A stretch of DNA of 64,000 bases from Peteryoungia algae (GTDB lineage Bacteria; Pseudomonadota; Alphaproteobacteria; Rhizobiales; Rhizobiaceae), in NCBI RefSeq assembly GCF_030369675.1, contig NZ_CP128477.1:4334810-4398809 (forward strand). Direction: 5' to 3'. This document shows, in pieces, positions 1 to 64,000 of the stretch; within the stretch, counting starts at the first letter, position 1, and the number at the start of each line of letters is the position of its first letter. A model generated the notes under the pieces. That model ran no database searches. It saw nothing but the letters and a program-made list of their open reading frames with translations, and was not told the DNA's origin. The translations under genes and the position numbers were made by a program.

Positions 1-111
1 GCATGTCTCCTTGGGCACTGGCTCTTGCATGTAGGCGCGCAACGAAAAAGGGGCAAGCCCGCCGGACTCACCCCCTATCTATAACATCATCACGATCCGG
101 CGACCGGCCGA

Positions 112-642
112 TCACGGCAGCGTGTCGTAACCTTCGCCGAAACCTGCGAGTTCGATCGGAATGCCGACGCGGTCCTGATCGGCGGATTCGCGCAGCGCAA
201 ACACCGCGGCCTTGCCCGCCCGCAGGATCTTCATCAGCTCTTCGTCGATTTCGACTTCGACATAGCAGCCTTCGGAGAAACAGCGGGTGAAATAGGCGCG
301 GCCGATATTGTTGCCGTCGACGAACAGCTCCATTCCATCCTTCAGGAGCACACCGAGCGGGGCCAGGATCCGCAGAATGCGTGCCTGCCGGTCGGCGGTC
401 TTCAGGACGACGACGGAAAGTCCGACTTCCGGCCTGTCGTCGGCGATGACGTTCTGCATCAGCGCGCACTGCTCTTCGGACGCGCCGGCCGGCTTGTCGC
501 AGATGACCGACCACGCACCATGATTGGAGCGGACCGAGCCCGGCTGTTGTTGGGATTGCTGGCCCAGTGCCGGTGTCGCGAGAGCGGCGATCAGAACGGC
601 GCTCGCGGTCAGGCTGGACCAGGCAAGTCTAGGCAGATCCAT
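112..642 (-). CDS. IalB-family (invasion-associated locus B) periplasmic protein
   Basis: A 176-residue secreted protein of the IalB family, which is widespread in rhizobia and Bartonella. The start at 642 has an AGAGG ribosome site about seven bases upstream; an upstream in-frame ATG lacks one. Residues 1-27 form a signal peptide ending TPALG before QQSQ. The mature part has the family's tryptophan/cysteine pattern (GAWSVICDKP, then EEQC) and a second cysteine pair (CFSEGC), probably two disulfides. IalB in Bartonella is linked to erythrocyte invasion. In plant-associated and free-living relatives the function is unknown, so the name should not be read as pathogenicity. It is transcribed divergently from the cox cluster. 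Confidence 0.8.
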   Translation of the reverse strand: MDLPRLAWSSLTASAVLIAALATPALGQQSQQQPGSVRSNHGAWSVICDKPAGASEEQCALMQNVIADDRPEVGLSVVVLKTADRQARILRILAPLGVLLKDGMELFVDGNNIGRAYFTRCFSEGCYVEVEIDEELMKILRAGKAAVFALRESADQDRVGIPIELAGFGEGYDTLP

Positions 643-932
643 GAAAACCTCTGGAAAACGAATCATTGCCGACATTCTTGTCGCCGGGGTGCGCAAATGG
701 GAAGCCCCGACGCCTGTTTTAAGGCCGACTGCGGCATAATTGGGACCGCAATTCTCGAGTGGCGGTGCAATCATGCGCCCGTTTCGGCCTCATCGGGGAA
801 AAGCCTGTGCATCTCGGTGCATGTATTTGATGAAGCGCAAAAATGCCGCACCGGCTTTCGCGCGGGCGTATTGCGATTACGGCCAATCTGTGATTTGAAA
901 CGGCGACACTAGCATGATTTTTGCGCTATGGT

Positions 933-946
933 TTGATGTGGATCAA
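933..946 (+). promoter_or_regulatory. FNR/FixK-type anaerobox upstream of coxB
   Basis: The sequence TTGAT-GTGG-ATCAA is a perfect match to the FNR/FnrN/FixK consensus TTGAT-N4-ATCAA. Its centre is about 31 bases upstream of the coxB ATG. A plausible promoter with GCGACA at 903-908 and CTATGG at 926-931 would place the transcription start inside the box. That geometry suggests repression of the low-affinity oxidase at low oxygen rather than activation. The match is seen; the promoter and the sign of regulation are inferred. The 643-970 gap shows nothing else firm apart from the divergent start of the IalB gene. Confidence 0.6.
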
Positions 947-970
947 GCGCTTGTGGGAGACCAAACCGTG

Positions 971-3537
<2,567 letters not shown>

Positions 3538-3566
3538 GCCGGAAGGCTCACTGAGAGAAAAGTTCG

Positions 3567-3595
3567 GGCGCCGCGGTCGACGGGATCGCGGCGCC
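3567..3595 (+). other. Stable hairpin between coxA and ctaB
   Basis: A perfect nine-base stem, GGCGCCGCG pairing with CGCGGCGCC, closes an 11-base loop in the only sizeable gap of the cox cluster. There is no following T run, so this is unlikely to be a simple intrinsic terminator. It could attenuate or stabilise the coxBA message relative to the assembly genes, which are needed in smaller amounts. The structure is seen; the role is inferred. Confidence 0.5.
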
Positions 3596-3629
3596 TGACA
3601 AAACAGCAAGCAAGACGGAATTCGAGAAT

Positions 3630-4586
3630 ATGACGGTTATCGACAGTCGCGACGTTTTCGGCATGGAAGGTGAGGTGCGCCTCTCCGAAGCCGGTCCGCG
3701 CGATTTCTTCGCGCTTCTCAAGCCGCGTGTCATGTCGCTCGTCGTCTTCACGGCGCTGGCCGGCCTGCTGCTCGCGCCGGGCGAGATCAATCCGGTCCTT
3801 GGTTTCATTGCCATCCTCTGCATCGCAGTCGGCGCCGGCGCCTCGGGCGCGTTGAACATGTGGTACGACGCCGACATCGACGCCATCATGACCCGTACCG
3901 CGAACCGCCCGGTCCCGGCCGGCCGCATTACAGCACATGAGGCGCTCGCCTTCGGCCTGGTGCTCTCGGTCTTTTCGGTCGGCATTCTCGGCCTGGCGGT
4001 CAACTGGTTCGCCGCCGGCCTGCTCGCCTTCACAATTTTCTTCTACGCCGTCGTCTATACGATGTGGCTGAAGCGCTCGACCCCGCAGAACATCGTCATC
4101 GGCGGTGCGGCCGGCGCCTTCCCGCCCATGGTCGGCTGGGCCTGCGTCACCGGTGGCGTATCCCTCGACAGCGTCATCCTGTTCATGATCATCTTCCTCT
4201 GGACGCCGGCGCATTTCTGGGCGCTCGCGCTGTTCAAGATGAAAGACTACGGTTCGGTTGGCGTGCCGATGATGCCCAATGTTGCCGGCATCCCTTCGAC
4301 CAAGCGCCAGATCGCCGTCTATGCCGTTCTCACCGCCATCACTGGCGTCCTGCCGACCTTCACGGGTCTGGCCTCGATCGGCTACGGCATCTTCGCCGGC
4401 CTGCTCGGCGCCTATTTCGTGCACTGTTCCATCGCCGTCTGGCGTATGGCCGACGGCGACGAAAAGATGGTGCCGGCCAAGAAGCTCTTCGCCTATTCGA
4501 TCTTCTATCTTTTCGCGATATTCGCGGCCCTGATGGTCGATTTCTACCTCGCGCCGGTTGTCGGCTCGCTCGGAGGTGCCCTGTAA
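3630..4586 (+). CDS. ctaB: Protoheme IX farnesyltransferase (haem O synthase)
   Basis: A membrane-bound UbiA-type prenyltransferase (318 residues) that farnesylates haem b to haem O, the precursor of haem A for the aa3 oxidase. The first aspartate-rich motif, NMWYDADID at residues 76-84 followed by [11 protein letters not shown], binds the prenyl diphosphate. The second conserved segment is [14 protein letters not shown]. About eight to nine hydrophobic helices are visible. Its position after coxA and before the other assembly genes is the usual alphaproteobacterial arrangement. Its stop overlaps the start of coxF (TAATG), suggesting translational coupling. Confidence 0.95.
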
Positions 4587-4720
4587 TGGAAACCGTTCAA
4601 CTCAACGACAAGCAGCGCAAGTCGCGCCGTGGCCGCAACATTGCCCTCGGCGTCGTGCTCGCAGCTCTGGTCGTGATTTTCTATGTCGTGACCATCATCA
4701 AGATCGGCAACGTGGGCTGA
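4586..4720 (+). CDS. coxF: CoxF-like small membrane protein of the cox cluster
   Basis: A 44-residue protein with a short basic N-terminus ([10 protein letters not shown]) and one transmembrane helix (about residues 19-38). It corresponds to the small CoxF-like protein that annotated rhizobial cox clusters carry between ctaB and ctaG. Its start overlaps the ctaB stop, so it is translated by coupling. The biochemical role is not established; a part in oxidase assembly is inferred from position. A longer reading frame through the ctaB 3' end is a shadow and was not used. Confidence 0.75.
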
Positions 4721-4733
4721 CGAGGCAGAGATC

Positions 4734-5342
4734 GTGACCGCACCGAACGACCATATCAAGCAATCCAGCCGCCGCAATGTCGGCGTGGCTTCGGCCTGCG
4801 TCGTCTTCGTCGGCGCCATGGTCGGCATGGCCTATGCGGCGGTGCCGCTCTACCAGCTCTTCTGCCAGGTCACCGGCTACGGCGGCACGACCCAGCGCGT
4901 CGAGCAGATGTCTGACCTCGTGCTCGATCGCACCATCAACGTCACTTTCGACGCCAATGCCTCTGCCGGCCTGAACTGGGATTTCAAGGCGGTCGACAAG
5001 AAGGTGACGCCGAAGATCGGCGAGACCGTCCAGATCACCTATACCGCGACGAACAATTCGCCGCATCCGGTCACGGGCGAGGCTGTGTTCAACGTCACGC
5101 CCGGCGAAGCCGGCGCCTACTTCAACAAGGTCCAGTGCTTCTGCTTCACCGAGACCACGTTGCAGCCGGGTGAGACACTCGAAATGCCGGTCGTCTTCTT
5201 CGTCGACCCCGCCATCGTTGAGGCGGAGGAGACAAAGGGCATCGGAACGATTACCCTGTCCTACACTTTCTATCCGCGCGATGATCAGGAGCCGGTGGCC
5301 GCATTGTCGGTCGGGGAAGACAAGGGACAGCCGAAACTGTGA
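4734..5342 (+). CDS. ctaG: Cytochrome c oxidase assembly protein CtaG/Cox11
   Basis: The copper chaperone that delivers copper to the CuB site of subunit I (202 residues). One N-terminal transmembrane helix (about residues 18-40) anchors a periplasmic immunoglobulin-like domain. The copper-binding CFCF motif is seen in KVQCFCFTE, followed by the conserved [15 protein letters not shown] segment. It begins with GTG after a GAGGCAGAG ribosome site, 13 bases after coxF. Length and order are normal for the family. Confidence 0.95.
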
Positions 5343-5397
5343 GAGGGATCCGGTTCGCCGGAACTCGTAATGAAATTGACATTCGGGGATTGCTGAA

Positions 5398-6273
5398 ATG
5401 GCCGAAGCGCACCAGAAGAACCACGACTACCACATCATCGATCCGAGCCCCTGGCCGCTGCTGGCCTCGATCGGCGCCTTCCTGCTGACCTTCGGCGGCG
5501 TCGGCTACATGCGCTACCTGAACGGCGGCTCGCTGAACATGTTCGGCCTCAACTTCGCCAGCCCCTGGGTGTTCTACATCGGCCTCGCCATCGTGCTTTT
5601 CACCATGTTCGCTTGGTGGGCAGACACGATCAAGGAAGCGCATGATGGTCACCACACGCGTGTCGTCTCGCTGCATCTGCGCTACGGCATGATCATGTTC
5701 ATCGCGTCTGAAGTGATGTTCTTCGTTGCCTGGTTCTGGGCCTTCTTTGACGCCAGCCTCTTCGCCAACGAAGCGATCCAGGCGAGCCGCGTCGAGTTTA
5801 CCGGTGGCACCTGGCCGCCGCAGGGCATCGAGGTCGTCGATCCCTGGCACCTGCCGCTCTACAACACCGTCATCCTTCTCCTGTCCGGCACCTGCGTGAC
5901 CTGGGCCCACCATGCGATGCTCCACAATGATCGCAAGGGCCTTGTCTCCGGCCTCGTCCTGACGGTTCTGCTCGGCATCCTGTTCTCGTTCGTCCAAGCC
6001 TACGAGTACATGCACTCGCCGTTCGACTTCAAGAATTCGATCTACGGCGCGACCTTCTTCATGGCGACCGGCTTCCATGGCTTCCACGTTCTGGTCGGCA
6101 CGATCTTCCTGATCGTCTGCCTGTTCCGTGCGCTCGCCGGCCACTTCACCCCGCAGCAGCATTTCGGCTTCGAAGCTGCCGCCTGGTACTGGCACTTCGT
6201 TGACGTCGTCTGGCTGTTCCTCTTCTTCGCCATCTATATCTGGGGCGATTGGGGTGCACCGCTCGCCCATTGA
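5398..6273 (+). CDS. coxC: Cytochrome c oxidase subunit III
   Basis: The third core subunit of the aa3 oxidase (291 residues, seven transmembrane helices), which stabilises the complex during turnover and binds lipids. Recognisable segments are HDYHIIDPSPWPLLAS at the N-terminus, the helix pair containing EVMFFVAWFWAFFDAS, GFHGFHVLVGTIFL, and the C-terminal AAWYWHFVDVVWLFLF. It is the last structural gene of the oxidase set; a strong hairpin follows it. Confidence 0.96.
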   Translation: MAEAHQKNHDYHIIDPSPWPLLASIGAFLLTFGGVGYMRYLNGGSLNMFGLNFASPWVFYIGLAIVLFTMFAWWADTIKEAHDGHHTRVVSLHLRYGMIMFIASEVMFFVAWFWAFFDASLFANEAIQASRVEFTGGTWPPQGIEVVDPWHLPLYNTVILLLSGTCVTWAHHAMLHNDRKGLVSGLVLTVLLGILFSFVQAYEYMHSPFDFKNSIYGATFFMATGFHGFHVLVGTIFLIVCLFRALAGHFTPQQHFGFEAAAWYWHFVDVVWLFLFFAIYIWGDWGAPLAH

Positions 6274-6291
6274 TCCGGGCAGGTTTCGATC

Positions 6292-6315
6292 AAAGGGCGG
6301 CGCAAGCCGCCCTTT
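6292..6315 (+). terminator. Hairpin terminator after coxC
   Basis: A perfect ten-base stem (AAAGGGCGGC / GCCGCCCTTT) closes on a GCAA tetraloop, 19 bases after the coxC stop. Its 3' arm ends in TTT and is followed by GTGCTTTCC, so the U tract is weak. It probably ends or attenuates the cox transcript before the DUF983 gene. Confidence 0.6.
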
Positions 6316-6410
6316 GTGCTTTCCGGCATGCGACGATCCGGCGCTGTGAGGGAACCCTCGCATGCGCTAAGGGTTGGCGGGGATAGGGAATACCTTCGAG
6401 GAGAGGTCCG

Positions 6411-6794
6411 ATGGCCGAAGACAATGCAAAATTTCCGCCGGTAGATCCGGTCAAGGCAGCACTCACCGCGTCCTGCCCGCGCTGCGGCAATGGCAAGCTC
6501 TTTGACGGCTTCACCAAGCCCAAGGCACGCTGCAATTCCTGCGGCCTTGATCTCTCCTGGGTGGACGCGGGCGATGGCCCGGCGATCTTCGTCATCCTTC
6601 TCGCCGACCTCTTGGTCGTCGGCTTTGCCGTCTGGGTGGAACTCACCTACCAGCCCTCGATGTGGCTCCACATCCTGGTCTTCGCCCCGCTCGGCGTGGC
6701 GCTCACCCTCTGGCTCATGCGCTTCCTGAAGGCGCTGCTGATCGCCCTGCAATACAAGCACAATGCCTCTCCCGGAGTGATCGACCGTGGCTGA
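6411..6794 (+). CDS. DUF983 membrane protein
   Basis: A 127-residue protein with two CxxC pairs near the N-terminus (CPRCGNGKLF and CNSCGLDL), resembling a small zinc ribbon, followed by two transmembrane helices (about residues 53-75 and 83-106). The DUF983 family is regularly found beside cytochrome oxidase genes in alphaproteobacteria, but its activity is unknown. GGAGAGG lies six to eight bases upstream of the start. The gene overlaps the SURF1 start by eight bases, which points to coupled translation and a related role in oxidase assembly. Confidence 0.85.
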   Translation: MAEDNAKFPPVDPVKAALTASCPRCGNGKLFDGFTKPKARCNSCGLDLSWVDAGDGPAIFVILLADLLVVGFAVWVELTYQPSMWLHILVFAPLGVALTLWLMRFLKALLIALQYKHNASPGVIDRG

Positions 6795-7545
6795 CACGCG
6801 GATGGGCAAGGAGACTGAGGGGGGCCGCCGCACCTGGCGCTTCTGGGCTGCCCTGGTGCTTGTCCCAATAGCGCTCGTCATCCTTCTGTCACTGGGAACC
6901 TGGCAGGTCAGCCGGCTTCACTGGAAGGAAGCTCTTCTTTCCGACATCCAGCAACGCAGCACCGCTGCGCCCGTCGATATCGCTGAACTGGAACGCCTGC
7001 TGGCATCAGGCGATGCGGTCGACTATCGCCATGCGATGGCAAGTGGCCGCTATCTGAACGACAAGGAACGCCATTTCCTCGCGACGTTCCAGGGTCAGTC
7101 GGGCTTTTACCTCTACACGCCGCTCGAACTTGGCGACGGGCGCTACCTCTTCGTCAACCGGGGCTTTGTCCCCTATGACCGCAAGGATCCTGCAACCCGT
7201 CCGGAGAGCCTGGTTGAGGGTGAGCAGAAGGTAACAGGTCTCGCCAGGGCGGAACTCACGGAGAAGCCGTCTTCGCTGGTGCCCGACAATGACGAGAGAG
7301 CCAATATCTTCTACTGGAAGGATCGCGCCCGCATGGCCGCATCCGTTGGCCTGCCGGCCGAGCGCGTGCTGCCCTTCTTCCTCGATGCCGATTCGACGCC
7401 GGTCCCAGGCGGTCTGCCAAAGGGTGGCGTGACCCAGATCGACCTGCCCAACAACCATCTGCAATATGTGATTACCTGGTATGGCCTTGCCTTTGCGCTG
7501 GTCGCGGTGGCGCTTGCGGGCCTCGTCCGTCGGAAATCCCGATAG
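6787..7545 (+). CDS. SURF1 family oxidase assembly protein
   Basis: A 252-residue SURF1 protein, involved in haem a insertion into the aa3 oxidase. It has the family layout: a first transmembrane helix (about residues 19-40), a large periplasmic domain, and a second helix near the C-terminus (ITWYGLAFALVAVALAGLV). Conserved family segments are LGTWQVSRLHWKEALL and LFVNRGFVPYDR, with NNHLQYVITWYGLA near the end. The start is a GTG inside the DUF983 gene. It closes the oxidase assembly group. Confidence 0.92.
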   Translation: MADTRMGKETEGGRRTWRFWAALVLVPIALVILLSLGTWQVSRLHWKEALLSDIQQRSTAAPVDIAELERLLASGDAVDYRHAMASGRYLNDKERHFLATFQGQSGFYLYTPLELGDGRYLFVNRGFVPYDRKDPATRPESLVEGEQKVTGLARAELTEKPSSLVPDNDERANIFYWKDRARMAASVGLPAERVLPFFLDADSTPVPGGLPKGGVTQIDLPNNHLQYVITWYGLAFALVAVALAGLVRRKSR

Positions 7546-7617
7546 AGCCGCCGAATATTTTCCGCTAGAAGTTCCGGATGAAGACGGTGAAGAGACCGCC
7601 GTCGCGAAGGAAACTGC

Positions 7618-7983
7618 ATGTCCTATCTCGCCTCCACGCTGGTCGCGCTCATCGCGCTCGAACACATCTATATTCTGATCCTGGAGATGTTCCTCTGGAC
7701 CACCCCGACCGGGCGCCGCGCCTTCGGCATGAAGCCTGAGCAGGCAGAAGCGACCAAGGTCATGGCGGCAAACCAGGGCCTCTACAATGGCTTCCTCGCA
7801 GCCGGCCTGATCTGGGGCCTGATGCACCCCGATCTTGGCCTTGGCTATCAGATCCAGTTGTTTTTTCTTGGCTGTGTGCTGGTCGCGGGCCTATATGGGG
7901 GTGCAACGGCTTCGCGGAAGATCTTCGTCATCCAGGCGCTCCCCGCAGCTCTCGCCCTATCTGCTGTCCTGATTGCCGGTTGA
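7618..7983 (+). CDS. DUF1304 family small membrane protein
   Basis: A 121-residue protein of four predicted helices. The N-terminal [17 protein letters not shown] and central [19 protein letters not shown] segments are characteristic of the DUF1304 (YqjF-like) family. No biochemical function is known. It ends four bases before the ispH start; ispH has no strong ribosome site of its own, so translational coupling is likely. Confidence 0.8.
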
Positions 7984-7987
7984 TCCG

Positions 7988-8992
7988 ATGAACATGCACC
8001 TGAACCGCCCCCCTTTGACGATCAGGCTTTGCGGCCCGCGCGGATTCTGCGCTGGTGTCGACCGCGCCATCCAGATCGTCGTTCTGGCTCTCAAGCGCTA
8101 CGGCGCGCCGGTTTATGTGCGCCACGAGATCGTCCACAATCGCTACGTCGTCGAAGGTCTGGAAGCCAAAGGTGCCATCTTCGTCGAGGAACTCGACGAG
8201 ATCCCCGCAGAACACCGCCAGCAGCCGGTCGTCTTCTCCGCCCATGGCGTGCCGAAATCCGTGCCGGAAGATGCGGCAAGCCGCAATCTCTTCTATCTCG
8301 ACGCCACGTGTCCGCTGGTGTCCAAGGTGCACAAGCAGGCCATGCGCCACCAGCGCCTCGGCCGCCATGTCATCCTGATTGGCCATGACGGCCATCCGGA
8401 AGTCATCGGCACCATGGGACAGCTTCCGGAGGGCTCCGTGTCGCTGGTCGAGACTGTCGAGGAAGCGGATCTTTATCAGCCCGCCGATCCTGACAATCTC
8501 GGCTACGTCACCCAGACCACGCTCTCGGTCGATGACACCGCCGGGGTCATTGCCAGGCTCAAGGCGCGATTCCCGAACCTGACCGCGCCCTCTGCCGACA
8601 GCATCTGCTACGCCACCACCAACCGACAGGAAGCGGTCAAACACGCAGCCCCGGGTTGCGATCTCTTCATTGTCGTCGGCGCACCGAATTCGTCGAATTC
8701 CAAGCGTCTCGTCGAAGTGGCCCTGCGGGCAGGGGCTACCCGCTCTCTGCTGGTGCAGCGCGCCTCCGAAATCGACTGGGCCGATATCGGCGAGATCCGC
8801 ACGCTCGGCATTTCCGCCGGCGCCTCCGCCCCGGAGGTGATCGTCGACGAGATCATCGAGGCCTTCCGCGAGCGCTTCGACGCCAATGTGGAACTGGCGA
8901 TCACGGCGGAAGAAAACGAGCACTTCCTCGTCAACCGGGAACTGCGCGATGTGGAACTGACCCGCGAGGACATGGCCTGGGTGAATGGCTGA
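7988..8992 (+). CDS. ispH: 4-hydroxy-3-methylbut-2-enyl diphosphate reductase
   Basis: The last enzyme of the MEP isoprenoid pathway (334 residues). This iron-sulfur protein reduces HMBPP to IPP and DMAPP. The [4Fe-4S] cysteines lie in [12 protein letters not shown] (C21), [12 protein letters not shown] and [18 protein letters not shown] and [12 protein letters not shown] are the other conserved segments. The start is the ATG at 7988, just after the DUF1304 stop; the next in-frame ATG two codons on is an alternative. In related rhizobia thrB and rnhA usually follow directly. Here an ABC-F gene lies between. Confidence 0.96.
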
Positions 8993-9078
8993 GGCGCTGC
9001 AACTGAGCTAGTATCTTGCCTTCCACCCCGGCCATCCTGTAGATTTGTCATTACGGTTTAAAAGAAAGGAGGGATCCC

Positions 9079-9153
9079 GTGCACAGTCATTATTTCCGGT
9101 TCAACCGGCAACGTGGTCCCGTCCCGGCCCTGCAAATGCGTTTGCAGGGCTGA
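9079..9153 (+). CDS. Leader peptide upstream of the ABC-F gene
   Basis: A 24-codon ORF starting with GTG behind a near-perfect AAGGAGG ribosome site (9066-9072, six bases upstream). The peptide begins MHSHYFRFNRQRG and ends QMRLQG. Its last ten codons include a perfect hairpin. It contains Arg-Gln-Arg at codons 10-12, a +X+ pattern like those at which macrolide-bound ribosomes arrest, and Pro-Val-Pro at codons 14-16. A weak promoter is possible (TTGCCT at 9016, TAGATT at 9040). The strong ribosome site on such a tiny ORF, and the RNA structures that follow, argue that it is translated for regulation, not for the peptide itself. The stalling role is inferred. Confidence 0.7.
   Translation: MHSHYFRFNRQRGPVPALQMRLQG
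9127..9150 (+). promoter_or_regulatory. Leader hairpin (arms 1 and 2) of the ABC-F attenuator
   Basis: A perfect ten-base stem, GCCCTGCAAA (9127-9136) with TTTGCAGGGC (9141-9150), closes a TGCG loop inside the last codons of the leader ORF. The 3' arm's TGCAGGGC (9143-9150) is also perfectly complementary to GCCCTGCA at 9230-9237, the 3' side of the downstream terminator. The two pairings exclude each other. A ribosome halted on the leader would cover arm 1 and free arm 2 to break the terminator. Complementarity is seen; the mechanism is inferred. Confidence 0.65.
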
Positions 9154-9204
9154 TCAGAGACCGTTTCTCAGCGACACCTTCTCCTGGTCTGCCCCTCATG
9201 GCCC

Positions 9205-9245
9205 GCAGCGCCAAGCCGTTCCGGCTCGCGCCCTGCATGTTTTTT
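9205..9245 (+). terminator. Intrinsic terminator between leader peptide and ABC-F gene
   Basis: A hairpin of stacked stems (GCA/TGC, GCGC/GCGC and AGCCG/CGGCT, with small internal loops and a TTC loop) ends at 9236. It is followed two bases later by GTTTTTT. This is a good Rho-independent terminator lying about 75 bases before the ABC-F start and 51 bases after the leader stop. Its 3' arm overlaps the sequence that can pair with arm 2 of the leader hairpin. Confidence 0.65.
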
Positions 9246-9319
9246 AGACCGCAGCGACATCCATTGGACAAGGCGAAAGGCCTGTCCGGACCGTCGCGCG
9301 GCAAGACCAGAGAACCATC

Positions 9320-10846
9320 ATGTCCCTGATCAATATCCGTAATCTCGGCGTCACCCTGTCGAGCCCGCTGTTTTCCAACCTCAACCTTGTCGTCAATGCC
9401 GGCGATCGCATCGGCCTTGCCGCCGCCAATGGCCGTGGCAAGTCGACCCTGTTCCGGTGCATCGCCGGTACGCTTGATCCGAGCGAAGGCGAGATCACCA
9501 AGGCGCGCGGTGTGACCATCGGCTATGTCGAGCAGAACGTGCCGCAGCATCTGCTGGATCTCACCTTCTACGACGCTGTGCTGGATGCGCTTTCGCCCGA
9601 ACAGGCCGAAAGCGAGAGCTGGCGCGTCGATGTGGTGCTCGGTGAACTCGACGTACCGGTTGAATTCCACCAGCGACCGCTGAAGGCACTGAGTGGCGGC
9701 TGGCAGCGCATGGCGCTGATCGCGCGCGTCTGGGTCACCGAGCCGGACGTGCTTCTGATGGACGAGCCCACCAACCATCTCGACCTCGGCAAGATCGCTG
9801 CCCTCGAGGCGTGGCTGAATGCACTGCCGCGCGACGTGCCGGTGATCCTCGCCAGTCATGATCGCGCCTTTCTCGATGCCGTCACCAACCGCACCGTCTT
9901 CCTGCGCGCCGAGCAGTCGCCAGTCTTCGCGCTTGCCTATTCGCGGGCGCGTTCGGCGCTGGAGGACGCGGACGCGGCCGATGCGCGTCGCTACGAGCGT
10001 GACATGAAGACGGCAGATCAGTTGCGCAAGCAGGCCGCCAAGCTCAACAATATCGGCATCAATTCCGGCAGCGACCTTTTGGTGGTGAAGACCAAGCAAC
10101 TGCGCGAGCGGGCCGAAAGGCTCGAGGATGCAGCCAAACCGGCTCATCTCGAACGCTCGGCCGGTGCCATCAGGCTTGCCAATCGCGGTACCCATGCCAA
10201 GGTTCTGGTGACGCTGGACGATGCGGAAGTGCTTGCTCCCGATGGCGCCGCGTTGTTTCGCACCGGCAAGCAGTTCATTTGCCAGGGCGACAGGATTGTC
10301 CTGCTCGGCGCCAATGGCGTCGGCAAGACCCGCCTCATCGCCATGCTGCGCAAGGCGATCGACATGCCCGAGATCGCCCAGGACGGCATCAAGGCGACGC
10401 CATCGCTGGTGCTGGGCTACGGCGACCAGGCGCTTGCCGATCTCCGCGACAGCGACACGCCGATGCAGGCGATCATCCACCGCTTCGATATCGGCGACCA
10501 GCGGGCACGGGCGCTCTTGGCCGGTGCGGGCATGAGCATCGATATGCAGGCGCGCCCGATCGGTCGCCTGTCCGGCGGCCAGAAGGCGCGGCTCGGCATG
10601 CTGGTGCTGAGGCTTGCGGAGCCGAATTTTTTCCTGCTCGACGAACCGACCAACCACCTCGATATCGAGGGGCAGGAGGTGCTGGAGAGCGAGCTGATGC
10701 AGCATCAGGCGAGCTGTCTGCTGGTCTCGCACGACCGCAGTTTCGTCCGCGCCATCGGCAACCGCTTCTGGCAGATCGAACGAAAGCGCCTGATCGAAGT
10801 CGAGGGGCCGGAAGATTTCTTTGCCGCAGCCGCACTGGCAAGGTAG
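9320..10846 (+). CDS. ABC-F family ATPase, possible ribosome protection factor
   Basis: A soluble protein of 508 residues with two ABC ATPase domains and no membrane segments: the ABC-F class, which acts on ribosomes. Domain 1 has a Walker A of AANGRGKST (an Ala where Gly is usual), signature LSGGW and Walker B LLMDEPTNHLD. Domain 2 has GANGVGKT, LSGGQ and LLDEPTNHLD. The linker (about residues 210-260) is a charged helical hairpin, the part that reaches the peptidyl-transferase centre in antibiotic-resistance ABC-Fs. The gene's own ribosome site is weak (AGAG). The attenuator-like leader supports a drug-inducible resistance role, but a housekeeping ABC-F (Uup/EttA-like) is possible. A short GGGGC-TGC-GCCCC hairpin follows the stop. 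Confidence 0.85.
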   Translation: MSLINIRNLGVTLSSPLFSNLNLVVNAGDRIGLAAANGRGKSTLFRCIAGTLDPSEGEITKARGVTIGYVEQNVPQHLLDLTFYDAVLDALSPEQAESESWRVDVVLGELDVPVEFHQRPLKALSGGWQRMALIARVWVTEPDVLLMDEPTNHLDLGKIAALEAWLNALPRDVPVILASHDRAFLDAVTNRTVFLRAEQSPVFALAYSRARSALEDADAADARRYERDMKTADQLRKQAAKLNNIGINSGSDLLVVKTKQLRERAERLEDAAKPAHLERSAGAIRLANRGTHAKVLVTLDDAEVLAPDGAALFRTGKQFICQGDRIVLLGANGVGKTRLIAMLRKAIDMPEIAQDGIKATPSLVLGYGDQALADLRDSDTPMQAIIHRFDIGDQRARALLAGAGMSIDMQARPIGRLSGGQKARLGMLVLRLAEPNFFLLDEPTNHLDIEGQEVLESELMQHQASCLLVSHDRSFVRAIGNRFWQIERKRLIEVEGPEDFFAAAALAR

Positions 10847-11050
10847 TCGTCGGTATCACCAGGGGCTGCGCCCCGGCAGGCCCGTGGTGTATGGCGCAAG
10901 CGAAAACCGGCACCCGGCATATGTGTGCGAGGTGAGGTCGCGATCCTCACTTCGCCCATTTCCTGTGCCGGATGTCGCTTGAGGACTGGCACTTGCCGAT
11001 CCCGCGCGCTATGCGTTCAGCTTCATTCCAAGCAGCACGGGAAAATCGCT

Positions 11051-12016
11051 GTGGCAGTCTATACCGACATTTCCGAAGGCGATCTGAAGGCCTTTCTCGA
11101 GCAATATGATGCGGGCGAGTTGACCTCCTACAAGGGTATTGCCGAAGGGGTCGAGAATTCCAACTTCCTGCTCCACACGTCCAAGTCCCCGTTGATCCTG
11201 ACGCTCTACGAGAAGCGGGTCGACAAAAACGATCTGCCCTTCTTTCTCGGGCTCATGCACCATCTCTCCGAGCGCGGGCTCAACTGTCCGCTCCCCCTGC
11301 CGCGCAAGGATGGGGCGTTGTTGGGCGAACTTTCCGGCCGTCCGGCCGCGCTGATTTCCTTCCTCGAGGGCATGTGGCTGAGAAAGCCCGAAGCGCAGCA
11401 TTGCGGCGAAGTGGGCGCAGCCCTCGCCAGGATGCACATCGCCGGCGAGGGCTTCGAGCTGACGCGGCCGAACGCGCTTTCGCTCGAAGGCTGGCACGTG
11501 CTCTGGGCAAAATCCGAAGCCCGCGCCGACGAGGTGGAGGAGGGGCTGGAAACCGAGATCGGCGCCGAGCTCGATTTCCTCGCCACCCACTGGCCGAAGG
11601 ATTTGGCCTCGGGCGTCATCCATGCCGACCTTTTCCCGGACAACGTCTTCTTCCTCGGCGATACGCTGTCGGGGCTGATCGACTTCTATTTCGCCTGCAA
11701 CGACCTGCTGGTCTACGACCTCTCGATCTGCCTGAATTCCTGGTGCTTCGAGAAGGATGGCGCCTACAACATCACCAAGGGCAAGGCGATGATCGAGGGT
11801 TACCAGTCGGTGCGGCCGCTCTCTGCTGCCGAGATCGAGGCCTTGCCGATCCTGTGTCGCGGCTCTGCGCTGCGCTTCTTCCTCACCCGCCTCTATGACT
11901 GGCTGACAACGCCGGCAGGTGCCCTGGTGGTGAAAAAGGACCCGCTCGAATATCTGAAGAAGCTGCGCTTCCACCGCGCCGTCACCAATGCCTCGGAATA
12001 CGGACTGATCGCATGA
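11051..12016 (+). CDS. thrB: Homoserine kinase (ThrB type II)
   Basis: Phosphorylates homoserine in threonine biosynthesis (321 residues). It belongs to the aminoglycoside phosphotransferase-fold class found in rhizobia, not the GHMP class of enterobacteria. Diagnostic segments are [14 protein letters not shown] near the N-terminus, [14 protein letters not shown] (catalytic loop) and [13 protein letters not shown] (metal-binding DFY). The GTG at 11051 after GGGAAA gives the family N-terminus MAVYTDIS; an upstream in-frame start would add an unconserved 42 residues. Its stop overlaps the rnhA start (ATGA). Threonine synthase is encoded about 10 kb away on the other strand. Confidence 0.95.
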
Positions 12017-12480
12017 AACATGTCGAAATCTACACAGACGGCGCTTGCTCGGGCAATCCAGGCCCCGGAGGCTGGGGGGCCGTGATGCGTTACGGCGAAA
12101 CCGAAAAGGAACTCTTCGGTGGCGAGGCCGATACCACCAACAACCGCATGGAACTGCTCGCCACCATCACGGCGCTCAATTCCCTGAAGGATGCCTGCGA
12201 AGTCGATCTCTACACCGACAGCAAATATGTCATGGACGGCATCTCCAAGTGGATCTTCGGCTGGAAAAAGAACGGCTGGAAGACCGCCGATAGGAAGCCG
12301 GTCAAGAATGGCGAGCTCTGGCAGGCGCTCGACCTTGCCAATCAGCGCCACAAGGTTAAGTGGCACTGGGTCAAGGGCCATGCCGGCCACCCTGAAAATG
12401 AACGCGCCGACGAACTCGCCCGCCGCGGCATGGAGCCCTTCAAGACGTCGGGTGTCACGCGGTCGCTTCTGGTGAAGTGA
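12013..12480 (+). CDS. rnhA: Ribonuclease HI
   Basis: Degrades RNA in RNA-DNA hybrids (155 residues). The catalytic carboxylates are all present: D9 ([16 protein letters not shown]), E47 (NNRMELLA), D69 (YTDSKYV) and D133 (NERADELA). The conserved histidine region is [14 protein letters not shown]. It overlaps thrB by four bases, so the pair is translationally coupled, as is common in this order. A hairpin terminator follows. Confidence 0.96.
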
Positions 12481-12489
12481 GCGGATGAG

Positions 12490-12534
12490 GGAGAAGGGGC
12501 GGCGCGACCGCCCTTGCCCTTTCGCCCGTTCTCC
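12490..12534 (+). terminator. Hairpin after rnhA
   Basis: An inner stem (AAGGGGCGG with CCGCCCTT around a CGCGA loop) lies inside an outer GGAGAA/TTCTCC pairing, starting about ten bases after the rnhA stop. There is no long T run. It probably ends or weakens the thrB-rnhA transcript before the Dabb gene. Confidence 0.45.
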
Positions 12535-12570
12535 CTATGCTCGCCACAAAATCACCGACGGGAGACATCC

Positions 12571-12879
12571 ATGATCCAGCACTGCGTATTCCTGCGCTTC
12601 AAGGCCGCTGTCCAGGAAGGCGAAAAGCAGGCGATCTATGCGGCGATCGCCGATTTGAAGGACGTGGTGCCGGGCATGCTTGAGGTGAAGTCCGGCTCGA
12701 ACGTGTCGCCGGAAGGCCTGAGCAGTGGCTATAATGACGGCTTCATCGTCACCTTCGAGGACGAGATGGTCCGCGACTATTATCTGAAGCATCCGAAACA
12801 TGTGGAAGTGGGCGAGCGCATTGTCAGCGCGACGGATGGAGGTCTGGCCGGCATCCTCGTCTTCGACCTGGAAACCTGA
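12571..12879 (+). CDS. Dabb (stress-responsive A/B barrel) domain protein
   Basis: A 102-residue single-domain protein starting MIQHCVFLRF behind a GGGAGAC ribosome site. The alternating pattern, with DLKDVVPGMLEVKSGSNVSPEG and a YYLKHPKHVEVGERI segment, matches the dimeric alpha+beta barrel Dabb family. Members range from plant stress proteins to small enzymes, and no substrate can be inferred here. It stands alone between rnhA and a minus-strand TetR gene. Confidence 0.75.
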   Translation: MIQHCVFLRFKAAVQEGEKQAIYAAIADLKDVVPGMLEVKSGSNVSPEGLSSGYNDGFIVTFEDEMVRDYYLKHPKHVEVGERIVSATDGGLAGILVFDLET

Positions 12880-12915
12880 AGCCTTACGTTGCAGGCAGGG
12901 CAGGGACGTAAAGCC

Positions 12916-13581
12916 TCAGTTCTGCGCAGGCGCAGCCGACAACAGCGCAATGAAGAGGTCCAGCGCCCGATGCATGGCAGCATCAGGCGGTCCCTCGACC
13001 TGCCACTCCTTGAAATGGCCGTCGATCCACATGCGCACCACGCCATAGATGAAGGCGCGCGATGACAGGATCAGATCGTCAGGTGCCACGCCGGCCCGCA
13101 GGTCGCCCCGCGCCTGCGCTTCGGCGATCAGGGCTACCATCAACTGGCGAATCTCATTATTTTGCCGCACCAGCCGTTCGGAACCATGAAAGTCTATCAG
13201 CGAGCGTGAGCTGACGATCTGGAAATGGGTGGGATTGGCAATCGCCCATTCCAGATAGCCAAGTCCAATGGCTCGCAATCTTCCCAGGGGCAGGTCGTTG
13301 TCGACCTTTTCAAGGGCCGATTGCACGGCGTCCGTCAGTCTGGAAATTGCCTGCTCGGCGACGGCGGTCAGCAGCGCAGTCTTGTTGCTGAAGTGGCGGA
13401 ACGGTGCGCCCGGCGAAACGCCCGCCTTCTTGGCAACCTCCCGCACCGATAATTGCTCGACGCCCTTCTCCTCGATCAGCTCGATGGCAGCAGCAATGAG
13501 CGAATCCACCAGGTTGCCATGGTGGTAGCGCTTTCGCATCGGAGCATTGTGAGGAGCGGGCTTGGGGGAATCGTTCGACAT
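12916..13581 (-). CDS. TetR family repressor
   Basis: A 221-residue regulator. The N-terminal helix-turn-helix (about residues 20-65) reads LSVREVAKKAGVSPGAPFRHFSNKTALL, given here in parts: VREVAKKAGVS and PFRHFSNKTALL. The C-terminal ligand domain resembles the TetR_C_33 (WHG) type, with an AIGLGYLEWAIANPTHF segment. The start at 13581 is preferred to an upstream TTG-like extension that would run into the operator; a shorter start at the RKRYHHG segment is also possible. It is divergent from a haem-membrane gene across two TGTAATC palindromes, so it probably controls itself and that gene. Confidence 0.85.
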   Translation of the reverse strand: MSNDSPKPAPHNAPMRKRYHHGNLVDSLIAAAIELIEEKGVEQLSVREVAKKAGVSPGAPFRHFSNKTALLTAVAEQAISRLTDAVQSALEKVDNDLPLGRLRAIGLGYLEWAIANPTHFQIVSSRSLIDFHGSERLVRQNNEIRQLMVALIAEAQARGDLRAGVAPDDLILSSRAFIYGVVRMWIDGHFKEWQVEGPPDAAMHRALDLFIALLSAAPAQN

Positions 13582-13610
13582 GAAACAAGCATAGCAGGTG
13601 ATCACGATTA

Positions 13611-13627
13611 TGTAATCGTCGATTACA
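13611..13627. promoter_or_regulatory. Palindromic operator 1 (TGTAATC-GTC-GATTACA)
   Basis: A perfect inverted repeat with seven-base arms and a three-base centre, 30 bases upstream of the TetR start. It is the first of two copies of the same half-site in the 111-base divergent gap, and a likely binding site of the TetR protein. Confidence 0.65.
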
Positions 13628-13650
13628 TTCATTGCGTCTGAATGCGTTTG

Positions 13651-13669
13651 ATGTAATCAGTGATTACAT
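13651..13669. promoter_or_regulatory. Palindromic operator 2 (ATGTAATCA-G-TGATTACAT)
   Basis: A perfect inverted repeat with nine-base arms around a single G. Its half-site TGTAATC is the same as in operator 1, and the centres are 41 bases apart, about four helical turns, which would allow cooperative binding. It lies 23 bases upstream of the ferric-reductase-like start. Confidence 0.65.
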
Positions 13670-13692
13670 AGAAGGTGATGAGGAGCTTGGTG

Positions 13693-14301
13693 ATGAAAAA
13701 TGCACTTGAAGGATGGAAACTGACCCTGTTGCTGGTGGGGGGATTGCTGATCATGACTGCGGTTGCGCTGGCTCTGGCGGCCAACCCGGTGGAGGCTTCG
13801 CGTCTTGTAATCCGCTGGACGGCGCGCTGTTCGGTGGCCCTGTTTCTCGCGGCCTTCACGGCCTCGTCGCTGGTTCGTTTGGTGCCCATTCGCATCACGC
13901 ACTGGCTGTCGCGCAACCGCCGTTATCTCGGCCTTGCCTTCGCCGCCTCTCACTCGATTCACCTGATGGCTATCATTTCACTGGCCACACAGGATCAAGT
14001 ACTGTTCTGGCAGTTGACCAACTACGGCACGCTGGTGAGCGGTGGTCTGGCCTATGTCTTCATCTTTGCCATGGCGACGACATCCTTTGACCGCACGGCG
14101 GCAATGCTCGGTTCGCGCCTATGGCGCCTGCTGCACCGCGCCGGTGCCTGGTATATCTGGACGTCCTTTGTCGTGACCTTCGGCAAGCGTTTTGTGATGG
14201 ATACCGCCTACCTCCCGGCCATGGTGCTGATCTTCCTCGCACTGGCGATCAAGTTGCTTGCCCGGTTGCGCGGTTCGCGGACTAAATCCACGCCAGCCTG
14301 A
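13693..14301 (+). CDS. Ferric reductase-like haem-binding membrane protein
   Basis: A 202-residue integral membrane protein with about six helices, resembling the ferric reductase-like transmembrane domain family (MsrQ/YedZ relatives). Candidate haem-ligating histidines are in AASHSIHLMA and LLHRAGAWYIW. The ATG at 13693 follows an AGGAG ribosome site. No partner reductase or MsrP gene is adjacent, so its electron donor and acceptor are unknown. The two operators just upstream indicate control by the divergent TetR regulator. Confidence 0.7.
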   Translation: MKNALEGWKLTLLLVGGLLIMTAVALALAANPVEASRLVIRWTARCSVALFLAAFTASSLVRLVPIRITHWLSRNRRYLGLAFAASHSIHLMAIISLATQDQVLFWQLTNYGTLVSGGLAYVFIFAMATTSFDRTAAMLGSRLWRLLHRAGAWYIWTSFVVTFGKRFVMDTAYLPAMVLIFLALAIKLLARLRGSRTKSTPA

Positions 14302-14324
14302 GCGTGGTGGCAAACAAAGAAATG

Positions 14325-14348
14325 CCGCGGCGGATCGCTCCGTCGCGG
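14325..14348. terminator. Bidirectional hairpin between convergent genes
   Basis: CCGCGGCGGA and TCCGTCGCGG pair with one mismatch around a TCGC loop, between the ends of the haem-membrane gene and the peroxiredoxin gene. There is no strong T run on either side. Confidence 0.45.
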
Positions 14349-14371
14349 CTCAATATGCGGACACACAGATA

Positions 14372-14857
14372 TCAGAGCTGCTCGATCATCTTGGCCGCCG
14401 ATGACACGGTCGCCTGGCCTGGATTTTCTTCGATGTTCAGGCTCTTCACCACGCCGTCCTCGACGAGCATGGAATAGCGCTTGGAACGCAGACCCAGAGC
14501 CCCGGCGGAAAGGTCGGCATCGAGGCCGAGTGCCTTGGTAAAGGCGGCATTCCAGTCGGCGAGGAAGTGGATCTTGCCAAGGCCGCCCGAATGCTGCGCC
14601 CAGGCACCCATCACATGCCAGTCATTGACAGACACGACGGCAATATCGTCGACGCCACGCGCCATCAGCGCGTCACGGTTCTCCAGGTAGCCGGGCAGAT
14701 GGTTCAAGGTGCAGGTCGGGGTGAAGGCGCCGGGCACGGCGAAGACGACAACCTTCTTGCCGGCAAAAAGATCTTCGGTGGTGATCTCCACCGGGCCGTC
14801 CACTGTCTTTTCCTTGAAGGTCGCCTGAGGCAGCTTGTCGCCGATGGCAATGGTCAT
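14372..14857 (-). CDS. Peroxiredoxin (Prx5-like, redoxin family)
   Basis: A thiol peroxidase of 161 residues that reduces hydrogen and alkyl peroxides. The peroxidatic cysteine is C49 in VPGAFTPTCT, the classical Prx5 motif, followed by HLPGYLENRDAL and VSVNDWHVMGAWAQ. It lacks a fused glutaredoxin domain, so it presumably uses an external thiol reductant. The start MTIAIGDKLP is the family N-terminus. The next gene upstream encodes a DsbD-like periplasmic domain on the same strand, about 70 bases away. Confidence 0.92.
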   Translation of the reverse strand: MTIAIGDKLPQATFKEKTVDGPVEITTEDLFAGKKVVVFAVPGAFTPTCTLNHLPGYLENRDALMARGVDDIAVVSVNDWHVMGAWAQHSGGLGKIHFLADWNAAFTKALGLDADLSAGALGLRSKRYSMLVEDGVVKSLNIEENPGQATVSSAAKMIEQL

Positions 14858-14929
14858 GAATGTCGTCCTCGCTTGCTTTGCACCACCCGGAACCCCTCCG
14901 TGCGGCAGTGACGCGAATATAGGTTGAGG

Positions 14930-15802
14930 TCAGTCGAAGGCAAGCGTGGTTTCCATGGCACGCGGGCCGCTGACGATCAGGATGCCCCAATGCTTGCCGG
15001 CCAGCTCGTATTTCTTCGGCAGCTTGCCGATCGGTACGGTCAGGACTGTTTCGCCCGCGTCCCCGGTCGACGCATGCGCCTTGACGAAGACATGGCCGCT
15101 CGGCCCGCTGATGAAGACCTCCGGTGTCGGTTGGCCCTCGGGTAGGATCGCCCGAACCACAAGCTCCTTGCGATCAGCGCTCATGGTGTGTCCGAGCACA
15201 CGAAAATCCTTTGAAGGGCCGGGCGGAACCTGCGCACGCGCCGCTTCGACGAGCGCCGTCTCCGCCGCATGGCTTTCGCCATCCGCATTCGGCGGCACAG
15301 TGAGATCGGCCTGGAAGGGGATGCAGATATTCTGACACACCCCGATGAAGGTATTGAGCGTCACCCCGGACGTATCGGGTGCATTCTTGAGGGTGATCGG
15401 CAGGGTGACCGGCTTGTCGTAGCCCACGTCGGTCATGGTGCCGTTCATCAGGACCTTTGGTACAGGAAAGTCCAGCCTCTCCAGGCTGTAGGAAGCCCCC
15501 TGAGCCGGCTTGACGGCAGGCGGAATGCCGACATCGCCCGGCTCCTTCCAATAGGTGATCCAGCCCGGTTTGGGCTCGATCACCAACGCCCCCTGGCGCA
15601 GACCGTCGGCGCTCTCTGGCAGAAGGATCAGCCGCATCCGCCCGCCCTCGTTCACCGCCCATTCGCTGCTCGCAGCCATCAGCGGCGAGGCCGGCAGAAG
15701 GGAAAAGAAACCGATAGCCGCCGCGACCGCGAACGGGCGGCCACGTGGGATAATTTTCAGCAGGCGGGAGAGAGACATGGGCGTTTCTGTTCTGGCGATC
15801 AT
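14930..15802 (-). CDS. Periplasmic DsbD-alpha-like (thiol-disulfide interchange N-terminal) protein
   Basis: A 290-residue exported protein. A signal peptide (hydrophobic stretch about residues 23-44, AAAIGFFSLLPASPLMAAS) precedes a domain like the N-terminal part of DsbD/ScsB. Signs are PKPGWITYWKEPGDVGIPP and the cysteine pair in FIGVCQNICIPF. Full-length DsbD also has an eight-helix membrane domain and a C-terminal thioredoxin domain; both are missing here, and the gene ends cleanly, so it is a stand-alone family member. An ATG eight codons downstream is an alternative start. It may relay reducing equivalents in the periplasm, but no partner is nearby. Confidence 0.7.
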   Translation of the reverse strand: MIARTETPMSLSRLLKIIPRGRPFAVAAAIGFFSLLPASPLMAASSEWAVNEGGRMRLILLPESADGLRQGALVIEPKPGWITYWKEPGDVGIPPAVKPAQGASYSLERLDFPVPKVLMNGTMTDVGYDKPVTLPITLKNAPDTSGVTLNTFIGVCQNICIPFQADLTVPPNADGESHAAETALVEAARAQVPPGPSKDFRVLGHTMSADRKELVVRAILPEGQPTPEVFISGPSGHVFVKAHASTGDAGETVLTVPIGKLPKKYELAGKHWGILIVSGPRAMETTLAFD

Positions 15803-15965
15803 GAAAACGGCTCTAGATGATCACTGTGGCCTTGGCCAGTCACGCTTGCTTCATGGTCATCATTTTGGGTTGATCGGAACCCGCTTCTGCCCCATCTTGA
15901 ATGGGAGACCACATCTGAACCACGCGTGAAGCCGATTGCCCAAGGGGCAAACCAGGGAGGCGGGC

Positions 15966-16571
15966 ATGGCATTGTCGTCGAAAACCAGTCTGAGAGAACG
16001 CGGTTTGCTGGATGGGCATCTGCTGATTGCCATGCCGGGCATGGCGGACGGCAATTTCGCCCGCGCCGTGGTCTATGTCTGCGCCCATTCGGATGCCGGG
16101 GCCATGGGCTTCATCATCAACCGCGCGCAATCGGTGACCTTTGCCGACCTGCTGTTGCATCTTGAGCTGATCGACCGCAACGACGCCATCATGCTGCCCG
16201 ATCACGCCCGCCATTTCCCCATCCAGTGCGGTGGTCCGGTGGAGCAGAATCGCGGCTTCGTGCTCCATTCCGATGACTACCTCTCCGACAGTTCGATCCC
16301 CGTCAGTGATGACATCTCGCTGACCGCGACGCTCGACATCGTCCGCGCCATCTCGGATGGTCGCGGTCCCCGCCACGCCACCATGCTGCTCGGTTATGCC
16401 GGCTGGGGCCCGGGTCAGCTGGAAGAGGAAATCACCCAGAATGGCTGGCTGAACTGCGCCGCCACCGAAGACCTGATCTTCGACCGCTGCCTCGAAAACA
16501 AATATGATCGCGCGCTGGCCCTGATGGGGATCAATCCGGCCATGCTGTCGACGGATGCAGGACACGCTTGA
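15966..16571 (+). CDS. YqgE/AlgH family protein (UPF0301)
   Basis: A 201-residue cytosolic protein of the YqgE/AlgH family. Conserved segments are [42 protein letters not shown] and [14 protein letters not shown]. The start at 15966 is behind a GGGAGG ribosome site and gives the rhizobial N-terminus [13 protein letters not shown]. AlgH was first linked to alginate regulation in Pseudomonas, but its molecular role is unresolved. The 163-base gap to the divergent DsbD-like gene shows no clear operator. Confidence 0.88.
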
Positions 16572-16674
16572 GGGATAGATCCACTGGTTGCGCACTTTCC
16601 GCTTGCAAGCTGAGAGAGGGCAGTCATGCTCCTCGTGTCGGGCCACCCGGTCCGGCCCGATCGAGACCCAGGCC

Positions 16675-17310
16675 ATGCCCTCCACCGACATCCTCATTGC
16701 CTTCATTATCACCACGGCCGTCTTCGCCTTCATCCCGGGCCCCGCGATGCTCTATGTCGCGGCCCGGACGCTTGCAGCGGACCGCCGCGCAGGGTTGATG
16801 GCGACGTCAGGTATTCATGTCGGCTGCTACGTGCATGTGGTCGCCGCAGCCGCTGGTCTGTCTGTCCTCTTCCATGTCGTCCCAACGCTCTATCTGGCGG
16901 TGAAGCTGGCAGGGGCTGCTTATCTGATCTATCTCGGCATTCGCATGTTCCGCGTGGCCCGGGCGGTTGGCGCAACGCCCGTTGACCTGGTGGCGCAGAA
17001 GTCCGCTGGCCGTGCGTTCGTGGAAAGCATGTTTGTCGAGGTGCTCAATCCGAAGACGGCGATTTTCTTTCTCGCCTTCCTGCCGCAGTTCATTGATCCT
17101 GCCGCGAGCTTCCCGGTCTGGCTGCAGTTCGTCATTCTCGGCACGGGGGTCAATGCGATGTTCACGGTCGCCGACATCACCTGCGTGATGGCGGCAAGCA
17201 CCGTCACCAGACGTTTGGCGCGGATCTCATCCCTGCAGCGCAATCTGCAAAGGGCAGGAGGCGCGATCCTCGTCGGACTTGGCCTTCACGTCGCCTTCCA
17301 GCGCACGTGA
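16675..17310 (+). CDS. LysE/RhtB family amino-acid exporter
   Basis: A 211-residue inner-membrane protein of six predicted helices. The family N-terminal signature is visible in AFIPGPAMLYVAARTL, with further conserved segments AAYLIYLGIRMFR and VEVLNPKTAIFFLAFLPQFI. LysE/RhtB proteins export amino acids or analogues; the substrate cannot be told. The ATG at 16675 gives the family N-terminus, and an upstream extension of 29 residues is not conserved. It converges on the GGDEF-EAL gene with a 12-base gap. Confidence 0.88.
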   Translation: MPSTDILIAFIITTAVFAFIPGPAMLYVAARTLAADRRAGLMATSGIHVGCYVHVVAAAAGLSVLFHVVPTLYLAVKLAGAAYLIYLGIRMFRVARAVGATPVDLVAQKSAGRAFVESMFVEVLNPKTAIFFLAFLPQFIDPAASFPVWLQFVILGTGVNAMFTVADITCVMAASTVTRRLARISSLQRNLQRAGGAILVGLGLHVAFQRT

Positions 17311-17322
17311 AGCCCTTCCGCC

Positions 17323-20235
17323 TCAAGCCCGCTTCATCAGCGGAAAGCGCTCCTTGAGAAGTCTCAGCACCGATTCCGAGCCGAGCGGCGGGCCGAACAG
17401 ATAGCTTTGGCCAAAGTCGCAGCCCATCATCGCGAGGTCGGCCGCGTCCTGGTCGGTCTGGATGCCCTCGGCCACCACCTGCATGTCGAGCCCGCGCGCC
17501 ATCGAGACGACCGAGCGCAGGAGAACGGATCTCTTGTCCGACTGGTCGCAGACGAGCGCCTTGTCGAGCTTGATCGTGTCGAAGGGGAAGCGGGTGAGAT
17601 AGGCAAGCGACGAATAACCGGTGCCGAAGTCGTCGAGTGCCAGGCTGATTCCGGTGTCCTTCAGCTTCTCCAGCATTAGACGCGCCTGTTCCGGATTTTC
17701 CATGACGACGCTCTCGGTCAGCTCCAGCTTGATCCGTTTCGGATCGCACTGGGTCTTCACCAGAAGTGCGCGCACGTCGTTGTAGATCTCGCTGGAGATC
17801 AACTGGGCCGAGGAGAGGTTGACCGAAACGAAGATCGGCAGTTCGCCCGTCAGGCGCTCCCAGTCCATCAGATCGGTCGCCGCCCGCTCCAGGGCGAACA
17901 TGCCGAGTGGCTCGATCAGATCGGACATTTCCGCGATCGGGATGAATTCGGTCGGCGAAATGGTGCCGCGCTTCGGGTGATCCCAGCGCATCAGCGCCTC
18001 GAAGCCGGCGATTTCGCCATTGGTGAGCTTGACGATCGGCTGGTAGGCCATCGACAGCTCCTTGCGCTCGATGGCGCGCCGCAGATCCGTTTCGAGCTGC
18101 AACCGGTCGGTGCTGAAGGTGCGGAAGGCCGGGCGGAAGGGCTCGACCCGATTGCCGCCGGCGCGTTTCGCACGGAACATGGCAAGCTCCGCATCGGCGA
18201 GCAGGCTTGCCGAGCTTTCCTGCTGGTCCACCCACGAGACGAGACCGATCGAGGCCGTCAGGTTGATTTCGCGGTTGGCGAAATTGAGCGGCACCATGAT
18301 GGCCTTGGACACGGCATCCGCGAAGTCGGCAATCTTGCCGGGGTCGCGTTCCGACACCAGGATCAGGCCGAACTCGTCCCCCGAAAGCCGCGCCAGCGTA
18401 TCCTGCGGCTTCAAGAGACGGCGCAGGCGGCGGGTAATGGCAATCAGGATGTTGTCGCCGGCAGCGATGCCGAGCGCATCGTTGACCTGCTTGTAGCGGT
18501 CGATGTCGATGGCAAGCACGGTCGGCCGAACGCTTTCCGACGTCGGCGCGAGCGACAGGATCGCCTGCAGGCGGTCGAGGAAGACCTCGCGGTTCGGCAA
18601 TCCCGTCAGGTTGTCATGCATGGCATCGACAAGCAGCCGGTCGATGGAGTTCTTCTGCTCGGTCACGTCGATGATCGTGCCGACGCAGCGGATGACCTCC
18701 CCGTTCGAACCCAGCACTGGCCGGGCGCGGATCTTCAGCCAGTGGAAGTGACCGTCTTCGGCGCGGATGCGGAATTCGTGGCTGAGGCGTCCCTTTCGAT
18801 GTTCCAGCAGCACGTCGAGCGTGGCGCGGAAACGGTCGCGATCGTCGGGATGCAGGCGCGGCAGCCAGTTGCGGGCGGGCCCGTGCATGGTGCCCGGCGC
18901 CAGGCCGAGCCTGAGCGAGACATCCGGGCTCGTCACGACGCGGTCGCGCGCCACGTCCCAGTCCCAGACGGTGTCGCCGGAACCGGTCAGCGCCAGCGAC
19001 TGGCGTTCCAGATCGGAGAACAGGCCCTGCTGATAGGCGCCGCCGGCGAACGCATGCTGCATGACCGTGAAACCGATCAGAAGCACGATCAGCACCAGCC
19101 CGCCGCCCAGTGCCGGCTGGATGATGTCGTTGTCGAGCTGGCCGGTGACAGTCATCCAGCCGGCGAACAGCCAGACCAGAATCAGCACCCAGGTCGGCAC
19201 CAGGAGCACAGCGCGGTCGTAGCGGTTGAAGCCGAGATAGACGATCAGGCCGATGCCGACGACGCCGGTGAGCGCAAAGGAAACGCGGGCAATGCCGGCG
19301 GCGATCGAGGGGTCGAAGATCGCAACCCCGAAGAGCACGGTGAGGCCCAGCATCCAGGCGAGCGTCGCATAACCGAGATGCACGTGCCAGCGATTGAGGT
19401 TGAGATAGGTGAAGAGGAAGATGACGAGCGAGGAGGCGAGTGCCACCTCGGCGCCGGCTCGCCATATTCGAATGTCGGAAGAGGTAAGGGTAATCAGCTT
19501 TTCGAGAAAGCCGAAGTCGACGCAGATATAGGCGAGCACTGCCCAGGCAAGCGCCGCGGCGGCCGGCAGCATCGACGTGCCCTTGACGACGAAGAGAATG
19601 GTCAGGAAGACCGCGAGCAGCCCGGCAATGCCGAGCACGATACCGCGATAAAGAGTGAATGCGTTGACCGTATCCTTATAGGCGTCGGGTTCCCACAGAT
19701 AGATCTGCGGCAGTTCCGGCGTCGCAAGTTCGCCAACGAAGGTGATCACGGTGCCCGGATTGAGCGTAATGCGGAAGACATCGGCATCCGCGCTCGGCAC
19801 ACGGTCGAGCGCAAAGCCTTCCGAGGGTGTGATGGCCATGATCCGCTGCGAGCCGAGGTCCGGCCAGAACATTCTCGAACCGGAGAGGCGGAAATGCGGC
19901 GCGACGATTACGCGCTCCAGCTGTTCTTCCGAGACGTTTGCCAGAGCGAAGACCGCCCAGTCGCCCTGGTGTCCCTCGGTAGACGAGCGGACCTCGATAC
20001 GCCGGCGGATGCCGTCCGCACCGGCGGCGGTCGAGACCTGGAAGGCCTCGCCCTGATTCGTGTAGATTTCCGTGGTCGCCGTGAGGTCGAGGGCATTGTC
20101 GTCGCGCGCGATCTTGACCGGTTCGACCGCCAGCGCCGCCGAGGCTGAAAAGCCGACATACATTGCGACAAGCGCAGCCAAAAACAGGGCGGCCAGGCGA
20201 GGCGCGGCGCGCGAAAGGGGTTCAAATATGCTCAT
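17323..20235 (-). CDS. Membrane-bound PAS-GGDEF-EAL cyclic-di-GMP protein
   Basis: A 970-residue c-di-GMP signalling protein. An N-terminal signal helix leads to a periplasmic region of about 160 residues, then about eight transmembrane helices (7TMR-DISM-like), a PAS domain (about 415-535), a GGDEF domain (about 540-695) and an EAL domain (about 715-960). The cyclase motif reads SGDEF rather than GGDEF (near 617), which may be weak or regulatory. The phosphodiesterase motifs look intact: EALMRW, VNLSSAQL, ELTESVVMEN and DDFGTGYSS. It probably degrades c-di-GMP in response to an extracytoplasmic cue. Its ATG overlaps the GNAT stop, making it the last gene of the thrC-M16-GNAT run. Confidence 0.9.
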   Translation of the reverse strand: MSIFEPLSRAAPRLAALFLAALVAMYVGFSASAALAVEPVKIARDDNALDLTATTEIYTNQGEAFQVSTAAGADGIRRRIEVRSSTEGHQGDWAVFALANVSEEQLERVIVAPHFRLSGSRMFWPDLGSQRIMAITPSEGFALDRVPSADADVFRITLNPGTVITFVGELATPELPQIYLWEPDAYKDTVNAFTLYRGIVLGIAGLLAVFLTILFVVKGTSMLPAAAALAWAVLAYICVDFGFLEKLITLTSSDIRIWRAGAEVALASSLVIFLFTYLNLNRWHVHLGYATLAWMLGLTVLFGVAIFDPSIAAGIARVSFALTGVVGIGLIVYLGFNRYDRAVLLVPTWVLILVWLFAGWMTVTGQLDNDIIQPALGGGLVLIVLLIGFTVMQHAFAGGAYQQGLFSDLERQSLALTGSGDTVWDWDVARDRVVTSPDVSLRLGLAPGTMHGPARNWLPRLHPDDRDRFRATLDVLLEHRKGRLSHEFRIRAEDGHFHWLKIRARPVLGSNGEVIRCVGTIIDVTEQKNSIDRLLVDAMHDNLTGLPNREVFLDRLQAILSLAPTSESVRPTVLAIDIDRYKQVNDALGIAAGDNILIAITRRLRRLLKPQDTLARLSGDEFGLILVSERDPGKIADFADAVSKAIMVPLNFANREINLTASIGLVSWVDQQESSASLLADAELAMFRAKRAGGNRVEPFRPAFRTFSTDRLQLETDLRRAIERKELSMAYQPIVKLTNGEIAGFEALMRWDHPKRGTISPTEFIPIAEMSDLIEPLGMFALERAATDLMDWERLTGELPIFVSVNLSSAQLISSEIYNDVRALLVKTQCDPKRIKLELTESVVMENPEQARLMLEKLKDTGISLALDDFGTGYSSLAYLTRFPFDTIKLDKALVCDQSDKRSVLLRSVVSMARGLDMQVVAEGIQTDQDAADLAMMGCDFGQSYLFGPPLGSESVLRLLKERFPLMKRA

Positions 20236-20843
20236 GAGGACGTCTTGCCGTTCCGCGCCTTGGGGGCGGCGATCCGGGAGAACAGCACATGGTCGCGCCA
20301 TTCTCCATTGATTTTCAGATAGTCGCGCAAAAGACCTTCTCGCTCAAATCCCGTTTTTTCGAGCAGCCTCAGGCTGTTGACGTTGTCCGGAATACAGGCT
20401 GCTTCGATACGGTGCAACTCGAGCGGCCCGAAGATGTAGGGAATAGCCAGCTGAAGTGCGGCAAACATGTGGCCCTGTCGCGAATGGCGTTCGCCCATCC
20501 AGTACCCGATCATGCAGCTCTGAGCGGCTCCACGGCGGATAAGGCCGACGGTAAGCCCGCCCAGCAAGGCGTTTTCCTCCCGGTCGAACAGGAAGAAGGG
20601 CACTGCCATGCCGGAGTGAAATTCCTGTTCATTGCGCAGGACGCGCTGCCGGAAGGCTCGCTCTGTCAGCTCGTCGCTGCGCCAGGTGGGTTCCCAGGGC
20701 TGCAGGAAGGCGCGGCTTTCCCGGCGCAACTGGTGCCATGGCTCGAAATCGCGAAACCGCGGCAGGCGAAGCAGATGCCGTTCGCCGTAAAGCTCCGGCA
20801 TGTCCGACTGCCGGGACAGAAACCGAAAGACCGAGCGCGTCAT
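20232..20843 (-). CDS. GNAT family N-acetyltransferase (RimJ/RimL-like)
   Basis: A 203-residue acetyltransferase of the ribosomal-protein type. The acetyl-CoA region is around YWMGERHSRQGHMFAALQLA, followed by the conserved LHRIEAACIPDNVNSLRLLE and KTGFEREGLLRDYLKING segments. The ATG at 20843 is preferred; the frame also opens with a TTG two codons earlier. The stop overlaps the GGDEF-EAL start. Possible targets include the N-terminus of a ribosomal protein, as in RimJ. Confidence 0.88.
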   Translation of the reverse strand: MTRSVFRFLSRQSDMPELYGERHLLRLPRFRDFEPWHQLRRESRAFLQPWEPTWRSDELTERAFRQRVLRNEQEFHSGMAVPFFLFDREENALLGGLTVGLIRRGAAQSCMIGYWMGERHSRQGHMFAALQLAIPYIFGPLELHRIEAACIPDNVNSLRLLEKTGFEREGLLRDYLKINGEWRDHVLFSRIAAPKARNGKTSS

Positions 20844-20905
20844 CGTCAATCCCCGAGCGAAATCCGGCGGAGGGCTCCGCCGGTCGAGTTCTGTGTCCGC
20901 GACAG

Positions 20906-22204
20906 TCAGCCGACGGCCTTACGGATGCCCGCTGGCTGCGAGTTGAGCGCGCCCCTGATATCGTCGAGCGGAACGAGGTGATCCACAGGCCCGATCGCCG
21001 AAAGTGTAGGCGTGGTGTCGAAGAACAGGCGTCCGGCGAGATCGGTCAGGCGCTCGGTCGTAATGCCGGCAAGCCGTTCCATCATTTCCTGGTTCGGTAT
21101 GGTGCGGCCGTAGAGCATCATCTGACGGGCGATCTGGCCGGCGCGTGCGGCCGGGCTTTCCTGGCCCATCAGCAACTGCGCGCGGATCTGCGCCCGCGAG
21201 CGCTCGATCTCCTGCTGGTCGATATGGTCGGAGACCTTGCGCAATTCGTCGATTATGACGGGCACCAGTTTCGGCAGGTCTTCGCCGCCGGTCGCGGCAT
21301 GAATGCCGAAGATACCGGTGTCGGAAAAGCCCCAGTGGAAGGCATAGACCGAGTAGCAGAGACCACGGATCTCGCGCACTTCCTGGAAGAGCCGCGACGA
21401 CATGCCGCCGCCCAGGATGTTGGCGAGGATCTGCGAACAGTAGAAGTCCCGCATGTGATATGCCTTGCCCTCGAAGCCGAGCAGGACCTGCGTGTCCATG
21501 AGATCGCGCTCCTCGCGCGTCTCGCCACCCGTATAGTGGGCGGCATCCATCACCGGGGTCGAGGACGGCTTCGTCGGCAAGGAGGCGAAGCGTTGCTCCA
21601 CCTGCTTGACGAAGGCGTCGTGATCGACCTTGCCGGCGGCCACGACGAACATGCGGTCCGTCGTGTAATTGCGCGACAGATAGGCGCGAATCTGGTCGCT
21701 CGAGAAGGACTTGACCGTCTCCGGCGTGCCGAGAATGCTGCGCCCGATTGTCTGGCCGCGATAGGCTTGCTCGGAAAAGCGGTCGAAGACCACGTCGTCA
21801 GGCGTGTCGTCGGCAGCCCCGATTTCCTGCAGGATGACGTGTTTTTCCCGCTCCAGTTCCTCTTCGTCGAAGACGCTGTCGGTCAGGATGTCGGCGAGGA
21901 TGTCGACCGCAAGCGGGACATTGTCCTTCAGGACGCGGGCGTAATAGGAGGTGGTCTCGGTCGACGTCGCGGCGTTGACTTCGCCACCGACATTCTCGAT
22001 TTCTTCCGCGATCTGGCGGGCGCTACGCTGGTTCGTGCCCTTGAACGCCATGTGCTCGAGCAGATGCGCAATTCCATGCTCGGCTTCCGTCTCGTTGCGC
22101 GATCCGGACTTGATCCAGGTTCCGAGCGCCACGCTTTCCAGATGCGGCATGTTCTCGGTTACGACAGTCAAACCCGATGGAAGCCGGGTGCACTCAACAT
22201 TCAT
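20906..22204 (-). CDS. M16 family zinc metallopeptidase (processing peptidase-like)
   Basis: A 432-residue peptidase of the insulinase/pitrilysin family, close to mitochondrial processing peptidase beta. The inverted zinc motif HLLEH (H47, E50, H51) is in GIAHLLEHMAFKGT, and a downstream NVGGEVNAATSTETTSYYAR segment holds the third ligand region. The middle has the glycine-rich loop GGGMSSRLFQEVREIRG. The gene follows thrC by 20 bases, a conserved pairing in alphaproteobacteria, although no functional link to threonine synthesis is known. Confidence 0.92.
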   Translation of the reverse strand: MNVECTRLPSGLTVVTENMPHLESVALGTWIKSGSRNETEAEHGIAHLLEHMAFKGTNQRSARQIAEEIENVGGEVNAATSTETTSYYARVLKDNVPLAVDILADILTDSVFDEEELEREKHVILQEIGAADDTPDDVVFDRFSEQAYRGQTIGRSILGTPETVKSFSSDQIRAYLSRNYTTDRMFVVAAGKVDHDAFVKQVEQRFASLPTKPSSTPVMDAAHYTGGETREERDLMDTQVLLGFEGKAYHMRDFYCSQILANILGGGMSSRLFQEVREIRGLCYSVYAFHWGFSDTGIFGIHAATGGEDLPKLVPVIIDELRKVSDHIDQQEIERSRAQIRAQLLMGQESPAARAGQIARQMMLYGRTIPNQEMMERLAGITTERLTDLAGRLFFDTTPTLSAIGPVDHLVPLDDIRGALNSQPAGIRKAVG

Positions 22205-22224
22205 GGTTCGTCTTTCCGCGCTTC

Positions 22225-23622
22225 CTACCTGACAGCTCTCGCATGGTCACTGACAAAGCTTTCAATGGCTTTGAGTTCCGCGGGCAGGACTTCGAAGCGC
22301 TCCTCCCTGTCCATCAGATCAGCAAGCCACGCCGGAAGCGCGGGGTCAATACCGCAGGCCGATTTTACTGCCGCCGGGAACTTGGCAGGATGGGCGGTGG
22401 CAAGCACCACCATGGGGCTCTGCGGCTTCTCGAATTTCTTCGCCACATGCACGCCGACGGCGGTATGCGGGTCGAGCAGATAGCCGGTTTCGTCGAGCAC
22501 GGCGCGAATGGTCTTCGCCACCTCCTTCTGCGTCGCACGCCCGGCGCGGAAATCCTTGCGAATGAATTTCAACGCCTCCGGCTGGATCTCGAAGGCGCCG
22601 GACTGCTTGAGACCGTCCATCGACGACCGGATGGCAGAGGCGTCCCGGCCATAGGATTCGAACAGCAGGCGCTCGAAGTTGGAGGAAATCTGGATGTCCA
22701 TCGAGGGGGACGTCGTGGCCGAGACACCCTTCATCTCGTAGCGCCCGGTCTTCATCGTGCGCGCCAGAATGTCGTTGTCGTTTGTGGCGATCACCAGCCT
22801 GTCGATCGGCAGGCCCATCTTCTTTGCGACATAACCGGCGAATATGTCGCCGAAATTGCCTGTCGGCACGGTGAACGAGACTTTGCGATCGGGAGCGCCG
22901 AGAGCCACGGCCGAGGTGAAGTAGTAGACCACCTGCGCCATGATGCGCGCCCAGTTGATCGAGTTGACGCCAGAGAGCCTCACGCGGTCGCGAAAGGCTC
23001 CATCGTTGAACATCGCCTTCACGAGGTTCTGGCAGTCGTCAAAATTGCCCTCGACGGCGATGGCATGCACGTTTTTGTCCGTCGACGAGGTCATCTGGCG
23101 CTGCTGCACCGGCGACACCTTGCCATGCGGGAAGAGGATGAAGATGTCGGTCCGCGCGCGGCCGGCAAAGGCGTCGATCGCCGCGCCGCCTGTGTCGCCC
23201 GAGGTGGCGCCGACAATGGTCGCCCGTTCGCCACGCTTCTCGAGCACATGGTCCATCAGCCGGGCAATCAGCTGCATCGCCACGTCCTTGAAGGCGAGGG
23301 TTGTGCCGTGGAAGAGTTCGAGCACGAAGGAGTTCGGCCCGGTCTGGACGAGCGGTGCGACTGCCGGATGCTTGAAGGTCGCATAGGCCTCGTCGATCAT
23401 CGTCCGGAAGGTCTGTGGCTCGATTTCGCCATTGGTGAAGGGCAGCAGCACTTCGAAGGCGACATCTTCGTAAGACTTGCCACGCAGGCCCCGGATCGCC
23501 TTCTTCGACATTTGCGGCCATTCGCGCGGGACGTAAAGTCCGCCGTCACGGGCAAGGCCTGCCAGAAGCGCGTCACAAAAGCCGAGGCTCGGGGCCTCGC
23601 CGCGGGTCGAGATATATTCCAC
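22225..23622 (-). CDS. thrC: Threonine synthase
   Basis: A PLP-dependent enzyme of 465 residues that converts O-phosphohomoserine to threonine. PLP lysine K112 is in HGTTLAFKDVAMQ, and the phosphate-binding segment is GATSGDTGGAAIDAF. The N-terminus MEYISTRGEAPSLGF is standard for the gamma/alphaproteobacterial form. It leads the minus-strand run with the M16 peptidase, GNAT and GGDEF-EAL genes. With thrB elsewhere in the window, the last two steps of threonine synthesis are both present but not in one operon. Confidence 0.96.
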   Translation of the reverse strand: MEYISTRGEAPSLGFCDALLAGLARDGGLYVPREWPQMSKKAIRGLRGKSYEDVAFEVLLPFTNGEIEPQTFRTMIDEAYATFKHPAVAPLVQTGPNSFVLELFHGTTLAFKDVAMQLIARLMDHVLEKRGERATIVGATSGDTGGAAIDAFAGRARTDIFILFPHGKVSPVQQRQMTSSTDKNVHAIAVEGNFDDCQNLVKAMFNDGAFRDRVRLSGVNSINWARIMAQVVYYFTSAVALGAPDRKVSFTVPTGNFGDIFAGYVAKKMGLPIDRLVIATNDNDILARTMKTGRYEMKGVSATTSPSMDIQISSNFERLLFESYGRDASAIRSSMDGLKQSGAFEIQPEALKFIRKDFRAGRATQKEVAKTIRAVLDETGYLLDPHTAVGVHVAKKFEKPQSPMVVLATAHPAKFPAAVKSACGIDPALPAWLADLMDREERFEVLPAELKAIESFVSDHARAVR

Positions 23623-23934
23623 GTCGCTTATCCCTATAGTTCAGATGGTCGGAGCCGAAGCGCCGCCAAATCTATGGCGTTTCCGATAAAGAGGTTTGCC
23701 CATTTGCGCCAGTGCGGAGGGCAGGATTTCGCAAGCCCGGCAATCCTTCCTGGCCCTGCCGATGGCAGCCCGTGGTCTGGCTGTTGCGAAGCAATCGAAT
23801 TTTGACTCAAATTGCCGGCTACCCAATCGATTTTTCTCTTGGTCGCTGCTATAGACCATCCGCGAGGGCGCTGAAAAGCCTCAAGTTTGACTGTTTTTCG
23901 GCTGATCTGCCGAGCATGCGGAAGGTGAAGTCTC
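23623..23934. other. Divergent intergenic region, thrC / lipoprotein
   Basis: A 312-base non-coding gap holding the divergent promoters of thrC and the lipoprotein gene. TTGACT at 23802 and CTATAG at 23849 resemble promoter hexamers but are not spaced as one promoter. No strong palindrome, T-run terminator or small ORF with a good ribosome site was found. Confidence 0.4.
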
Positions 23935-24507
23935 GTGTCTGTAAACGTGTCGCGCGGCGTTGTCGCCGTTTCGCTGATGATGGTTCTCTCCGGCTGCAAT
24001 GCCGGCGGTCTCGGCAGCAGCCTCGGCCTTTCTTCTTCCGATCCGGCAGGGGCAACATCCGCAGCCACGCCCGCAGTCGCCACCGACCAGCAGGCTTTCG
24101 TGCAGGGCTTCTGCCCGCAGATTTCGCTGCGTGAAGGCACCGCCTCCTACCGCTCTTATGCCCGTGGCAAGGACGGCGATGCCGAACAGGTCGTCTTCCA
24201 GGCGTCGCTCGCCGACACGACGCGTTCGTGCTCCCGCACCGAGACCACTCTCACTGTCAATGCACTGATCCAGGGTCGCCTCGTCTCCGGTCCCCAGGGC
24301 AAGGCCGGCACGATCAATCTGCCCGTCCGCATCACCGTGATCGATGGCGGCCAGGAAGTGTCCAACGAACTTGAACAATATCCCGTGACGATCGCCGACG
24401 TGAACACGCCGGCCCAGTTCGTCTACAGCCGGGCCGTCACCATACCCGGAAATGTTTCCGGCATGACGCGCGTCTATGTCGGCTTCGAACAGCCAAAGAA
24501 GAAGTAA
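23935..24507 (+). CDS. Putative lipoprotein
   Basis: A 190-residue exported lipoprotein starting at GTG behind GGAAGGTGAAG. The signal peptide ends in the lipobox LSGC (C20), and a Ser/Ala/Thr-rich linker follows. The folded part begins near FVQGFCPQISLREG and has a beta-rich pattern. It looks like the rhizobial lipoproteins found near thrC, but no function is known. It is monocistronic and converges on the XRE-cupin gene, with a small hairpin between. Confidence 0.7.
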   Translation: MSVNVSRGVVAVSLMMVLSGCNAGGLGSSLGLSSSDPAGATSAATPAVATDQQAFVQGFCPQISLREGTASYRSYARGKDGDAEQVVFQASLADTTRSCSRTETTLTVNALIQGRLVSGPQGKAGTINLPVRITVIDGGQEVSNELEQYPVTIADVNTPAQFVYSRAVTIPGNVSGMTRVYVGFEQPKKK

Positions 24508-24510
24508 GTT

Positions 24511-24530
24511 CCGGAGCCAGGATCCTCCGG
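24511..24530. terminator. Short hairpin between convergent genes
   Basis: CCGGAG and CTCCGG pair around an eight-base loop, followed on the plus strand by CTTT. It is a modest terminator for the lipoprotein gene and possibly for the opposing XRE gene. Confidence 0.4.
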
Positions 24531-24532
24531 CT

Positions 24533-25126
24533 TTAGCCTCGTCCCGTCAGTGCCACCAGATAACGCGTCGCCTTGTCGGTGCGGTTGACGAAGACGCAGT
24601 CTTCGGGCGCGCCGAGCTGCAGGCAGTCGCCGGCCGAAAGCCGGTGGCTTCGCAGTCCCTCGATGAAGTCGAGTTCCCCCTCCAGTATATGGATCTGCTG
24701 GTGCTGGAAGCCGAAGGCGGACGCCGGATAGGGGACACGCACGCCCGCCGGCAAGACCACCTCGATCAGTTCGAGCCGCCCGCCATTTGGCGGTGAAAGC
24801 GTGCGGCGCGTATAGCCTGTCTCCGGATCAACCCAGAGCGGCTGTTCGCTCCGCCTGGTCAGACGGTCGCCCTCGCGTTCCGCCATGGCAAGCAGAACCG
24901 AAAGCGGCAGTCCGAAGGCTCCGGACAACCGGCCGAGCACGGAGGCCGTCGGGCTTGCCTCGCAGCGCTCCACCTTGCTGATCATCGCCTTGGAAACACC
25001 CGACCGTGCCGAAAGCTCGGCCAGCGACCAGGACCTGGTGTCACGCTCCGCCCGGACGCGCTCCGCAATCGCCCGCGCCTGTCGTCCCTCGTCATAGGTT
25101 TCAGCCAGTCTTGTGGTCTCGGTCAT
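24533..25126 (-). CDS. XRE-cupin transcriptional regulator
   Basis: A 197-residue regulator with an N-terminal XRE helix-turn-helix (about residues 25-75; SLAELSARSGVSKAMISKVE) and a C-terminal cupin domain (about 115-190; HQQIHILEGELDFIEG). This is the SutR/PuuR-like architecture, in which the cupin binds a small ligand. The ATG at 25126 follows AAGGGC; an upstream TTG is less likely. It is divergent from a flavin-dependent monooxygenase gene, its probable target, across an 11-base direct repeat. Confidence 0.85.
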   Translation of the reverse strand: MTETTRLAETYDEGRQARAIAERVRAERDTRSWSLAELSARSGVSKAMISKVERCEASPTASVLGRLSGAFGLPLSVLLAMAEREGDRLTRRSEQPLWVDPETGYTRRTLSPPNGGRLELIEVVLPAGVRVPYPASAFGFQHQQIHILEGELDFIEGLRSHRLSAGDCLQLGAPEDCVFVNRTDKATRYLVALTGRG

Positions 25127-25161
25127 TTGTGCCCTTGCCAAAACGCGCGCCTGCGTCTTCT

Positions 25162-25192
25162 ATAGTGGACGAAAGAATACGATAGAGGACGA
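25162..25192. promoter_or_regulatory. Tandem operator-like repeats ATAGtGGACGA / ATAGaGGACGA
   Basis: Two 11-base direct repeats (25162-25172 and 25182-25192) differ at one base and start 20 bases apart, about two helical turns. They sit in the 114-base divergent gap between the XRE-cupin regulator and the monooxygenase. They are probably where that regulator binds. Confidence 0.5.
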
Positions 25193-25240
25193 GGCAATGG
25201 CAAGCCGTGAGCTTGTCTTGCCGTGGCTGGGGGAACCGTA

Positions 25241-26605
25241 GTGACACGCGAGATCCGTTTCAACGCATTTGACATGAACTGCATCGGCCACATCCAGCAG
25301 GGCCTCTGGACCCATCCGCGCGACCGCTCGATGGACTATAACAGCCTCGCCTACTGGACCGACTATGCCAGGCGCTTGGAAGCCGGCCTTTTCGACGGTA
25401 TCTTCCTCGCCGATGTCGTCGGCATTTATGACGTGTTGAGCGGCAGCCCCGCGCCGGCCCTGCGCGGTGCCGTGCAGGTGCCGGTCAACGACCCGATGAT
25501 GCTGGTCCCCGCCATGGCCTCGGTCACCCGCCATCTCGGCTTTGGCGTCACCGCCAATCTTACCTATGAACAGCCCTTCCTGTTTGCCCGCCGCATGGCG
25601 ACGCTCGACCACCTGACCGGCGGCCGCATGGGCTGGAACATCGTCACCGGCTATCTCGACAGCGCGGCGCGTGCCATCGGGCTGGACGGCCAGATGGCCC
25701 ATGACGACCGCTACGATCTCGCCGACGAATATATGGAGGTCGTCTACAAGCTCTGGGAGGCGAGCTGGGAGGATCAGGCCGTCGTCGCCGACAGGCAGGC
25801 ACAGGTCTATGCCGATGCGAGCAAGGTCCATCCCGTCCACCATCATGGACGACAATACAAGGTCGACGCCTACCACCTCTGCGAGCCCTCGCCACAGCGC
25901 ACGCCGGTACTGTACCAGGCCGGCTCCTCGCCGCGCGGCCGCCAGTTTGCCGCCACCCATGCCGAATGCGTCTTCGTCAATGGCCAGAAAAAGGACGGCG
26001 TGCGCGAGATCGTCACGGATATTCGTGCCCGGGCGGAAACCCTCGGCCGGCATGGCGACGACATCAAGGTCTTCCTCGGCGCCACCATCGTCACGGGCCG
26101 CACCGAGAAGGAAGCACGCGACAAGTTCGAGGATTACAGGCGGTACGTCAGCTCCGAGGCAGCGCTGACCCATGCGGCCGCTTCCATGGGCATCGACTTC
26201 GACAAGTTCGACATGGACGAACCGGTGGAAACGGGCAAGAGCCAGGCGATCACCTCCAACATCAAGGCCATGGACCGGGCCGCAGGTCCTGCGTGGACCA
26301 AACGCAAGCTGATCGAACAGATGGTGCTCGGCAGCCGCCAGCAGCCCTTGGTCGCCTCCGCCGATCAGGTGGTCGAGTGGCTGGTGGACTGGGTCGAACA
26401 AACCGGTGTCGATGGCTTCAACCTCTCTCGCACGGTCGTGCCGGAATGTTTTGACGACATGATCGAGCTTGTCGTGCCACGCCTGCAGGAGCGTGGCCTC
26501 TACAAGACGGAATATCGCGAGGGACCGCTTCGCGAAAAGCTCTTCGGTCAGCCCCGCCTGACGGAACGCCATACCGCATCGACACATCGTCGACGGCAGC
26601 CCTGA
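25241..26605 (+). CDS. LLM-class flavin-dependent monooxygenase (NtaA/SnaA/DszA family)
   Basis: A two-component flavin monooxygenase of 454 residues using FMNH2 from a partner reductase. The family is recognised by the N-terminal REIRFNAFDMNCIGHIQQG, then DGIFLADVVGIYDVL, TGGRMGWNIVTGYLDSAARA and YQAGSSPRGRQFAA. Members attack nitrilotriacetate, sulfur heterocycles, pristinamycin precursors and alkanesulfonates; the substrate here is unknown. A GTG start at 25241 behind GGGGA is preferred to one six codons earlier. No flavin reductase lies next to it. The divergent XRE-cupin gene is its likely regulator. Confidence 0.88.
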   Translation: MTREIRFNAFDMNCIGHIQQGLWTHPRDRSMDYNSLAYWTDYARRLEAGLFDGIFLADVVGIYDVLSGSPAPALRGAVQVPVNDPMMLVPAMASVTRHLGFGVTANLTYEQPFLFARRMATLDHLTGGRMGWNIVTGYLDSAARAIGLDGQMAHDDRYDLADEYMEVVYKLWEASWEDQAVVADRQAQVYADASKVHPVHHHGRQYKVDAYHLCEPSPQRTPVLYQAGSSPRGRQFAATHAECVFVNGQKKDGVREIVTDIRARAETLGRHGDDIKVFLGATIVTGRTEKEARDKFEDYRRYVSSEAALTHAAASMGIDFDKFDMDEPVETGKSQAITSNIKAMDRAAGPAWTKRKLIEQMVLGSRQQPLVASADQVVEWLVDWVEQTGVDGFNLSRTVVPECFDDMIELVVPRLQERGLYKTEYREGPLREKLFGQPRLTERHTASTHRRRQP

Positions 26606-26786
26606 TCAGCCGTCTCGGGCTGTGCGACGCATCGGGCCGCCCGCCGCCTTGCCTTGCTCTCATCAATCCAGGAGTGCTAGCTATCGGCTGGTAACGGGAC
26701 GTGGCTTGCGTGCGCAGGTTCTGCAGACTGTTCGGGCAGGGGAGTGGGAGGCATCCGCAAGGAATGGCTCCCAAGGGGAGGTCTGA

Positions 26787-27707
26787 TTGAGAATTGCAGT
26801 CGTGAGAAACCCCATTGCGGGAGGCCGGTCTGGCCGCAAGCAATGGGCGCCGTTGCTTGCCGCCTTTCGCGCCCGGTTCCCGGACCTCGAGATCCATGAG
26901 AGCCGCTCCGGCGGCGATGCCCGCAAGCTTTCCCGCGAATTGGCCCTTGGCCCCTATGATCTCGTTCTGGTCGCCGGCGGAGATGGCACGATCAGCGACG
27001 TCGTCGATGGCGTGCTGGGATCGACCCGCCCGGACATGCCGCTTGCCTTCCTGCCGATCGGCACGGGCTGCGATTTCATCCGCAACTTCAACCTGCCGAC
27101 CGATCCCATGGCCCTCGCCGAGCATATCGCAAGCGCACCTCTGCGCCGGATCGATGCCGGATTGCTCATCTCTCGCGATACAGCCGGCACGGAGCAGCGC
27201 CGCCATTTCGTCAATATCACCAGCGTCGGCATCTCCGGCGAGGTCATCGATGCCGTCAACGCGCCCGGCCGGGCGCGCATCCTGAACGGCCCGCTGCGCT
27301 TCCTCGTCCATTCGGCCCTGGCGATCCTGCGTTACCGCCCCTATGATTTCGAGGTTCTGGTCGACGGCATGCTGGTGCATCAGGGACGGCTGGCGCTGGT
27401 TGCGATCGCCAATGGCGGCTGGTTCGGCGGCGGCATGCACATCACGCCCGGGGCCGATGTCGCCGATGGCATGTTCGAGGTGGCGGTGATGCGCGAGGAG
27501 AAGGTGATCGGCCTTCTGAAATTGCTCGCCCGCCTGCACAAGGCGGGCCATGTCGGCCATCCGCTCCTCAGCTTCCACAAGGCAAGGCGGGTCGAGGTGA
27601 GGCCGCGGGATCCGTCAAGGTTCCCGGTTGATGTCGACGGAGAGGCCCCGATCCGGGGTGGCTTCGTCGCGGAAATCCTGCCCGGGGTGCTGACGGTCAG
27701 GACCTGA
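26787..27707 (+). CDS. Diacylglycerol/sphingosine kinase-like lipid kinase
   Basis: A 306-residue DAGK catalytic domain protein. The nucleotide-binding motif is LVAGGDGTISDVVDG, with FLPIGTGCDFIRNF as the second signature and a C-terminal beta domain (VDVDGEAPIRGGF). It starts at TTG; an AAGGGGAGG ribosome site six bases upstream decides this start. It probably phosphorylates a lipid such as diacylglycerol, or transfers phosphate in lipid metabolism; the substrate is not known. The gap before it (about 180 bases) shows no clear structure. Confidence 0.88.
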   Translation: MRIAVVRNPIAGGRSGRKQWAPLLAAFRARFPDLEIHESRSGGDARKLSRELALGPYDLVLVAGGDGTISDVVDGVLGSTRPDMPLAFLPIGTGCDFIRNFNLPTDPMALAEHIASAPLRRIDAGLLISRDTAGTEQRRHFVNITSVGISGEVIDAVNAPGRARILNGPLRFLVHSALAILRYRPYDFEVLVDGMLVHQGRLALVAIANGGWFGGGMHITPGADVADGMFEVAVMREEKVIGLLKLLARLHKAGHVGHPLLSFHKARRVEVRPRDPSRFPVDVDGEAPIRGGFVAEILPGVLTVRT

Positions 27708-27725
27708 TCGAAAACCCGGCTCGGC

Positions 27726-28415
27726 TCAGAACACGCCGTCCCATTCCGCCATCGCGGCAATCACGCCCGGCAGATCCTGCATGCGGGCAATCACGGTTTC
27801 CGCACCCGCATCGGTCAGCTTGTCGGCATGCGAGGGATAGGTGTGCGATGCGCCGGTAAAGCCGACGACACGCATGCCCGCCTCACGGGCGGCATGCACG
27901 CCGTGAACGGAATCCTCGACCACGAGGCACTTGCCCGGGCTCACGCCGAACTGTGCTGCGCCATGCAGGAAGATATCCGGCTTCGGCTTGACGCGATCGG
28001 CGCCAAGATCCTTGGCCGAATAGATATGCGGCGCGAAGAATTCCTTGAGCCCGACCTTGGTCAGCATCATGTCGAGGCGTTGCGAGGACGAATTGGAGCA
28101 GATGCAGCGGGGACCGGTTATGCGGGCCAGTGCATACTGTACGCCCTCGATCGCCTTCACCTCGCGGGCGAGCCGCTGGTCGAGCAACTGTTCCGACTTG
28201 TCGATCAGGCTCGCCGACAGGGGAATGTCGACTTCCTTTTCGATCGACAGCAGGATGTTCTTCCAGGTCATGCCGGCGAAGCGCTCGCCCATTTCCTCGA
28301 CCGAGATCGGATAGCCCGCCTCTGTCAGAAGTTTCGATTCGACCTTGGCCGCGATGATCTCGGAATCGACGAGCACGCCGTCGCAATCGAAAAGGGTGAG
28401 GTCGAAGCCGCTCAT
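27726..28415 (-). CDS. HAD-superfamily phosphatase (beta-phosphoglucomutase/phosphatase-like)
   Basis: A HAD subfamily IA enzyme of 229 residues. Motif I is DLTLFDCDGVLVDSE, motif II is in CICSNSSSQR, motif III includes KPKPDIFLHG, and motif IV is CLVVEDSVHGV. The cap domain is helical. Substrates in this group are sugar phosphates or phosphoglycolate; the gene context does not decide. The start MSGFDLTL is chosen as the family N-terminus; an ATG five codons upstream is possible. It converges on the lipid kinase gene. Confidence 0.85.
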   Translation of the reverse strand: MSGFDLTLFDCDGVLVDSEIIAAKVESKLLTEAGYPISVEEMGERFAGMTWKNILLSIEKEVDIPLSASLIDKSEQLLDQRLAREVKAIEGVQYALARITGPRCICSNSSSQRLDMMLTKVGLKEFFAPHIYSAKDLGADRVKPKPDIFLHGAAQFGVSPGKCLVVEDSVHGVHAAREAGMRVVGFTGASHTYPSHADKLTDAGAETVIARMQDLPGVIAAMAEWDGVF

Positions 28416-28533
28416 GAAAACATCCGTCATGTGGTCCAGGGGAGGCCCGCTCCCTACACGATCACGAGGGCAAGGACAATCGCATCTCACGCATCGCGGG
28501 CCTGTTGGCGGATCGGCGAACCGAACCGGGCGC

Positions 28534-29124
28534 TCAAGCTTTCGCCATTGCCAGCAGAACCGCTTCGAAATCCTGAGGATAGCGCTGTAGACCGCCCGTC
28601 TTCTCCATCATGTCGGCGAGCCAGACGCCATCGGCGGCGAGCCTGACGGCGATCAGATGCGGATCGTCGTCCGTTTCGGCATGTCGCGCCATGCGGTCAT
28701 CCAGCCAGGCAGACCAGAGCGAGCGCAGCGCCGGCTCCGAGACGATCGCAACAGACAGGGCGCCCCACAGGCTGCGGTCGCCCAGCAATCGGTCGGAAAA
28801 ACAGGCCCGCACATAGGCCCGCGTGAAGCGCCCGCGCGCCACCGGATCATCCGCCAGCGTCCGGTCGATCTCCTGGTCCATCTTGTCGAGCAGATCCGAA
28901 AAGACGGCAGCGAGCAACGCCTGCTTGCTGTCGAAATGGTGCAGGAGCCCGCCCTTGGTGACGCCGGCCCTCGTCGCCACCGCCTGGATGGTAATCGAAG
29001 CTGCCCCGTCTTCCGCAGCGATCTGGGCCGCACAATCGAGAAGCGCCCGGCGCACCTGCTCCGGCTGCTTCTTGCGATGATAGGCGGAGGACGCGACGTC
29101 GGTCGGGGAGGGAGCGCCCGCCAT
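28534..29124 (-). CDS. TetR family regulator of the SMR pump
   Basis: A 196-residue TetR protein. The helix-turn-helix is AVATRAGVTKGGLLHHFDSK in the first 70 residues, and the C-terminal domain resembles the TetR_C_6 type. Its ATG overlaps the stop of the upstream SMR gene (ATGA), so both are translated from one message. That arrangement implies that it represses its own operon and responds to substrates of the pump. Confidence 0.9.
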   Translation of the reverse strand: MAGAPSPTDVASSAYHRKKQPEQVRRALLDCAAQIAAEDGAASITIQAVATRAGVTKGGLLHHFDSKQALLAAVFSDLLDKMDQEIDRTLADDPVARGRFTRAYVRACFSDRLLGDRSLWGALSVAIVSEPALRSLWSAWLDDRMARHAETDDDPHLIAVRLAADGVWLADMMEKTGGLQRYPQDFEAVLLAMAKA

Positions 29125-29468
29125 CAATGCGACACCGTGCTCGACAGCGTGTTCATCACGACCACGCCCGTCACGATCAGCGCGATACCGGCAAGGGCCG
29201 CCAGATCCAGGCTCTGCTTGAGATAAAAGACGCTGATGAGTGCGGTCAAAACAATGCCGAGCCCGCCCCACATGGCATAGGCGATGCCGAGCGGCATGCC
29301 TTTCAGCGCCTGGGACAGGAGATAGAAGGAGGCGACATAGAACATCACCATGCCGGCCGTCGGCAGGAGCTTGGTGAATTGCGCGGACTTCTGCAAAAGC
29401 GTCGTGCCGATGACTTCGAGCACGATGGCTGCGGCCAGCGCGCCATAGGCGGTGAGTGTGGGGTTCAT
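29124..29468 (-). CDS. Small multidrug resistance (SMR) transporter
   Basis: A 114-residue, four-helix transporter of the EmrE/SugE/GdX family. The essential membrane-embedded glutamate is E18 (AAIVLEVIGTTLLQKS), and the loop GIAYAMWGGLGIVLT is the SMR signature. It acts as a dimer that exchanges protons for cationic drugs, or for guanidinium in the GdX branch. It is the first gene of a two-gene operon with the TetR regulator. Confidence 0.92.
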   Translation of the reverse strand: MNPTLTAYGALAAAIVLEVIGTTLLQKSAQFTKLLPTAGMVMFYVASFYLLSQALKGMPLGIAYAMWGGLGIVLTALISVFYLKQSLDLAALAGIALIVTGVVVMNTLSSTVSH

Positions 29469-29503
29469 GACGCGGCTCCAGCTGTGGGTGTCCATTAAAA
29501 GAT

Positions 29504-29517
29504 ACCGTATGGTCGGT
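29504..29517. promoter_or_regulatory. Candidate TetR operator upstream of the SMR gene
   Basis: ACCG-TATGGT-CGGT is an inverted repeat 36 bases upstream of the SMR ATG. TTGCAAAG further upstream on the minus strand could be a -35 region. The match to a TetR-type site is suggestive only. Confidence 0.4.
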
Positions 29518-29551
29518 TTCTTTGCAAGGCCTGCCGGTCCGCCTCTATCGG

Positions 29552-30238
29552 TCAGTCGGGCAGGGGAAAGAGCATCAGAAACTGCCGCTCGCCGTCGCGT
29601 GAAAAACGAATGATCCGGCTTTCCTCCACCCGCCGTGCAAGGCCGGCGTCGAGGAAATGCGAGAGCAATGCCGCTCCCAGAGCGCCTGCGAGATGGGTGC
29701 GTCTTTCGCTCCAGTCGAGGCAGGCCCGGCACAAGGGCCTCCGTTTCGCTCGAAGGCTGCCGATATCGAGCCCTCTGTCTCGCAGCAGCCTGTCGCCTTC
29801 GGCCGTCAGCGTCAGCGCCTCGTCCTCCGCCCGGATCGCTCCACGCGCCACCAGGCTGTCCAGCATGCGCACGCCAAAATCGCCGGCCAGATGATCGTAG
29901 CAGATCCGCGCCTTGCGCAGTTCCGGCTCCTTCGGTCCCGTGCGATGCCGCAGATGGCCGCGCGTTGCCGAAAAGCTCATCAGGCTCTCGATCATTGCCC
30001 CGACATGGCTGTCGGCCAGCGCGAAATAGCGATGCCGTCCCTGCTTGCGTTGGGACAAAAGCCCACCCTCTTCGAGCTTGGAGAGATGCGAGCTCGCGGT
30101 TTGAAGCGTCACGCCTGCCGCCCCGGCGAGTTCCGTCGCCGTCAGCGCCTTGCCGCCGATCAGTGCCAGCAGCATGTTCGAGCGCGCGGGATCGCCGATC
30201 AGCGCGGCAATGCGTGAAATGTCCGGTCCTTCCGCCAT
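29552..30238 (-). CDS. ArsR/SmtB family regulator with C-terminal extension
   Basis: A 228-residue winged-helix regulator. The DNA-binding domain (about residues 5-85) contains GKALTATELAGAAGVTLQTA and SHLSKLEEGGLLSQRKQG. ArsR proteins are usually 100-120 residues; here about 140 more residues follow, including CRACLDWSERRTHLAG, a layout found in large ArsR-like regulators of unknown ligand. No classic metal-binding CxC is seen. The start at 30238 is set by an AAGGAGAAG ribosome site. It is divergent from two small dimeric barrel enzymes, across a palindrome. Confidence 0.85.
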   Translation of the reverse strand: MAEGPDISRIAALIGDPARSNMLLALIGGKALTATELAGAAGVTLQTASSHLSKLEEGGLLSQRKQGRHRYFALADSHVGAMIESLMSFSATRGHLRHRTGPKEPELRKARICYDHLAGDFGVRMLDSLVARGAIRAEDEALTLTAEGDRLLRDRGLDIGSLRAKRRPLCRACLDWSERRTHLAGALGAALLSHFLDAGLARRVEESRIIRFSRDGERQFLMLFPLPD

Positions 30239-30259
30239 GATCTTCTCCTTGCTCGCCAA

Positions 30260-30286
30260 CATTGTGCATGTCCAGTGTAGACAATG
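30260..30286. promoter_or_regulatory. Inverted repeat in the ArsR / NIPSNAP divergent gap
   Basis: CATTGT and ACAATG flank 15 bases that hold a further TGTC...GACA repeat (30269-30283). The site is 21 bases upstream of the ArsR start and is a probable operator of that regulator for itself and the divergent NIPSNAP-ABM pair. Confidence 0.5.
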
Positions 30287-30405
30287 CTTCGGTCCCGGTC
30301 GAACTGTAGAGGGTGAGAAAGCGCGTGAGAGACTTCGACCCCGATCGAAGCATCACCCGCCGGCGGTATGGCAAGACTCTCCTCGCAAGAAACGAGGATC
30401 CATCC

Positions 30406-30735
30406 ATGATCACCTGCATCATCCGCTACCGCATCGACCCCTTCGGCCGCGACGACTTCGCCACCTATGCCCGCAACTGGGGCGAGGCGATCCCGCGCTG
30501 CGGCGCCGATCTCGTCGGCTATTTCGCCCCGCATGAGGGCTCGGCGACGACGGCCTACGGCATCTACAACATCGAAAATCTCGCGGCGTATGAGGCGTAT
30601 CGCGCGCGGCTTGCCGCCGATCCGCTCGGCAAGGCCAATTACGAATTTGCGAAAAACGCCCGATTCATCCTGGCGGAGGATCGGCTCTTCCTCAAGAACG
30701 TCTCGCATCCGGCATCGTCGAAGGTGCAGCCATGA
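30406..30735 (+). CDS. NIPSNAP family protein
   Basis: A 109-residue dimeric alpha/beta barrel protein of the NIPSNAP family. It starts MITCIIRYRIDPFGRDDF, with EAIPRCGADLVGYFAPHEGS in the middle. Bacterial NIPSNAP proteins lack a known reaction. The ATG at 30406 follows GAGG. It overlaps the next gene by four bases (ATGA). Both are probably regulated by the divergent ArsR protein. Confidence 0.85.
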   Translation: MITCIIRYRIDPFGRDDFATYARNWGEAIPRCGADLVGYFAPHEGSATTAYGIYNIENLAAYEAYRARLAADPLGKANYEFAKNARFILAEDRLFLKNVSHPASSKVQP

Positions 30736-31076
30736 TCGCCGTGATCTTCGAGGTGGTGCCCTTCATCGGCGAGCGCCACCGCTATCTCGATCTCGCGGGG
30801 GAACTGCGCGAGCATTTGCAGGCGACCGACGGTTTCCTCTCCGTCGAGCGCTTCGAGAGCCTGACGACGCGCGGCAAGCTCCTGTCGCTTTCCTTCTGGC
30901 GCGACGAGGAGGCGGTGCGTCGCTGGCGCGAAACCGAAGAACACCGCGCCGCCCAGGCCGCTGGCCGTGGCGGGGTGTTTGCCGCTTATCGCCTGCGCGT
31001 TGCCGAAGTTCTGCGCGATTACGGCCTCGACGATCGCGCCGAGGCACCGAAGGATAGCCGGGACAGGCATGGGTAA
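30732..31076 (+). CDS. Antibiotic biosynthesis monooxygenase (ABM) family protein
   Basis: A 114-residue ABM-domain protein, another dimeric ferredoxin-like barrel. Typical segments are VIFEVVPFIGERHRYLDLAG, DGFLSVERFES, LLSLSFWRDEEAVRRWRETE and EHRAAQAAGRGG. ABM proteins include cofactor-free oxygenases and haem-degrading enzymes; nothing decides the substrate. The gene starts inside the stop of the NIPSNAP gene, so the two products may work together. Confidence 0.85.
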   Translation: MIAVIFEVVPFIGERHRYLDLAGELREHLQATDGFLSVERFESLTTRGKLLSLSFWRDEEAVRRWRETEEHRAAQAAGRGGVFAAYRLRVAEVLRDYGLDDRAEAPKDSRDRHG

Positions 31077-31182
31077 GGCTGGGCAGGGCGCGTCTCATAT
31101 CGCTGGCTGCAAGCCATCGACCGACCGGCCGCAAAGCTGTCCTCCCTCGACAAGCCTCCGCCTGCTGACTATGCAGGATCCC

Positions 31183-31863
31183 ATGCCGAAGAAGCCGGAA
31201 GATTCTCCCGAGGACACGATTGCGAGCCGCATCAGCCGAGCGCTGGCGGAGCGCATCATCCATGGCGAACTCGTGCCCGGTTCGCGCCTTGCCCAGGACC
31301 ATATCGCCGAGGAATTCGGCGCAAGCCACGTGCCGGTGCGCGAGGCCTTCCGCCGGCTGGAGGCGCAGGGCCTCGTCGTCAGCATCCCCCGTCGCGGCGT
31401 GCGCGTTGCAAGCTTCGACCTGAAGCAGGTACGGGAAGTGGCGGAGATGCGCGCCGCACTCGAAGTCCTGGCGCTGCGCCACGCAGCCCCGAACCTCACG
31501 CCGGACGTGCTCATCGCTGCCGAAGAGGCCGCCACGGATGCCGACAACGCCAAGGATGTGCGCACCTGGGAAGAGGCGAACCGCCGTTTCCACCGCCTGA
31601 TCATCTCGACCTGCGGCATGCCGCGACTACTGTCCGTCATCGACGACCTGCACGCTGTCTCCGCCCGCTTCCTCTTCGTCGCCTGGCGTGCCACCTGGGA
31701 AGCCCGCACGGACCACGACCACCGCGCGATCCTCGAAGCGCTGAAAGCCGGCGATGCGACCGAAGCCGCCCGCATCCTCGAGCGCCATGTGCAGTGGATC
31801 GGCCGCGCGCCCTTGCCTGTGCCAGGTCGTGCCGAGACCGAAGGCTTCGCAATCGTCGGGTAA
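31183..31863 (+). CDS. bioR: GntR/FCD family regulator, probable BioR (biotin repressor)
   Basis: A 226-residue GntR regulator with an N-terminal winged helix (about residues 12-78; SRLAQDHIAEEFGASHVPVR and EAFRRLEAQGLVVSIPRRGV) and a C-terminal FCD domain. BioR of Alphaproteobacteria represses biotin genes by binding TTATMKATAA boxes. A perfect box lies upstream of the next gene, bioY, and a near-perfect one just after this gene. The start at 31183 has AGGA six bases upstream; an ATG four codons earlier is the alternative. The assignment to BioR rests on context plus family, so it is strong but indirect. Confidence 0.75.
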   Translation: MPKKPEDSPEDTIASRISRALAERIIHGELVPGSRLAQDHIAEEFGASHVPVREAFRRLEAQGLVVSIPRRGVRVASFDLKQVREVAEMRAALEVLALRHAAPNLTPDVLIAAEEAATDADNAKDVRTWEEANRRFHRLIISTCGMPRLLSVIDDLHAVSARFLFVAWRATWEARTDHDHRAILEALKAGDATEAARILERHVQWIGRAPLPVPGRAETEGFAIVG

Positions 31864-31914
31864 TGTCCGCTTCCCCTTGCAGGGGGAGGGCGCCCAAGGC
31901 GTGCCGTCCGTAAA

Positions 31915-31924
31915 TTATAGATTA
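31915..31924. promoter_or_regulatory. BioR-box-like site 1
   Basis: TTATAGATTA matches the BioR consensus TTATMKATAA at nine of ten positions. It lies 50 bases after the bioR stop, in a 25-base segment repeated before bioY. Confidence 0.5.
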
Positions 31925-31937
31925 AAATGGAGATAGC

Positions 31938-32057
31938 GTGCGAGTCCGCCTGCTGCTTTGCGCGCGCGGCTTCAATTCGGCTGCTCTGTCCCGAGATTCC
32001 GCTGACGTCTTCTTGGCAATTCAATATTCCATAGATAAAATGATTCTCGCCGCTTGA
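31938..32057 (+). CDS. Possible 39-codon leader ORF upstream of bioY
   Basis: A short ORF opens with GTG five bases after a GGAG ribosome site and ends 28 bases before bioY. The segment upstream of it (31912-31936) resembles the one upstream of bioY (32057-32081), 21 of 25 bases identical, including the BioR box and ribosome site. The peptide begins MRVRLLLCARGFNSAA and matches nothing I recognise. It may be a leader, a remnant of a duplicated biotin gene start, or chance. Confidence 0.25.
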   Translation: MRVRLLLCARGFNSAALSRDSADVFLAIQYSIDKMILAA

Positions 32058-32059
32058 AA

Positions 32060-32069
32060 TTATCTATAA
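32060..32069. promoter_or_regulatory. BioR box upstream of bioY
   Basis: TTATCTATAA is a perfect match to the BioR consensus TTATMKATAA and a perfect palindrome apart from its centre. It lies 16 bases before the bioY ATG, just upstream of its ribosome site, where a bound repressor would block transcription. A weaker copy, CCATAGATAA, is at 32029-32038. Confidence 0.75.
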
Positions 32070-32085
32070 AAATGGAGATTGCCCC

Positions 32086-32676
32086 ATGACGACCATTCTC
32101 GCACCCGCCGCCCATGGTTTTGATCCGCTCGGCATATCCGGCCGTTCGCTTCCCGTGCAGGCCGTCCTCCTCCTTTTCGGGACGGGCGTGCTCGCTCTCG
32201 CCTCGCAGATATCGGTGCCCATGGTGCCGGTGCCGATCACCCTCCAGACTTTCGCCATCACCATGATCGGCGTGCTCTACGGCTGGCGGCTGGGTGCCCT
32301 GACCGTGCTCGCCTGGCTGGGCGAAGCCATGATGGGTCTGCCGGTGCTGGCGGGTGGCGGCGGCGGTCTTGCTCCCTTCGTCGGTCCGACGGCCGGTTAT
32401 CTCGCCGCTTTCCCGATCATTGCGGCTCTTGCCGGCTTGCTCGCTGAAAAGGGCTGGACGGGCGAGCGCGTGCTGACAAGTTTTGTCGCGCATCTCTCCG
32501 CCAACCTGCTTTGCCTCGTCATCGGCGGCGCCTGGCTGGCCTGGCTCATCGGTTTCGAAAAGGGAATGGCGCTCGGTGTCACCCCCTTCATCCTTGGTGC
32601 CGTGCTCAAATCCGCGCTCGCCGCCGCTCTGCTGATGGCGCTCGCCCGCCACAGCGCAAAGCCCATCGACATCTGA
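32086..32676 (+). CDS. bioY: Biotin transporter BioY
   Basis: The substrate-binding S component of the biotin ECF transporter (196 residues, six helices). Typical segments are AVLLLFGTGVLALASQISVP, VPVPITLQTFAITMIGVLYG and GPTAGYLAAFPIIAALAG. The ATPase and T component genes (bioM, bioN) are not adjacent, so it may act alone or with a shared ECF module. A BioR box and a GGAG ribosome site lie just upstream, so biotin sufficiency probably represses it. Confidence 0.93.
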   Translation: MTTILAPAAHGFDPLGISGRSLPVQAVLLLFGTGVLALASQISVPMVPVPITLQTFAITMIGVLYGWRLGALTVLAWLGEAMMGLPVLAGGGGGLAPFVGPTAGYLAAFPIIAALAGLLAEKGWTGERVLTSFVAHLSANLLCLVIGGAWLAWLIGFEKGMALGVTPFILGAVLKSALAAALLMALARHSAKPIDI

Positions 32677-32702
32677 GATCCTGAAATCCGACTGACGCGA
32701 AT

Positions 32703-33125
32703 ATGACCGTCCGGCTCCGCGCCCACCACCTGCTCTGCATGCTGACCTATGTCGGCAAGGGCTATTCTCTGGCTTTCGTCGAGAACTACGAGGCGATCGC
32801 CGCCCGCTTGTCCGCCGGCGAGGAGATCGAGCTGGTGGCGGGGCCGGACGACATTTGCGGCCCGCTTGCGGCCGATTCCGAAGCGCATTGCCATGGGGAA
32901 GGCGTCATCGAGCGCGATCTGGCCGCGACGGAGGCGGTCGCACGCCTCATCGGCAGGTCGCTTGCCCTGGGTGCCCGGATCACTCCGACCGCAGCACTGC
33001 TCGCGCATTTGAGAAAAACCTTCGCCACCGGCGAGATCCGCACAGCCTGTTCCGGCTGCGAATGGTCTGGCCTTTGCGATTCCGTGGCCGATGGCGGCTA
33101 TCTGGGTGTCCGCGTCGCGCCTTGA
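32703..33125 (+). CDS. DUF1284 family protein
   Basis: A 140-residue cytosolic protein of DUF1284. The N-terminus RLRAHHLLCMLTYVGKGYS and C-terminal CSGCEWSGLC are the conserved parts; the histidines and cysteines could bind a metal or iron-sulfur cluster. No function is known. It follows bioY by 26 bases on the same strand and may share its transcript. Confidence 0.75.
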   Translation: MTVRLRAHHLLCMLTYVGKGYSLAFVENYEAIAARLSAGEEIELVAGPDDICGPLAADSEAHCHGEGVIERDLAATEAVARLIGRSLALGARITPTAALLAHLRKTFATGEIRTACSGCEWSGLCDSVADGGYLGVRVAP

Positions 33126-33250
33126 GGCCGGCCGCATTCCCATCGCCCCGCTCGCAGGAACAAGGCCCCGCGGAGCGGCTGACACCGGGCGTCTCCGCAC
33201 AGATGACAGGTCCCGCTACCTCTGGCAGACTACGCGCCGGAGGCCCCGCC

Positions 33251-33592
33251 ATGATCACTCTCGATACACTTCGTCAGGTCATCCTCGCTCTGCCGACAAC
33301 GGAAGAGACAACCTCCTGGAACGCCGTGTCCTTCAAGGTCAACGGCAAGGCCATGCTGTTCTGGAACCCGACGCATGACTGTCCGGTCTTCAAGGTCCCC
33401 TTCGAGGAGCGCGACCACCTGATCGAGATGGACCCGGACACGTTCTTCACCACGGATCACCACCGACCCTATCCGATGGTGCTGGCCCGCCCGGATCGGG
33501 TCGATATCGAATGGGCCCGCGAAAACCTCATCCGAGTCTGGCGGGCGCAGGCCAAGAAGGCGGTGGTGAGGGCCTGGGATGAGGAGCGATGA
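33251..33592 (+). CDS. MmcQ/YjbR family protein
   Basis: A 113-residue protein of the MmcQ/YjbR DNA-binding-like fold. It begins MITLDTLRQVILALPTTEET, contains TSWNAVSFKVNGKAMLFWNP and ends with WRAQAKKAVVRAWDEER. Family members are small single-domain proteins without an established activity. An upstream in-frame extension is not conserved in composition and was not used. Confidence 0.8.
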   Translation: MITLDTLRQVILALPTTEETTSWNAVSFKVNGKAMLFWNPTHDCPVFKVPFEERDHLIEMDPDTFFTTDHHRPYPMVLARPDRVDIEWARENLIRVWRAQAKKAVVRAWDEER

Positions 33593-33662
33593 GTGCTCGT
33601 GCTCTCGGGCGGGAGGGGGCGCATGACGGCGCCGGATTAGGGGGCGATGGAAGCATTATTTC

Positions 33663-34088
33663 TTACGGCAATAGATTAAGTTGCTCGATGGTGCTGTATG
33701 CAGGTTTTTTCCAATTGGGTGAAGCTGTGACGATCTTGCGTGTTATCGTCGAGGAAGGAATTTCCCAAAAAGACTTTAGATCCTTAGTCATAATAATCGC
33801 CATTCGGTCGTTCTGGATCATAAGATATCCGTTTATTTCTCCTTGTCCGTTCATGTTTGTACTATCGATTTGCAGGGTTACTTCTATTCCGCCTCCGTAT
33901 CTAATTATCCGCAAGAAGGATCCATAAGTGCTGTCCGCAAACAAGGATGCCGCCATTATAATCACAAGCGGAAAGGACAGCGCTGTTTGCATTCCAATCA
34001 GAGAATATTCCCTGGCGTTGAAGTAAAATCCTGTTAGTGCAACAGATAGGGATGTGGCAATTAAATAAACAAAAATATGCGCATCAAT
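33663..34088 (-). pseudogene. C-terminal part of a split orphan membrane protein
   Basis: This 141-codon open stretch continues in the same frame directly after the TAA of the gene upstream. It begins with a hydrophobic helix (HIFVYLIATSLSVALTGFYF), then a second (MQTALSFPLVIIMAASLF), then a soluble region ending near QLNLLP. It has no ATG, GTG or TTG in its first 32 codons; the first ATG (33992) lacks a proper ribosome site. The coding-like hydrophobic pattern upstream of that ATG suggests it was the C-terminal half of one protein. Alternatively a short secreted protein starts at 33992. Not recognised as any family. Confidence 0.45.
34075..34088. repeat. 14-base direct repeat, left copy
   Basis: ATATGCGCATCAAT occurs here, abutting the stop codon of the orphan membrane gene, and again at 34656-34669 just upstream of the same gene. 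The core ATGCGCAT is palindromic. The two copies bracket the gene 581 bases apart. Confidence 0.55.
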
Positions 34089-34610
34089 TTAATCTATAAA
34101 AATATTAATTTCCATAGAATTAAGTCCGAAGTGTTCGACTAAAATGTATGCTGTGGGTATTGCCGATATCGCTGCACCGACTAAGATTTTCGATCCATAG
34201 AAGTTTTTACGAAATTGGGTTGTCTCCTGACTTTCAATCTTCAGTTTTTGTGAGATGCGATCAAGAAGTGAAATTTGTTGAAGTGCAGTCATGGTTGCAG
34301 CTAGCAGTGCCATCGCAATAAAGAAGCTGGAGAATGAAGCGATTGCTATCGCGAACTGGATGTAAGGAACGCCTTCCACGGGAACCCGAAAGCCGTTTCT
34401 GATCGCGTAGTATGCGGTCGCGTATGGTGCTAACGCACCCAGAATAAATGAAACGACTACTGATTTAGCGGCTACGACAATTGCCCACTTAGTCGAGGTC
34501 TTTAAGCTTCTGATCGCCAGTTTTAAATCGATGTAGAGCGCAGTGGCGAGGCTGCGCGTTCTAGCTGGTCTCGCAGCGTTGTTGCGATAAAAGCTACGTT
34601 TTAAACTCAT
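34089..34610 (-). CDS. Orphan membrane protein in an AT-rich island
   Basis: A 173-residue protein with three predicted transmembrane helices (KWAIVVAAKSVVVSFILGAL, YIQFAIAIASFSSFFIAMAL and SKILVGAAISAIPTAYILVE) and a basic N-terminus (SLKRSFYRNNAARPARTR). The ATG at 34610 follows AGAGG; a TTG 13 codons upstream is less likely. The region is clearly richer in A and T than both flanks, suggesting recent transfer. The frame stays open after the TAA for another 141 codons with two more helices, so the gene may be a truncated version of a longer, five-helix protein. Not recognised. Confidence 0.55.
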   Translation of the reverse strand: MSLKRSFYRNNAARPARTRSLATALYIDLKLAIRSLKTSTKWAIVVAAKSVVVSFILGALAPYATAYYAIRNGFRVPVEGVPYIQFAIAIASFSSFFIAMALLAATMTALQQISLLDRISQKLKIESQETTQFRKNFYGSKILVGAAISAIPTAYILVEHFGLNSMEINIFID

Positions 34611-34655
34611 GAGTTGGCCTCTGATTCTTGTATTAGTTGTATACCTCAATCTTGC

Positions 34656-34669
34656 ATATGCGCATCAAT
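34656..34669. repeat. 14-base direct repeat, right copy
   Basis: A second exact copy of ATATGCGCATCAAT lies 45 bases upstream of the orphan gene's start, within its probable promoter region. See the left copy at 34075. Confidence 0.55.
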
Positions 34670-34751
34670 CTACTCCGTTACAGACTTGGCAAGTAGGCTA
34701 ACACTCCTCCCCATCCCACCCCCCGCACAAATTCTCACGCCCTCTTCACCC

Positions 34752-34775
34752 TTCGGTAACCAAGTTCGGTAACCA
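34752..34775. repeat. Tandem TTCGGTAACCA repeat upstream of ccrM
   Basis: Two exact 11-base copies (34752-34762 and 34765-34775) are separated by AG. Each contains the palindrome GGTAACC. They end 45 bases before the ccrM start and could be a regulator site; they do not fit the CtrA consensus TTAA-N7-TTAA. Confidence 0.5.
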
Positions 34776-34817
34776 TAAGCCTCACATCCCGTGCTGCGTC
34801 AGCGTAAGAGTGAGTAA

Positions 34818-35951
<1,134 letters not shown>

Positions 35952-36083
35952 AGGAAGGCCGGGGCGTTTGCCTGCGCCGGCCTGCTCTCAATCATTAATG
36001 TTAGAACAACATCATGCAGTTGTGATCAGCTTCGAGCAAGTCGAAGCGCCTAATTCAGCTGCATTCGATCTCTAGGGATCGAT

Positions 36084-36122
36084 CTGGCGCGGGCAGGGGT
36101 CCGCCAACTCCACCCGCGCCAG
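36084..36122 (+). terminator. Terminator after ccrM
   Basis: A perfect ten-base stem (CTGGCGCGGG / CCCGCGCCAG) with a 19-base loop is followed by TGCCTTTTC, about 130 bases after the ccrM stop. It abuts the 3' end of the opposing HAD gene, so it may serve both. A smaller TCGATC/GATCGA hairpin lies just before it. Confidence 0.6.
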
Positions 36123-36129
36123 TGCCTTT

Positions 36130-36741
36130 TCAGGCCATCACACCCAGGGTCCCCAGATCCGCCTTCAGCTTTTCCGCCCCGGTGAAATGCACCGCCTGCC
36201 ATCCGGCAGCACGCGCCCCTTCGACATTGGGCAGGCTGTCGTCGATGAAGAGGGAATGCGCCGGTGACAGGCCGAAATCCCCCGCATGCCGCTCGTAGAT
36301 CGCCACATCAGGCTTGATCAGACCAACCTCGCCCGAGACCGTGACACCGCGCGGCAGGTTCAGGAAGGGATACATTTTGCGCGCTTCGGAAAAGGTGTCG
36401 GCGGCGAAATTGGTCAGCATGGTGACGTCGCGGCCGGCATCGATCAGCGAGGTCATGATGGCGACGCTGTCCTCATAGGCATGCGGCACCATCTCGGCCC
36501 AGTGTTTGCGGAAGGCGCGGATATGCGCTTCCTTCTCCGGAAACTCTGCGATCAGCAAAGCCTCCGCGTCCTGCCAGCTGCGGCCGCGATCCTGTTCGAT
36601 ATTCCAGTCATGGGTGCAGACCCGTGCAAAGAAATCCGCCCGCTCTTGCCGGTCGGGGATGATCCGCGAAAACGGCAGATCGGGATCATAGTGGATCAGC
36701 ACTTTGCCGATGTCGAAGACGATATGGCGGATTTCGGTCAT
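36130..36741 (-). CDS. HAD family hydrolase (YihX-like)
   Basis: A HAD subfamily IA phosphatase of 203 residues. Motif I reads VFDIGKVLIHYDP, the DIG form seen in YihX-like sugar-phosphate phosphatases. Later motifs are VTMLTNFAADTF, GLIKPDVAIYERHA and SLFIDDSLPNVEGARAAGW. Glucose-1-phosphate or a similar sugar phosphate is a reasonable but unproven substrate. It lies three bases downstream of mutY on the same strand, a common alphaproteobacterial pairing. Confidence 0.88.
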   Translation of the reverse strand: MTEIRHIVFDIGKVLIHYDPDLPFSRIIPDRQERADFFARVCTHDWNIEQDRGRSWQDAEALLIAEFPEKEAHIRAFRKHWAEMVPHAYEDSVAIMTSLIDAGRDVTMLTNFAADTFSEARKMYPFLNLPRGVTVSGEVGLIKPDVAIYERHAGDFGLSPAHSLFIDDSLPNVEGARAAGWQAVHFTGAEKLKADLGTLGVMA

Positions 36742-36744
36742 GGT

Positions 36745-37821
36745 TTAACCCTTGGCTGTTGAAAAGGCGGTTGGGATAGCCGCCGCAATTGCCTTCTTCA
36801 TGACAGTCGGCAGCGCTTGACCATCAAGTTCGGTGACAGGCACCCAGAAACCGTGATTTCCGGGTGGCTCGTCGATCGGCCCGACACGGAAGATCGAGAG
36901 CCTGAGCTCGAAATGGGTGAAGACATGGGATATTGCCCCTGCCGTCTGCCAGTCGGCCGGGAAGGGGGCCGAATCCAGGCCCGTCTCGCCGTCCTGCCGG
37001 GAGCTCCAGTCCGTCGTCGGCACTTCCGTCATGCCGCCGAGTAGCCCGCTCTCCACCCGCTTGCGCAGGAGAAGCCGGCCCGCGCGATCGACCGCGATGA
37101 AGGCCGCCCCCAGCCGCACCGGCTTTGCCTTCTTGGGGGCCTTCACCGGAAAGCGCTGCGGCTCGTCCGTCGCCAGCGCCACACAGGTCTCATTGAACGG
37201 ACAGAGCGCACAGGCCGGACGCTTCGGCGTGCAGATCGTCGCCCCCAGATCCATCATCGCCTGGGCGAAATCGCCTGGCCGATCGGTCGGTGTCAGCTCG
37301 GCCACCTTTGCCTTCATCTGCGGCTTCGACCCCGGAAGCGGTGCCTCGATCGCAAAGAGCCGCGAGATCACCCGTTCGACATTGCCGTCCATCACGGCCG
37401 AGGGCCGGTTGAAGGCGATCGCGGCGACTGCGGCGGATGTATAGTCTCCGATTCCGGGCAGTGCCCTCAGGCCTTCTTCCGTATCGGGAAAGACACCGCC
37501 ATGCGCGAAGGCGACGGCCTCCGCGCATTTCTTCAGGTTCCGCGCCCGTGCATAATATCCGAGCCCCGCCCAGGCAGCCATGACATCCTCGCTGGGCGCT
37601 TCCGCCAGATCCTTCACGGTTGGCCAGCGGCCCACGAATTTGGCGAAATACGCCTTCACCGCTGCAACCGTTGTCTGCTGCAGCATCACCTCGGACATCC
37701 AGATAAAATAGGGATCGGGTCTCGCGCCACGCTTCGCTGCGGCCGGCGAGATCCGCCAGGGCAGTTCCCTGTGATGCCGGTCATACCAGGCGAGCAGTGT
37801 AGCGGATTGGGGGACTGTCAT
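36745..37821 (-). CDS. mutY: A/G-specific adenine glycosylase
   Basis: Removes adenine mispaired with 8-oxoguanine (358 residues). The helix-hairpin-helix is LPGIGDYTSAAVAAIAF, with catalytic E44 (SEVMLQQTTVAAV) and D145 (VMDGNVERV). The iron-sulfur cluster has the C-x6-C-x2-C-x5-C pattern at C197, C204, C207 and C213. The C-terminal NUDIX-like domain that reads 8-oxoG begins near residue 230. The frame stays open far upstream, but the ATG at 37821 gives the correct family N-terminus. Confidence 0.95.
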   Translation of the reverse strand: MTVPQSATLLAWYDRHHRELPWRISPAAAKRGARPDPYFIWMSEVMLQQTTVAAVKAYFAKFVGRWPTVKDLAEAPSEDVMAAWAGLGYYARARNLKKCAEAVAFAHGGVFPDTEEGLRALPGIGDYTSAAVAAIAFNRPSAVMDGNVERVISRLFAIEAPLPGSKPQMKAKVAELTPTDRPGDFAQAMMDLGATICTPKRPACALCPFNETCVALATDEPQRFPVKAPKKAKPVRLGAAFIAVDRAGRLLLRKRVESGLLGGMTEVPTTDWSSRQDGETGLDSAPFPADWQTAGAISHVFTHFELRLSIFRVGPIDEPPGNHGFWVPVTELDGQALPTVMKKAIAAAIPTAFSTAKG

Positions 37822-37881
37822 GGCCTTGTGGCTCTGAGAGTTTGCGGTTACCAGTCGTGCCAGCTGACGGGGACACGGGAT

Positions 37882-39105
37882 ATGCATGTACTGAAACGCT
37901 CCATGAATGAAAACAATCTGGTGGCGATATACCTGGTTTTTGGACTCGCAGCTCTGGGCGGATCCGTTGTCACGATCCTTCTGGCCGTTTCCGCTGTCTG
38001 GGCTACGCTCTATCTTGCCATGGGCAGGATTGCATGGGTCAGCCGGAGCGGTATCAGCGTGTTTAGCCTGGCAATCCTTGTCTATGTCTTCGTAAATATC
38101 GTCTTTTTCGGCCTGAATTTTGGCCAGAGTTTCACGTCGCCGCTCCTGGAGATCAAGAAGCTCGTGCCACTGGCCCTTTTTGTCGGCGCAATCCCGGCCA
38201 TGGCGCGATTGTCGCTCACGCCAGCGGAGGTCCTGTTGCGGAATGTGCCACGGGCTGCGGCGATGGGTGCGCTCGTTGTCCTCCCTCTTGCCGTATATCA
38301 GGCCGTCATTCTCGGGCAGCGCGCCGAAGGCGGAAGTGGCAATGCGATCCCCTTCGCGCTGACCTGCGCCTTCCTCAGCGTTGCGTCCCTGATCACATTG
38401 CTCGACAAGGACCGGCGCTTCCACATACTCGGAATCTGCGGCTTTTTCAGCGGCTACCTGTGTATTTTTCTCTCCCAGACCAAGGGGCTGATGCCCGTTC
38501 CCCTCATCGGAGTGGCCCTCGTTGTCGCAGGGCAATTCCGAAACAGACTGCGGATCGGACAGGTGTTGGCCGCCACGCTGCTGCTATGCGCCTTCGTCGT
38601 GGTGAGCGTCTATGCATCCGGCAGCCATCATCGTCTGAAGGAGATTGGCGACCTTGTAACGGGCTCCTCCAACACTGAGCTCAGCGCTTCAACTTCAATT
38701 CGCCTCGATCTGTGGGAAAAGGCATTGGACGCCATTGCCGAGGAGCCGCTCACCGGCCACGGAATTCAGAACCGGCGCGCATTGATAGGGGAGTTCGGCT
38801 ACGGATATTCCCACCTGCACAACGGATATCTCACAGCGCTGGTCGACAATGGTGTGCTAGGGATTGCGGCCCTTGGCCTTCTCTTGTTTGCGCCGCTTTA
38901 CATCGCTCTGACGGCGGAGAAGAATACGCTCTATGCTCCGCGCTTGATGCTGGCCGTCGCTTTGGTGCTCACCTACTCTTTCGGTGGGTTGACCAACATC
39001 ATCTTTGGCCATGATATTTATGACGCCCTTTTCCTCTGGGGCGGGATGGTGATTGCCGTATCGGCCACGCCGAAAGCGAGTGACGATGTCGAAGGATCAG
39101 CCTAA
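37882..39105 (+). CDS. O-antigen ligase-like (Wzy_C/WaaL family) membrane protein
   Basis: A 407-residue protein with about ten to twelve helices. The C-terminal large loop has the Wzy_C features: SIRLDLWEKALDAIAEEPLT, then GHGIQN, then SHLHNGYLTALVDNGVLGI. Such proteins join O-antigen to lipid A, or polymerise or ligate other glycans. No polysaccharide genes are nearby. It lies between mutY and the DUF721 gene, which in many rhizobia are direct neighbours, and overlaps DUF721 by 20 bases. That points to an insertion that became part of the DUF721-dsbA-smc strand. The ATG at 37882 follows a weak ACGGGA ribosome site. Confidence 0.8.
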   Translation: MHVLKRSMNENNLVAIYLVFGLAALGGSVVTILLAVSAVWATLYLAMGRIAWVSRSGISVFSLAILVYVFVNIVFFGLNFGQSFTSPLLEIKKLVPLALFVGAIPAMARLSLTPAEVLLRNVPRAAAMGALVVLPLAVYQAVILGQRAEGGSGNAIPFALTCAFLSVASLITLLDKDRRFHILGICGFFSGYLCIFLSQTKGLMPVPLIGVALVVAGQFRNRLRIGQVLAATLLLCAFVVVSVYASGSHHRLKEIGDLVTGSSNTELSASTSIRLDLWEKALDAIAEEPLTGHGIQNRRALIGEFGYGYSHLHNGYLTALVDNGVLGIAALGLLLFAPLYIALTAEKNTLYAPRLMLAVALVLTYSFGGLTNIIFGHDIYDALFLWGGMVIAVSATPKASDDVEGSA

Positions 39106-39589
39106 CCGCTATGGTGCCAACCAGATCGCCGAGATCGCCAACGGGATCGTCGATCCCGTTCTGGCGCGGCGCGCCGGCATCAATACGGCTCTCCTCGGCT
39201 CCTGGGAGGATATTGTCGGCGAGAATTTCGCCGATTGCACGCGGCCGGAAAAGATCGCCTGGCCGCGCCGCTCCGATCTGCCGGAGGATGGTGGCCACCG
39301 CCCGGGTGTGCTTACCATTGCCTGCGAAGGTGCCCGGGCGCTTTTCCTGTCCCACGCCCAGGGCGAACTGATCGCCCGCATCAACGGGTTTTTCGGCTAT
39401 CCCGCGATCGGTCAGGTTCGCATCGTTCAGAAACCCGTCTCGGTCGCGAGCGTCAGACCCCGGATCCGAAAGCTCGAAGGCGAGAAGGCCCGGCGACTGG
39501 AAGCCATGATGGAGGGGATCGAGGACGGAAACCTCCGCCGCGCCGTGGAACGGCTGGGCACCGCTGTTCTGCAGGCAAAACGCAAATAG
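39086..39589 (+). CDS. DUF721 (DciA-like) family protein
   Basis: A 167-residue protein of the DUF721 family, whose member DciA loads the replicative helicase in bacteria lacking DnaC. The conserved part is LLGSWEDIVGENFADCTRPE followed by GVLTIACEGARALFLSHAQG. The start lies inside the upstream ligase-like gene. In rhizobia DUF721, dsbA and smc are adjacent; here three minus-strand genes separate it from dsbA. Confidence 0.8.
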   Translation: MSKDQPNRYGANQIAEIANGIVDPVLARRAGINTALLGSWEDIVGENFADCTRPEKIAWPRRSDLPEDGGHRPGVLTIACEGARALFLSHAQGELIARINGFFGYPAIGQVRIVQKPVSVASVRPRIRKLEGEKARRLEAMMEGIEDGNLRRAVERLGTAVLQAKRK

Positions 39590-39674
39590 GGTTTCCGATC
39601 CCGCGCCGGCGAGGTTTCGCCAGGCCCCTTCACTTTGCAAGCCAGATTGGCCAGGCGTTGAATGCGTGACGGGA

Positions 39675-41876
39675 CTATTTTCTGCTCGCCGTGAACACGC
39701 CGTCCCAGCCTTCCGATGCAGTCTCGGGCAGGACCGCAAGGCGCTCGGCGTAGAGCGCATGCGTGCCGGACAGGGCATTCGTCGGCAATGCCCGCAGTAC
39801 CTCCAGCCTCTCTCGTGCGACGCACAGTTCGCCCGCCTGCCATGCGGCGATGAAATCATCGTGCCGTCGAACCAGGTCGTGGACCTGTCCGAAGACTTCG
39901 CCCGCCACCCCGATCAGCGCAAACAACGTCACCGGTGCCCGCCGTCCGACGACGCGCACCCGGTCAACCTCGGCAAACAGAAAGCCTGTCGTTCGTGTCC
40001 GAACCGCATCCGTCACCAGGATCGGGACATCGTAATGCTTGCTCATGCCCTCGACGCGCGAGGCGAGATTGACGCTGTCGCCGAGGCAGGAATAGCTGAA
40101 ACGCTGATCCGAACCGAGGTTCCCCACACAGGCCATGCCCGTGTTGAGGCCGATGCCGATCTTCAGCGCAATGCCGCTCTCGCGGTTGAGGCGCTCCAGC
40201 GAAGAGACCATGTCGAGCGCAGCAAGGCAGGCCTTCTGCGGGTGGTCCGCAATGTCCAGCGGCGCGTTCCAGAAGGCCATGACCGCATCGCCGATATATT
40301 TGTCGATCGTCGCCTCGCGCTTCAGGAGCACGTCGGTCATCGGCGTCAGGAAATTGTTGAGGAGCCCCGTGAGCTCGGTCGGCGTCAGCCTCTCCGAAAG
40401 CGTGGTGAAACCGCGGATGTCGGAGAAGAGGATGGTCAGCTCCCGGTCCTGACCGCCGAGCGTCAGGCCCTCCGGGTTTTCCGAGAGCCGCTCGACCAGT
40501 GTCGGCGAGAGGTAACGCCCGAAGCTCTCACGCACGAAACGCTTTTCGCGGTGGGTGAGCATCAGCAGCAGCGGCAGGGCTGTCAGCAGCACCGCGCCGA
40601 GTGCTGCCATCGGCAACAAGGGATCAAAGAGCGTCAACGCTCTCGCAAACGCGAGCCATGAGCCGCCGGCAACGAGCACAATCAGCAGGAGGCCGGTCAG
40701 GACCGAAAGGGCAGGGGTTGCGGTTGCGAAAGCAAGAAGCAGCAGAAGGCCGGCTGCGACCGCCGCTGCCCGTTCCGCGCCGATCATCCAGTCCGGCCTT
40801 TGCAGAAAGACGCCGCTCGCGATCTGGTCGATGATCTCCGCATGCACCTTCACGCCGGCCATCGCCCGGTCGACCGGCGTCGCCACGATGTCGCGCAGTC
40901 CCGTCGCACTCGTGCCCACCAGCAGGATGCGTCCCTGAACCTGCCCCATGATCTTCGCGGCCTTGGCCGGATCGAAGAGATCGGCCGCCGAAATGATCGG
41001 CATGTTCGGTAGCCCGGAATAGTAGATCCAGATCTCGCCATCGGCAGACAGCGGTACATCAAGCGCCCCGACCCGGAGATCCGTGATTGCCGCGCCTTCT
41101 TCGCTACCCGCCGAGCGCAGGACGAAGGAGCCCGACTTTTGCGCGATCCGGAGTGTCTCGATCGACAGCGCCGGATACAGTTTGTCGCCGCTCTTCGAAA
41201 CGAGCGGGAAAGTGCGGATGATGTTGTCGGCGGCAGGTGGAAAGGAGAAATATCCCATTGCCGTCGCGCGCTCGGTCAGTTCGGGCAGGTTGGAGAGAGC
41301 GCCCGAAAAGGAAGGAAGGCGCGCCCGTGGATCGGCGCCCAGGACGGAAAAACCTGCCTTGGGAGCTGGCGCCGGCGCCCCTGTCTCGTTGCTGAGCGCG
41401 ATCCCGAGGGCCACAGCATTCGAGCCCACCGCCGCCGCCAGAAGGGCGTCCGGGTCCGGCAGGTCAGAATCGATCTCCACCGTAATACCCTGTTGCCGCA
41501 TCTCCTCGACGAGCTGTGCCGGCGCCGTTCTGTCCGGTTCTGAAAACACGATGTCGAAGCCGATAGCGGCCGCTCCGAAGCGGCTTGCCCGCGTCACCAT
41601 CTCCGCCACGGTCCGGCGCGACCACGGCCATTGACCGAGCTGGCGGATCGAGGCTTCGTCGATGTCGATGACCGCCACCGGCGGATCGGTCGCCGCACGT
41701 GGCTTTGCCGCCTGGTAGGCATCGAAGACCAGTGCCGTGAGGCGGAAGGCCTGTGGGGCGAGGGCCGCATGGGCAGTGATCACGGCAACCAGCGCTGCCG
41801 CACCAATGAGGCTTATGCCCAGTTTGCGCCGCTGCGACGAGGACAGACGGCGGAGTGGCGTGCGGGGCTCGCTCAT
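39675..41876 (-). CDS. CHASE2-domain adenylate/guanylate cyclase
   Basis: A 733-residue class III cyclase with an extracytoplasmic CHASE2 sensor. An N-terminal helix (ISLIGAAALVAVITAHAALA) is followed by CHASE2 (about residues 50-340), with the typical AVIDIDEASIRQLGQWPWSR and GFDIVFSEPDR. Three or more helices come next (about 350-425), then the cyclase domain (from about 470). Metal-binding aspartates are in LFSDIRGFTT and KYIGDAVMAFWNAP, and NLASRVEGM is the conserved arginine region. It probably makes cAMP. It is the last gene of a three-gene operon with the FecR and TPR-barrel genes, nine bases after FecR. Confidence 0.9.
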   Translation of the reverse strand: MSEPRTPLRRLSSSQRRKLGISLIGAAALVAVITAHAALAPQAFRLTALVFDAYQAAKPRAATDPPVAVIDIDEASIRQLGQWPWSRRTVAEMVTRASRFGAAAIGFDIVFSEPDRTAPAQLVEEMRQQGITVEIDSDLPDPDALLAAAVGSNAVALGIALSNETGAPAPAPKAGFSVLGADPRARLPSFSGALSNLPELTERATAMGYFSFPPAADNIIRTFPLVSKSGDKLYPALSIETLRIAQKSGSFVLRSAGSEEGAAITDLRVGALDVPLSADGEIWIYYSGLPNMPIISAADLFDPAKAAKIMGQVQGRILLVGTSATGLRDIVATPVDRAMAGVKVHAEIIDQIASGVFLQRPDWMIGAERAAAVAAGLLLLLAFATATPALSVLTGLLLIVLVAGGSWLAFARALTLFDPLLPMAALGAVLLTALPLLLMLTHREKRFVRESFGRYLSPTLVERLSENPEGLTLGGQDRELTILFSDIRGFTTLSERLTPTELTGLLNNFLTPMTDVLLKREATIDKYIGDAVMAFWNAPLDIADHPQKACLAALDMVSSLERLNRESGIALKIGIGLNTGMACVGNLGSDQRFSYSCLGDSVNLASRVEGMSKHYDVPILVTDAVRTRTTGFLFAEVDRVRVVGRRAPVTLFALIGVAGEVFGQVHDLVRRHDDFIAAWQAGELCVARERLEVLRALPTNALSGTHALYAERLAVLPETASEGWDGVFTASRK

Positions 41877-41885
41877 GGCCCGCAC

Positions 41886-44378
41886 TTACTTGCTGCCGGC
41901 AAAGATGCCGGTCGACGACCAGTTGCCATCTGTCGTCGTGAAATTACCCATGATGCCCTTGACCGGATCCGTCCCGTCGGATGCGAAGGCGCCGGTGACG
42001 CTTGTCGCAATACCGCTGCTCGAACTGCCGCTGAAGGTGGCCGCCCCATTGTCGAAGCTGACATCGGCGCTGAAGGTCTTGCTGTCATAGCCAGAGACCG
42101 CAACGGTGCCGGTGCGTGAACCGAAGTCCATCGTCGAGGTCATCGCCCCGGTCGCGATGTATTGCGCACTGCCATTCACGACCGTCCCCACCGCATTGCC
42201 GTTATAGGTGGCGGTTCCCAAGGCGGGGATCGCGCTGTTTTCAGGCTGCTTGCCGATGATCCAGTTTCCGAGATGGACGGTGTGGTTGATTTCGCCATGG
42301 ACATTGCGGCCCCACCAGCCCCAGGTCATGAATTCGCAGGCATTGCAGATCACGGAGCTGTCGCCACTGTCGAAGATCGTCGCCGGCACGACGGCCGACG
42401 AGACCATGTAGGAGCCGTCTTTGGCGCTGCTGCCGGCAATCAGCTGATCGGAGAGATAGCTTCTGTCGCCGTCGTCATCAAACTCGGCAAAGTTGTCGTC
42501 GCTGCCAGTGCTGATACGGCCCTCGAAAGTGCCCTTTTCAGCGTCGAAGGTGAGTTTGGTACTGCCGCGCGCGACCGTGCTGCTTCCCCCGACCGTTACG
42601 ACACCCGACGAAAAACCTGTGATGGTCTGTTCGTCGAAAGTTCGGCGCGCGCCGGTCGTTGCCGCATCGTCGCGGCTCGCCACATGAACCTGCTCATATC
42701 CCTTGAATTCGGGTGTTGCGAAATCGCTTCCCGTCTCACCGATCGTACCGGCGGCGAGGACCAGATATTCGCCGTCGGCGCCGAGGAAATGGTCCTTGCC
42801 CGCCGTCGAGCCGATGCTTGCGGCCTTGCCCTGTCCATTGGTCGCGCCGCCGATTGCATCAGTCCGGCTCGATCCGGCCGTCGAGGCGACGAGCCCGTAA
42901 CCACCGCCCGACAAAGCGTCGAAACTGCCGCTCAGGATGTTGATGGCGCTCGTCTGCCCGGCACCGGAGCCATTGATGACGAGGGAAGCCTGCAGCGCGC
43001 GACCCGCGGCATCGCCGCTCGCATCGCTCACACCGCCCACAAGCAGATCGCTGGCCACGGCTTCACCGCTGTCGATGAAGCTGCCGGTGAAGGGAATGGT
43101 CTGGCCGTCCCCGTTCATCAGTGCGGCGAGAAGGTCCGGCTCCAGCCCATAGGAGAGGATTTCCTCTGTCGAGAGCGTCTTGCGCGCATCTGCCGGCGTG
43201 CCCCCGACCACGTAGACGGCATGCGGTTCGGCGCTCCCGGCGCTCAGCATGTAGGTGAAGAAACCGCTGCTCCCGGTATAGGCCGTCCCGCTGGCCACCG
43301 TGCCGTTGACCGCCCCGGTCACGGACTGCTTCGTCAGCACACTGGCCGATGGGAGTGCGGGCAAAGTGACGTCGTTGCCCGCGCGGTCGGTGCCAGTCAG
43401 CGTGCCGCCCGCACTACGGCTCAGTGTGCCGCGCAATTGCTCCAGCCTGACGGCGCTCGAGCCGGGCCCTCCGTCACCACCGTCTGTTTCCACCGGCGAG
43501 AGAACCGAAACGGCGAGTCCGCCACCATCAGGCACCTGCGGCCGCGGACCCACATCCCGCTGCGAATCACCCGACATGTTCCCGACCGGCGTCGTCACAA
43601 CCGGCCGCGGCTGCGGCACGGGGATCGTATTCTCCGAGGGCAAATGCGCCGAATTGCTTCGGGCGACAGTGCTGGTGGCGACTGTCTGGTTCGTCGGTCT
43701 GTTGTTCGCACCCCCGCTTTGCCCGGGGCGCCCGGCGAGGGCCTGCTGGAACCCGCTCACCCATTGCGGTGGCGTACGCTGGATGCGCGGCTGGCCGTCG
43801 CCGGCGATGATCGAGAAGCCCTGTTTGAACAGGCGCTGCGGTGCGCCTTGGCCGCTAAGCCGTACTTCCTTGCCATAAACCAGCGTCATATGCGGCGGTA
43901 GCGGCTCGCCATCGCTCATCTGCCCGTTGAGATTGATGTCGACCACCGCACCACGAATGCCGGCCGTGCCGATCGGCGTGTCGATCTTCACATTGCCGCT
44001 GGCCTTAGAGGCCCTGCCGCCAATGAAACGCAGCGCTCCCTTGGTCATGGTGGCGGCAAGCGAGGCCGTATTCTTCTCCGGATCGTAGACGAAACTGTCG
44101 ATCACGACGGAGGAATTCGGCCCGATCGTGAAGGAAGTCCCGTCGGCGAGCAGGATCTGCACCAGGCCTTCGCTGCCGGTCTCGATCCGGTGATGGCGGA
44201 TGACGGGATCGCCGAGCGAAATCAGCCTTGGCTTGCCCGTGCCATCGAAGGCGGTCACCTTCGGGTTGACGGCTGCGGTCACGCCCGCAACGTCAGCTTC
44301 TGCCCGCGCTTGAGACGTCGCAAGCACAAGCAGCGCAGCGGAGGCCAGGAGCAGGACATGATGCTTTTTCGTTTTCAT
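41886..44378 (-). CDS. FecR-domain protein with TbpB-like C-terminal barrel
   Basis: An 830-residue exported protein. A type I signal peptide (residues 1-28, ending SQARAEAD) leads to a FecR domain (about 45-175; VQILLADGTSFTIGPNSS, then GTAGIRGAVVDINLNG). A low-complexity Pro/Ser/Thr/Gly region follows, then long repeats of beta-rich sequence. The final 110 residues resemble the eight-stranded barrel of transferrin-binding protein B: YNGNAVGTV, FGSRTGTVAVSGYDSKTFSA and NWSSTGIFAGSK. No lipobox is seen. The TbpB-like tail and neighbouring TPR-barrel gene suggest that it is a cargo moved to the cell surface. The ribosome site GGAG sets the start at 44378. Confidence 0.75.
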   Translation of the reverse strand: MKTKKHHVLLLASAALLVLATSQARAEADVAGVTAAVNPKVTAFDGTGKPRLISLGDPVIRHHRIETGSEGLVQILLADGTSFTIGPNSSVVIDSFVYDPEKNTASLAATMTKGALRFIGGRASKASGNVKIDTPIGTAGIRGAVVDINLNGQMSDGEPLPPHMTLVYGKEVRLSGQGAPQRLFKQGFSIIAGDGQPRIQRTPPQWVSGFQQALAGRPGQSGGANNRPTNQTVATSTVARSNSAHLPSENTIPVPQPRPVVTTPVGNMSGDSQRDVGPRPQVPDGGGLAVSVLSPVETDGGDGGPGSSAVRLEQLRGTLSRSAGGTLTGTDRAGNDVTLPALPSASVLTKQSVTGAVNGTVASGTAYTGSSGFFTYMLSAGSAEPHAVYVVGGTPADARKTLSTEEILSYGLEPDLLAALMNGDGQTIPFTGSFIDSGEAVASDLLVGGVSDASGDAAGRALQASLVINGSGAGQTSAINILSGSFDALSGGGYGLVASTAGSSRTDAIGGATNGQGKAASIGSTAGKDHFLGADGEYLVLAAGTIGETGSDFATPEFKGYEQVHVASRDDAATTGARRTFDEQTITGFSSGVVTVGGSSTVARGSTKLTFDAEKGTFEGRISTGSDDNFAEFDDDGDRSYLSDQLIAGSSAKDGSYMVSSAVVPATIFDSGDSSVICNACEFMTWGWWGRNVHGEINHTVHLGNWIIGKQPENSAIPALGTATYNGNAVGTVVNGSAQYIATGAMTSTMDFGSRTGTVAVSGYDSKTFSADVSFDNGAATFSGSSSSGIATSVTGAFASDGTDPVKGIMGNFTTTDGNWSSTGIFAGSK

Positions 44379-44388
44379 CGTGATGCTC

Positions 44389-45786
44389 CTAGAAGACGGC
44401 CTGGATGCCGATCGACAGCGATACGGTGTCGAAGGCCTTGATGTCGTAGTTGGACCAGACCTTGCGGTAGCCACCCTCTGTCACCAGGGCCACGCGCTCG
44501 TTGAACGGCGTGATCTGGCGAAGGTTGAGGCTGAATTCGGTGTCGCGCTGGCGCTCGGCGACATTGATCATGCTGTCGGGATCGTCATGTACGCGACCCG
44601 CCACTGCCGCCTCCAGCCCGATGATCCAGGCCGGTCCAGCGCCGATCAGCGCCGCATGACGATAGGCCGCGGAGAGCGCGCCACCAACCTCGTTGAAGGC
44701 GAGATAACCCGTGTCGGCATCGCGCCGTGTCGCGGACACCCGGCCGGTGAGGCTGAAATCTTCGGCAAGGTTGTGCGACCAGGAGGCTTGCGCGTCGAAA
44801 CGGTTGCCGGTCTGCAGGTCGGCGGTCTGGCGCGTCGTGGTGTTGGAATAGGTCTCATGGCGAAATTGCAGGCTCGCTGAGAGACTGTCGAGCGGTGTTG
44901 CCTGCCAGTCGAAATTGGTCGAGATCCCGGCAGACGCCAGATAGCGTTCCCCCTCGATCAGCACGCCGCTGGTCAACACCATCAGCGAGACCGACCGGTC
45001 GTCCAGCCCGAATCGGCCGAGGTCGAAGACCGGGCCGGCATAGGCCTCCATGGCCGCTGTGTTCAGCGTGTCACGGTTGCGATACCCCGCCGCATAGCCG
45101 GAAATCCCGGCTTCCAGCGATAGCCCCTGGATCTCGGTGTCGTGGCGATAGCGAAGTGTGCCGTTGACGAAGCCATTGAAGTCCTCGGCTGCCACGCTCA
45201 GATCATCGAGCGTATAGGAGAGACTGTTCAATGTGACGGTGGAATCGGAGGGACCCGCATTGGCATTGCTCTGGTAGCGCAACCCGGTTCTGATCATGCC
45301 CGAAAGCTGCGATCGCGCGCCCTTCTGCTCGATCGCCGCCAGATACTGGTCGACCTTAGTCGAAACCTCCGGCGGGACCTCGCCGGCAGCCTTGGCGCCC
45401 TCGAAATACTGCCGAGCCGTTTCATAGGCGCCGAGCCGATAGTAGAGCACGCCGAGTTCGAGCTGCAGCCGGGGCAGACCGGGCGCATAGATCAGCATGC
45501 GCTCCAGCGTCGATATCGCGCCTTCCAGGTCACCCGCCTGCGACGACAGGGCGGCGTATTCAAAGGCCGTGTCGAGCTCGTCTGGGGCGGCCATCATCCG
45601 CTCGAAGAGAACCTTGCGCTGGGCTTGGATCCCCGCCAGCGAGGCATTGCCCGTTTGCGGCGCGACATTCTGCGATTGCTGGGCGATGGCCGGGAGTGCC
45701 GGCATGGCCAGACAAAGCGCGGCAACAGCCATGCCCGACGTGTGTGCGGCGAGGAAAAATCCGCCCCGGCTCTTCGGCAATACCAT
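44389..45786 (-). CDS. TPR-containing outer-membrane beta-barrel protein (Slam-like)
   Basis: A 465-residue exported protein. The signal peptide (about residues 1-35) ends in ALPAIAQQSQ. A TPR region (about 55-145; LGVLYYRLGAYETARQYFEG) precedes a region rich in alternating hydrophobic residues and aromatic ends that looks like an outer-membrane barrel of about 14 strands. It ends in phenylalanine (SIGIQAVF), the usual signal for barrel insertion. This N-terminal TPR plus barrel layout is that of Slam proteins (DUF560), which export TbpB-like proteins. FecR begins ten bases after its stop. The ATG at 45786 is preferred to an upstream TTG. Confidence 0.7.
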   Translation of the reverse strand: MVLPKSRGGFFLAAHTSGMAVAALCLAMPALPAIAQQSQNVAPQTGNASLAGIQAQRKVLFERMMAAPDELDTAFEYAALSSQAGDLEGAISTLERMLIYAPGLPRLQLELGVLYYRLGAYETARQYFEGAKAAGEVPPEVSTKVDQYLAAIEQKGARSQLSGMIRTGLRYQSNANAGPSDSTVTLNSLSYTLDDLSVAAEDFNGFVNGTLRYRHDTEIQGLSLEAGISGYAAGYRNRDTLNTAAMEAYAGPVFDLGRFGLDDRSVSLMVLTSGVLIEGERYLASAGISTNFDWQATPLDSLSASLQFRHETYSNTTTRQTADLQTGNRFDAQASWSHNLAEDFSLTGRVSATRRDADTGYLAFNEVGGALSAAYRHAALIGAGPAWIIGLEAAVAGRVHDDPDSMINVAERQRDTEFSLNLRQITPFNERVALVTEGGYRKVWSNYDIKAFDTVSLSIGIQAVF

Positions 45787-46161
45787 CTGAAAACAAACTC
45801 GAATTGTGAACGGTCGAAAATTTTTAATGCAAGGCAAACTGTTGTTCGAAGGAAAGGGATGCGTTCGATCCGGCCAAGCCTGGTGGCAATCCTGGCGTCG
45901 CCCGGTCGAGGCTCGAATTGTTATCCGCCCGGATGTGCTCTGGCAATGCGATGCGCGGATGCCCTCCCCAACGGCGTTCCGAAGACCAGATCGGGCCGCC
46001 GATCCGGTCGTGGCTCAACGCCAATCCCCGTGCCTGCGTGGCAAATGGCGGCAAAAGGTCACGGAACTTTGATTTTTCGCGGGGGACCCTGCCTTGTTTG
46101 CCGCCTTTTGCCGTTATAACGGTGGACCCATCCAAGACACTTGCAAGCAGGTAACTGACCC
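45787..46161. other. Divergent intergenic region, TPR-barrel / dsbA
   Basis: A 375-base non-coding gap. On the minus strand TTGCAT and TCACAAT, spaced 17 bases, could form the promoter of the surface operon. No palindrome, terminator or convincing small ORF was found. The dsbA promoter must also lie here. Confidence 0.35.
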
Positions 46162-46908
46162 ATGTCGACTTCCGAACTCTCGATCACCAAGCGCCGTTTG
46201 CTCGGCGGCATTGCCATCGCCGCCGTCGGCTTTGCGCTCACCGCCTGCAGCGACGCAGAAGACAAGGCCGCCAGCGCTGAAGCCAAACCGGCTGTCAGCA
46301 ACGAGACCACGGCCTCGACCACGTCCGCCGAGATCCCGACCGCCGATCGCGATGTCGATATGGAAGAGGCCCTGAAGCCGGGCCCGCTCAAGGAAATGGC
46401 ACTTGGCGATCCGAATGCGCCGGTCAAGGTGATCGAATACATGTCGATGACCTGCCCGCATTGCGCAAACTTCCACGAAAAGACCTTCGAGGCGATCAAG
46501 ACCAAGTATGTCGACACCGGCAAGGTCTATTTCGTGCTGCGCGAATTCCCTTTCCCGCAGGACACCGCTTCGCTCGCCGCCTTCATGCTCGCCCGTTGCA
46601 CCACGGAAGACAAATACTTCCCCTTCGTCTCCATGCTGCTCAAGCAGCAGCGCACCTGGGCCGCTCCTGGTGACGGCGACGTCCGTGGCGCCATGCTGCA
46701 GCTCTCAAAGCTCGGTGGTTTTACACAGGAGACCTTCGACGCCTGCTTGACGAACGCACAGCTTGCCGGTGATGTGTCGAAAGTCCGCGATCGCGGTGCT
46801 GAGGAATTCGGTGTTCAGTCGACTCCGACCTTCCTGATCAATGGCAAGGCCTATTCGGGGGACATGTCGGTTGACTCCATGTCGGCCCTCATCGACAGCC
46901 TGCTCTGA
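46162..46908 (+). CDS. DsbA-family thiol oxidoreductase (lipoprotein-like)
   Basis: A 248-residue exported DsbA-like protein. The signal region ends in LTAC (C29), a lipobox, so it may be lipid-anchored. A low-complexity linker (residues 30-60) precedes the thioredoxin fold with active site CPHC (C98 and C101). The cis-Pro segment is GVQSTPTFLING. It is likely to introduce disulfides into periplasmic proteins. It lies upstream of smc, as in many rhizobia. Confidence 0.88.
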   Translation: MSTSELSITKRRLLGGIAIAAVGFALTACSDAEDKAASAEAKPAVSNETTASTTSAEIPTADRDVDMEEALKPGPLKEMALGDPNAPVKVIEYMSMTCPHCANFHEKTFEAIKTKYVDTGKVYFVLREFPFPQDTASLAAFMLARCTTEDKYFPFVSMLLKQQRTWAAPGDGDVRGAMLQLSKLGGFTQETFDACLTNAQLAGDVSKVRDRGAEEFGVQSTPTFLINGKAYSGDMSVDSMSALIDSLL

Positions 46909-46986
46909 TCGACGCTCCGTTCTGACGACGGGCGCCGGGAAAATCCGTGCGCCCGTTTTTCATGCCGTCCTGCCTGGGATGATGCC

Positions 46987-49900
46987 ATGAAATTCAACCG
47001 CCTTCGCGTTGTCGGCTTCAAGTCCTTCGTCGAACCCTCCGAATTCGTCATCGAACGCGGCCTGACCGGCATTGTCGGGCCGAATGGCTGCGGCAAGTCG
47101 AATCTCGTCGAGGCACTCCGTTGGGTCATGGGCGAGAATTCCTACAAGAACATGCGTGCGTCCGGGATGGACGATGTCATCTTCTCCGGCTCCGGCAATC
47201 GCCCCGCCCGCAACTCGGCCGAGGTCGGCCTTTATCTCGACAATTCCGACCGCACCGCTCCTGCTGCCTTCAACGATGCCGACGAGATCCAGGTGACCCG
47301 CCGCATCGAGCGCGGCAATGGTTCGGTCTATCGCATCAACGGCAAGGAAGCCCGCGCCAAGGATGTGCAGCTGCTGTTTGCCGATGCATCGACCGGTGCC
47401 CGCTCGCCCTCCATGGTCGGCCAGGGTCGCATCGGCGAACTGATCCAGGCCAAGCCTCAGGCGCGTCGGCAATTGCTCGAAGAGGCCGCCGGCATTTCCG
47501 GCCTGCATTCCCGCCGTCACGAGGCCGAACTCAGGCTGCGCGCCGCCGAAACCAATCTCGAGCGGCTGGAAGACATCACCGCCCAGCTCGAAAGCCAGAT
47601 CGAAAGCCTCAAGCGTCAGGCCCGCCAGGCCAACCGCTTCAAGCAACTGTCGGCCGATATCCGCGCCCATGACGCCATGCTGCTGCACATCCGCTGGGCA
47701 GAGGCGAAGAGGGCCGAGGGCGAGGCGGAAAGCGCGCTGAACCAGGCCATGTCTCTGGTTGCCGAGAAGGCGAACCACCAGATGGAGGCTGCCAAGCTCC
47801 AGGCGGTCGCGAGCCTGAAGATGCCGGAATTGCGAGAGGAGGAGGCGAAGTGTGCGGCAGCGTTGCAGCGACTGCAAATCGCCCGTTCGCAGCTTGATGA
47901 GGAAGCAAGCCGAATCCTGCGCCGCCGCGACGAACTCACCCGCCGTCTCGCCCAGCTCGACGAGGACATCCGCCGCGAGGAGCGCCTCGTCTCCGAAAAC
48001 GCCGAGGTCATCAATCGCCTGGCCGAGGAGGAGGCCGAGCTCGAGGATATCCTCGCCGATGCCGGGCGATTTGCCGAAGAGGCGAAGGACGCCTTTGAGG
48101 CCGCTGCCGCGACGCTTGCCGACAGCGAGCGCGATTTCACCCGTCTCACCGCCGAGCGTGCCGAAGCCGCTGCCGGCCGCAATCAGCTGGAACGCGCCAT
48201 CCGCGATCTGACCGAGCGTCGTGCAAGGCTCGAGCGTCAGGTGTCGGAGGCCTCCCGCGAGCTTTCTGAGATTTCCGACCGCATTGCGGCTCTGCCCGAT
48301 CCGGACGAAAAGCGCGAAATGGTCGAGATCGCCGAACAGGCTGTCGCCGACGCCGAGAGCGCAGCCATGGAGGCGGAAGCCGCGCTGACCGAGGCCCGCC
48401 GTACCGAAGGTCATCTGCGCCAGCCGCTGGAAGCCGCCCGCGCCCGCGTCAACGGGCTGGAGACGGAAGCCCGCACCATCGCCCGGATCCTGGCGAGCAC
48501 GACCACGGGCGATTTCCCGGCTGTCGCCGACGAACTCTCTGTCGATCGCGGATATGAAACCGCTCTCGGCGCCGCCCTCGGTGACGATCTCGACAGCGCG
48601 CTCGATCCCACGGCCCCCGCCCATTGGCACGGCAATGGCGACGGGGCAGGGGATCCGGCCCTGCCGTCGGGTGCCAAGCCCCTGATCACGCATGTCCGGG
48701 CACCGGCAGCACTGACCCGGGCCCTTCGCCAGATCGGCGTCGTCGAGGAAGCCGACGCGCTCGCCCTGATGCCTGAACTCGCCCCCGGCCAGCGGCTTGT
48801 GACCCGCGACGGCGCCGTCTATCGCTGGGACGGCCATGTCACCGGGGCCGATGCACCAAGCGCCGCCGCCCTGCGTCTCGCCCAGAAGAACCGGCTTGCC
48901 GAGATCGAGATCGAGACCGAGGAAGCCCGCGATCAGATGGTCGAGGCCGAAGACCGTCTGGCCGAGGCCGCCGATGCCATTCGCGATGAAGAGGCTCGCC
49001 TCACCGATGCCCGTGACCGCAGCCGCCTGACGGTCCGGAGCCTCGCCGAAGCCCGCGACGCCCTTGCCCAGGCCGAACGCGCCTCGGGAGATCTCATCCG
49101 CCGCCGCGAGGTCATCGAGGAGGCCGTCAACGGATTGAAGGCCCAGATCGAGGAGATCGTCGAGCAGGAGGAAACCGCCCGCATCGAGATGGAGGAAACG
49201 CCAGACCTTTCCGCCCTCGACACTCGCCTCCGCGACGCCGAAGCTGTCGTCGCCCGCGACCGTGGCCTGCTCGCCGAAGCCCGCGCTCGTTTCGAGGGAA
49301 TTGCCCGCGAAGACGAGATGCGCCGCCGCCGCATCCTCTCCATCCGCCAGGAAAAGCAGAACTGGCAGAACCGGGCAAAATCGGCCGAGGAGCATATCGC
49401 GACGCTGCGCGAGCGCGAGGCCGAAGCCCGCGAGGAAATCACCGATCTTGAAATGGCGCCCGACGAATTCGAGGATAAACGCCGCAACCTGATGACTGCC
49501 CTCGACAAGGCAGAGAAGGACCGCCGCGACGCCGCCGATCGCCTCATCGAGGCCGAAACCCGCCAGCGCGAGGCCGACCAGAGGGCGGCGTCAGCCCTGG
49601 CCGAACTCGCCGAATCCAGAGAAAAGCGCGGACGCGCCGAAGAACGCCTCGTTTCCGCCCGCGACTGGCGCATCGAAGCCGAAACCCGCATTCGCGACAC
49701 ACTGAGCGTCGAGCCGCACGAGGCCTTCCGCCTGACGGGCCTCAAGGATCAGAGCGAGATCGGCGACCTGCGCGAGGTCGAGCGCAATCTCGACCGGTTG
49801 AAGATGGAGCGCGAGCGTCTGGGGGCCGTCAACCTGCGCGCCGAGGAAGAGCAGAAGGAACTGTCGGACAAGCTCGCCGCCCTGATCAAGGAACGCGATG

Positions 49901-50451
49901 ACATCATCGATGCGATCCGCAAGCTGCGCGGCGCCATCCAGAGCCTCAACCGCGAAGGCCGCGAACGGCTGATTGCCGCCTTCGACGTGGTCAACGCCCA
50001 GTTCCAGCGCCTCTTCACCCACCTCTTCAATGGCGGCACCGCCGAACTGCAGCTGATCGAAAGCGACGATCCGCTGGAAGCCGGCCTCGAAATCCTTGCC
50101 CGCCCGCCGGGCAAGAAGCCCCAGACCATGACGCTGCTGTCGGGCGGCGAACAGGCCCTGACCGCCATGGCCCTGATCTTCGCCGTCTTCCTGACCAACC
50201 CCGCGCCGATCTGCGTGCTGGACGAAGTCGATGCACCGCTCGACGACCACAATGTCGAGCGCTACTGCAACCTGATGGACGAAATGGCCGCCTCCACCGA
50301 GACCCGCTTTGTCATCATCACCCACAACCCCATCACCATGGCCCGCATGAACCGCCTCTTCGGCGTCACGATGGCCGAGCAGGGTGTCAGCCAACTCGTC
50401 TCCGTCGACCTGCAGACGGCGGAGGCGCTGCGGGAAAGGGATCTGGTGTGA
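46987..50451 (+). CDS. smc: Chromosome segregation ATPase SMC
   Basis: The condensin subunit SMC (1154 residues). Walker A is GPNGCGKSN (near residues 32-40), with long coiled coils either side of the hinge (about residues 500-640, including GDFPAVADELSVDRGYETAL). The C-terminal ABC signature is LSGGEQALTAMALIFA, and Walker B is CVLDEVDAPLDDHNV. It compacts and separates chromosomes with ScpA and ScpB, encoded elsewhere. The stop overlaps the next gene's GTG. Long antisense frames across this gene are composition artefacts. Confidence 0.97.
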   Translation: MKFNRLRVVGFKSFVEPSEFVIERGLTGIVGPNGCGKSNLVEALRWVMGENSYKNMRASGMDDVIFSGSGNRPARNSAEVGLYLDNSDRTAPAAFNDADEIQVTRRIERGNGSVYRINGKEARAKDVQLLFADASTGARSPSMVGQGRIGELIQAKPQARRQLLEEAAGISGLHSRRHEAELRLRAAETNLERLEDITAQLESQIESLKRQARQANRFKQLSADIRAHDAMLLHIRWAEAKRAEGEAESALNQAMSLVAEKANHQMEAAKLQAVASLKMPELREEEAKCAAALQRLQIARSQLDEEASRILRRRDELTRRLAQLDEDIRREERLVSENAEVINRLAEEEAELEDILADAGRFAEEAKDAFEAAAATLADSERDFTRLTAERAEAAAGRNQLERAIRDLTERRARLERQVSEASRELSEISDRIAALPDPDEKREMVEIAEQAVADAESAAMEAEAALTEARRTEGHLRQPLEAARARVNGLETEARTIARILASTTTGDFPAVADELSVDRGYETALGAALGDDLDSALDPTAPAHWHGNGDGAGDPALPSGAKPLITHVRAPAALTRALRQIGVVEEADALALMPELAPGQRLVTRDGAVYRWDGHVTGADAPSAAALRLAQKNRLAEIEIETEEARDQMVEAEDRLAEAADAIRDEEARLTDARDRSRLTVRSLAEARDALAQAERASGDLIRRREVIEEAVNGLKAQIEEIVEQEETARIEMEETPDLSALDTRLRDAEAVVARDRGLLAEARARFEGIAREDEMRRRRILSIRQEKQNWQNRAKSAEEHIATLREREAEAREEITDLEMAPDEFEDKRRNLMTALDKAEKDRRDAADRLIEAETRQREADQRAASALAELAESREKRGRAEERLVSARDWRIEAETRIRDTLSVEPHEAFRLTGLKDQSEIGDLREVERNLDRLKMERERLGAVNLRAEEEQKELSDKLAALIKERDDIIDAIRKLRGAIQSLNREGRERLIAAFDVVNAQFQRLFTHLFNGGTAELQLIESDDPLEAGLEILARPPGKKPQTMTLLSGGEQALTAMALIFAVFLTNPAPICVLDEVDAPLDDHNVERYCNLMDEMAASTETRFVIITHNPITMARMNRLFGVTMAEQGVSQLVSVDLQTAEALRERDLV

Positions 50452-50864
50452 AAATTTACCTCACCACCGTTTGCTTCCTGCTGGGCCTTGGCGTTACCCC
50501 CCTCCACGCCCAGCTCTCCACCTCGCTTGCCGGCAACTATCTGCCGAGCGTGCTGGCGACGTCGCCTGCCCATCGCGACAGTCTGATGGAGATGATCAAG
50601 GGGCAGCCGGGGTTGCCGTTCTGGGTGCGCGCCCTGGTGCGCCAGCCGCGTTACGTGGCGCTCGCTTCCGAGGAGGTGAAGGTCAGAGACAAGCGCATGC
50701 AGCTCTTCCGCGCCTGCGAGCCCCGGACCTGCGAAAGCAGCTGGCTCAAGGTGCTTTATTCCGAGGATGGCAAGAGGGCGCTGCTTTACGTGTCGGACGC
50801 GAAGCTCGGCATCAAGATCTTCGGCGATCCGACGCCGGAGGAACTGGCTTTCCTCACGCGCTGA
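50448..50864 (+). CDS. Ivy-like periplasmic lysozyme inhibitor
   Basis: A 138-residue secreted protein with a signal peptide (residues 1-21, ending TPLHA). It resembles Ivy (inhibitor of vertebrate C-type lysozyme): FRACEPRTCESSWLKVLYSE, with the CxxxxC loop near its middle, where the CKPHDC loop of Ivy blocks the lysozyme active site, and SLAGNYLPSVLATSPAHRDS upstream. The loop sequence here, CEPRTC, lacks the His of CKPHDC. It starts with GTG overlapping the smc stop, so it is translated by coupling. Confidence 0.65.
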   Translation: MKIYLTTVCFLLGLGVTPLHAQLSTSLAGNYLPSVLATSPAHRDSLMEMIKGQPGLPFWVRALVRQPRYVALASEEVKVRDKRMQLFRACEPRTCESSWLKVLYSEDGKRALLYVSDAKLGIKIFGDPTPEELAFLTR

Positions 50865-50868
50865 CGCA

Positions 50869-52041
50869 TCAGGCCGTAACCTTCTCCCGGCGAGCCGGGC
50901 CGACCGGAAGCGAACCGCTCGCAAAGATCGATCCCAAGACCAGCGGCAGACAGGCGAGATAGGCATTGCGGATGCCGAACGCCTCAGCCACGAAGCCGAG
51001 CAAGGGCGGGGCGAGGAAGAAGACGACGAAGGCCATCTGGCCGATCGCCGCGACATTGATGACGGCCGGCCGGTCGGTCCGCCGGGCGGCGGCCGAAACG
51101 GCCATCGGGTAGACGGCGCTGCAACCGGCGCCCATCAGCGCGAAGCCGAGAAGTGCCAGCGAAGGCGAGGGCGCGATCCAGGCCAGGGCGATCCCTGCCG
51201 CGGCAACGGAAAGCAGAACCCGCCCGACGAGCCGTGCGCCGCAGCGATCGACGACCGGATCGACTGTGAGCCGGGCGAGTGCCATGAAGAAAGCAAACAG
51301 CGTCAGCGCGGAGCCAGAGACGAAGGGTGAAACGTTGAAGACCTCTTCCATGTAGATCGTCGACCAGTCGATGCCGGCCCCCTCGATGAGGAAGGCCGAA
51401 GTGCCGATGATGCAGAGTGGCAAGAGCGAAAGCGTCGGAAGCGCGAAATGCGGCGCCTTGGCTTCGGCTCCGGCTGTGGTCAAAACAGGCGCGTTCTTCA
51501 TGCCTGCGATCGTGACCGCGCCGATGACGAACATCAGCCCGAGCAAAACATGCATATGCACCTGCATCGTCACCTCAGCCTGGCGCACCAGCGAGGCAGT
51601 CATCGCAGTGACGAAGAAACCCAGGCTCCAGCAGCCATGCGCGCGGTTCATGATGCCGAAGCCCGCCTGCGCTTCGATCCGGCCGATCTCGACATTGAGA
51701 CAGATCTCCAGTGCACCCGCCAGAAGCCCCACAGCCAGGAGCGTGGCAAAGACGAAGGGAGCGGACGGCAGGAGCGGGATGACGGAGAGCAGCGTCATCA
51801 CGCCGTGCAGCGTGATCGCCAGCGTCACGCGCGAGCCGAGCCGGACGATGACCGGCGACGAGAGCGTCAGCGAAATCAGCGAACCGATCGCCATGCCGAT
51901 CAGGGTCAGCCCCAGCTCCGCCTTGTTGACGCCGAGCTGCACCTGCAGATCCGGCAGCCGCGAGAATAGCGAGCCCGTCGACATGGCGAAGAGGAGAAAG
52001 GCGATATAGACGCGATATTGCGGCTGGAAATGCATCGGCAT
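50869..52041 (-). CDS. MFS transporter
   Basis: A major facilitator protein of 390 residues with about twelve helices, in the FucP/sugar- or YbjJ-like group. Typical segments are MSTGSLFSRLPDLQVQLGVN, NRAHGCWSLGFF and GAGIDWSTIYMEEVF; these are found in YbjJ-type transporters of unknown substrate. The ATG at 52041 is preferred; upstream in-frame codons are not hydrophobic or conserved. It converges on the Ivy gene with four bases between stops. Confidence 0.85.
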   Translation of the reverse strand: MPMHFQPQYRVYIAFLLFAMSTGSLFSRLPDLQVQLGVNKAELGLTLIGMAIGSLISLTLSSPVIVRLGSRVTLAITLHGVMTLLSVIPLLPSAPFVFATLLAVGLLAGALEICLNVEIGRIEAQAGFGIMNRAHGCWSLGFFVTAMTASLVRQAEVTMQVHMHVLLGLMFVIGAVTIAGMKNAPVLTTAGAEAKAPHFALPTLSLLPLCIIGTSAFLIEGAGIDWSTIYMEEVFNVSPFVSGSALTLFAFFMALARLTVDPVVDRCGARLVGRVLLSVAAAGIALAWIAPSPSLALLGFALMGAGCSAVYPMAVSAAARRTDRPAVINVAAIGQMAFVVFFLAPPLLGFVAEAFGIRNAYLACLPLVLGSIFASGSLPVGPARREKVTA

Positions 52042-52293
52042 GACTCGGCTTGTCTGATGACCAGTCAACGGCGTGGCAGTATCGAAGGCGGAAGTCCAGT
52101 CGTCCGGGTCCGCGATCCGTTCGCCTCGGGAAAAGTCGGCAATCGGGCGCGTCCACCTGGCCGGCATCAATCACCGGCGGGAGGGCGGCTCAACAACATC
52201 GTCATGCTCGGCCTTGGGCTTGGGATCTGCGCCGCTCAGCCCACCATGTCTGACGACGGCGGATGCCCGGGACGGAGCCCGGCATGACGACAG

Positions 52294-52331
52294 AGAAAAA
52301 ACGAAAATGCCGGAAGCAAGGCTCCCGGCAT
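52294..52331 (-). terminator. Strong intrinsic terminator of the FabMG-like gene
   Basis: On the minus strand an 11-base stem (ATGCCGGGAGC / GCTTCCGGCAT, one G-U pair) closes a CTT loop and is followed by TTTTCGTTTTTT. It begins 35 bases after the stop of the FabMG-like gene and is the most canonical terminator in the window. Confidence 0.85.
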
Positions 52332-52365
52332 GATCCTGTTCGCGACTGGCGACTGCCTTAATCGC

Positions 52366-53685
52366 TCACCCGGCCGAATTGATCTGCCGCGCCACCATGT
52401 CGTGGTTCAGCCACAGCACCGGCGCCGACGGATCAGCCACTTCGCCGAAGATCAGCGCGCCGGTTGCCTCGACCACGAGCACGCTCAGATAGTCCGAGAT
52501 CAGCGCCTTGCCGTCCTTGTGCATCTGGGCGATCTCTTGCGAGGTGCCGATGGTGATGTCCGACTGGCCCTGGCTGTTCGGCATTGGCCACTTGTTGAAG
52601 TCGTAGAACGGGATCATCACGTCGCTGGCCTGGAAGTCAGCAATCTTCTTGAGCACGTCGTCGATGGTTGCACCCTCGACCAGCAGGTTCTGGCAATCAG
52701 CCCAGACCTTCTCGGCCCGCGCGCCGCCGTTTTCCTTCTTCAGCGCCTTCAGGAGCGGCAGAAGCGGCAGTTCGATGCCGGCGAAGACGTCGGACGAATT
52801 GGTGCGGATCTCGGGGCAGTTGAACACGGTCGCCTTGATACCCGATGCGAAAGCCTCCTCGGCGATCGCCTCAAGCTTCATCTTGGCATAGCCCTGGGTG
52901 TAGTTCGTGTAGGTCTGCCAGCGGTATTCGTCGCCGATCAAGATGCCCGTGCCGTGATAGCCATAGGCCGAATAACGCACCTGGCCGCCGCTCTTTTCGA
53001 TGCGGGCGCGGATCGCGGCACTGCCTTCGATCAGGTGGCGGAACGTGTGGGCCGAGACTTCGTCGAAGTTCTGCAGGATCAGCTTTCCGAGATCGCTGTC
53101 GAGCAGAACCTGAGAGGACATGTGGCGCGCGCCGCGGCCCTTGTAGATGCGGTTGGCAAGGACGAGGAAGACCTTCGCCTTCGGAATGCCGCCGGCCATG
53201 GTGTGGGCGAAATGCACGTTCTTGCCGTCGGCGATCATGCCTTCCAGCTCGGCCATGATATCGGCAACCGCCTTCTGGAAGCGGGTAACGCCAACCTGGC
53301 GGCATTTTTCGATATGCGCCCAGTCGAGCTTTTCCGTTTCCCAGTTTTCCAGCGTCAGCGAAGCAAGAAGGTCGGTCGGCGTCTTTTCGCCCTCGGGCGC
53401 ATCGAGATCGAAGCCGGCCATGGCGGGGATGTTGATGATCCGTCCACCGAGATTGGCTTCCGCCTGGGCGAGTTCTTCCTCCGTCAGCGGACGCAGCTTG
53501 TTGTTCTCGTCGCGGCGACCGACGGTGATCCCGATGATCTCCATGCCGGCCTTCTTGGCCTGATCGAGAAGGCCCGTGACATAGCCGCGGCCGAACAATT
53601 CGCCGAACAGGACGAAGACGTCGCCCTGGCGGTAAAGGGTGTTGTGCGGGATCTCAGTCAGGGAAACCGGGCTGGTCAGTGTCAT
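52366..53685 (-). CDS. Conserved rhizobial protein, possible FabMG-type enoyl-ACP reductase
   Basis: A 439-residue soluble protein, highly ordered in sequence (RQGDVFVLFGELFGRGYVTG, VHFAHTMAGGIPKAKVFLVL, RYSAYGYHGTGILIGDEYRW, SSDVFAGIELPLLPLLKALK). I recognise it as a conserved proteobacterial protein for which a FabMG-type (metagenome-derived, triclosan-tolerant) enoyl-ACP reductase name has been used; I am not certain of this. It has no obvious Rossmann glycine motif in the first 50 residues except FGELFGRGYVTG. The ATG at 53685 gives the N-terminus MTLTSPVSLTEIP. It is monocistronic with a strong terminator. Confidence 0.5.
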   Translation of the reverse strand: MTLTSPVSLTEIPHNTLYRQGDVFVLFGELFGRGYVTGLLDQAKKAGMEIIGITVGRRDENNKLRPLTEEELAQAEANLGGRIINIPAMAGFDLDAPEGEKTPTDLLASLTLENWETEKLDWAHIEKCRQVGVTRFQKAVADIMAELEGMIADGKNVHFAHTMAGGIPKAKVFLVLANRIYKGRGARHMSSQVLLDSDLGKLILQNFDEVSAHTFRHLIEGSAAIRARIEKSGGQVRYSAYGYHGTGILIGDEYRWQTYTNYTQGYAKMKLEAIAEEAFASGIKATVFNCPEIRTNSSDVFAGIELPLLPLLKALKKENGGARAEKVWADCQNLLVEGATIDDVLKKIADFQASDVMIPFYDFNKWPMPNSQGQSDITIGTSQEIAQMHKDGKALISDYLSVLVVEATGALIFGEVADPSAPVLWLNHDMVARQINSAG

Positions 53686-53935
53686 TTTTGATTCCAAATT
53701 ACAATTGGCGTGCATGCCCACTAGCAAAGACTGAGCCGCAGTGCATCATCCCGGAGCGCATTCTCCGGTCATTTTAAGTGACGGTTCATCGCAATGCGTG
53801 ATGAGCTGTTACAATCTTCGATAGGATCGCCTCTGCCGGAGCGCACACGAGCCGTCGGCTATGGGCGCCTCGAGCATCCCGGATGCTGACGAAAAGCCAC
53901 AAGGGTGGTTAGCCTGTTCGGTCCGAACTGCCGCA

Positions 53936-53958
53936 ATTATGATGCATTGCAGCATAAT
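53936..53958. promoter_or_regulatory. 23-base imperfect palindrome upstream of ppdK
   Basis: ATTATG-a-TGC-att-GCA-g-CATAAT is an inverted repeat with one mismatch per arm. It lies 79 bases upstream of the ppdK start and is a candidate operator of a dimeric regulator. Confidence 0.4.
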
Positions 53959-53967
53959 CTTGAGCGG

Positions 53968-53988
53968 GTGACGTTTCCAATCCGTCAC
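53968..53988. promoter_or_regulatory. Inverted repeat GTGACG-N9-CGTCAC upstream of ppdK
   Basis: Six-base arms flank nine bases (53974-53982), 49 bases before the ppdK start. Together with the neighbouring 23-base palindrome it may form a regulatory region for ppdK. Confidence 0.4.
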
Positions 53989-54036
53989 ATTTGCTGTAAA
54001 CGATGGAAAAACAAGCCTGTTCGGGTGGAGAGGGCG

Positions 54037-56703
<2,667 letters not shown>

Positions 56704-56735
56704 GAAGGCATAGTTACATCCCTACTCGATAATGC

Positions 56736-59585
56736 CTACAGCCGCTTCCGCCTTGCCGCCCCTGGAGGGCGCGGTAGTTCTGGGTCAGGCAAATCACGCA
56801 ACCGGCGGATCAGGAGGGCCCTGTCTGGGTCTATTCGTGCAAGTAGTCGCTCAGGGTCGTCGGCCTCGTCAACATTGGCGAGGTCCATTAGCAGCGCGGC
56901 AGATTGTGCTGATTCCGGCGACAATTTGGGCGTCAGCAGGCTGGCAACGTCACGCAGAAGCCCGGGATCGCGGCACGTCTCAGCGAAACCTGTCATCAGG
57001 TCTGAAAGCCATGATTTGTCTTGCAGGTCTTCAGGCGCGAACGCTTGCAACAGTGCTGCGCGCGGCAAGACGCCAGCAGCGGCCTGCCAGCCTGCTGAAC
57101 GTCCACCTTCTACCGCGATGTCTGCTAAAATTTTGCCGTGTTCGCGATAGAAGAATACGGGCTTCTCGCTGGCCAGCCATTCTCCATGCTCGGCAATAAG
57201 TTCGTCAAAATCCAGCCATTCTCCCGACCTCATTGCCGCTATGAGAACCTCTGCTGTTTCGCTTCGCGGATCGGGGAACAGGTCACTCGATGTCTCTTGA
57301 AATTTGAGCACCCATTCTATAAAAAGACCAATAATTCCCGGCATTGGCACACATGTAGCTGAAGTGCACGCGTAACACGTGCTCCAGCAAAGGTTCAAAT
57401 CGTCACCGCTTTCGCGCGCAAGTTCGATAGCTTGGCGTAATTGCGGCAGCGCCTCTTCGTGCCGTCTTAGTTGGCCGAGTGACCAGCCAGCGTACTGACG
57501 AGCTTCCTCCTCCTCGATTTTGTCGCCAATCTCAACAGCCAATGCTATCGCCTGGGACAACTGTACAATTGCTTCGTCATGACGAGCTAGCTTGCCGAGG
57601 AACCAACCCGCGTAACGTCGGGCAGTCGCCTCGCCGTATTTGTAATGAATCTCTTGCGCCAGGTCGATCGCTCTATACAGTTGCGATAGCGCCTCCTCAA
57701 TGCGGTCGAGTTGGCCGAGCGACAACCCCGCGAGCCTCCTAGCGATCGTCTCCTCTCTTTTGTTGCCAATCTCGCTCGCAAATTCGATCGCTTGCTTCAG
57801 AGGCACGAGCGCCTCTTCATGGTGGTTCAGATACTCCAACGACCAACCGAGCATTCGATATGCTAAGCACCTCAATTGTGATGGAAGGGTGTCAAGCTTC
57901 TCTGCGTCTAAGCTCATTCCGAGTTGAGCGACAGCCTCCTGATCATCACGAACAAGCGATAGAAAGCGCATCAGTCCGTCTAGGGCGATTACCCGCGCAG
58001 CTATGTCATTTTTAGATTGATCAAGAGCATGGTTCAATTCCCCTTCGGTCTCACGCTCATGTCCGAGCCGGTAGAGGGCGTGTGCTCGCAAGCAGGTAAG
58101 GATGGTCGCTTCGATAAGGGTCATGCCGGGACTTGGTCTACACTCGTGTAGAACATTTTCTGGCTCTTGCGCCAGTCTTGTTTCCCAATCTTCAGGCGAC
58201 CCCAAGTCGGCGGTGGTTGCGCTAAACCAAGCCATTAGGCCGCGCTTGAATCCTGTGATGTAGTCGCTTTTTTCTCCGGCAACCTGCTCCATTGCCAGCC
58301 GGCTGAATAGCGCGCCTTCGGCCAAGCGTCCATCGAGCAGATGTCTCAAGCCCTGCTGTTTTTGCTCTTGTCGGTCGTAGAAGCTGCGCAGGAAGTCGAG
58401 AATGCTGGCAAGCGGTGTTTCGTGCGCTACCCGGCTGCCCTGACGACGCCTGTAGTAATGGGCAAAAACCCGATCTGTAACGGCGTAAAGTGTCTCTCGG
58501 CTGTCTGGGGCGGGGCGGCCGCGAATGATGTCCGCTCGCTGCAGGTCCGTCATCGCCCGCGCGATTTGGCTTTGTCCCTCTGCGCCAACGCGCTCAGCAA
58601 GTTGCGTCTGCGATGCTGGCTCGCCGCCCCGGATCAGAGCGTCGAGTAGCCCGCGGACCAGCGGTGCAAGATCCTCAATCCGTCGGCGATAATATTCCGC
58701 GAGACGGTCGGCCAGCGCGTTCATCGTTTCCGCAACGGTCAGCGCATCCTCTGTCTCGATCACCTCGGCAAGCAATTGGGCCAGTCTCGGCGTGCCGCCA
58801 ATGAACTCTGCGACCGCTCGGGCCTTGGCTTCCTGCCTGCCATTGAGCGGTGACTTGCCTTCACTCTCACGCTTGCGGTTGAAATAGGTGATGCAGTCAT
58901 CGGTCGTCCATGGCTGCAAGCGCACCGACTCAAATGCCTGGAACAGCGGCTTGTCGTAATCCATGTCGACGGTGCCGGTCGCCGTGGCAAGCAGCATCAC
59001 CCTGTTCTTCTGTCGAAACAGCCAATCGCGAAGGCGTTGTTCATCCTCATCGTTTGCAAAGAGGGTTTTCAGAAGGCTGTCGAAGTTCTCGACCGCGACG
59101 ATTACGAGGCCCTTACCATCCGGCAATGCCACGTCTAGGGCCGCTTCCAGCTTAGCGGCCGACTCCTTCCACCGGCGAGCGGCCTCGTCCGGTTTTGGCC
59201 ACTGAAACATGGCCTCTGCAAAGGCCTCGTCTCCCTCGGTTTTCGTGAGGAGAACCGTGATGTAGTCGAGAAAGGCGTGCGGGCTTTTCTGGAGATTGTG
59301 CTGTTCTTCCGGCAGCAGCAGGAAGGTGATCGGCTTGTTGTCCGTTGGTGTCCGCTGCAGTGCGATCTCGACCCGTCGCATCATGAAGGACTTGCCGAAG
59401 CCGCGTGAGCCATAAAGCACGACGTGCTGCAGGGCGCCAGGCGTCGCCGAGCGGGAACGGCTGACGGCCGCTATGATCCTGCCGAATTCCTCTTCGCGCC
59501 CGGTCGAAACGGCGACGATATCGGCATCGGTCATGTCATGCGTCATGAAGGTGCGAACGACTGCGGGTCTCGAATTCGTGTTCAT
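56736..59585 (-). CDS. P-loop ATPase with TPR repeats (STAND-like)
   Basis: A 949-residue protein. The P loop is YGSRGFGKSFMMRR (residues 58-71), and the Walker B region GLVIVAVENFDSLL has a Glu where Asp is usual. A winged-helix-like region follows (about residues 310-400). About four TPRs with a 40-residue period lie near residues 575-725 (EEALVPLKQAIEFASEIGNK, EEALSQLYRAIDLAQEIHYK, DEAIVQLSQAIALAVEIGDK, EEALPQLRQAIELARESGDD). The last 220 residues are unassigned. It resembles STAND NTPases that sense a ligand through repeats. Its ATG overlaps the stop of the upstream ATPase gene. The TPR part looks poorer in GC than its flanks. Confidence 0.7.
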   Translation of the reverse strand: MNTNSRPAVVRTFMTHDMTDADIVAVSTGREEEFGRIIAAVSRSRSATPGALQHVVLYGSRGFGKSFMMRRVEIALQRTPTDNKPITFLLLPEEQHNLQKSPHAFLDYITVLLTKTEGDEAFAEAMFQWPKPDEAARRWKESAAKLEAALDVALPDGKGLVIVAVENFDSLLKTLFANDEDEQRLRDWLFRQKNRVMLLATATGTVDMDYDKPLFQAFESVRLQPWTTDDCITYFNRKRESEGKSPLNGRQEAKARAVAEFIGGTPRLAQLLAEVIETEDALTVAETMNALADRLAEYYRRRIEDLAPLVRGLLDALIRGGEPASQTQLAERVGAEGQSQIARAMTDLQRADIIRGRPAPDSRETLYAVTDRVFAHYYRRRQGSRVAHETPLASILDFLRSFYDRQEQKQQGLRHLLDGRLAEGALFSRLAMEQVAGEKSDYITGFKRGLMAWFSATTADLGSPEDWETRLAQEPENVLHECRPSPGMTLIEATILTCLRAHALYRLGHERETEGELNHALDQSKNDIAARVIALDGLMRFLSLVRDDQEAVAQLGMSLDAEKLDTLPSQLRCLAYRMLGWSLEYLNHHEEALVPLKQAIEFASEIGNKREETIARRLAGLSLGQLDRIEEALSQLYRAIDLAQEIHYKYGEATARRYAGWFLGKLARHDEAIVQLSQAIALAVEIGDKIEEEEARQYAGWSLGQLRRHEEALPQLRQAIELARESGDDLNLCWSTCYACTSATCVPMPGIIGLFIEWVLKFQETSSDLFPDPRSETAEVLIAAMRSGEWLDFDELIAEHGEWLASEKPVFFYREHGKILADIAVEGGRSAGWQAAAGVLPRAALLQAFAPEDLQDKSWLSDLMTGFAETCRDPGLLRDVASLLTPKLSPESAQSAALLMDLANVDEADDPERLLARIDPDRALLIRRLRDLPDPELPRPPGAARRKRL

Positions 59586-60727
59586 GCCAGCCCCGACCTT
59601 TTCCACCAGTTCTTGGCCAGACGCGAGCCGGCCTTCCAATGCCGTTCGTAGTCGGCGTCTTCCGTGAAATCGACGAAGCCGTCTTCCACCAGCATTTCCA
59701 TAGCTTCCATAAGGTCGATACGGTCGAATGCTGGGGCGCAGGGGAGTTCCTCGCCGCGACAGGTCTCGACCGCCATGACGGCTTTCAGGGCGGGGAGCAG
59801 CAGTTCTTCGCGTCGATTGTCCCCAAGTGCGGAATAGGCTTTGAAGCGCCTATCAAACTGATTGAAAAAATCTGCGTGCAGATGCGGGCGCACGCGTTCT
59901 GAAAAAATGGTGGCAAAGTCCTGAGGCTGCGCCTTGTTCCCGACCTCCAACAGACCCTTGACCAGAAAGCAGGGATAGAAGACGCCTGACTGCTTGAGGA
60001 ATTCGTCGGTGTGTCCTGCCGTCCAGCTTGAAGGATCGGTCGCCTGTTGCACGAATTCTCGTGCCTGTTCTTCTGTCAGTTCCGGGACGGGGAAGGGTTG
60101 AAGATCATTCAGGTGTTCGCTGTTGAGGCCATGCTGGCGTGACAGGGCCTTCATGCCAATCGAGCCGGTGAGGAGCATTCTCACACCAGCCCCGCGCCAT
60201 TCGCGCATCGAAGCGAGCAGCCGATCTGCCTTCTCGGCTCCATGTTTGTTGATTAGATTGTGCATGAAGGTGGAGAATTCATCGATGATGAGGATCGGTG
60301 GCGTGCCTTCCTTGCTCGCTCGTGCGATCGCCTGGGCAACGATTTGCCAATAAGCTTCGAGCGTGGTCTCCTCAAACGGCGTTCCGTTGGTCAATGCGTC
60401 GAGTACGGTTTTTGCCGGGCTTTTGCCAACCACGTCGAGCGTCTTCTGGAGGAAGTCCTTGCGGTTGGGCATGGCGCCGAGCCAGCCCGCGAGGAAGTCC
60501 GAAAGCGAGTTCAATCCCTCGCCATTGAAGAAGGCATAGGGCGTGCCTGCGCTTATGAACTGCTCCATGGCGTATTGCCGGAGGGTGGACTTTCCTATTC
60601 GCCTCAAGCCGAACATTTTGATGCCATTGCTCTTCAGGAGTGTGCGCATGAAGCGCTCCTCAAGGTCCGGCCTCGCAAAGCGTTGCGCACCGCTTACGGC
60701 ATTCCCGTAGTGCAATTCTAGAGCCAT
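59582..60727 (-). CDS. AAA-family ATPase, first gene of the ATPase/TPR operon
   Basis: A 381-residue ATPase of the archaeal-ATPase/AAA_35-like group. Walker A is FGLRRIGKSTLRQYAM (G40-T48), Walker B is ILIIDEFSTFMHNL (D149 and E150), and a sensor-like MLLTGSIGMKAL follows. The C-terminal part (about 290-380) looks like a winged helix. The ATG at 60727 is preferred to one 11 codons upstream because the inferred promoter would start transcription about 60757. It is coupled to the TPR-ATPase, so the two probably act as one complex. Confidence 0.75.
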   Translation of the reverse strand: MALELHYGNAVSGAQRFARPDLEERFMRTLLKSNGIKMFGLRRIGKSTLRQYAMEQFISAGTPYAFFNGEGLNSLSDFLAGWLGAMPNRKDFLQKTLDVVGKSPAKTVLDALTNGTPFEETTLEAYWQIVAQAIARASKEGTPPILIIDEFSTFMHNLINKHGAEKADRLLASMREWRGAGVRMLLTGSIGMKALSRQHGLNSEHLNDLQPFPVPELTEEQAREFVQQATDPSSWTAGHTDEFLKQSGVFYPCFLVKGLLEVGNKAQPQDFATIFSERVRPHLHADFFNQFDRRFKAYSALGDNRREELLLPALKAVMAVETCRGEELPCAPAFDRIDLMEAMEMLVEDGFVDFTEDADYERHWKAGSRLAKNWWKRSGLA

Positions 60728-60746
60728 GTCCCACCTATGCGCCGCC

Positions 60747-60758
60747 GGAGATATCTGC
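60747..60758. promoter_or_regulatory. Operator copy 1 (GGAGATATCTGC) at the ATPase operon start
   Basis: AGATATCT is palindromic, and the motif recurs 59 bases upstream. This copy coincides with the expected transcription start of the operon, where a bound protein would repress it. Confidence 0.55.
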
Positions 60759-60763
60759 ATTGG

Positions 60764-60793
60764 CGTATATCAGGCCAAAGTCGGACTTGTCAA
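60764..60793 (-). promoter_or_regulatory. Promoter of the ATPase/TPR operon
   Basis: On the minus strand a consensus -35 TTGACA (60793-60788) is followed after 18 bases by TATACG (60769-60764). The start site would be about 60757, giving a 30-base leader to the ATG at 60727. This is one of the best promoter matches in the window. Confidence 0.6.
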
Positions 60794-60805
60794 TTATATG
60801 CCATT

Positions 60806-60817
60806 GCAGATATCTGC
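60806..60817. promoter_or_regulatory. Operator copy 2 (GCAGATATCTGC) upstream of the ATPase promoter
   Basis: A perfect 12-base palindrome just upstream of the -35 region. Both copies are followed on the plus strand by a GCGTATA segment, so the repeated unit is longer than the palindrome itself. Confidence 0.55.
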
Positions 60818-60972
60818 GTCTGCGTATAATTTTTCAGCTTTCGAAAAGCCGCTTGCCGCTGACGAGCGCCAGTGGGGCTGTCTGCAAAGCCTCACCAACC
60901 TCCCCGAGGCCAATTGCCCCCCGCCACCCCCGCAGGCTAGGTTGCCACCTCATACCCATCCCGGAGACACCC

Positions 60973-61273
60973 ATGCCCGGCTATTCCGCCCGCCCGCCCG
61001 CCCGCAATCCCGACAAGCGTTCTCGACGATGCCGTCACCCGCATCACCCGGTGGGATTTCGAGCCGGGTGCTGCGACCGGCCATCATACTCATGGCCTGG
61101 GCTATGTCGTCGTGCCGCTGACCGATTGCCATTTCCTGATCGAGGATGCCTCCGGTGAGCGCCGCGTCACAGCCAGAGCCGGCGAGGCCTATCGCCGCGA
61201 TGCCGGCGTCGAGCACAATGTGATCAATGGCGGCGACCAGCCGATGAGCTTCATCGAGATCGAGTACAAATGA
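60973..61273 (+). pseudogene. Cupin-domain protein, frameshifted at a CCGC repeat
   Basis: An ATG with GGAG seven bases upstream starts a reading frame (MPGYSARPPA) that leaves the coding frame after a run of five CCGC units. Downstream, the +1 frame encodes a cupin: VLDDAVTRITRWDFEPGAAT, HHTHGLGYVVVPL, and GVEHNVINGG, ending FIEIEYK at 61273. With four CCGC units instead of five the two parts join into a single protein of about 98 residues. So the gene is broken in this sequence, either by slippage, by phase variation, or by a sequencing error. The stop overlaps the start of the MBL-fold gene. Confidence 0.75.
60986..61005. repeat. Tetranucleotide repeat (CCGC)5
   Basis: Five perfect CCGC units lie in the first ten codons of the cupin gene. 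Gain or loss of a unit shifts the frame by one, so the tract can switch the gene on or off. Confidence 0.85.
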
Positions 61274-62196
61274 GCGAGACAGACGAGCAGGCGGTGCCGC
61301 AGTTCGTGACCGAGTTCGAGGCGCTGCACGGAATGGCAGTGCCGGTGGCCGAGGGCGTTCAGCGCGTCACCGCACCCAATGCGAGCCCGTTTACCTTTCA
61401 CGGCACCAACACCTATATCGTTGGCCGGAATTCTGTCTGCGTCATTGATCCAGGCCCGGACAATGACGCGCATTTCGAAGCCCTGATGGCAGCGCTTGAA
61501 GGTCGTGAAGTGACCCACATCGCCGTCAGCCACACCCATCGCGATCATTCCCCGCTGGCCCGCCGCCTCAAGCAAAAGACCGGTGCCGTAATCGTGGCCG
61601 AAGGCCCGCATCGTCCCTCGCGGCCGCTGTTCGAAGGCGAGCTGAACCCCTTTGCCGAAAGCGCCGACACCGATTTCGTCCCCGACATCGCGCTTGTCGA
61701 CGGGCAGACGGTCGATGGCAATGGCTGGCGCCTGACCGCGGTCCACACGCCCGGCCATACGGCCAACCATACGGCCTTTGCCCTCGAAGAGACCGGCATT
61801 CTCTTTTCCGCCGACCATGTCATGGCCTGGGCCACCTCGATTGTCGCCCCGCCCGATGGCGCGATGAGCGATTACATGGCCTCGCTCGACCGGCTGCTGG
61901 AGCGCGATGATCGCCTCTATCTGCCCGGCCATGGCGGAGCGGTCACGGCCCCCCAGTCTTTCGTCCGGGCACTCCGCACCCACAGGCGCATGCGCGAACG
62001 CGCGGTACTGGAGCGCATCATCAAGGGGGACCGGCGCATCGCCGACATGGTGAGCGTCATCTATGCCTCGACGGATCCCCGCCTGCATGGGGCAGCAGCC
62101 TTGTCCGTGCTCGCCCATCTGGAGGATCTCGTGGAGAAGGGGCTGATCGTAACGGATGGTCCGCCGAAGCTTTCAGGGGAGTATCGCCCGGGCTGA
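61270..62196 (+). CDS. MBL-fold hydrolase (BLACT_WH/LACTB2-like)
   Basis: A metallo-beta-lactamase-fold hydrolase of 308 residues with a C-terminal winged-helix segment (about 240-300). The metal motif HTHRDHS is in IAVSHTHRDHSPLARRL, and VHTPGHTANHTAFALEE and LYLPGHGGAV provide the other metal-binding regions. The N-terminal FTFHGTNTYIVG is typical of the LACTB2-like group, which includes RNA endonucleases and thioester hydrolases. The ATG overlaps the cupin stop, so its translation may depend on the upstream frame, which is shifted. Confidence 0.85.
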   Translation: MSETDEQAVPQFVTEFEALHGMAVPVAEGVQRVTAPNASPFTFHGTNTYIVGRNSVCVIDPGPDNDAHFEALMAALEGREVTHIAVSHTHRDHSPLARRLKQKTGAVIVAEGPHRPSRPLFEGELNPFAESADTDFVPDIALVDGQTVDGNGWRLTAVHTPGHTANHTAFALEETGILFSADHVMAWATSIVAPPDGAMSDYMASLDRLLERDDRLYLPGHGGAVTAPQSFVRALRTHRRMRERAVLERIIKGDRRIADMVSVIYASTDPRLHGAAALSVLAHLEDLVEKGLIVTDGPPKLSGEYRPG

Positions 62197-62260
62197 GGGA
62201 AATAGGCCCAAGGCCAGTCCTCTGCACGCGGCCAAAAAGGGGACGGGCACCAGAGGTCAC

Positions 62261-63187
62261 TCAGTTCCCGGCAATGCCCAGAAGCTCTGCATCCAGCGCA
62301 TGCAGGAAATCCTCGGCGATGCGGTCGCTGATGCCGAGATCGTGCTGGCCGTAACGGGCGGCCACGCGCATGTCGACCAGCGTCATCTCGGCCTCTTCAC
62401 GCAGCCGCACCACCGCATCGAAGGGAAGGCCGAAGACCAGCGTACGGGTCGAAAACTGAAGTCGTGCCGTACCTTCCGGTTCGCCGTCGTCGAACGGCAC
62501 CAATAGGCTGGGCTCTGGCCGGGCGGTGGGCAGCGGACCGCTTTCCGGCAAAGCCTCTTCGGAGGAACCGGGCGTGTCTCCCTCGATCCCCGTCCCCGTC
62601 GTCGGCCGAAGCTCCAGCGCCGGCAGGCCGTATTCCTCCCCGCGGCTCGCCGTCACCACCAGCCGGTTCGCCGCCGCCACCTTGCGCACCGCGTCGTAAA
62701 CGCGGTCGATCGCCCCCTCATAGCGGCGACCATTGAGCCCGGGATAGGCGGCGAGCTGCGCTGCATCGGCATTCTCGGGCAGAGCGGGGCGCGGAAGAAG
62801 ATGCTGCTCCGCCGCCGGCACGGAGACCCAGGCAGGTCGGTCCAGAAGATCGGTCGCCACCTCGGTGAGCTGCGGCTTGGTGACGTAGAGATAATAGCCG
62901 TAACCCGGCAGCGCGAGCGGCAGGGCGGCATAGATCAACGCCCAGACAGCAGCGACCCCGCCCAGGGCCCCGATCTGCCAAAGCCGCGCCAGCCCCAGAA
63001 GCGCAAGCGGCACCGAAAGTGCCGCCGGCAGGGCACATGCCAGCACCAGCAGGACGAAATCAGGCGTCGCGAGTGGTCCGAAGCGATGAGCCAGCACCAC
63101 GACCACCAGCATGCCCAGCGAAAACAGCGCCATCCGCCGCGCGAGAAAGGCGGACCGGGACACCGGACGGTCATAGCGGACATGCAT
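62261..63187 (-). CDS. DUF1499 family membrane protein
   Basis: A 308-residue protein with three hydrophobic helices in the first 120 residues and a DUF1499-like C-terminal domain (about 140-300; GRRYEGAIDRVYDAVRKVAA, then MTLVDMRVAARYGQHDLGIS). A charged, low-complexity insert (about 195-230) interrupts the domain. DUF1499 proteins are found in bacteria and plants without a known role. It converges on the MBL-fold gene and follows a membrane protein on the same strand. Confidence 0.75.
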   Translation of the reverse strand: MHVRYDRPVSRSAFLARRMALFSLGMLVVVVLAHRFGPLATPDFVLLVLACALPAALSVPLALLGLARLWQIGALGGVAAVWALIYAALPLALPGYGYYLYVTKPQLTEVATDLLDRPAWVSVPAAEQHLLPRPALPENADAAQLAAYPGLNGRRYEGAIDRVYDAVRKVAAANRLVVTASRGEEYGLPALELRPTTGTGIEGDTPGSSEEALPESGPLPTARPEPSLLVPFDDGEPEGTARLQFSTRTLVFGLPFDAVVRLREEAEMTLVDMRVAARYGQHDLGISDRIAEDFLHALDAELLGIAGN

Positions 63188-63272
63188 GCGGATCTACCGG
63201 AATCAGGAGGCGTTTCGTCCACGGTTGTAACGGCTCATGCGCAGGGCGTCGATAAGCAAAGCTTTGCGATTG

Positions 63273-64000
63273 TCAGGGTGCACGGTTGCGCCCGCCTCCG
63301 AGAAGCGGATTGTCACCCATGTCCAGCACCGGTTCGCCGCTGTCTGGCGGTGCGCCGTCGAAACCATCGGGCACGTCCATCAGCCCTTCCTCGAACGCCG
63401 GATCGAGTGGCAACAGTGTGGGGGCGTCGAGGGTGATGCCGTCCTCCGGCAGGCTCGGGTCGGGAAGCGGCGGCGCATCGGGGCTGAACGGCACATAGAG
63501 CGAGACGGTGACGATGACGGCGATCACCATCAGCCAGGAGCCGATGATGCGGGCCGGAATGGTGAGCCAGGCGCCGAGGAACGGCCGCAGCATCAGGCCG
63601 GGAACCATGAGGATCCACAGCGCGCCAAGCACGGCGGATGAGGCGAATTCCTTGATGCCGATGCCGAAGTCGTCGAGCCCGATGAAGAGTGACAGCGAAA
63701 AACCGACGACGGCAGCGGCCAAAGGCGCCGCAAAGCGGCGCATGCCGGCCGGAAGCCAGAGCGTCAGGCCGGACAACATCACGGCAACAGGCGCGATCAG
63801 GAAAAGCTCGTGGCCGAGCGGGCTTTGCAGGATCGTATGGAAGATCGGATCGAAGAAGAGAAGCATGGGTGCGACGGCGCCGACGAAGGCGAGCGCAATC
63901 GACAGCACCTCGCTCCGACGCCCTGCCATGCCGATGGCGACGGACAGTCCGAGCATGGCGAGCACGAGGTCGTAGATCGACAGCGTGAAGAGATAGCCAA
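63273..64000 (-). CDS. Membrane protein, 5' end beyond the window
   Basis: An incomplete gene: the frame is still open at the window edge (GYLFTLSIYDLVLAMLGLS upstream of the first ATG). At least five hydrophobic helices are seen, then an acidic Pro/Asp-rich C-terminus (about the last 75 residues). It lies 85 bases upstream of the DUF1499 gene and may be co-transcribed with it. No family is recognised with confidence. Confidence 0.6.
   Translation of the reverse strand, partial: GYLFTLSIYDLVLAMLGLSVAIGMAGRRSEVLSIALAFVGAVAPMLLFFDPIFHTILQSPLGHELFLIAPVAVMLSGLTLWLPAGMRRFAAPLAAAVVGFSLSLFIGLDDFGIGIKEFASSAVLGALWILMVPGLMLRPFLGAWLTIPARIIGSWLMVIAVIVTVSLYVPFSPDAPPLPDPSLPEDGITLDAPTLLPLDPAFEEGLMDVPDGFDGAPPDSGEPVLDMGDNPLLGGGRNRAP

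Follow-up and report, generated by a model that had tools for sequence, protein, structure and literature searches.

The window, a 64,000-nucleotide stretch of Peteryoungia algae DNA, holds a short leader open reading frame upstream of a gene for a 508-residue ABC-F ATPase, which we presume to be the gene that it regulates (Table 1). Leader and gene sit between ispH and thrB, within a span from 7973 to 12016, and the ispH and thrB matches lie 2,064 nt apart. In five other genomes of the same family the ispH-thrB gap measures 112, 184, 464, 743 and 3,843 nt; three of these five, from the same genus, gave no ABC-F orthologue at E 1e-120, and in the other two ABC-F and ispH lie on different contigs. 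By this comparison of spacing, the leader and ABC-F look like an accessory module inserted between ispH and thrB. The best NCBIfam match of the ATPase is the ribosomal protection-like ABC-F model NF000355, at 281.3 bits, below the cut-off of 380 for assignment as an antibiotic-resistance ABC-F by curated-model score. The first Foldseek matches by E-value of its AlphaFold2 model (pLDDT 89.9) are VmlR2, PoxtA and YbiT. A resistance function is plausible.

Table 1. Features of the leader and its surroundings, in window coordinates.
Feature	Position	Strand	Description
ispH	7973-8992		upstream neighbour
Leader Shine-Dalgarno (SD) AAGGAGGG	9066-9073	+	from sequence; comparable purine-rich sites precede the leaders of relatives
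P0, 5' strand	9068-9080	+	covers leader SD and start codon; partner bases within 9111-9124; minimum free energy (MFE) fold
Leader ORF	9079-9153	+	24 codons, GTG start, peptide MHSHYFRFNRQRGPVPALQMRLQG
P0, 3' strand	9111-9124	+	Arg-Gly-Pro-Val codons; MFE fold
P1, 5' arm (segment S1)	9127-9136	+	codons A-L-Q and following; hairpin GCCCTGCAAA-TGCG-TTTGCAGGGC
P1, 3' arm	9141-9150	+	same hairpin; P1 lies inside the last eight leader codons
Segment S2 GGGCTGATCAGAG	9147-9159	+	end of P1, leader stop and next bases; partner of S3 in the predicted induced state
Segment S3 CTTCTCCTGGTCTGCCC	9178-9194	+	competes for S2 and the ABC-F ribosome-binding site
P3 hairpin (about 9205-9236) and T6 run (9240-9245)	9205-9245	+	possible weak terminator, in the window's lineage only
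Segment S4 GGCAAGACCAGAGA	9300-9313	+	ABC-F ribosome-binding site, predicted to be sequestered by S3
ABC-F ATPase gene	9320-10846	+	508 aa, presumed regulated gene; NCBIfam, AlphaFold2, Foldseek

The leader is closely tied to this gene. Among 297 genomes of the family, 57 (our own included) carry the ABC-F orthologue, and in 56 of them the leader precedes it. Searched at the DNA level, the 187-nt leader region matched 48 of the 297 genomes, 44 of them among the ABC-F-positive 57; the remaining four matched only small parts of it close to its 3' end. The other 13 ABC-F genomes lacked such a match; reading upstream of the gene recovered a leader ORF in 12 of them, and in the last (G217) the match to the gene covers its C-terminal half only. 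Order-wide, ABC-F was found in 64 of 397 genomes. We read 128 unique upstream stretches and found the leader in 123: in L018 and L163 the gene is cut or its start unmatched, L217 belongs to a 39% homologue, and L019 has a diverged leader-like stretch. The fifth upstream, L207 (genome G446), precedes an ABC-F orthologue and shows no recognisable leader or P1 hairpin. A P1 hairpin of strict pattern occurs in 122 of the 128, the others being L007 and L211, whose leader ORFs are present with altered hairpins, and L018, L163, L207 and L217.

We searched 385 class genomes with a covariance model built for the leader; at E 0.01, 29 genomes had a match, our own among them. All 12 matches outside our own genome with E below 1e-8 stand before an ABC-F gene of 51-65% identity, and among the weaker matches (E 2e-4 and above) that have loci, which is all but three, none lies at this ABC-F; one of them, L231, has a distant 28% ABC-F match. 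Elsewhere in our own genome the model found only the same hairpin on the opposite strand and two matches at E 0.08 and 0.26. ABC-F copies also occur in 12 plasmid records, including Sinorhizobium meliloti pSymA and Ketogulonicigenium vulgare, and the leader is present in each of the four records examined, in the last of them by eye. In at least two named alphaproteobacterial orders (Hyphomicrobiales and Rhodobacterales), on a chromosome and on plasmids, a single leader family thus goes with a single ABC-F lineage. This conservation supports, in rhizobia and beyond, the proposal of the initial annotation that a coding leader with a ribosome-openable hairpin is tied to the ABC-F gene. The window has no Rfam match at gathering score, the incomplete gene tables of PLSDB have no entry for the plasmid leaders, and we found no prior description of this leader in the literature searched, a scope that leaves aside most subscription journals and all bioRxiv preprints.

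The 24-codon ORF and its near-consensus SD, both described earlier from the letters alone, are indeed present, and the coordinates given there hold; across relatives the peptides form a family with the core H-H-R-(Q/T)-R-G-P-V-x-A-L, of which R-x-R-G-P-V-x-A-L is shared. In 86 representatives picked by motif, all four codons are used for Gly and likewise for Pro, and Ala is GCC in 86 of 86, a usage that fits selection on the peptide as the main constraint on Gly-Pro and the hairpin as the constraint on Ala; Gly-Pro may in part also be conserved as RNA, via P0. A first count of Gly-Pro (86/86) was circular because the leaders had been chosen by that very motif, and we recounted with the hairpin as anchor. 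Of the 122 upstreams with a strict-pattern hairpin, 118 then had Gly-Pro at the codons where it is expected ahead of P1. Two of the other four (L084 and L188) had been anchored on the wrong hairpin and do have Gly-Pro, and two (L019 and L152) truly lack it, L152 still having the hairpin.

Substitution patterns point the same way. In the nine codons preceding the hairpin (-9 to -1) the BLOSUM score was 3.19 in the true frame versus 0.75 and 1.10 in the others, and third positions accounted for half of the differences. For codons -9 to -5 alone, which had no part in picking the leaders, it was 2.49 versus 0.49 and 0.69, with a third-position share of 0.44. The frame signal was weak at codons -12 to -8 (0.78 versus -0.22 and -0.06; share 0.36), and a non-coding control stretch had 0.33 of its differences at each position. 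These patterns argue that the peptide is under selection in frame and that the leader is a coding ORF, as in a translational attenuator.

The 187-nt leader region folds better than its shuffled versions (z -2.55; 3 of 200 shuffles did as well). In P1, 99.7% of 688 cells (86 sequences) are paired, and three of the pairs carry double changes, a number reached in 7 of 500 shuffles. Downstream lies a segment, S3, whose consensus CTGGTCTGCC has its complement twice in the region, directly after the hairpin (S2) and at the ABC-F ribosome-binding site (S4). In the window, 9180-9193 pairs with 9300-9313 over 13 base pairs (-19.6 kcal/mol), a long-range pairing that had escaped the initial annotation.

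A cruder duplex test of wide regions against shuffles (45 of 123 leaders at no more than 5 in 100; median z -1.41) was noisy, so we replaced it by swap tests on defined segments. All 87 representatives entered the S3:S4 tests, alignment A1 holding 86 (one dropped for length) and A2 52; S3 was located as the stretch most similar to a 10-nt motif, agreeing at 6 to 10 of its positions, and so is possibly misplaced in divergent leaders. S3 paired with its own S4 at -16.18 kcal/mol versus -13.37 with swapped partners (z about -10; 0 of 20,000 permutations). The signal was carried by the 47 representatives without the common GACCAG in S4 (z -9.4; 0/20,000); in the 40 with a GACCAG ribosome-binding site the test was not significant (z -1.6; 1,043/20,000) because these vary too little. 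Compensating changes are seen in L045 (CTTTGATT against AATCAAAG), L150 (ATTCTGCC against GGCAGAAT) and L190 (GTCTCAT against ATGAGAC). Three control windows of 28 nt from the same loci gave no signal (z +0.7, +1.8 and +0.3), and S2 against the ribosome-binding site, meant as a fourth control, was not clean (z -1.8; 818/20,000). The signal recurred in 16 further loci outside the 87 (z -3.6; 5/20,000), a count that retains L253, whose automatic placement was wrong and whose real leader was read by eye. Co-variation of this kind indicates that the ABC-F SD is sequestered by an upstream segment, the arrangement expected of a translational attenuator.

The competing helix, S2:S3, is paired in 89.0% of 938 cells. 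Its co-variation is weak because the helix is nearly invariant: the swap test gave z -2.1 (417/20,000), or z -3.2 (24/20,000) in the divergent subset of 47, and four pairs with double changes compare with a shuffled mean of 3.7 (327 of 500 shuffles as high). A further helix, P0, pairs the start region of the leader itself with codons of the peptide core, and its two strands also co-vary by the swap test (z -6; 0/20,000), a figure that stands without a separate control window for P0.

Folding models indicate how a ribosome might act on these helices. Averaged over 86 leaders, the unpaired probability of the ABC-F SD region is 0.244 when a ribosome sits at the end of the leader, 0.283 in free RNA and 0.418 when one has stalled; in the window itself it rises from 0.14 to 0.34. 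The predicted opening is higher with a stalled than with a leader-end ribosome in 76 of the 86 and no higher in ten, and is nearly unchanged in L144, L146 and L177. In the model, covering at least four bases of P1 gives 0.42-0.45 and covering a single base only 0.307, and masking S2 abolishes the effect (0.245). S2 is thus predicted to provide the alternative pairing that frees the SD once the leader hairpin is opened, though the co-variation of this 2:3 helix is weak. A ribosome covers 13 nt beyond its P-site codon and some four bases of P1 need covering, which places the Gly codon or a later one in the P-site. The initial annotation had put the stall near codons 10-16 and pointed to the R-Q-R (+X+) pattern; the folding model moves the stall position, and R-Q-R alone would act one to two codons too early.

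We suggest that the locus is probably a translational attenuator controlled by its leader peptide and following the logic of ermC. As the pairing of S3 with the ABC-F ribosome-binding site is conserved, translation initiation is the step that the switch most likely controls. In the off state, ribosomes would traverse the leader, P1 (S1:S2) would re-form behind them, and S3:S4 pairing would shut ABC-F translation. A ribosome stalled with the Gly or Pro of R-x-R-G-P-V in its P-site would cover the 5' arm of P1; S2 would then take S3, releasing S4 and freeing the ABC-F start. P0 would keep the leader start closed while no ribosome is present, and leave it open once a stalled ribosome covers the Arg-Gly-Pro codons. 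Stalling would be triggered by ribosome-targeting drugs, against which the ABC-F would then protect. Macrolides (erythromycin and azithromycin) stall ribosomes at (R/K)x(R/K), or +X+, and xPx motifs, according to two papers (PMC13148051, PMC13410324), and RxRGPV contains both; since these drugs stall at such motifs, our best guess, by analogy, is a macrolide-like inducer. The peptide is a new candidate arrest motif, the base-paired elements give precise predictions, and the whole points to an uncharacterised group of candidate resistance ABC-Fs in soil and plant-associated bacteria. More tentatively, and with somewhat more doubt than belief, we propose a new R-x-R-G-P family of arrest peptides across Alphaproteobacteria and a single RNA with two start locks, P0 and S3:S4, which one stalled ribosome would open together. 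If true, this two-lock RNA would give Gram-negative soil bacteria a drug sensor that reinforces itself.

In attenuators of the ermC type a leader peptide governs four RNA segments, paired 1:2 and 3:4 when off and 2:3 when on, and segment 4 carries the SD of the resistance gene. Our leader has the same parts, the same pairing scheme and the regulated gene's SD in segment 4; it differs in peptide, sequence, gene and alphaproteobacterial host, its 3:4 helix encloses further hairpins, and in P0 the SD of the leader itself takes part in pairing as well. The cplR leader of Clostridioides difficile likewise combines an ABC-F gene, a uORF, an anti-SD and translational attenuation, but its uORF has three codons (MRI) and its terminator layer is demonstrated, whereas ours has 24 codons with an RxRGPV core and a terminator that is not conserved (PMC10201436). 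Induction of an ABC-F gene by a leader-stalled ribosome, predicted here, is described for msrD; MsrDL, in contrast, acts on transcription through an intrinsic terminator, and its peptide MYLIFM stalls at its own stop codon (PMC10314930). The S. meliloti duf1127 leader is also a rhizobial uORF whose ribosome-binding site pairs with its own early codons, a pairing both predicted and tested; it differs in that this pairing is part of transcription attenuation, the RNA rather than the peptide matters, and no ABC-F gene is involved (PMC12218461). In the literature examined, the ABC-F genes induced through a stalling leader (msrD, cplR and vmlR) all come from Gram-positive bacteria.

The initial annotation had read the output differently, as an intrinsic terminator at 9205-9245. 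A hairpin and a T6 run are there; the hairpin is imperfect (about -14.6 kcal/mol), and an ATG lies between stem and T run. The close relative L002 keeps the T6 run. Among 123 leaders, 23 have a T run of at least five between leader stop and ABC-F start, most of these judged by eye to lie outside the terminator position, and hairpin tails are somewhat T-enriched (0.31 versus 0.20; 8 of 36 with at least five T in nine) in 36 mostly same-family leaders, a count that excludes the family leaders L150-L162. In the clade of the window a terminator may form an additional layer. Translational attenuation throughout, joined in that clade by a lineage-specific terminator, would accommodate everything that favours the translational switch together with P3 and T6 in L001 and L002, and cplR combines the two kinds of control (PMC10201436); with a T run after P3 in few leaders, we regard the combination as unlikely.

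A drug-independent arrest, in which an Arg-x-Gly-Pro peptide senses another translation problem that the ABC-F resolves, seems less likely still. The arrest peptides SecM and ApdP end in RAGP and RAPP, which R-x-R-G-P resembles. Other ABC-Fs are reported to resolve stalling (PMC11381351). Against this stands the patchy presence of our ABC-F, in 57 of 297 family genomes and none of three other genomes of the genus, a pattern taken elsewhere as a mark of resistance ABC-Fs (PMC6723617).

Transcription attenuation as the whole explanation, with the stalled ribosome freeing TGCAGGGC to break the terminator, we consider improbable. The arm TGCAGGGC at 9143-9150 is, as claimed, the exact reverse complement of GCCCTGCA at 9230-9237; L002 keeps this pairing by eye with one G-U, the T6 run and T-enriched tails would fit, and the ABC-F genes msrD and cplR use terminators (PMC10314930, PMC10201436). 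An alignment of relatives had been proposed as a check, and it retains the peptide and hairpin but not this complementarity: downstream of S3, an exact 8-nt complement of the P1 3' arm occurs in 1 of 87 representatives, the window itself, and in none of the other 86. Over all 123 leaders it occurs in two (the window and L169), and a complement of 7 nt is present in 3 of 87. Hairpin-and-U sites resembling terminators number 19 in the 87 versus 6-21 in ten shuffles, hence are no commoner, and the window is not among the 19; a simple terminator scan of 8900-9400 found none. Neither the antiterminator pairing nor the terminator is a conserved output, and we rejected an attenuator of the msrD type, having looked for a conserved terminator and a conserved antiterminator pairing and found neither. 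The sensor half of the initial annotation was right, and the conserved output is sequestration of the ABC-F ribosome-binding site. Very improbable is control of Rho-type termination by the uORF, through C-rich codons masked by the leader ribosome-binding site, as has been proposed for S. meliloti duf1127: P0 does pair that site with the Arg-Gly-Pro codons in a like arrangement, but this reading leaves S3:S4 co-variation and in-frame peptide conservation unexplained, and in duf1127 it is the RNA that matters, not the peptide (PMC12218461).

Beyond the translational switch that we favour, one minor observation concerns the end of the leader. At three Microvirga loci (L014:1797-1889, L015:1819-1905 and L020:1801-1888) the base after GGGC is altered and the leader ORF reads past the usual stop; these loci keep GGGCNGACC despite the lost stop, a hint that this stretch is held as RNA.
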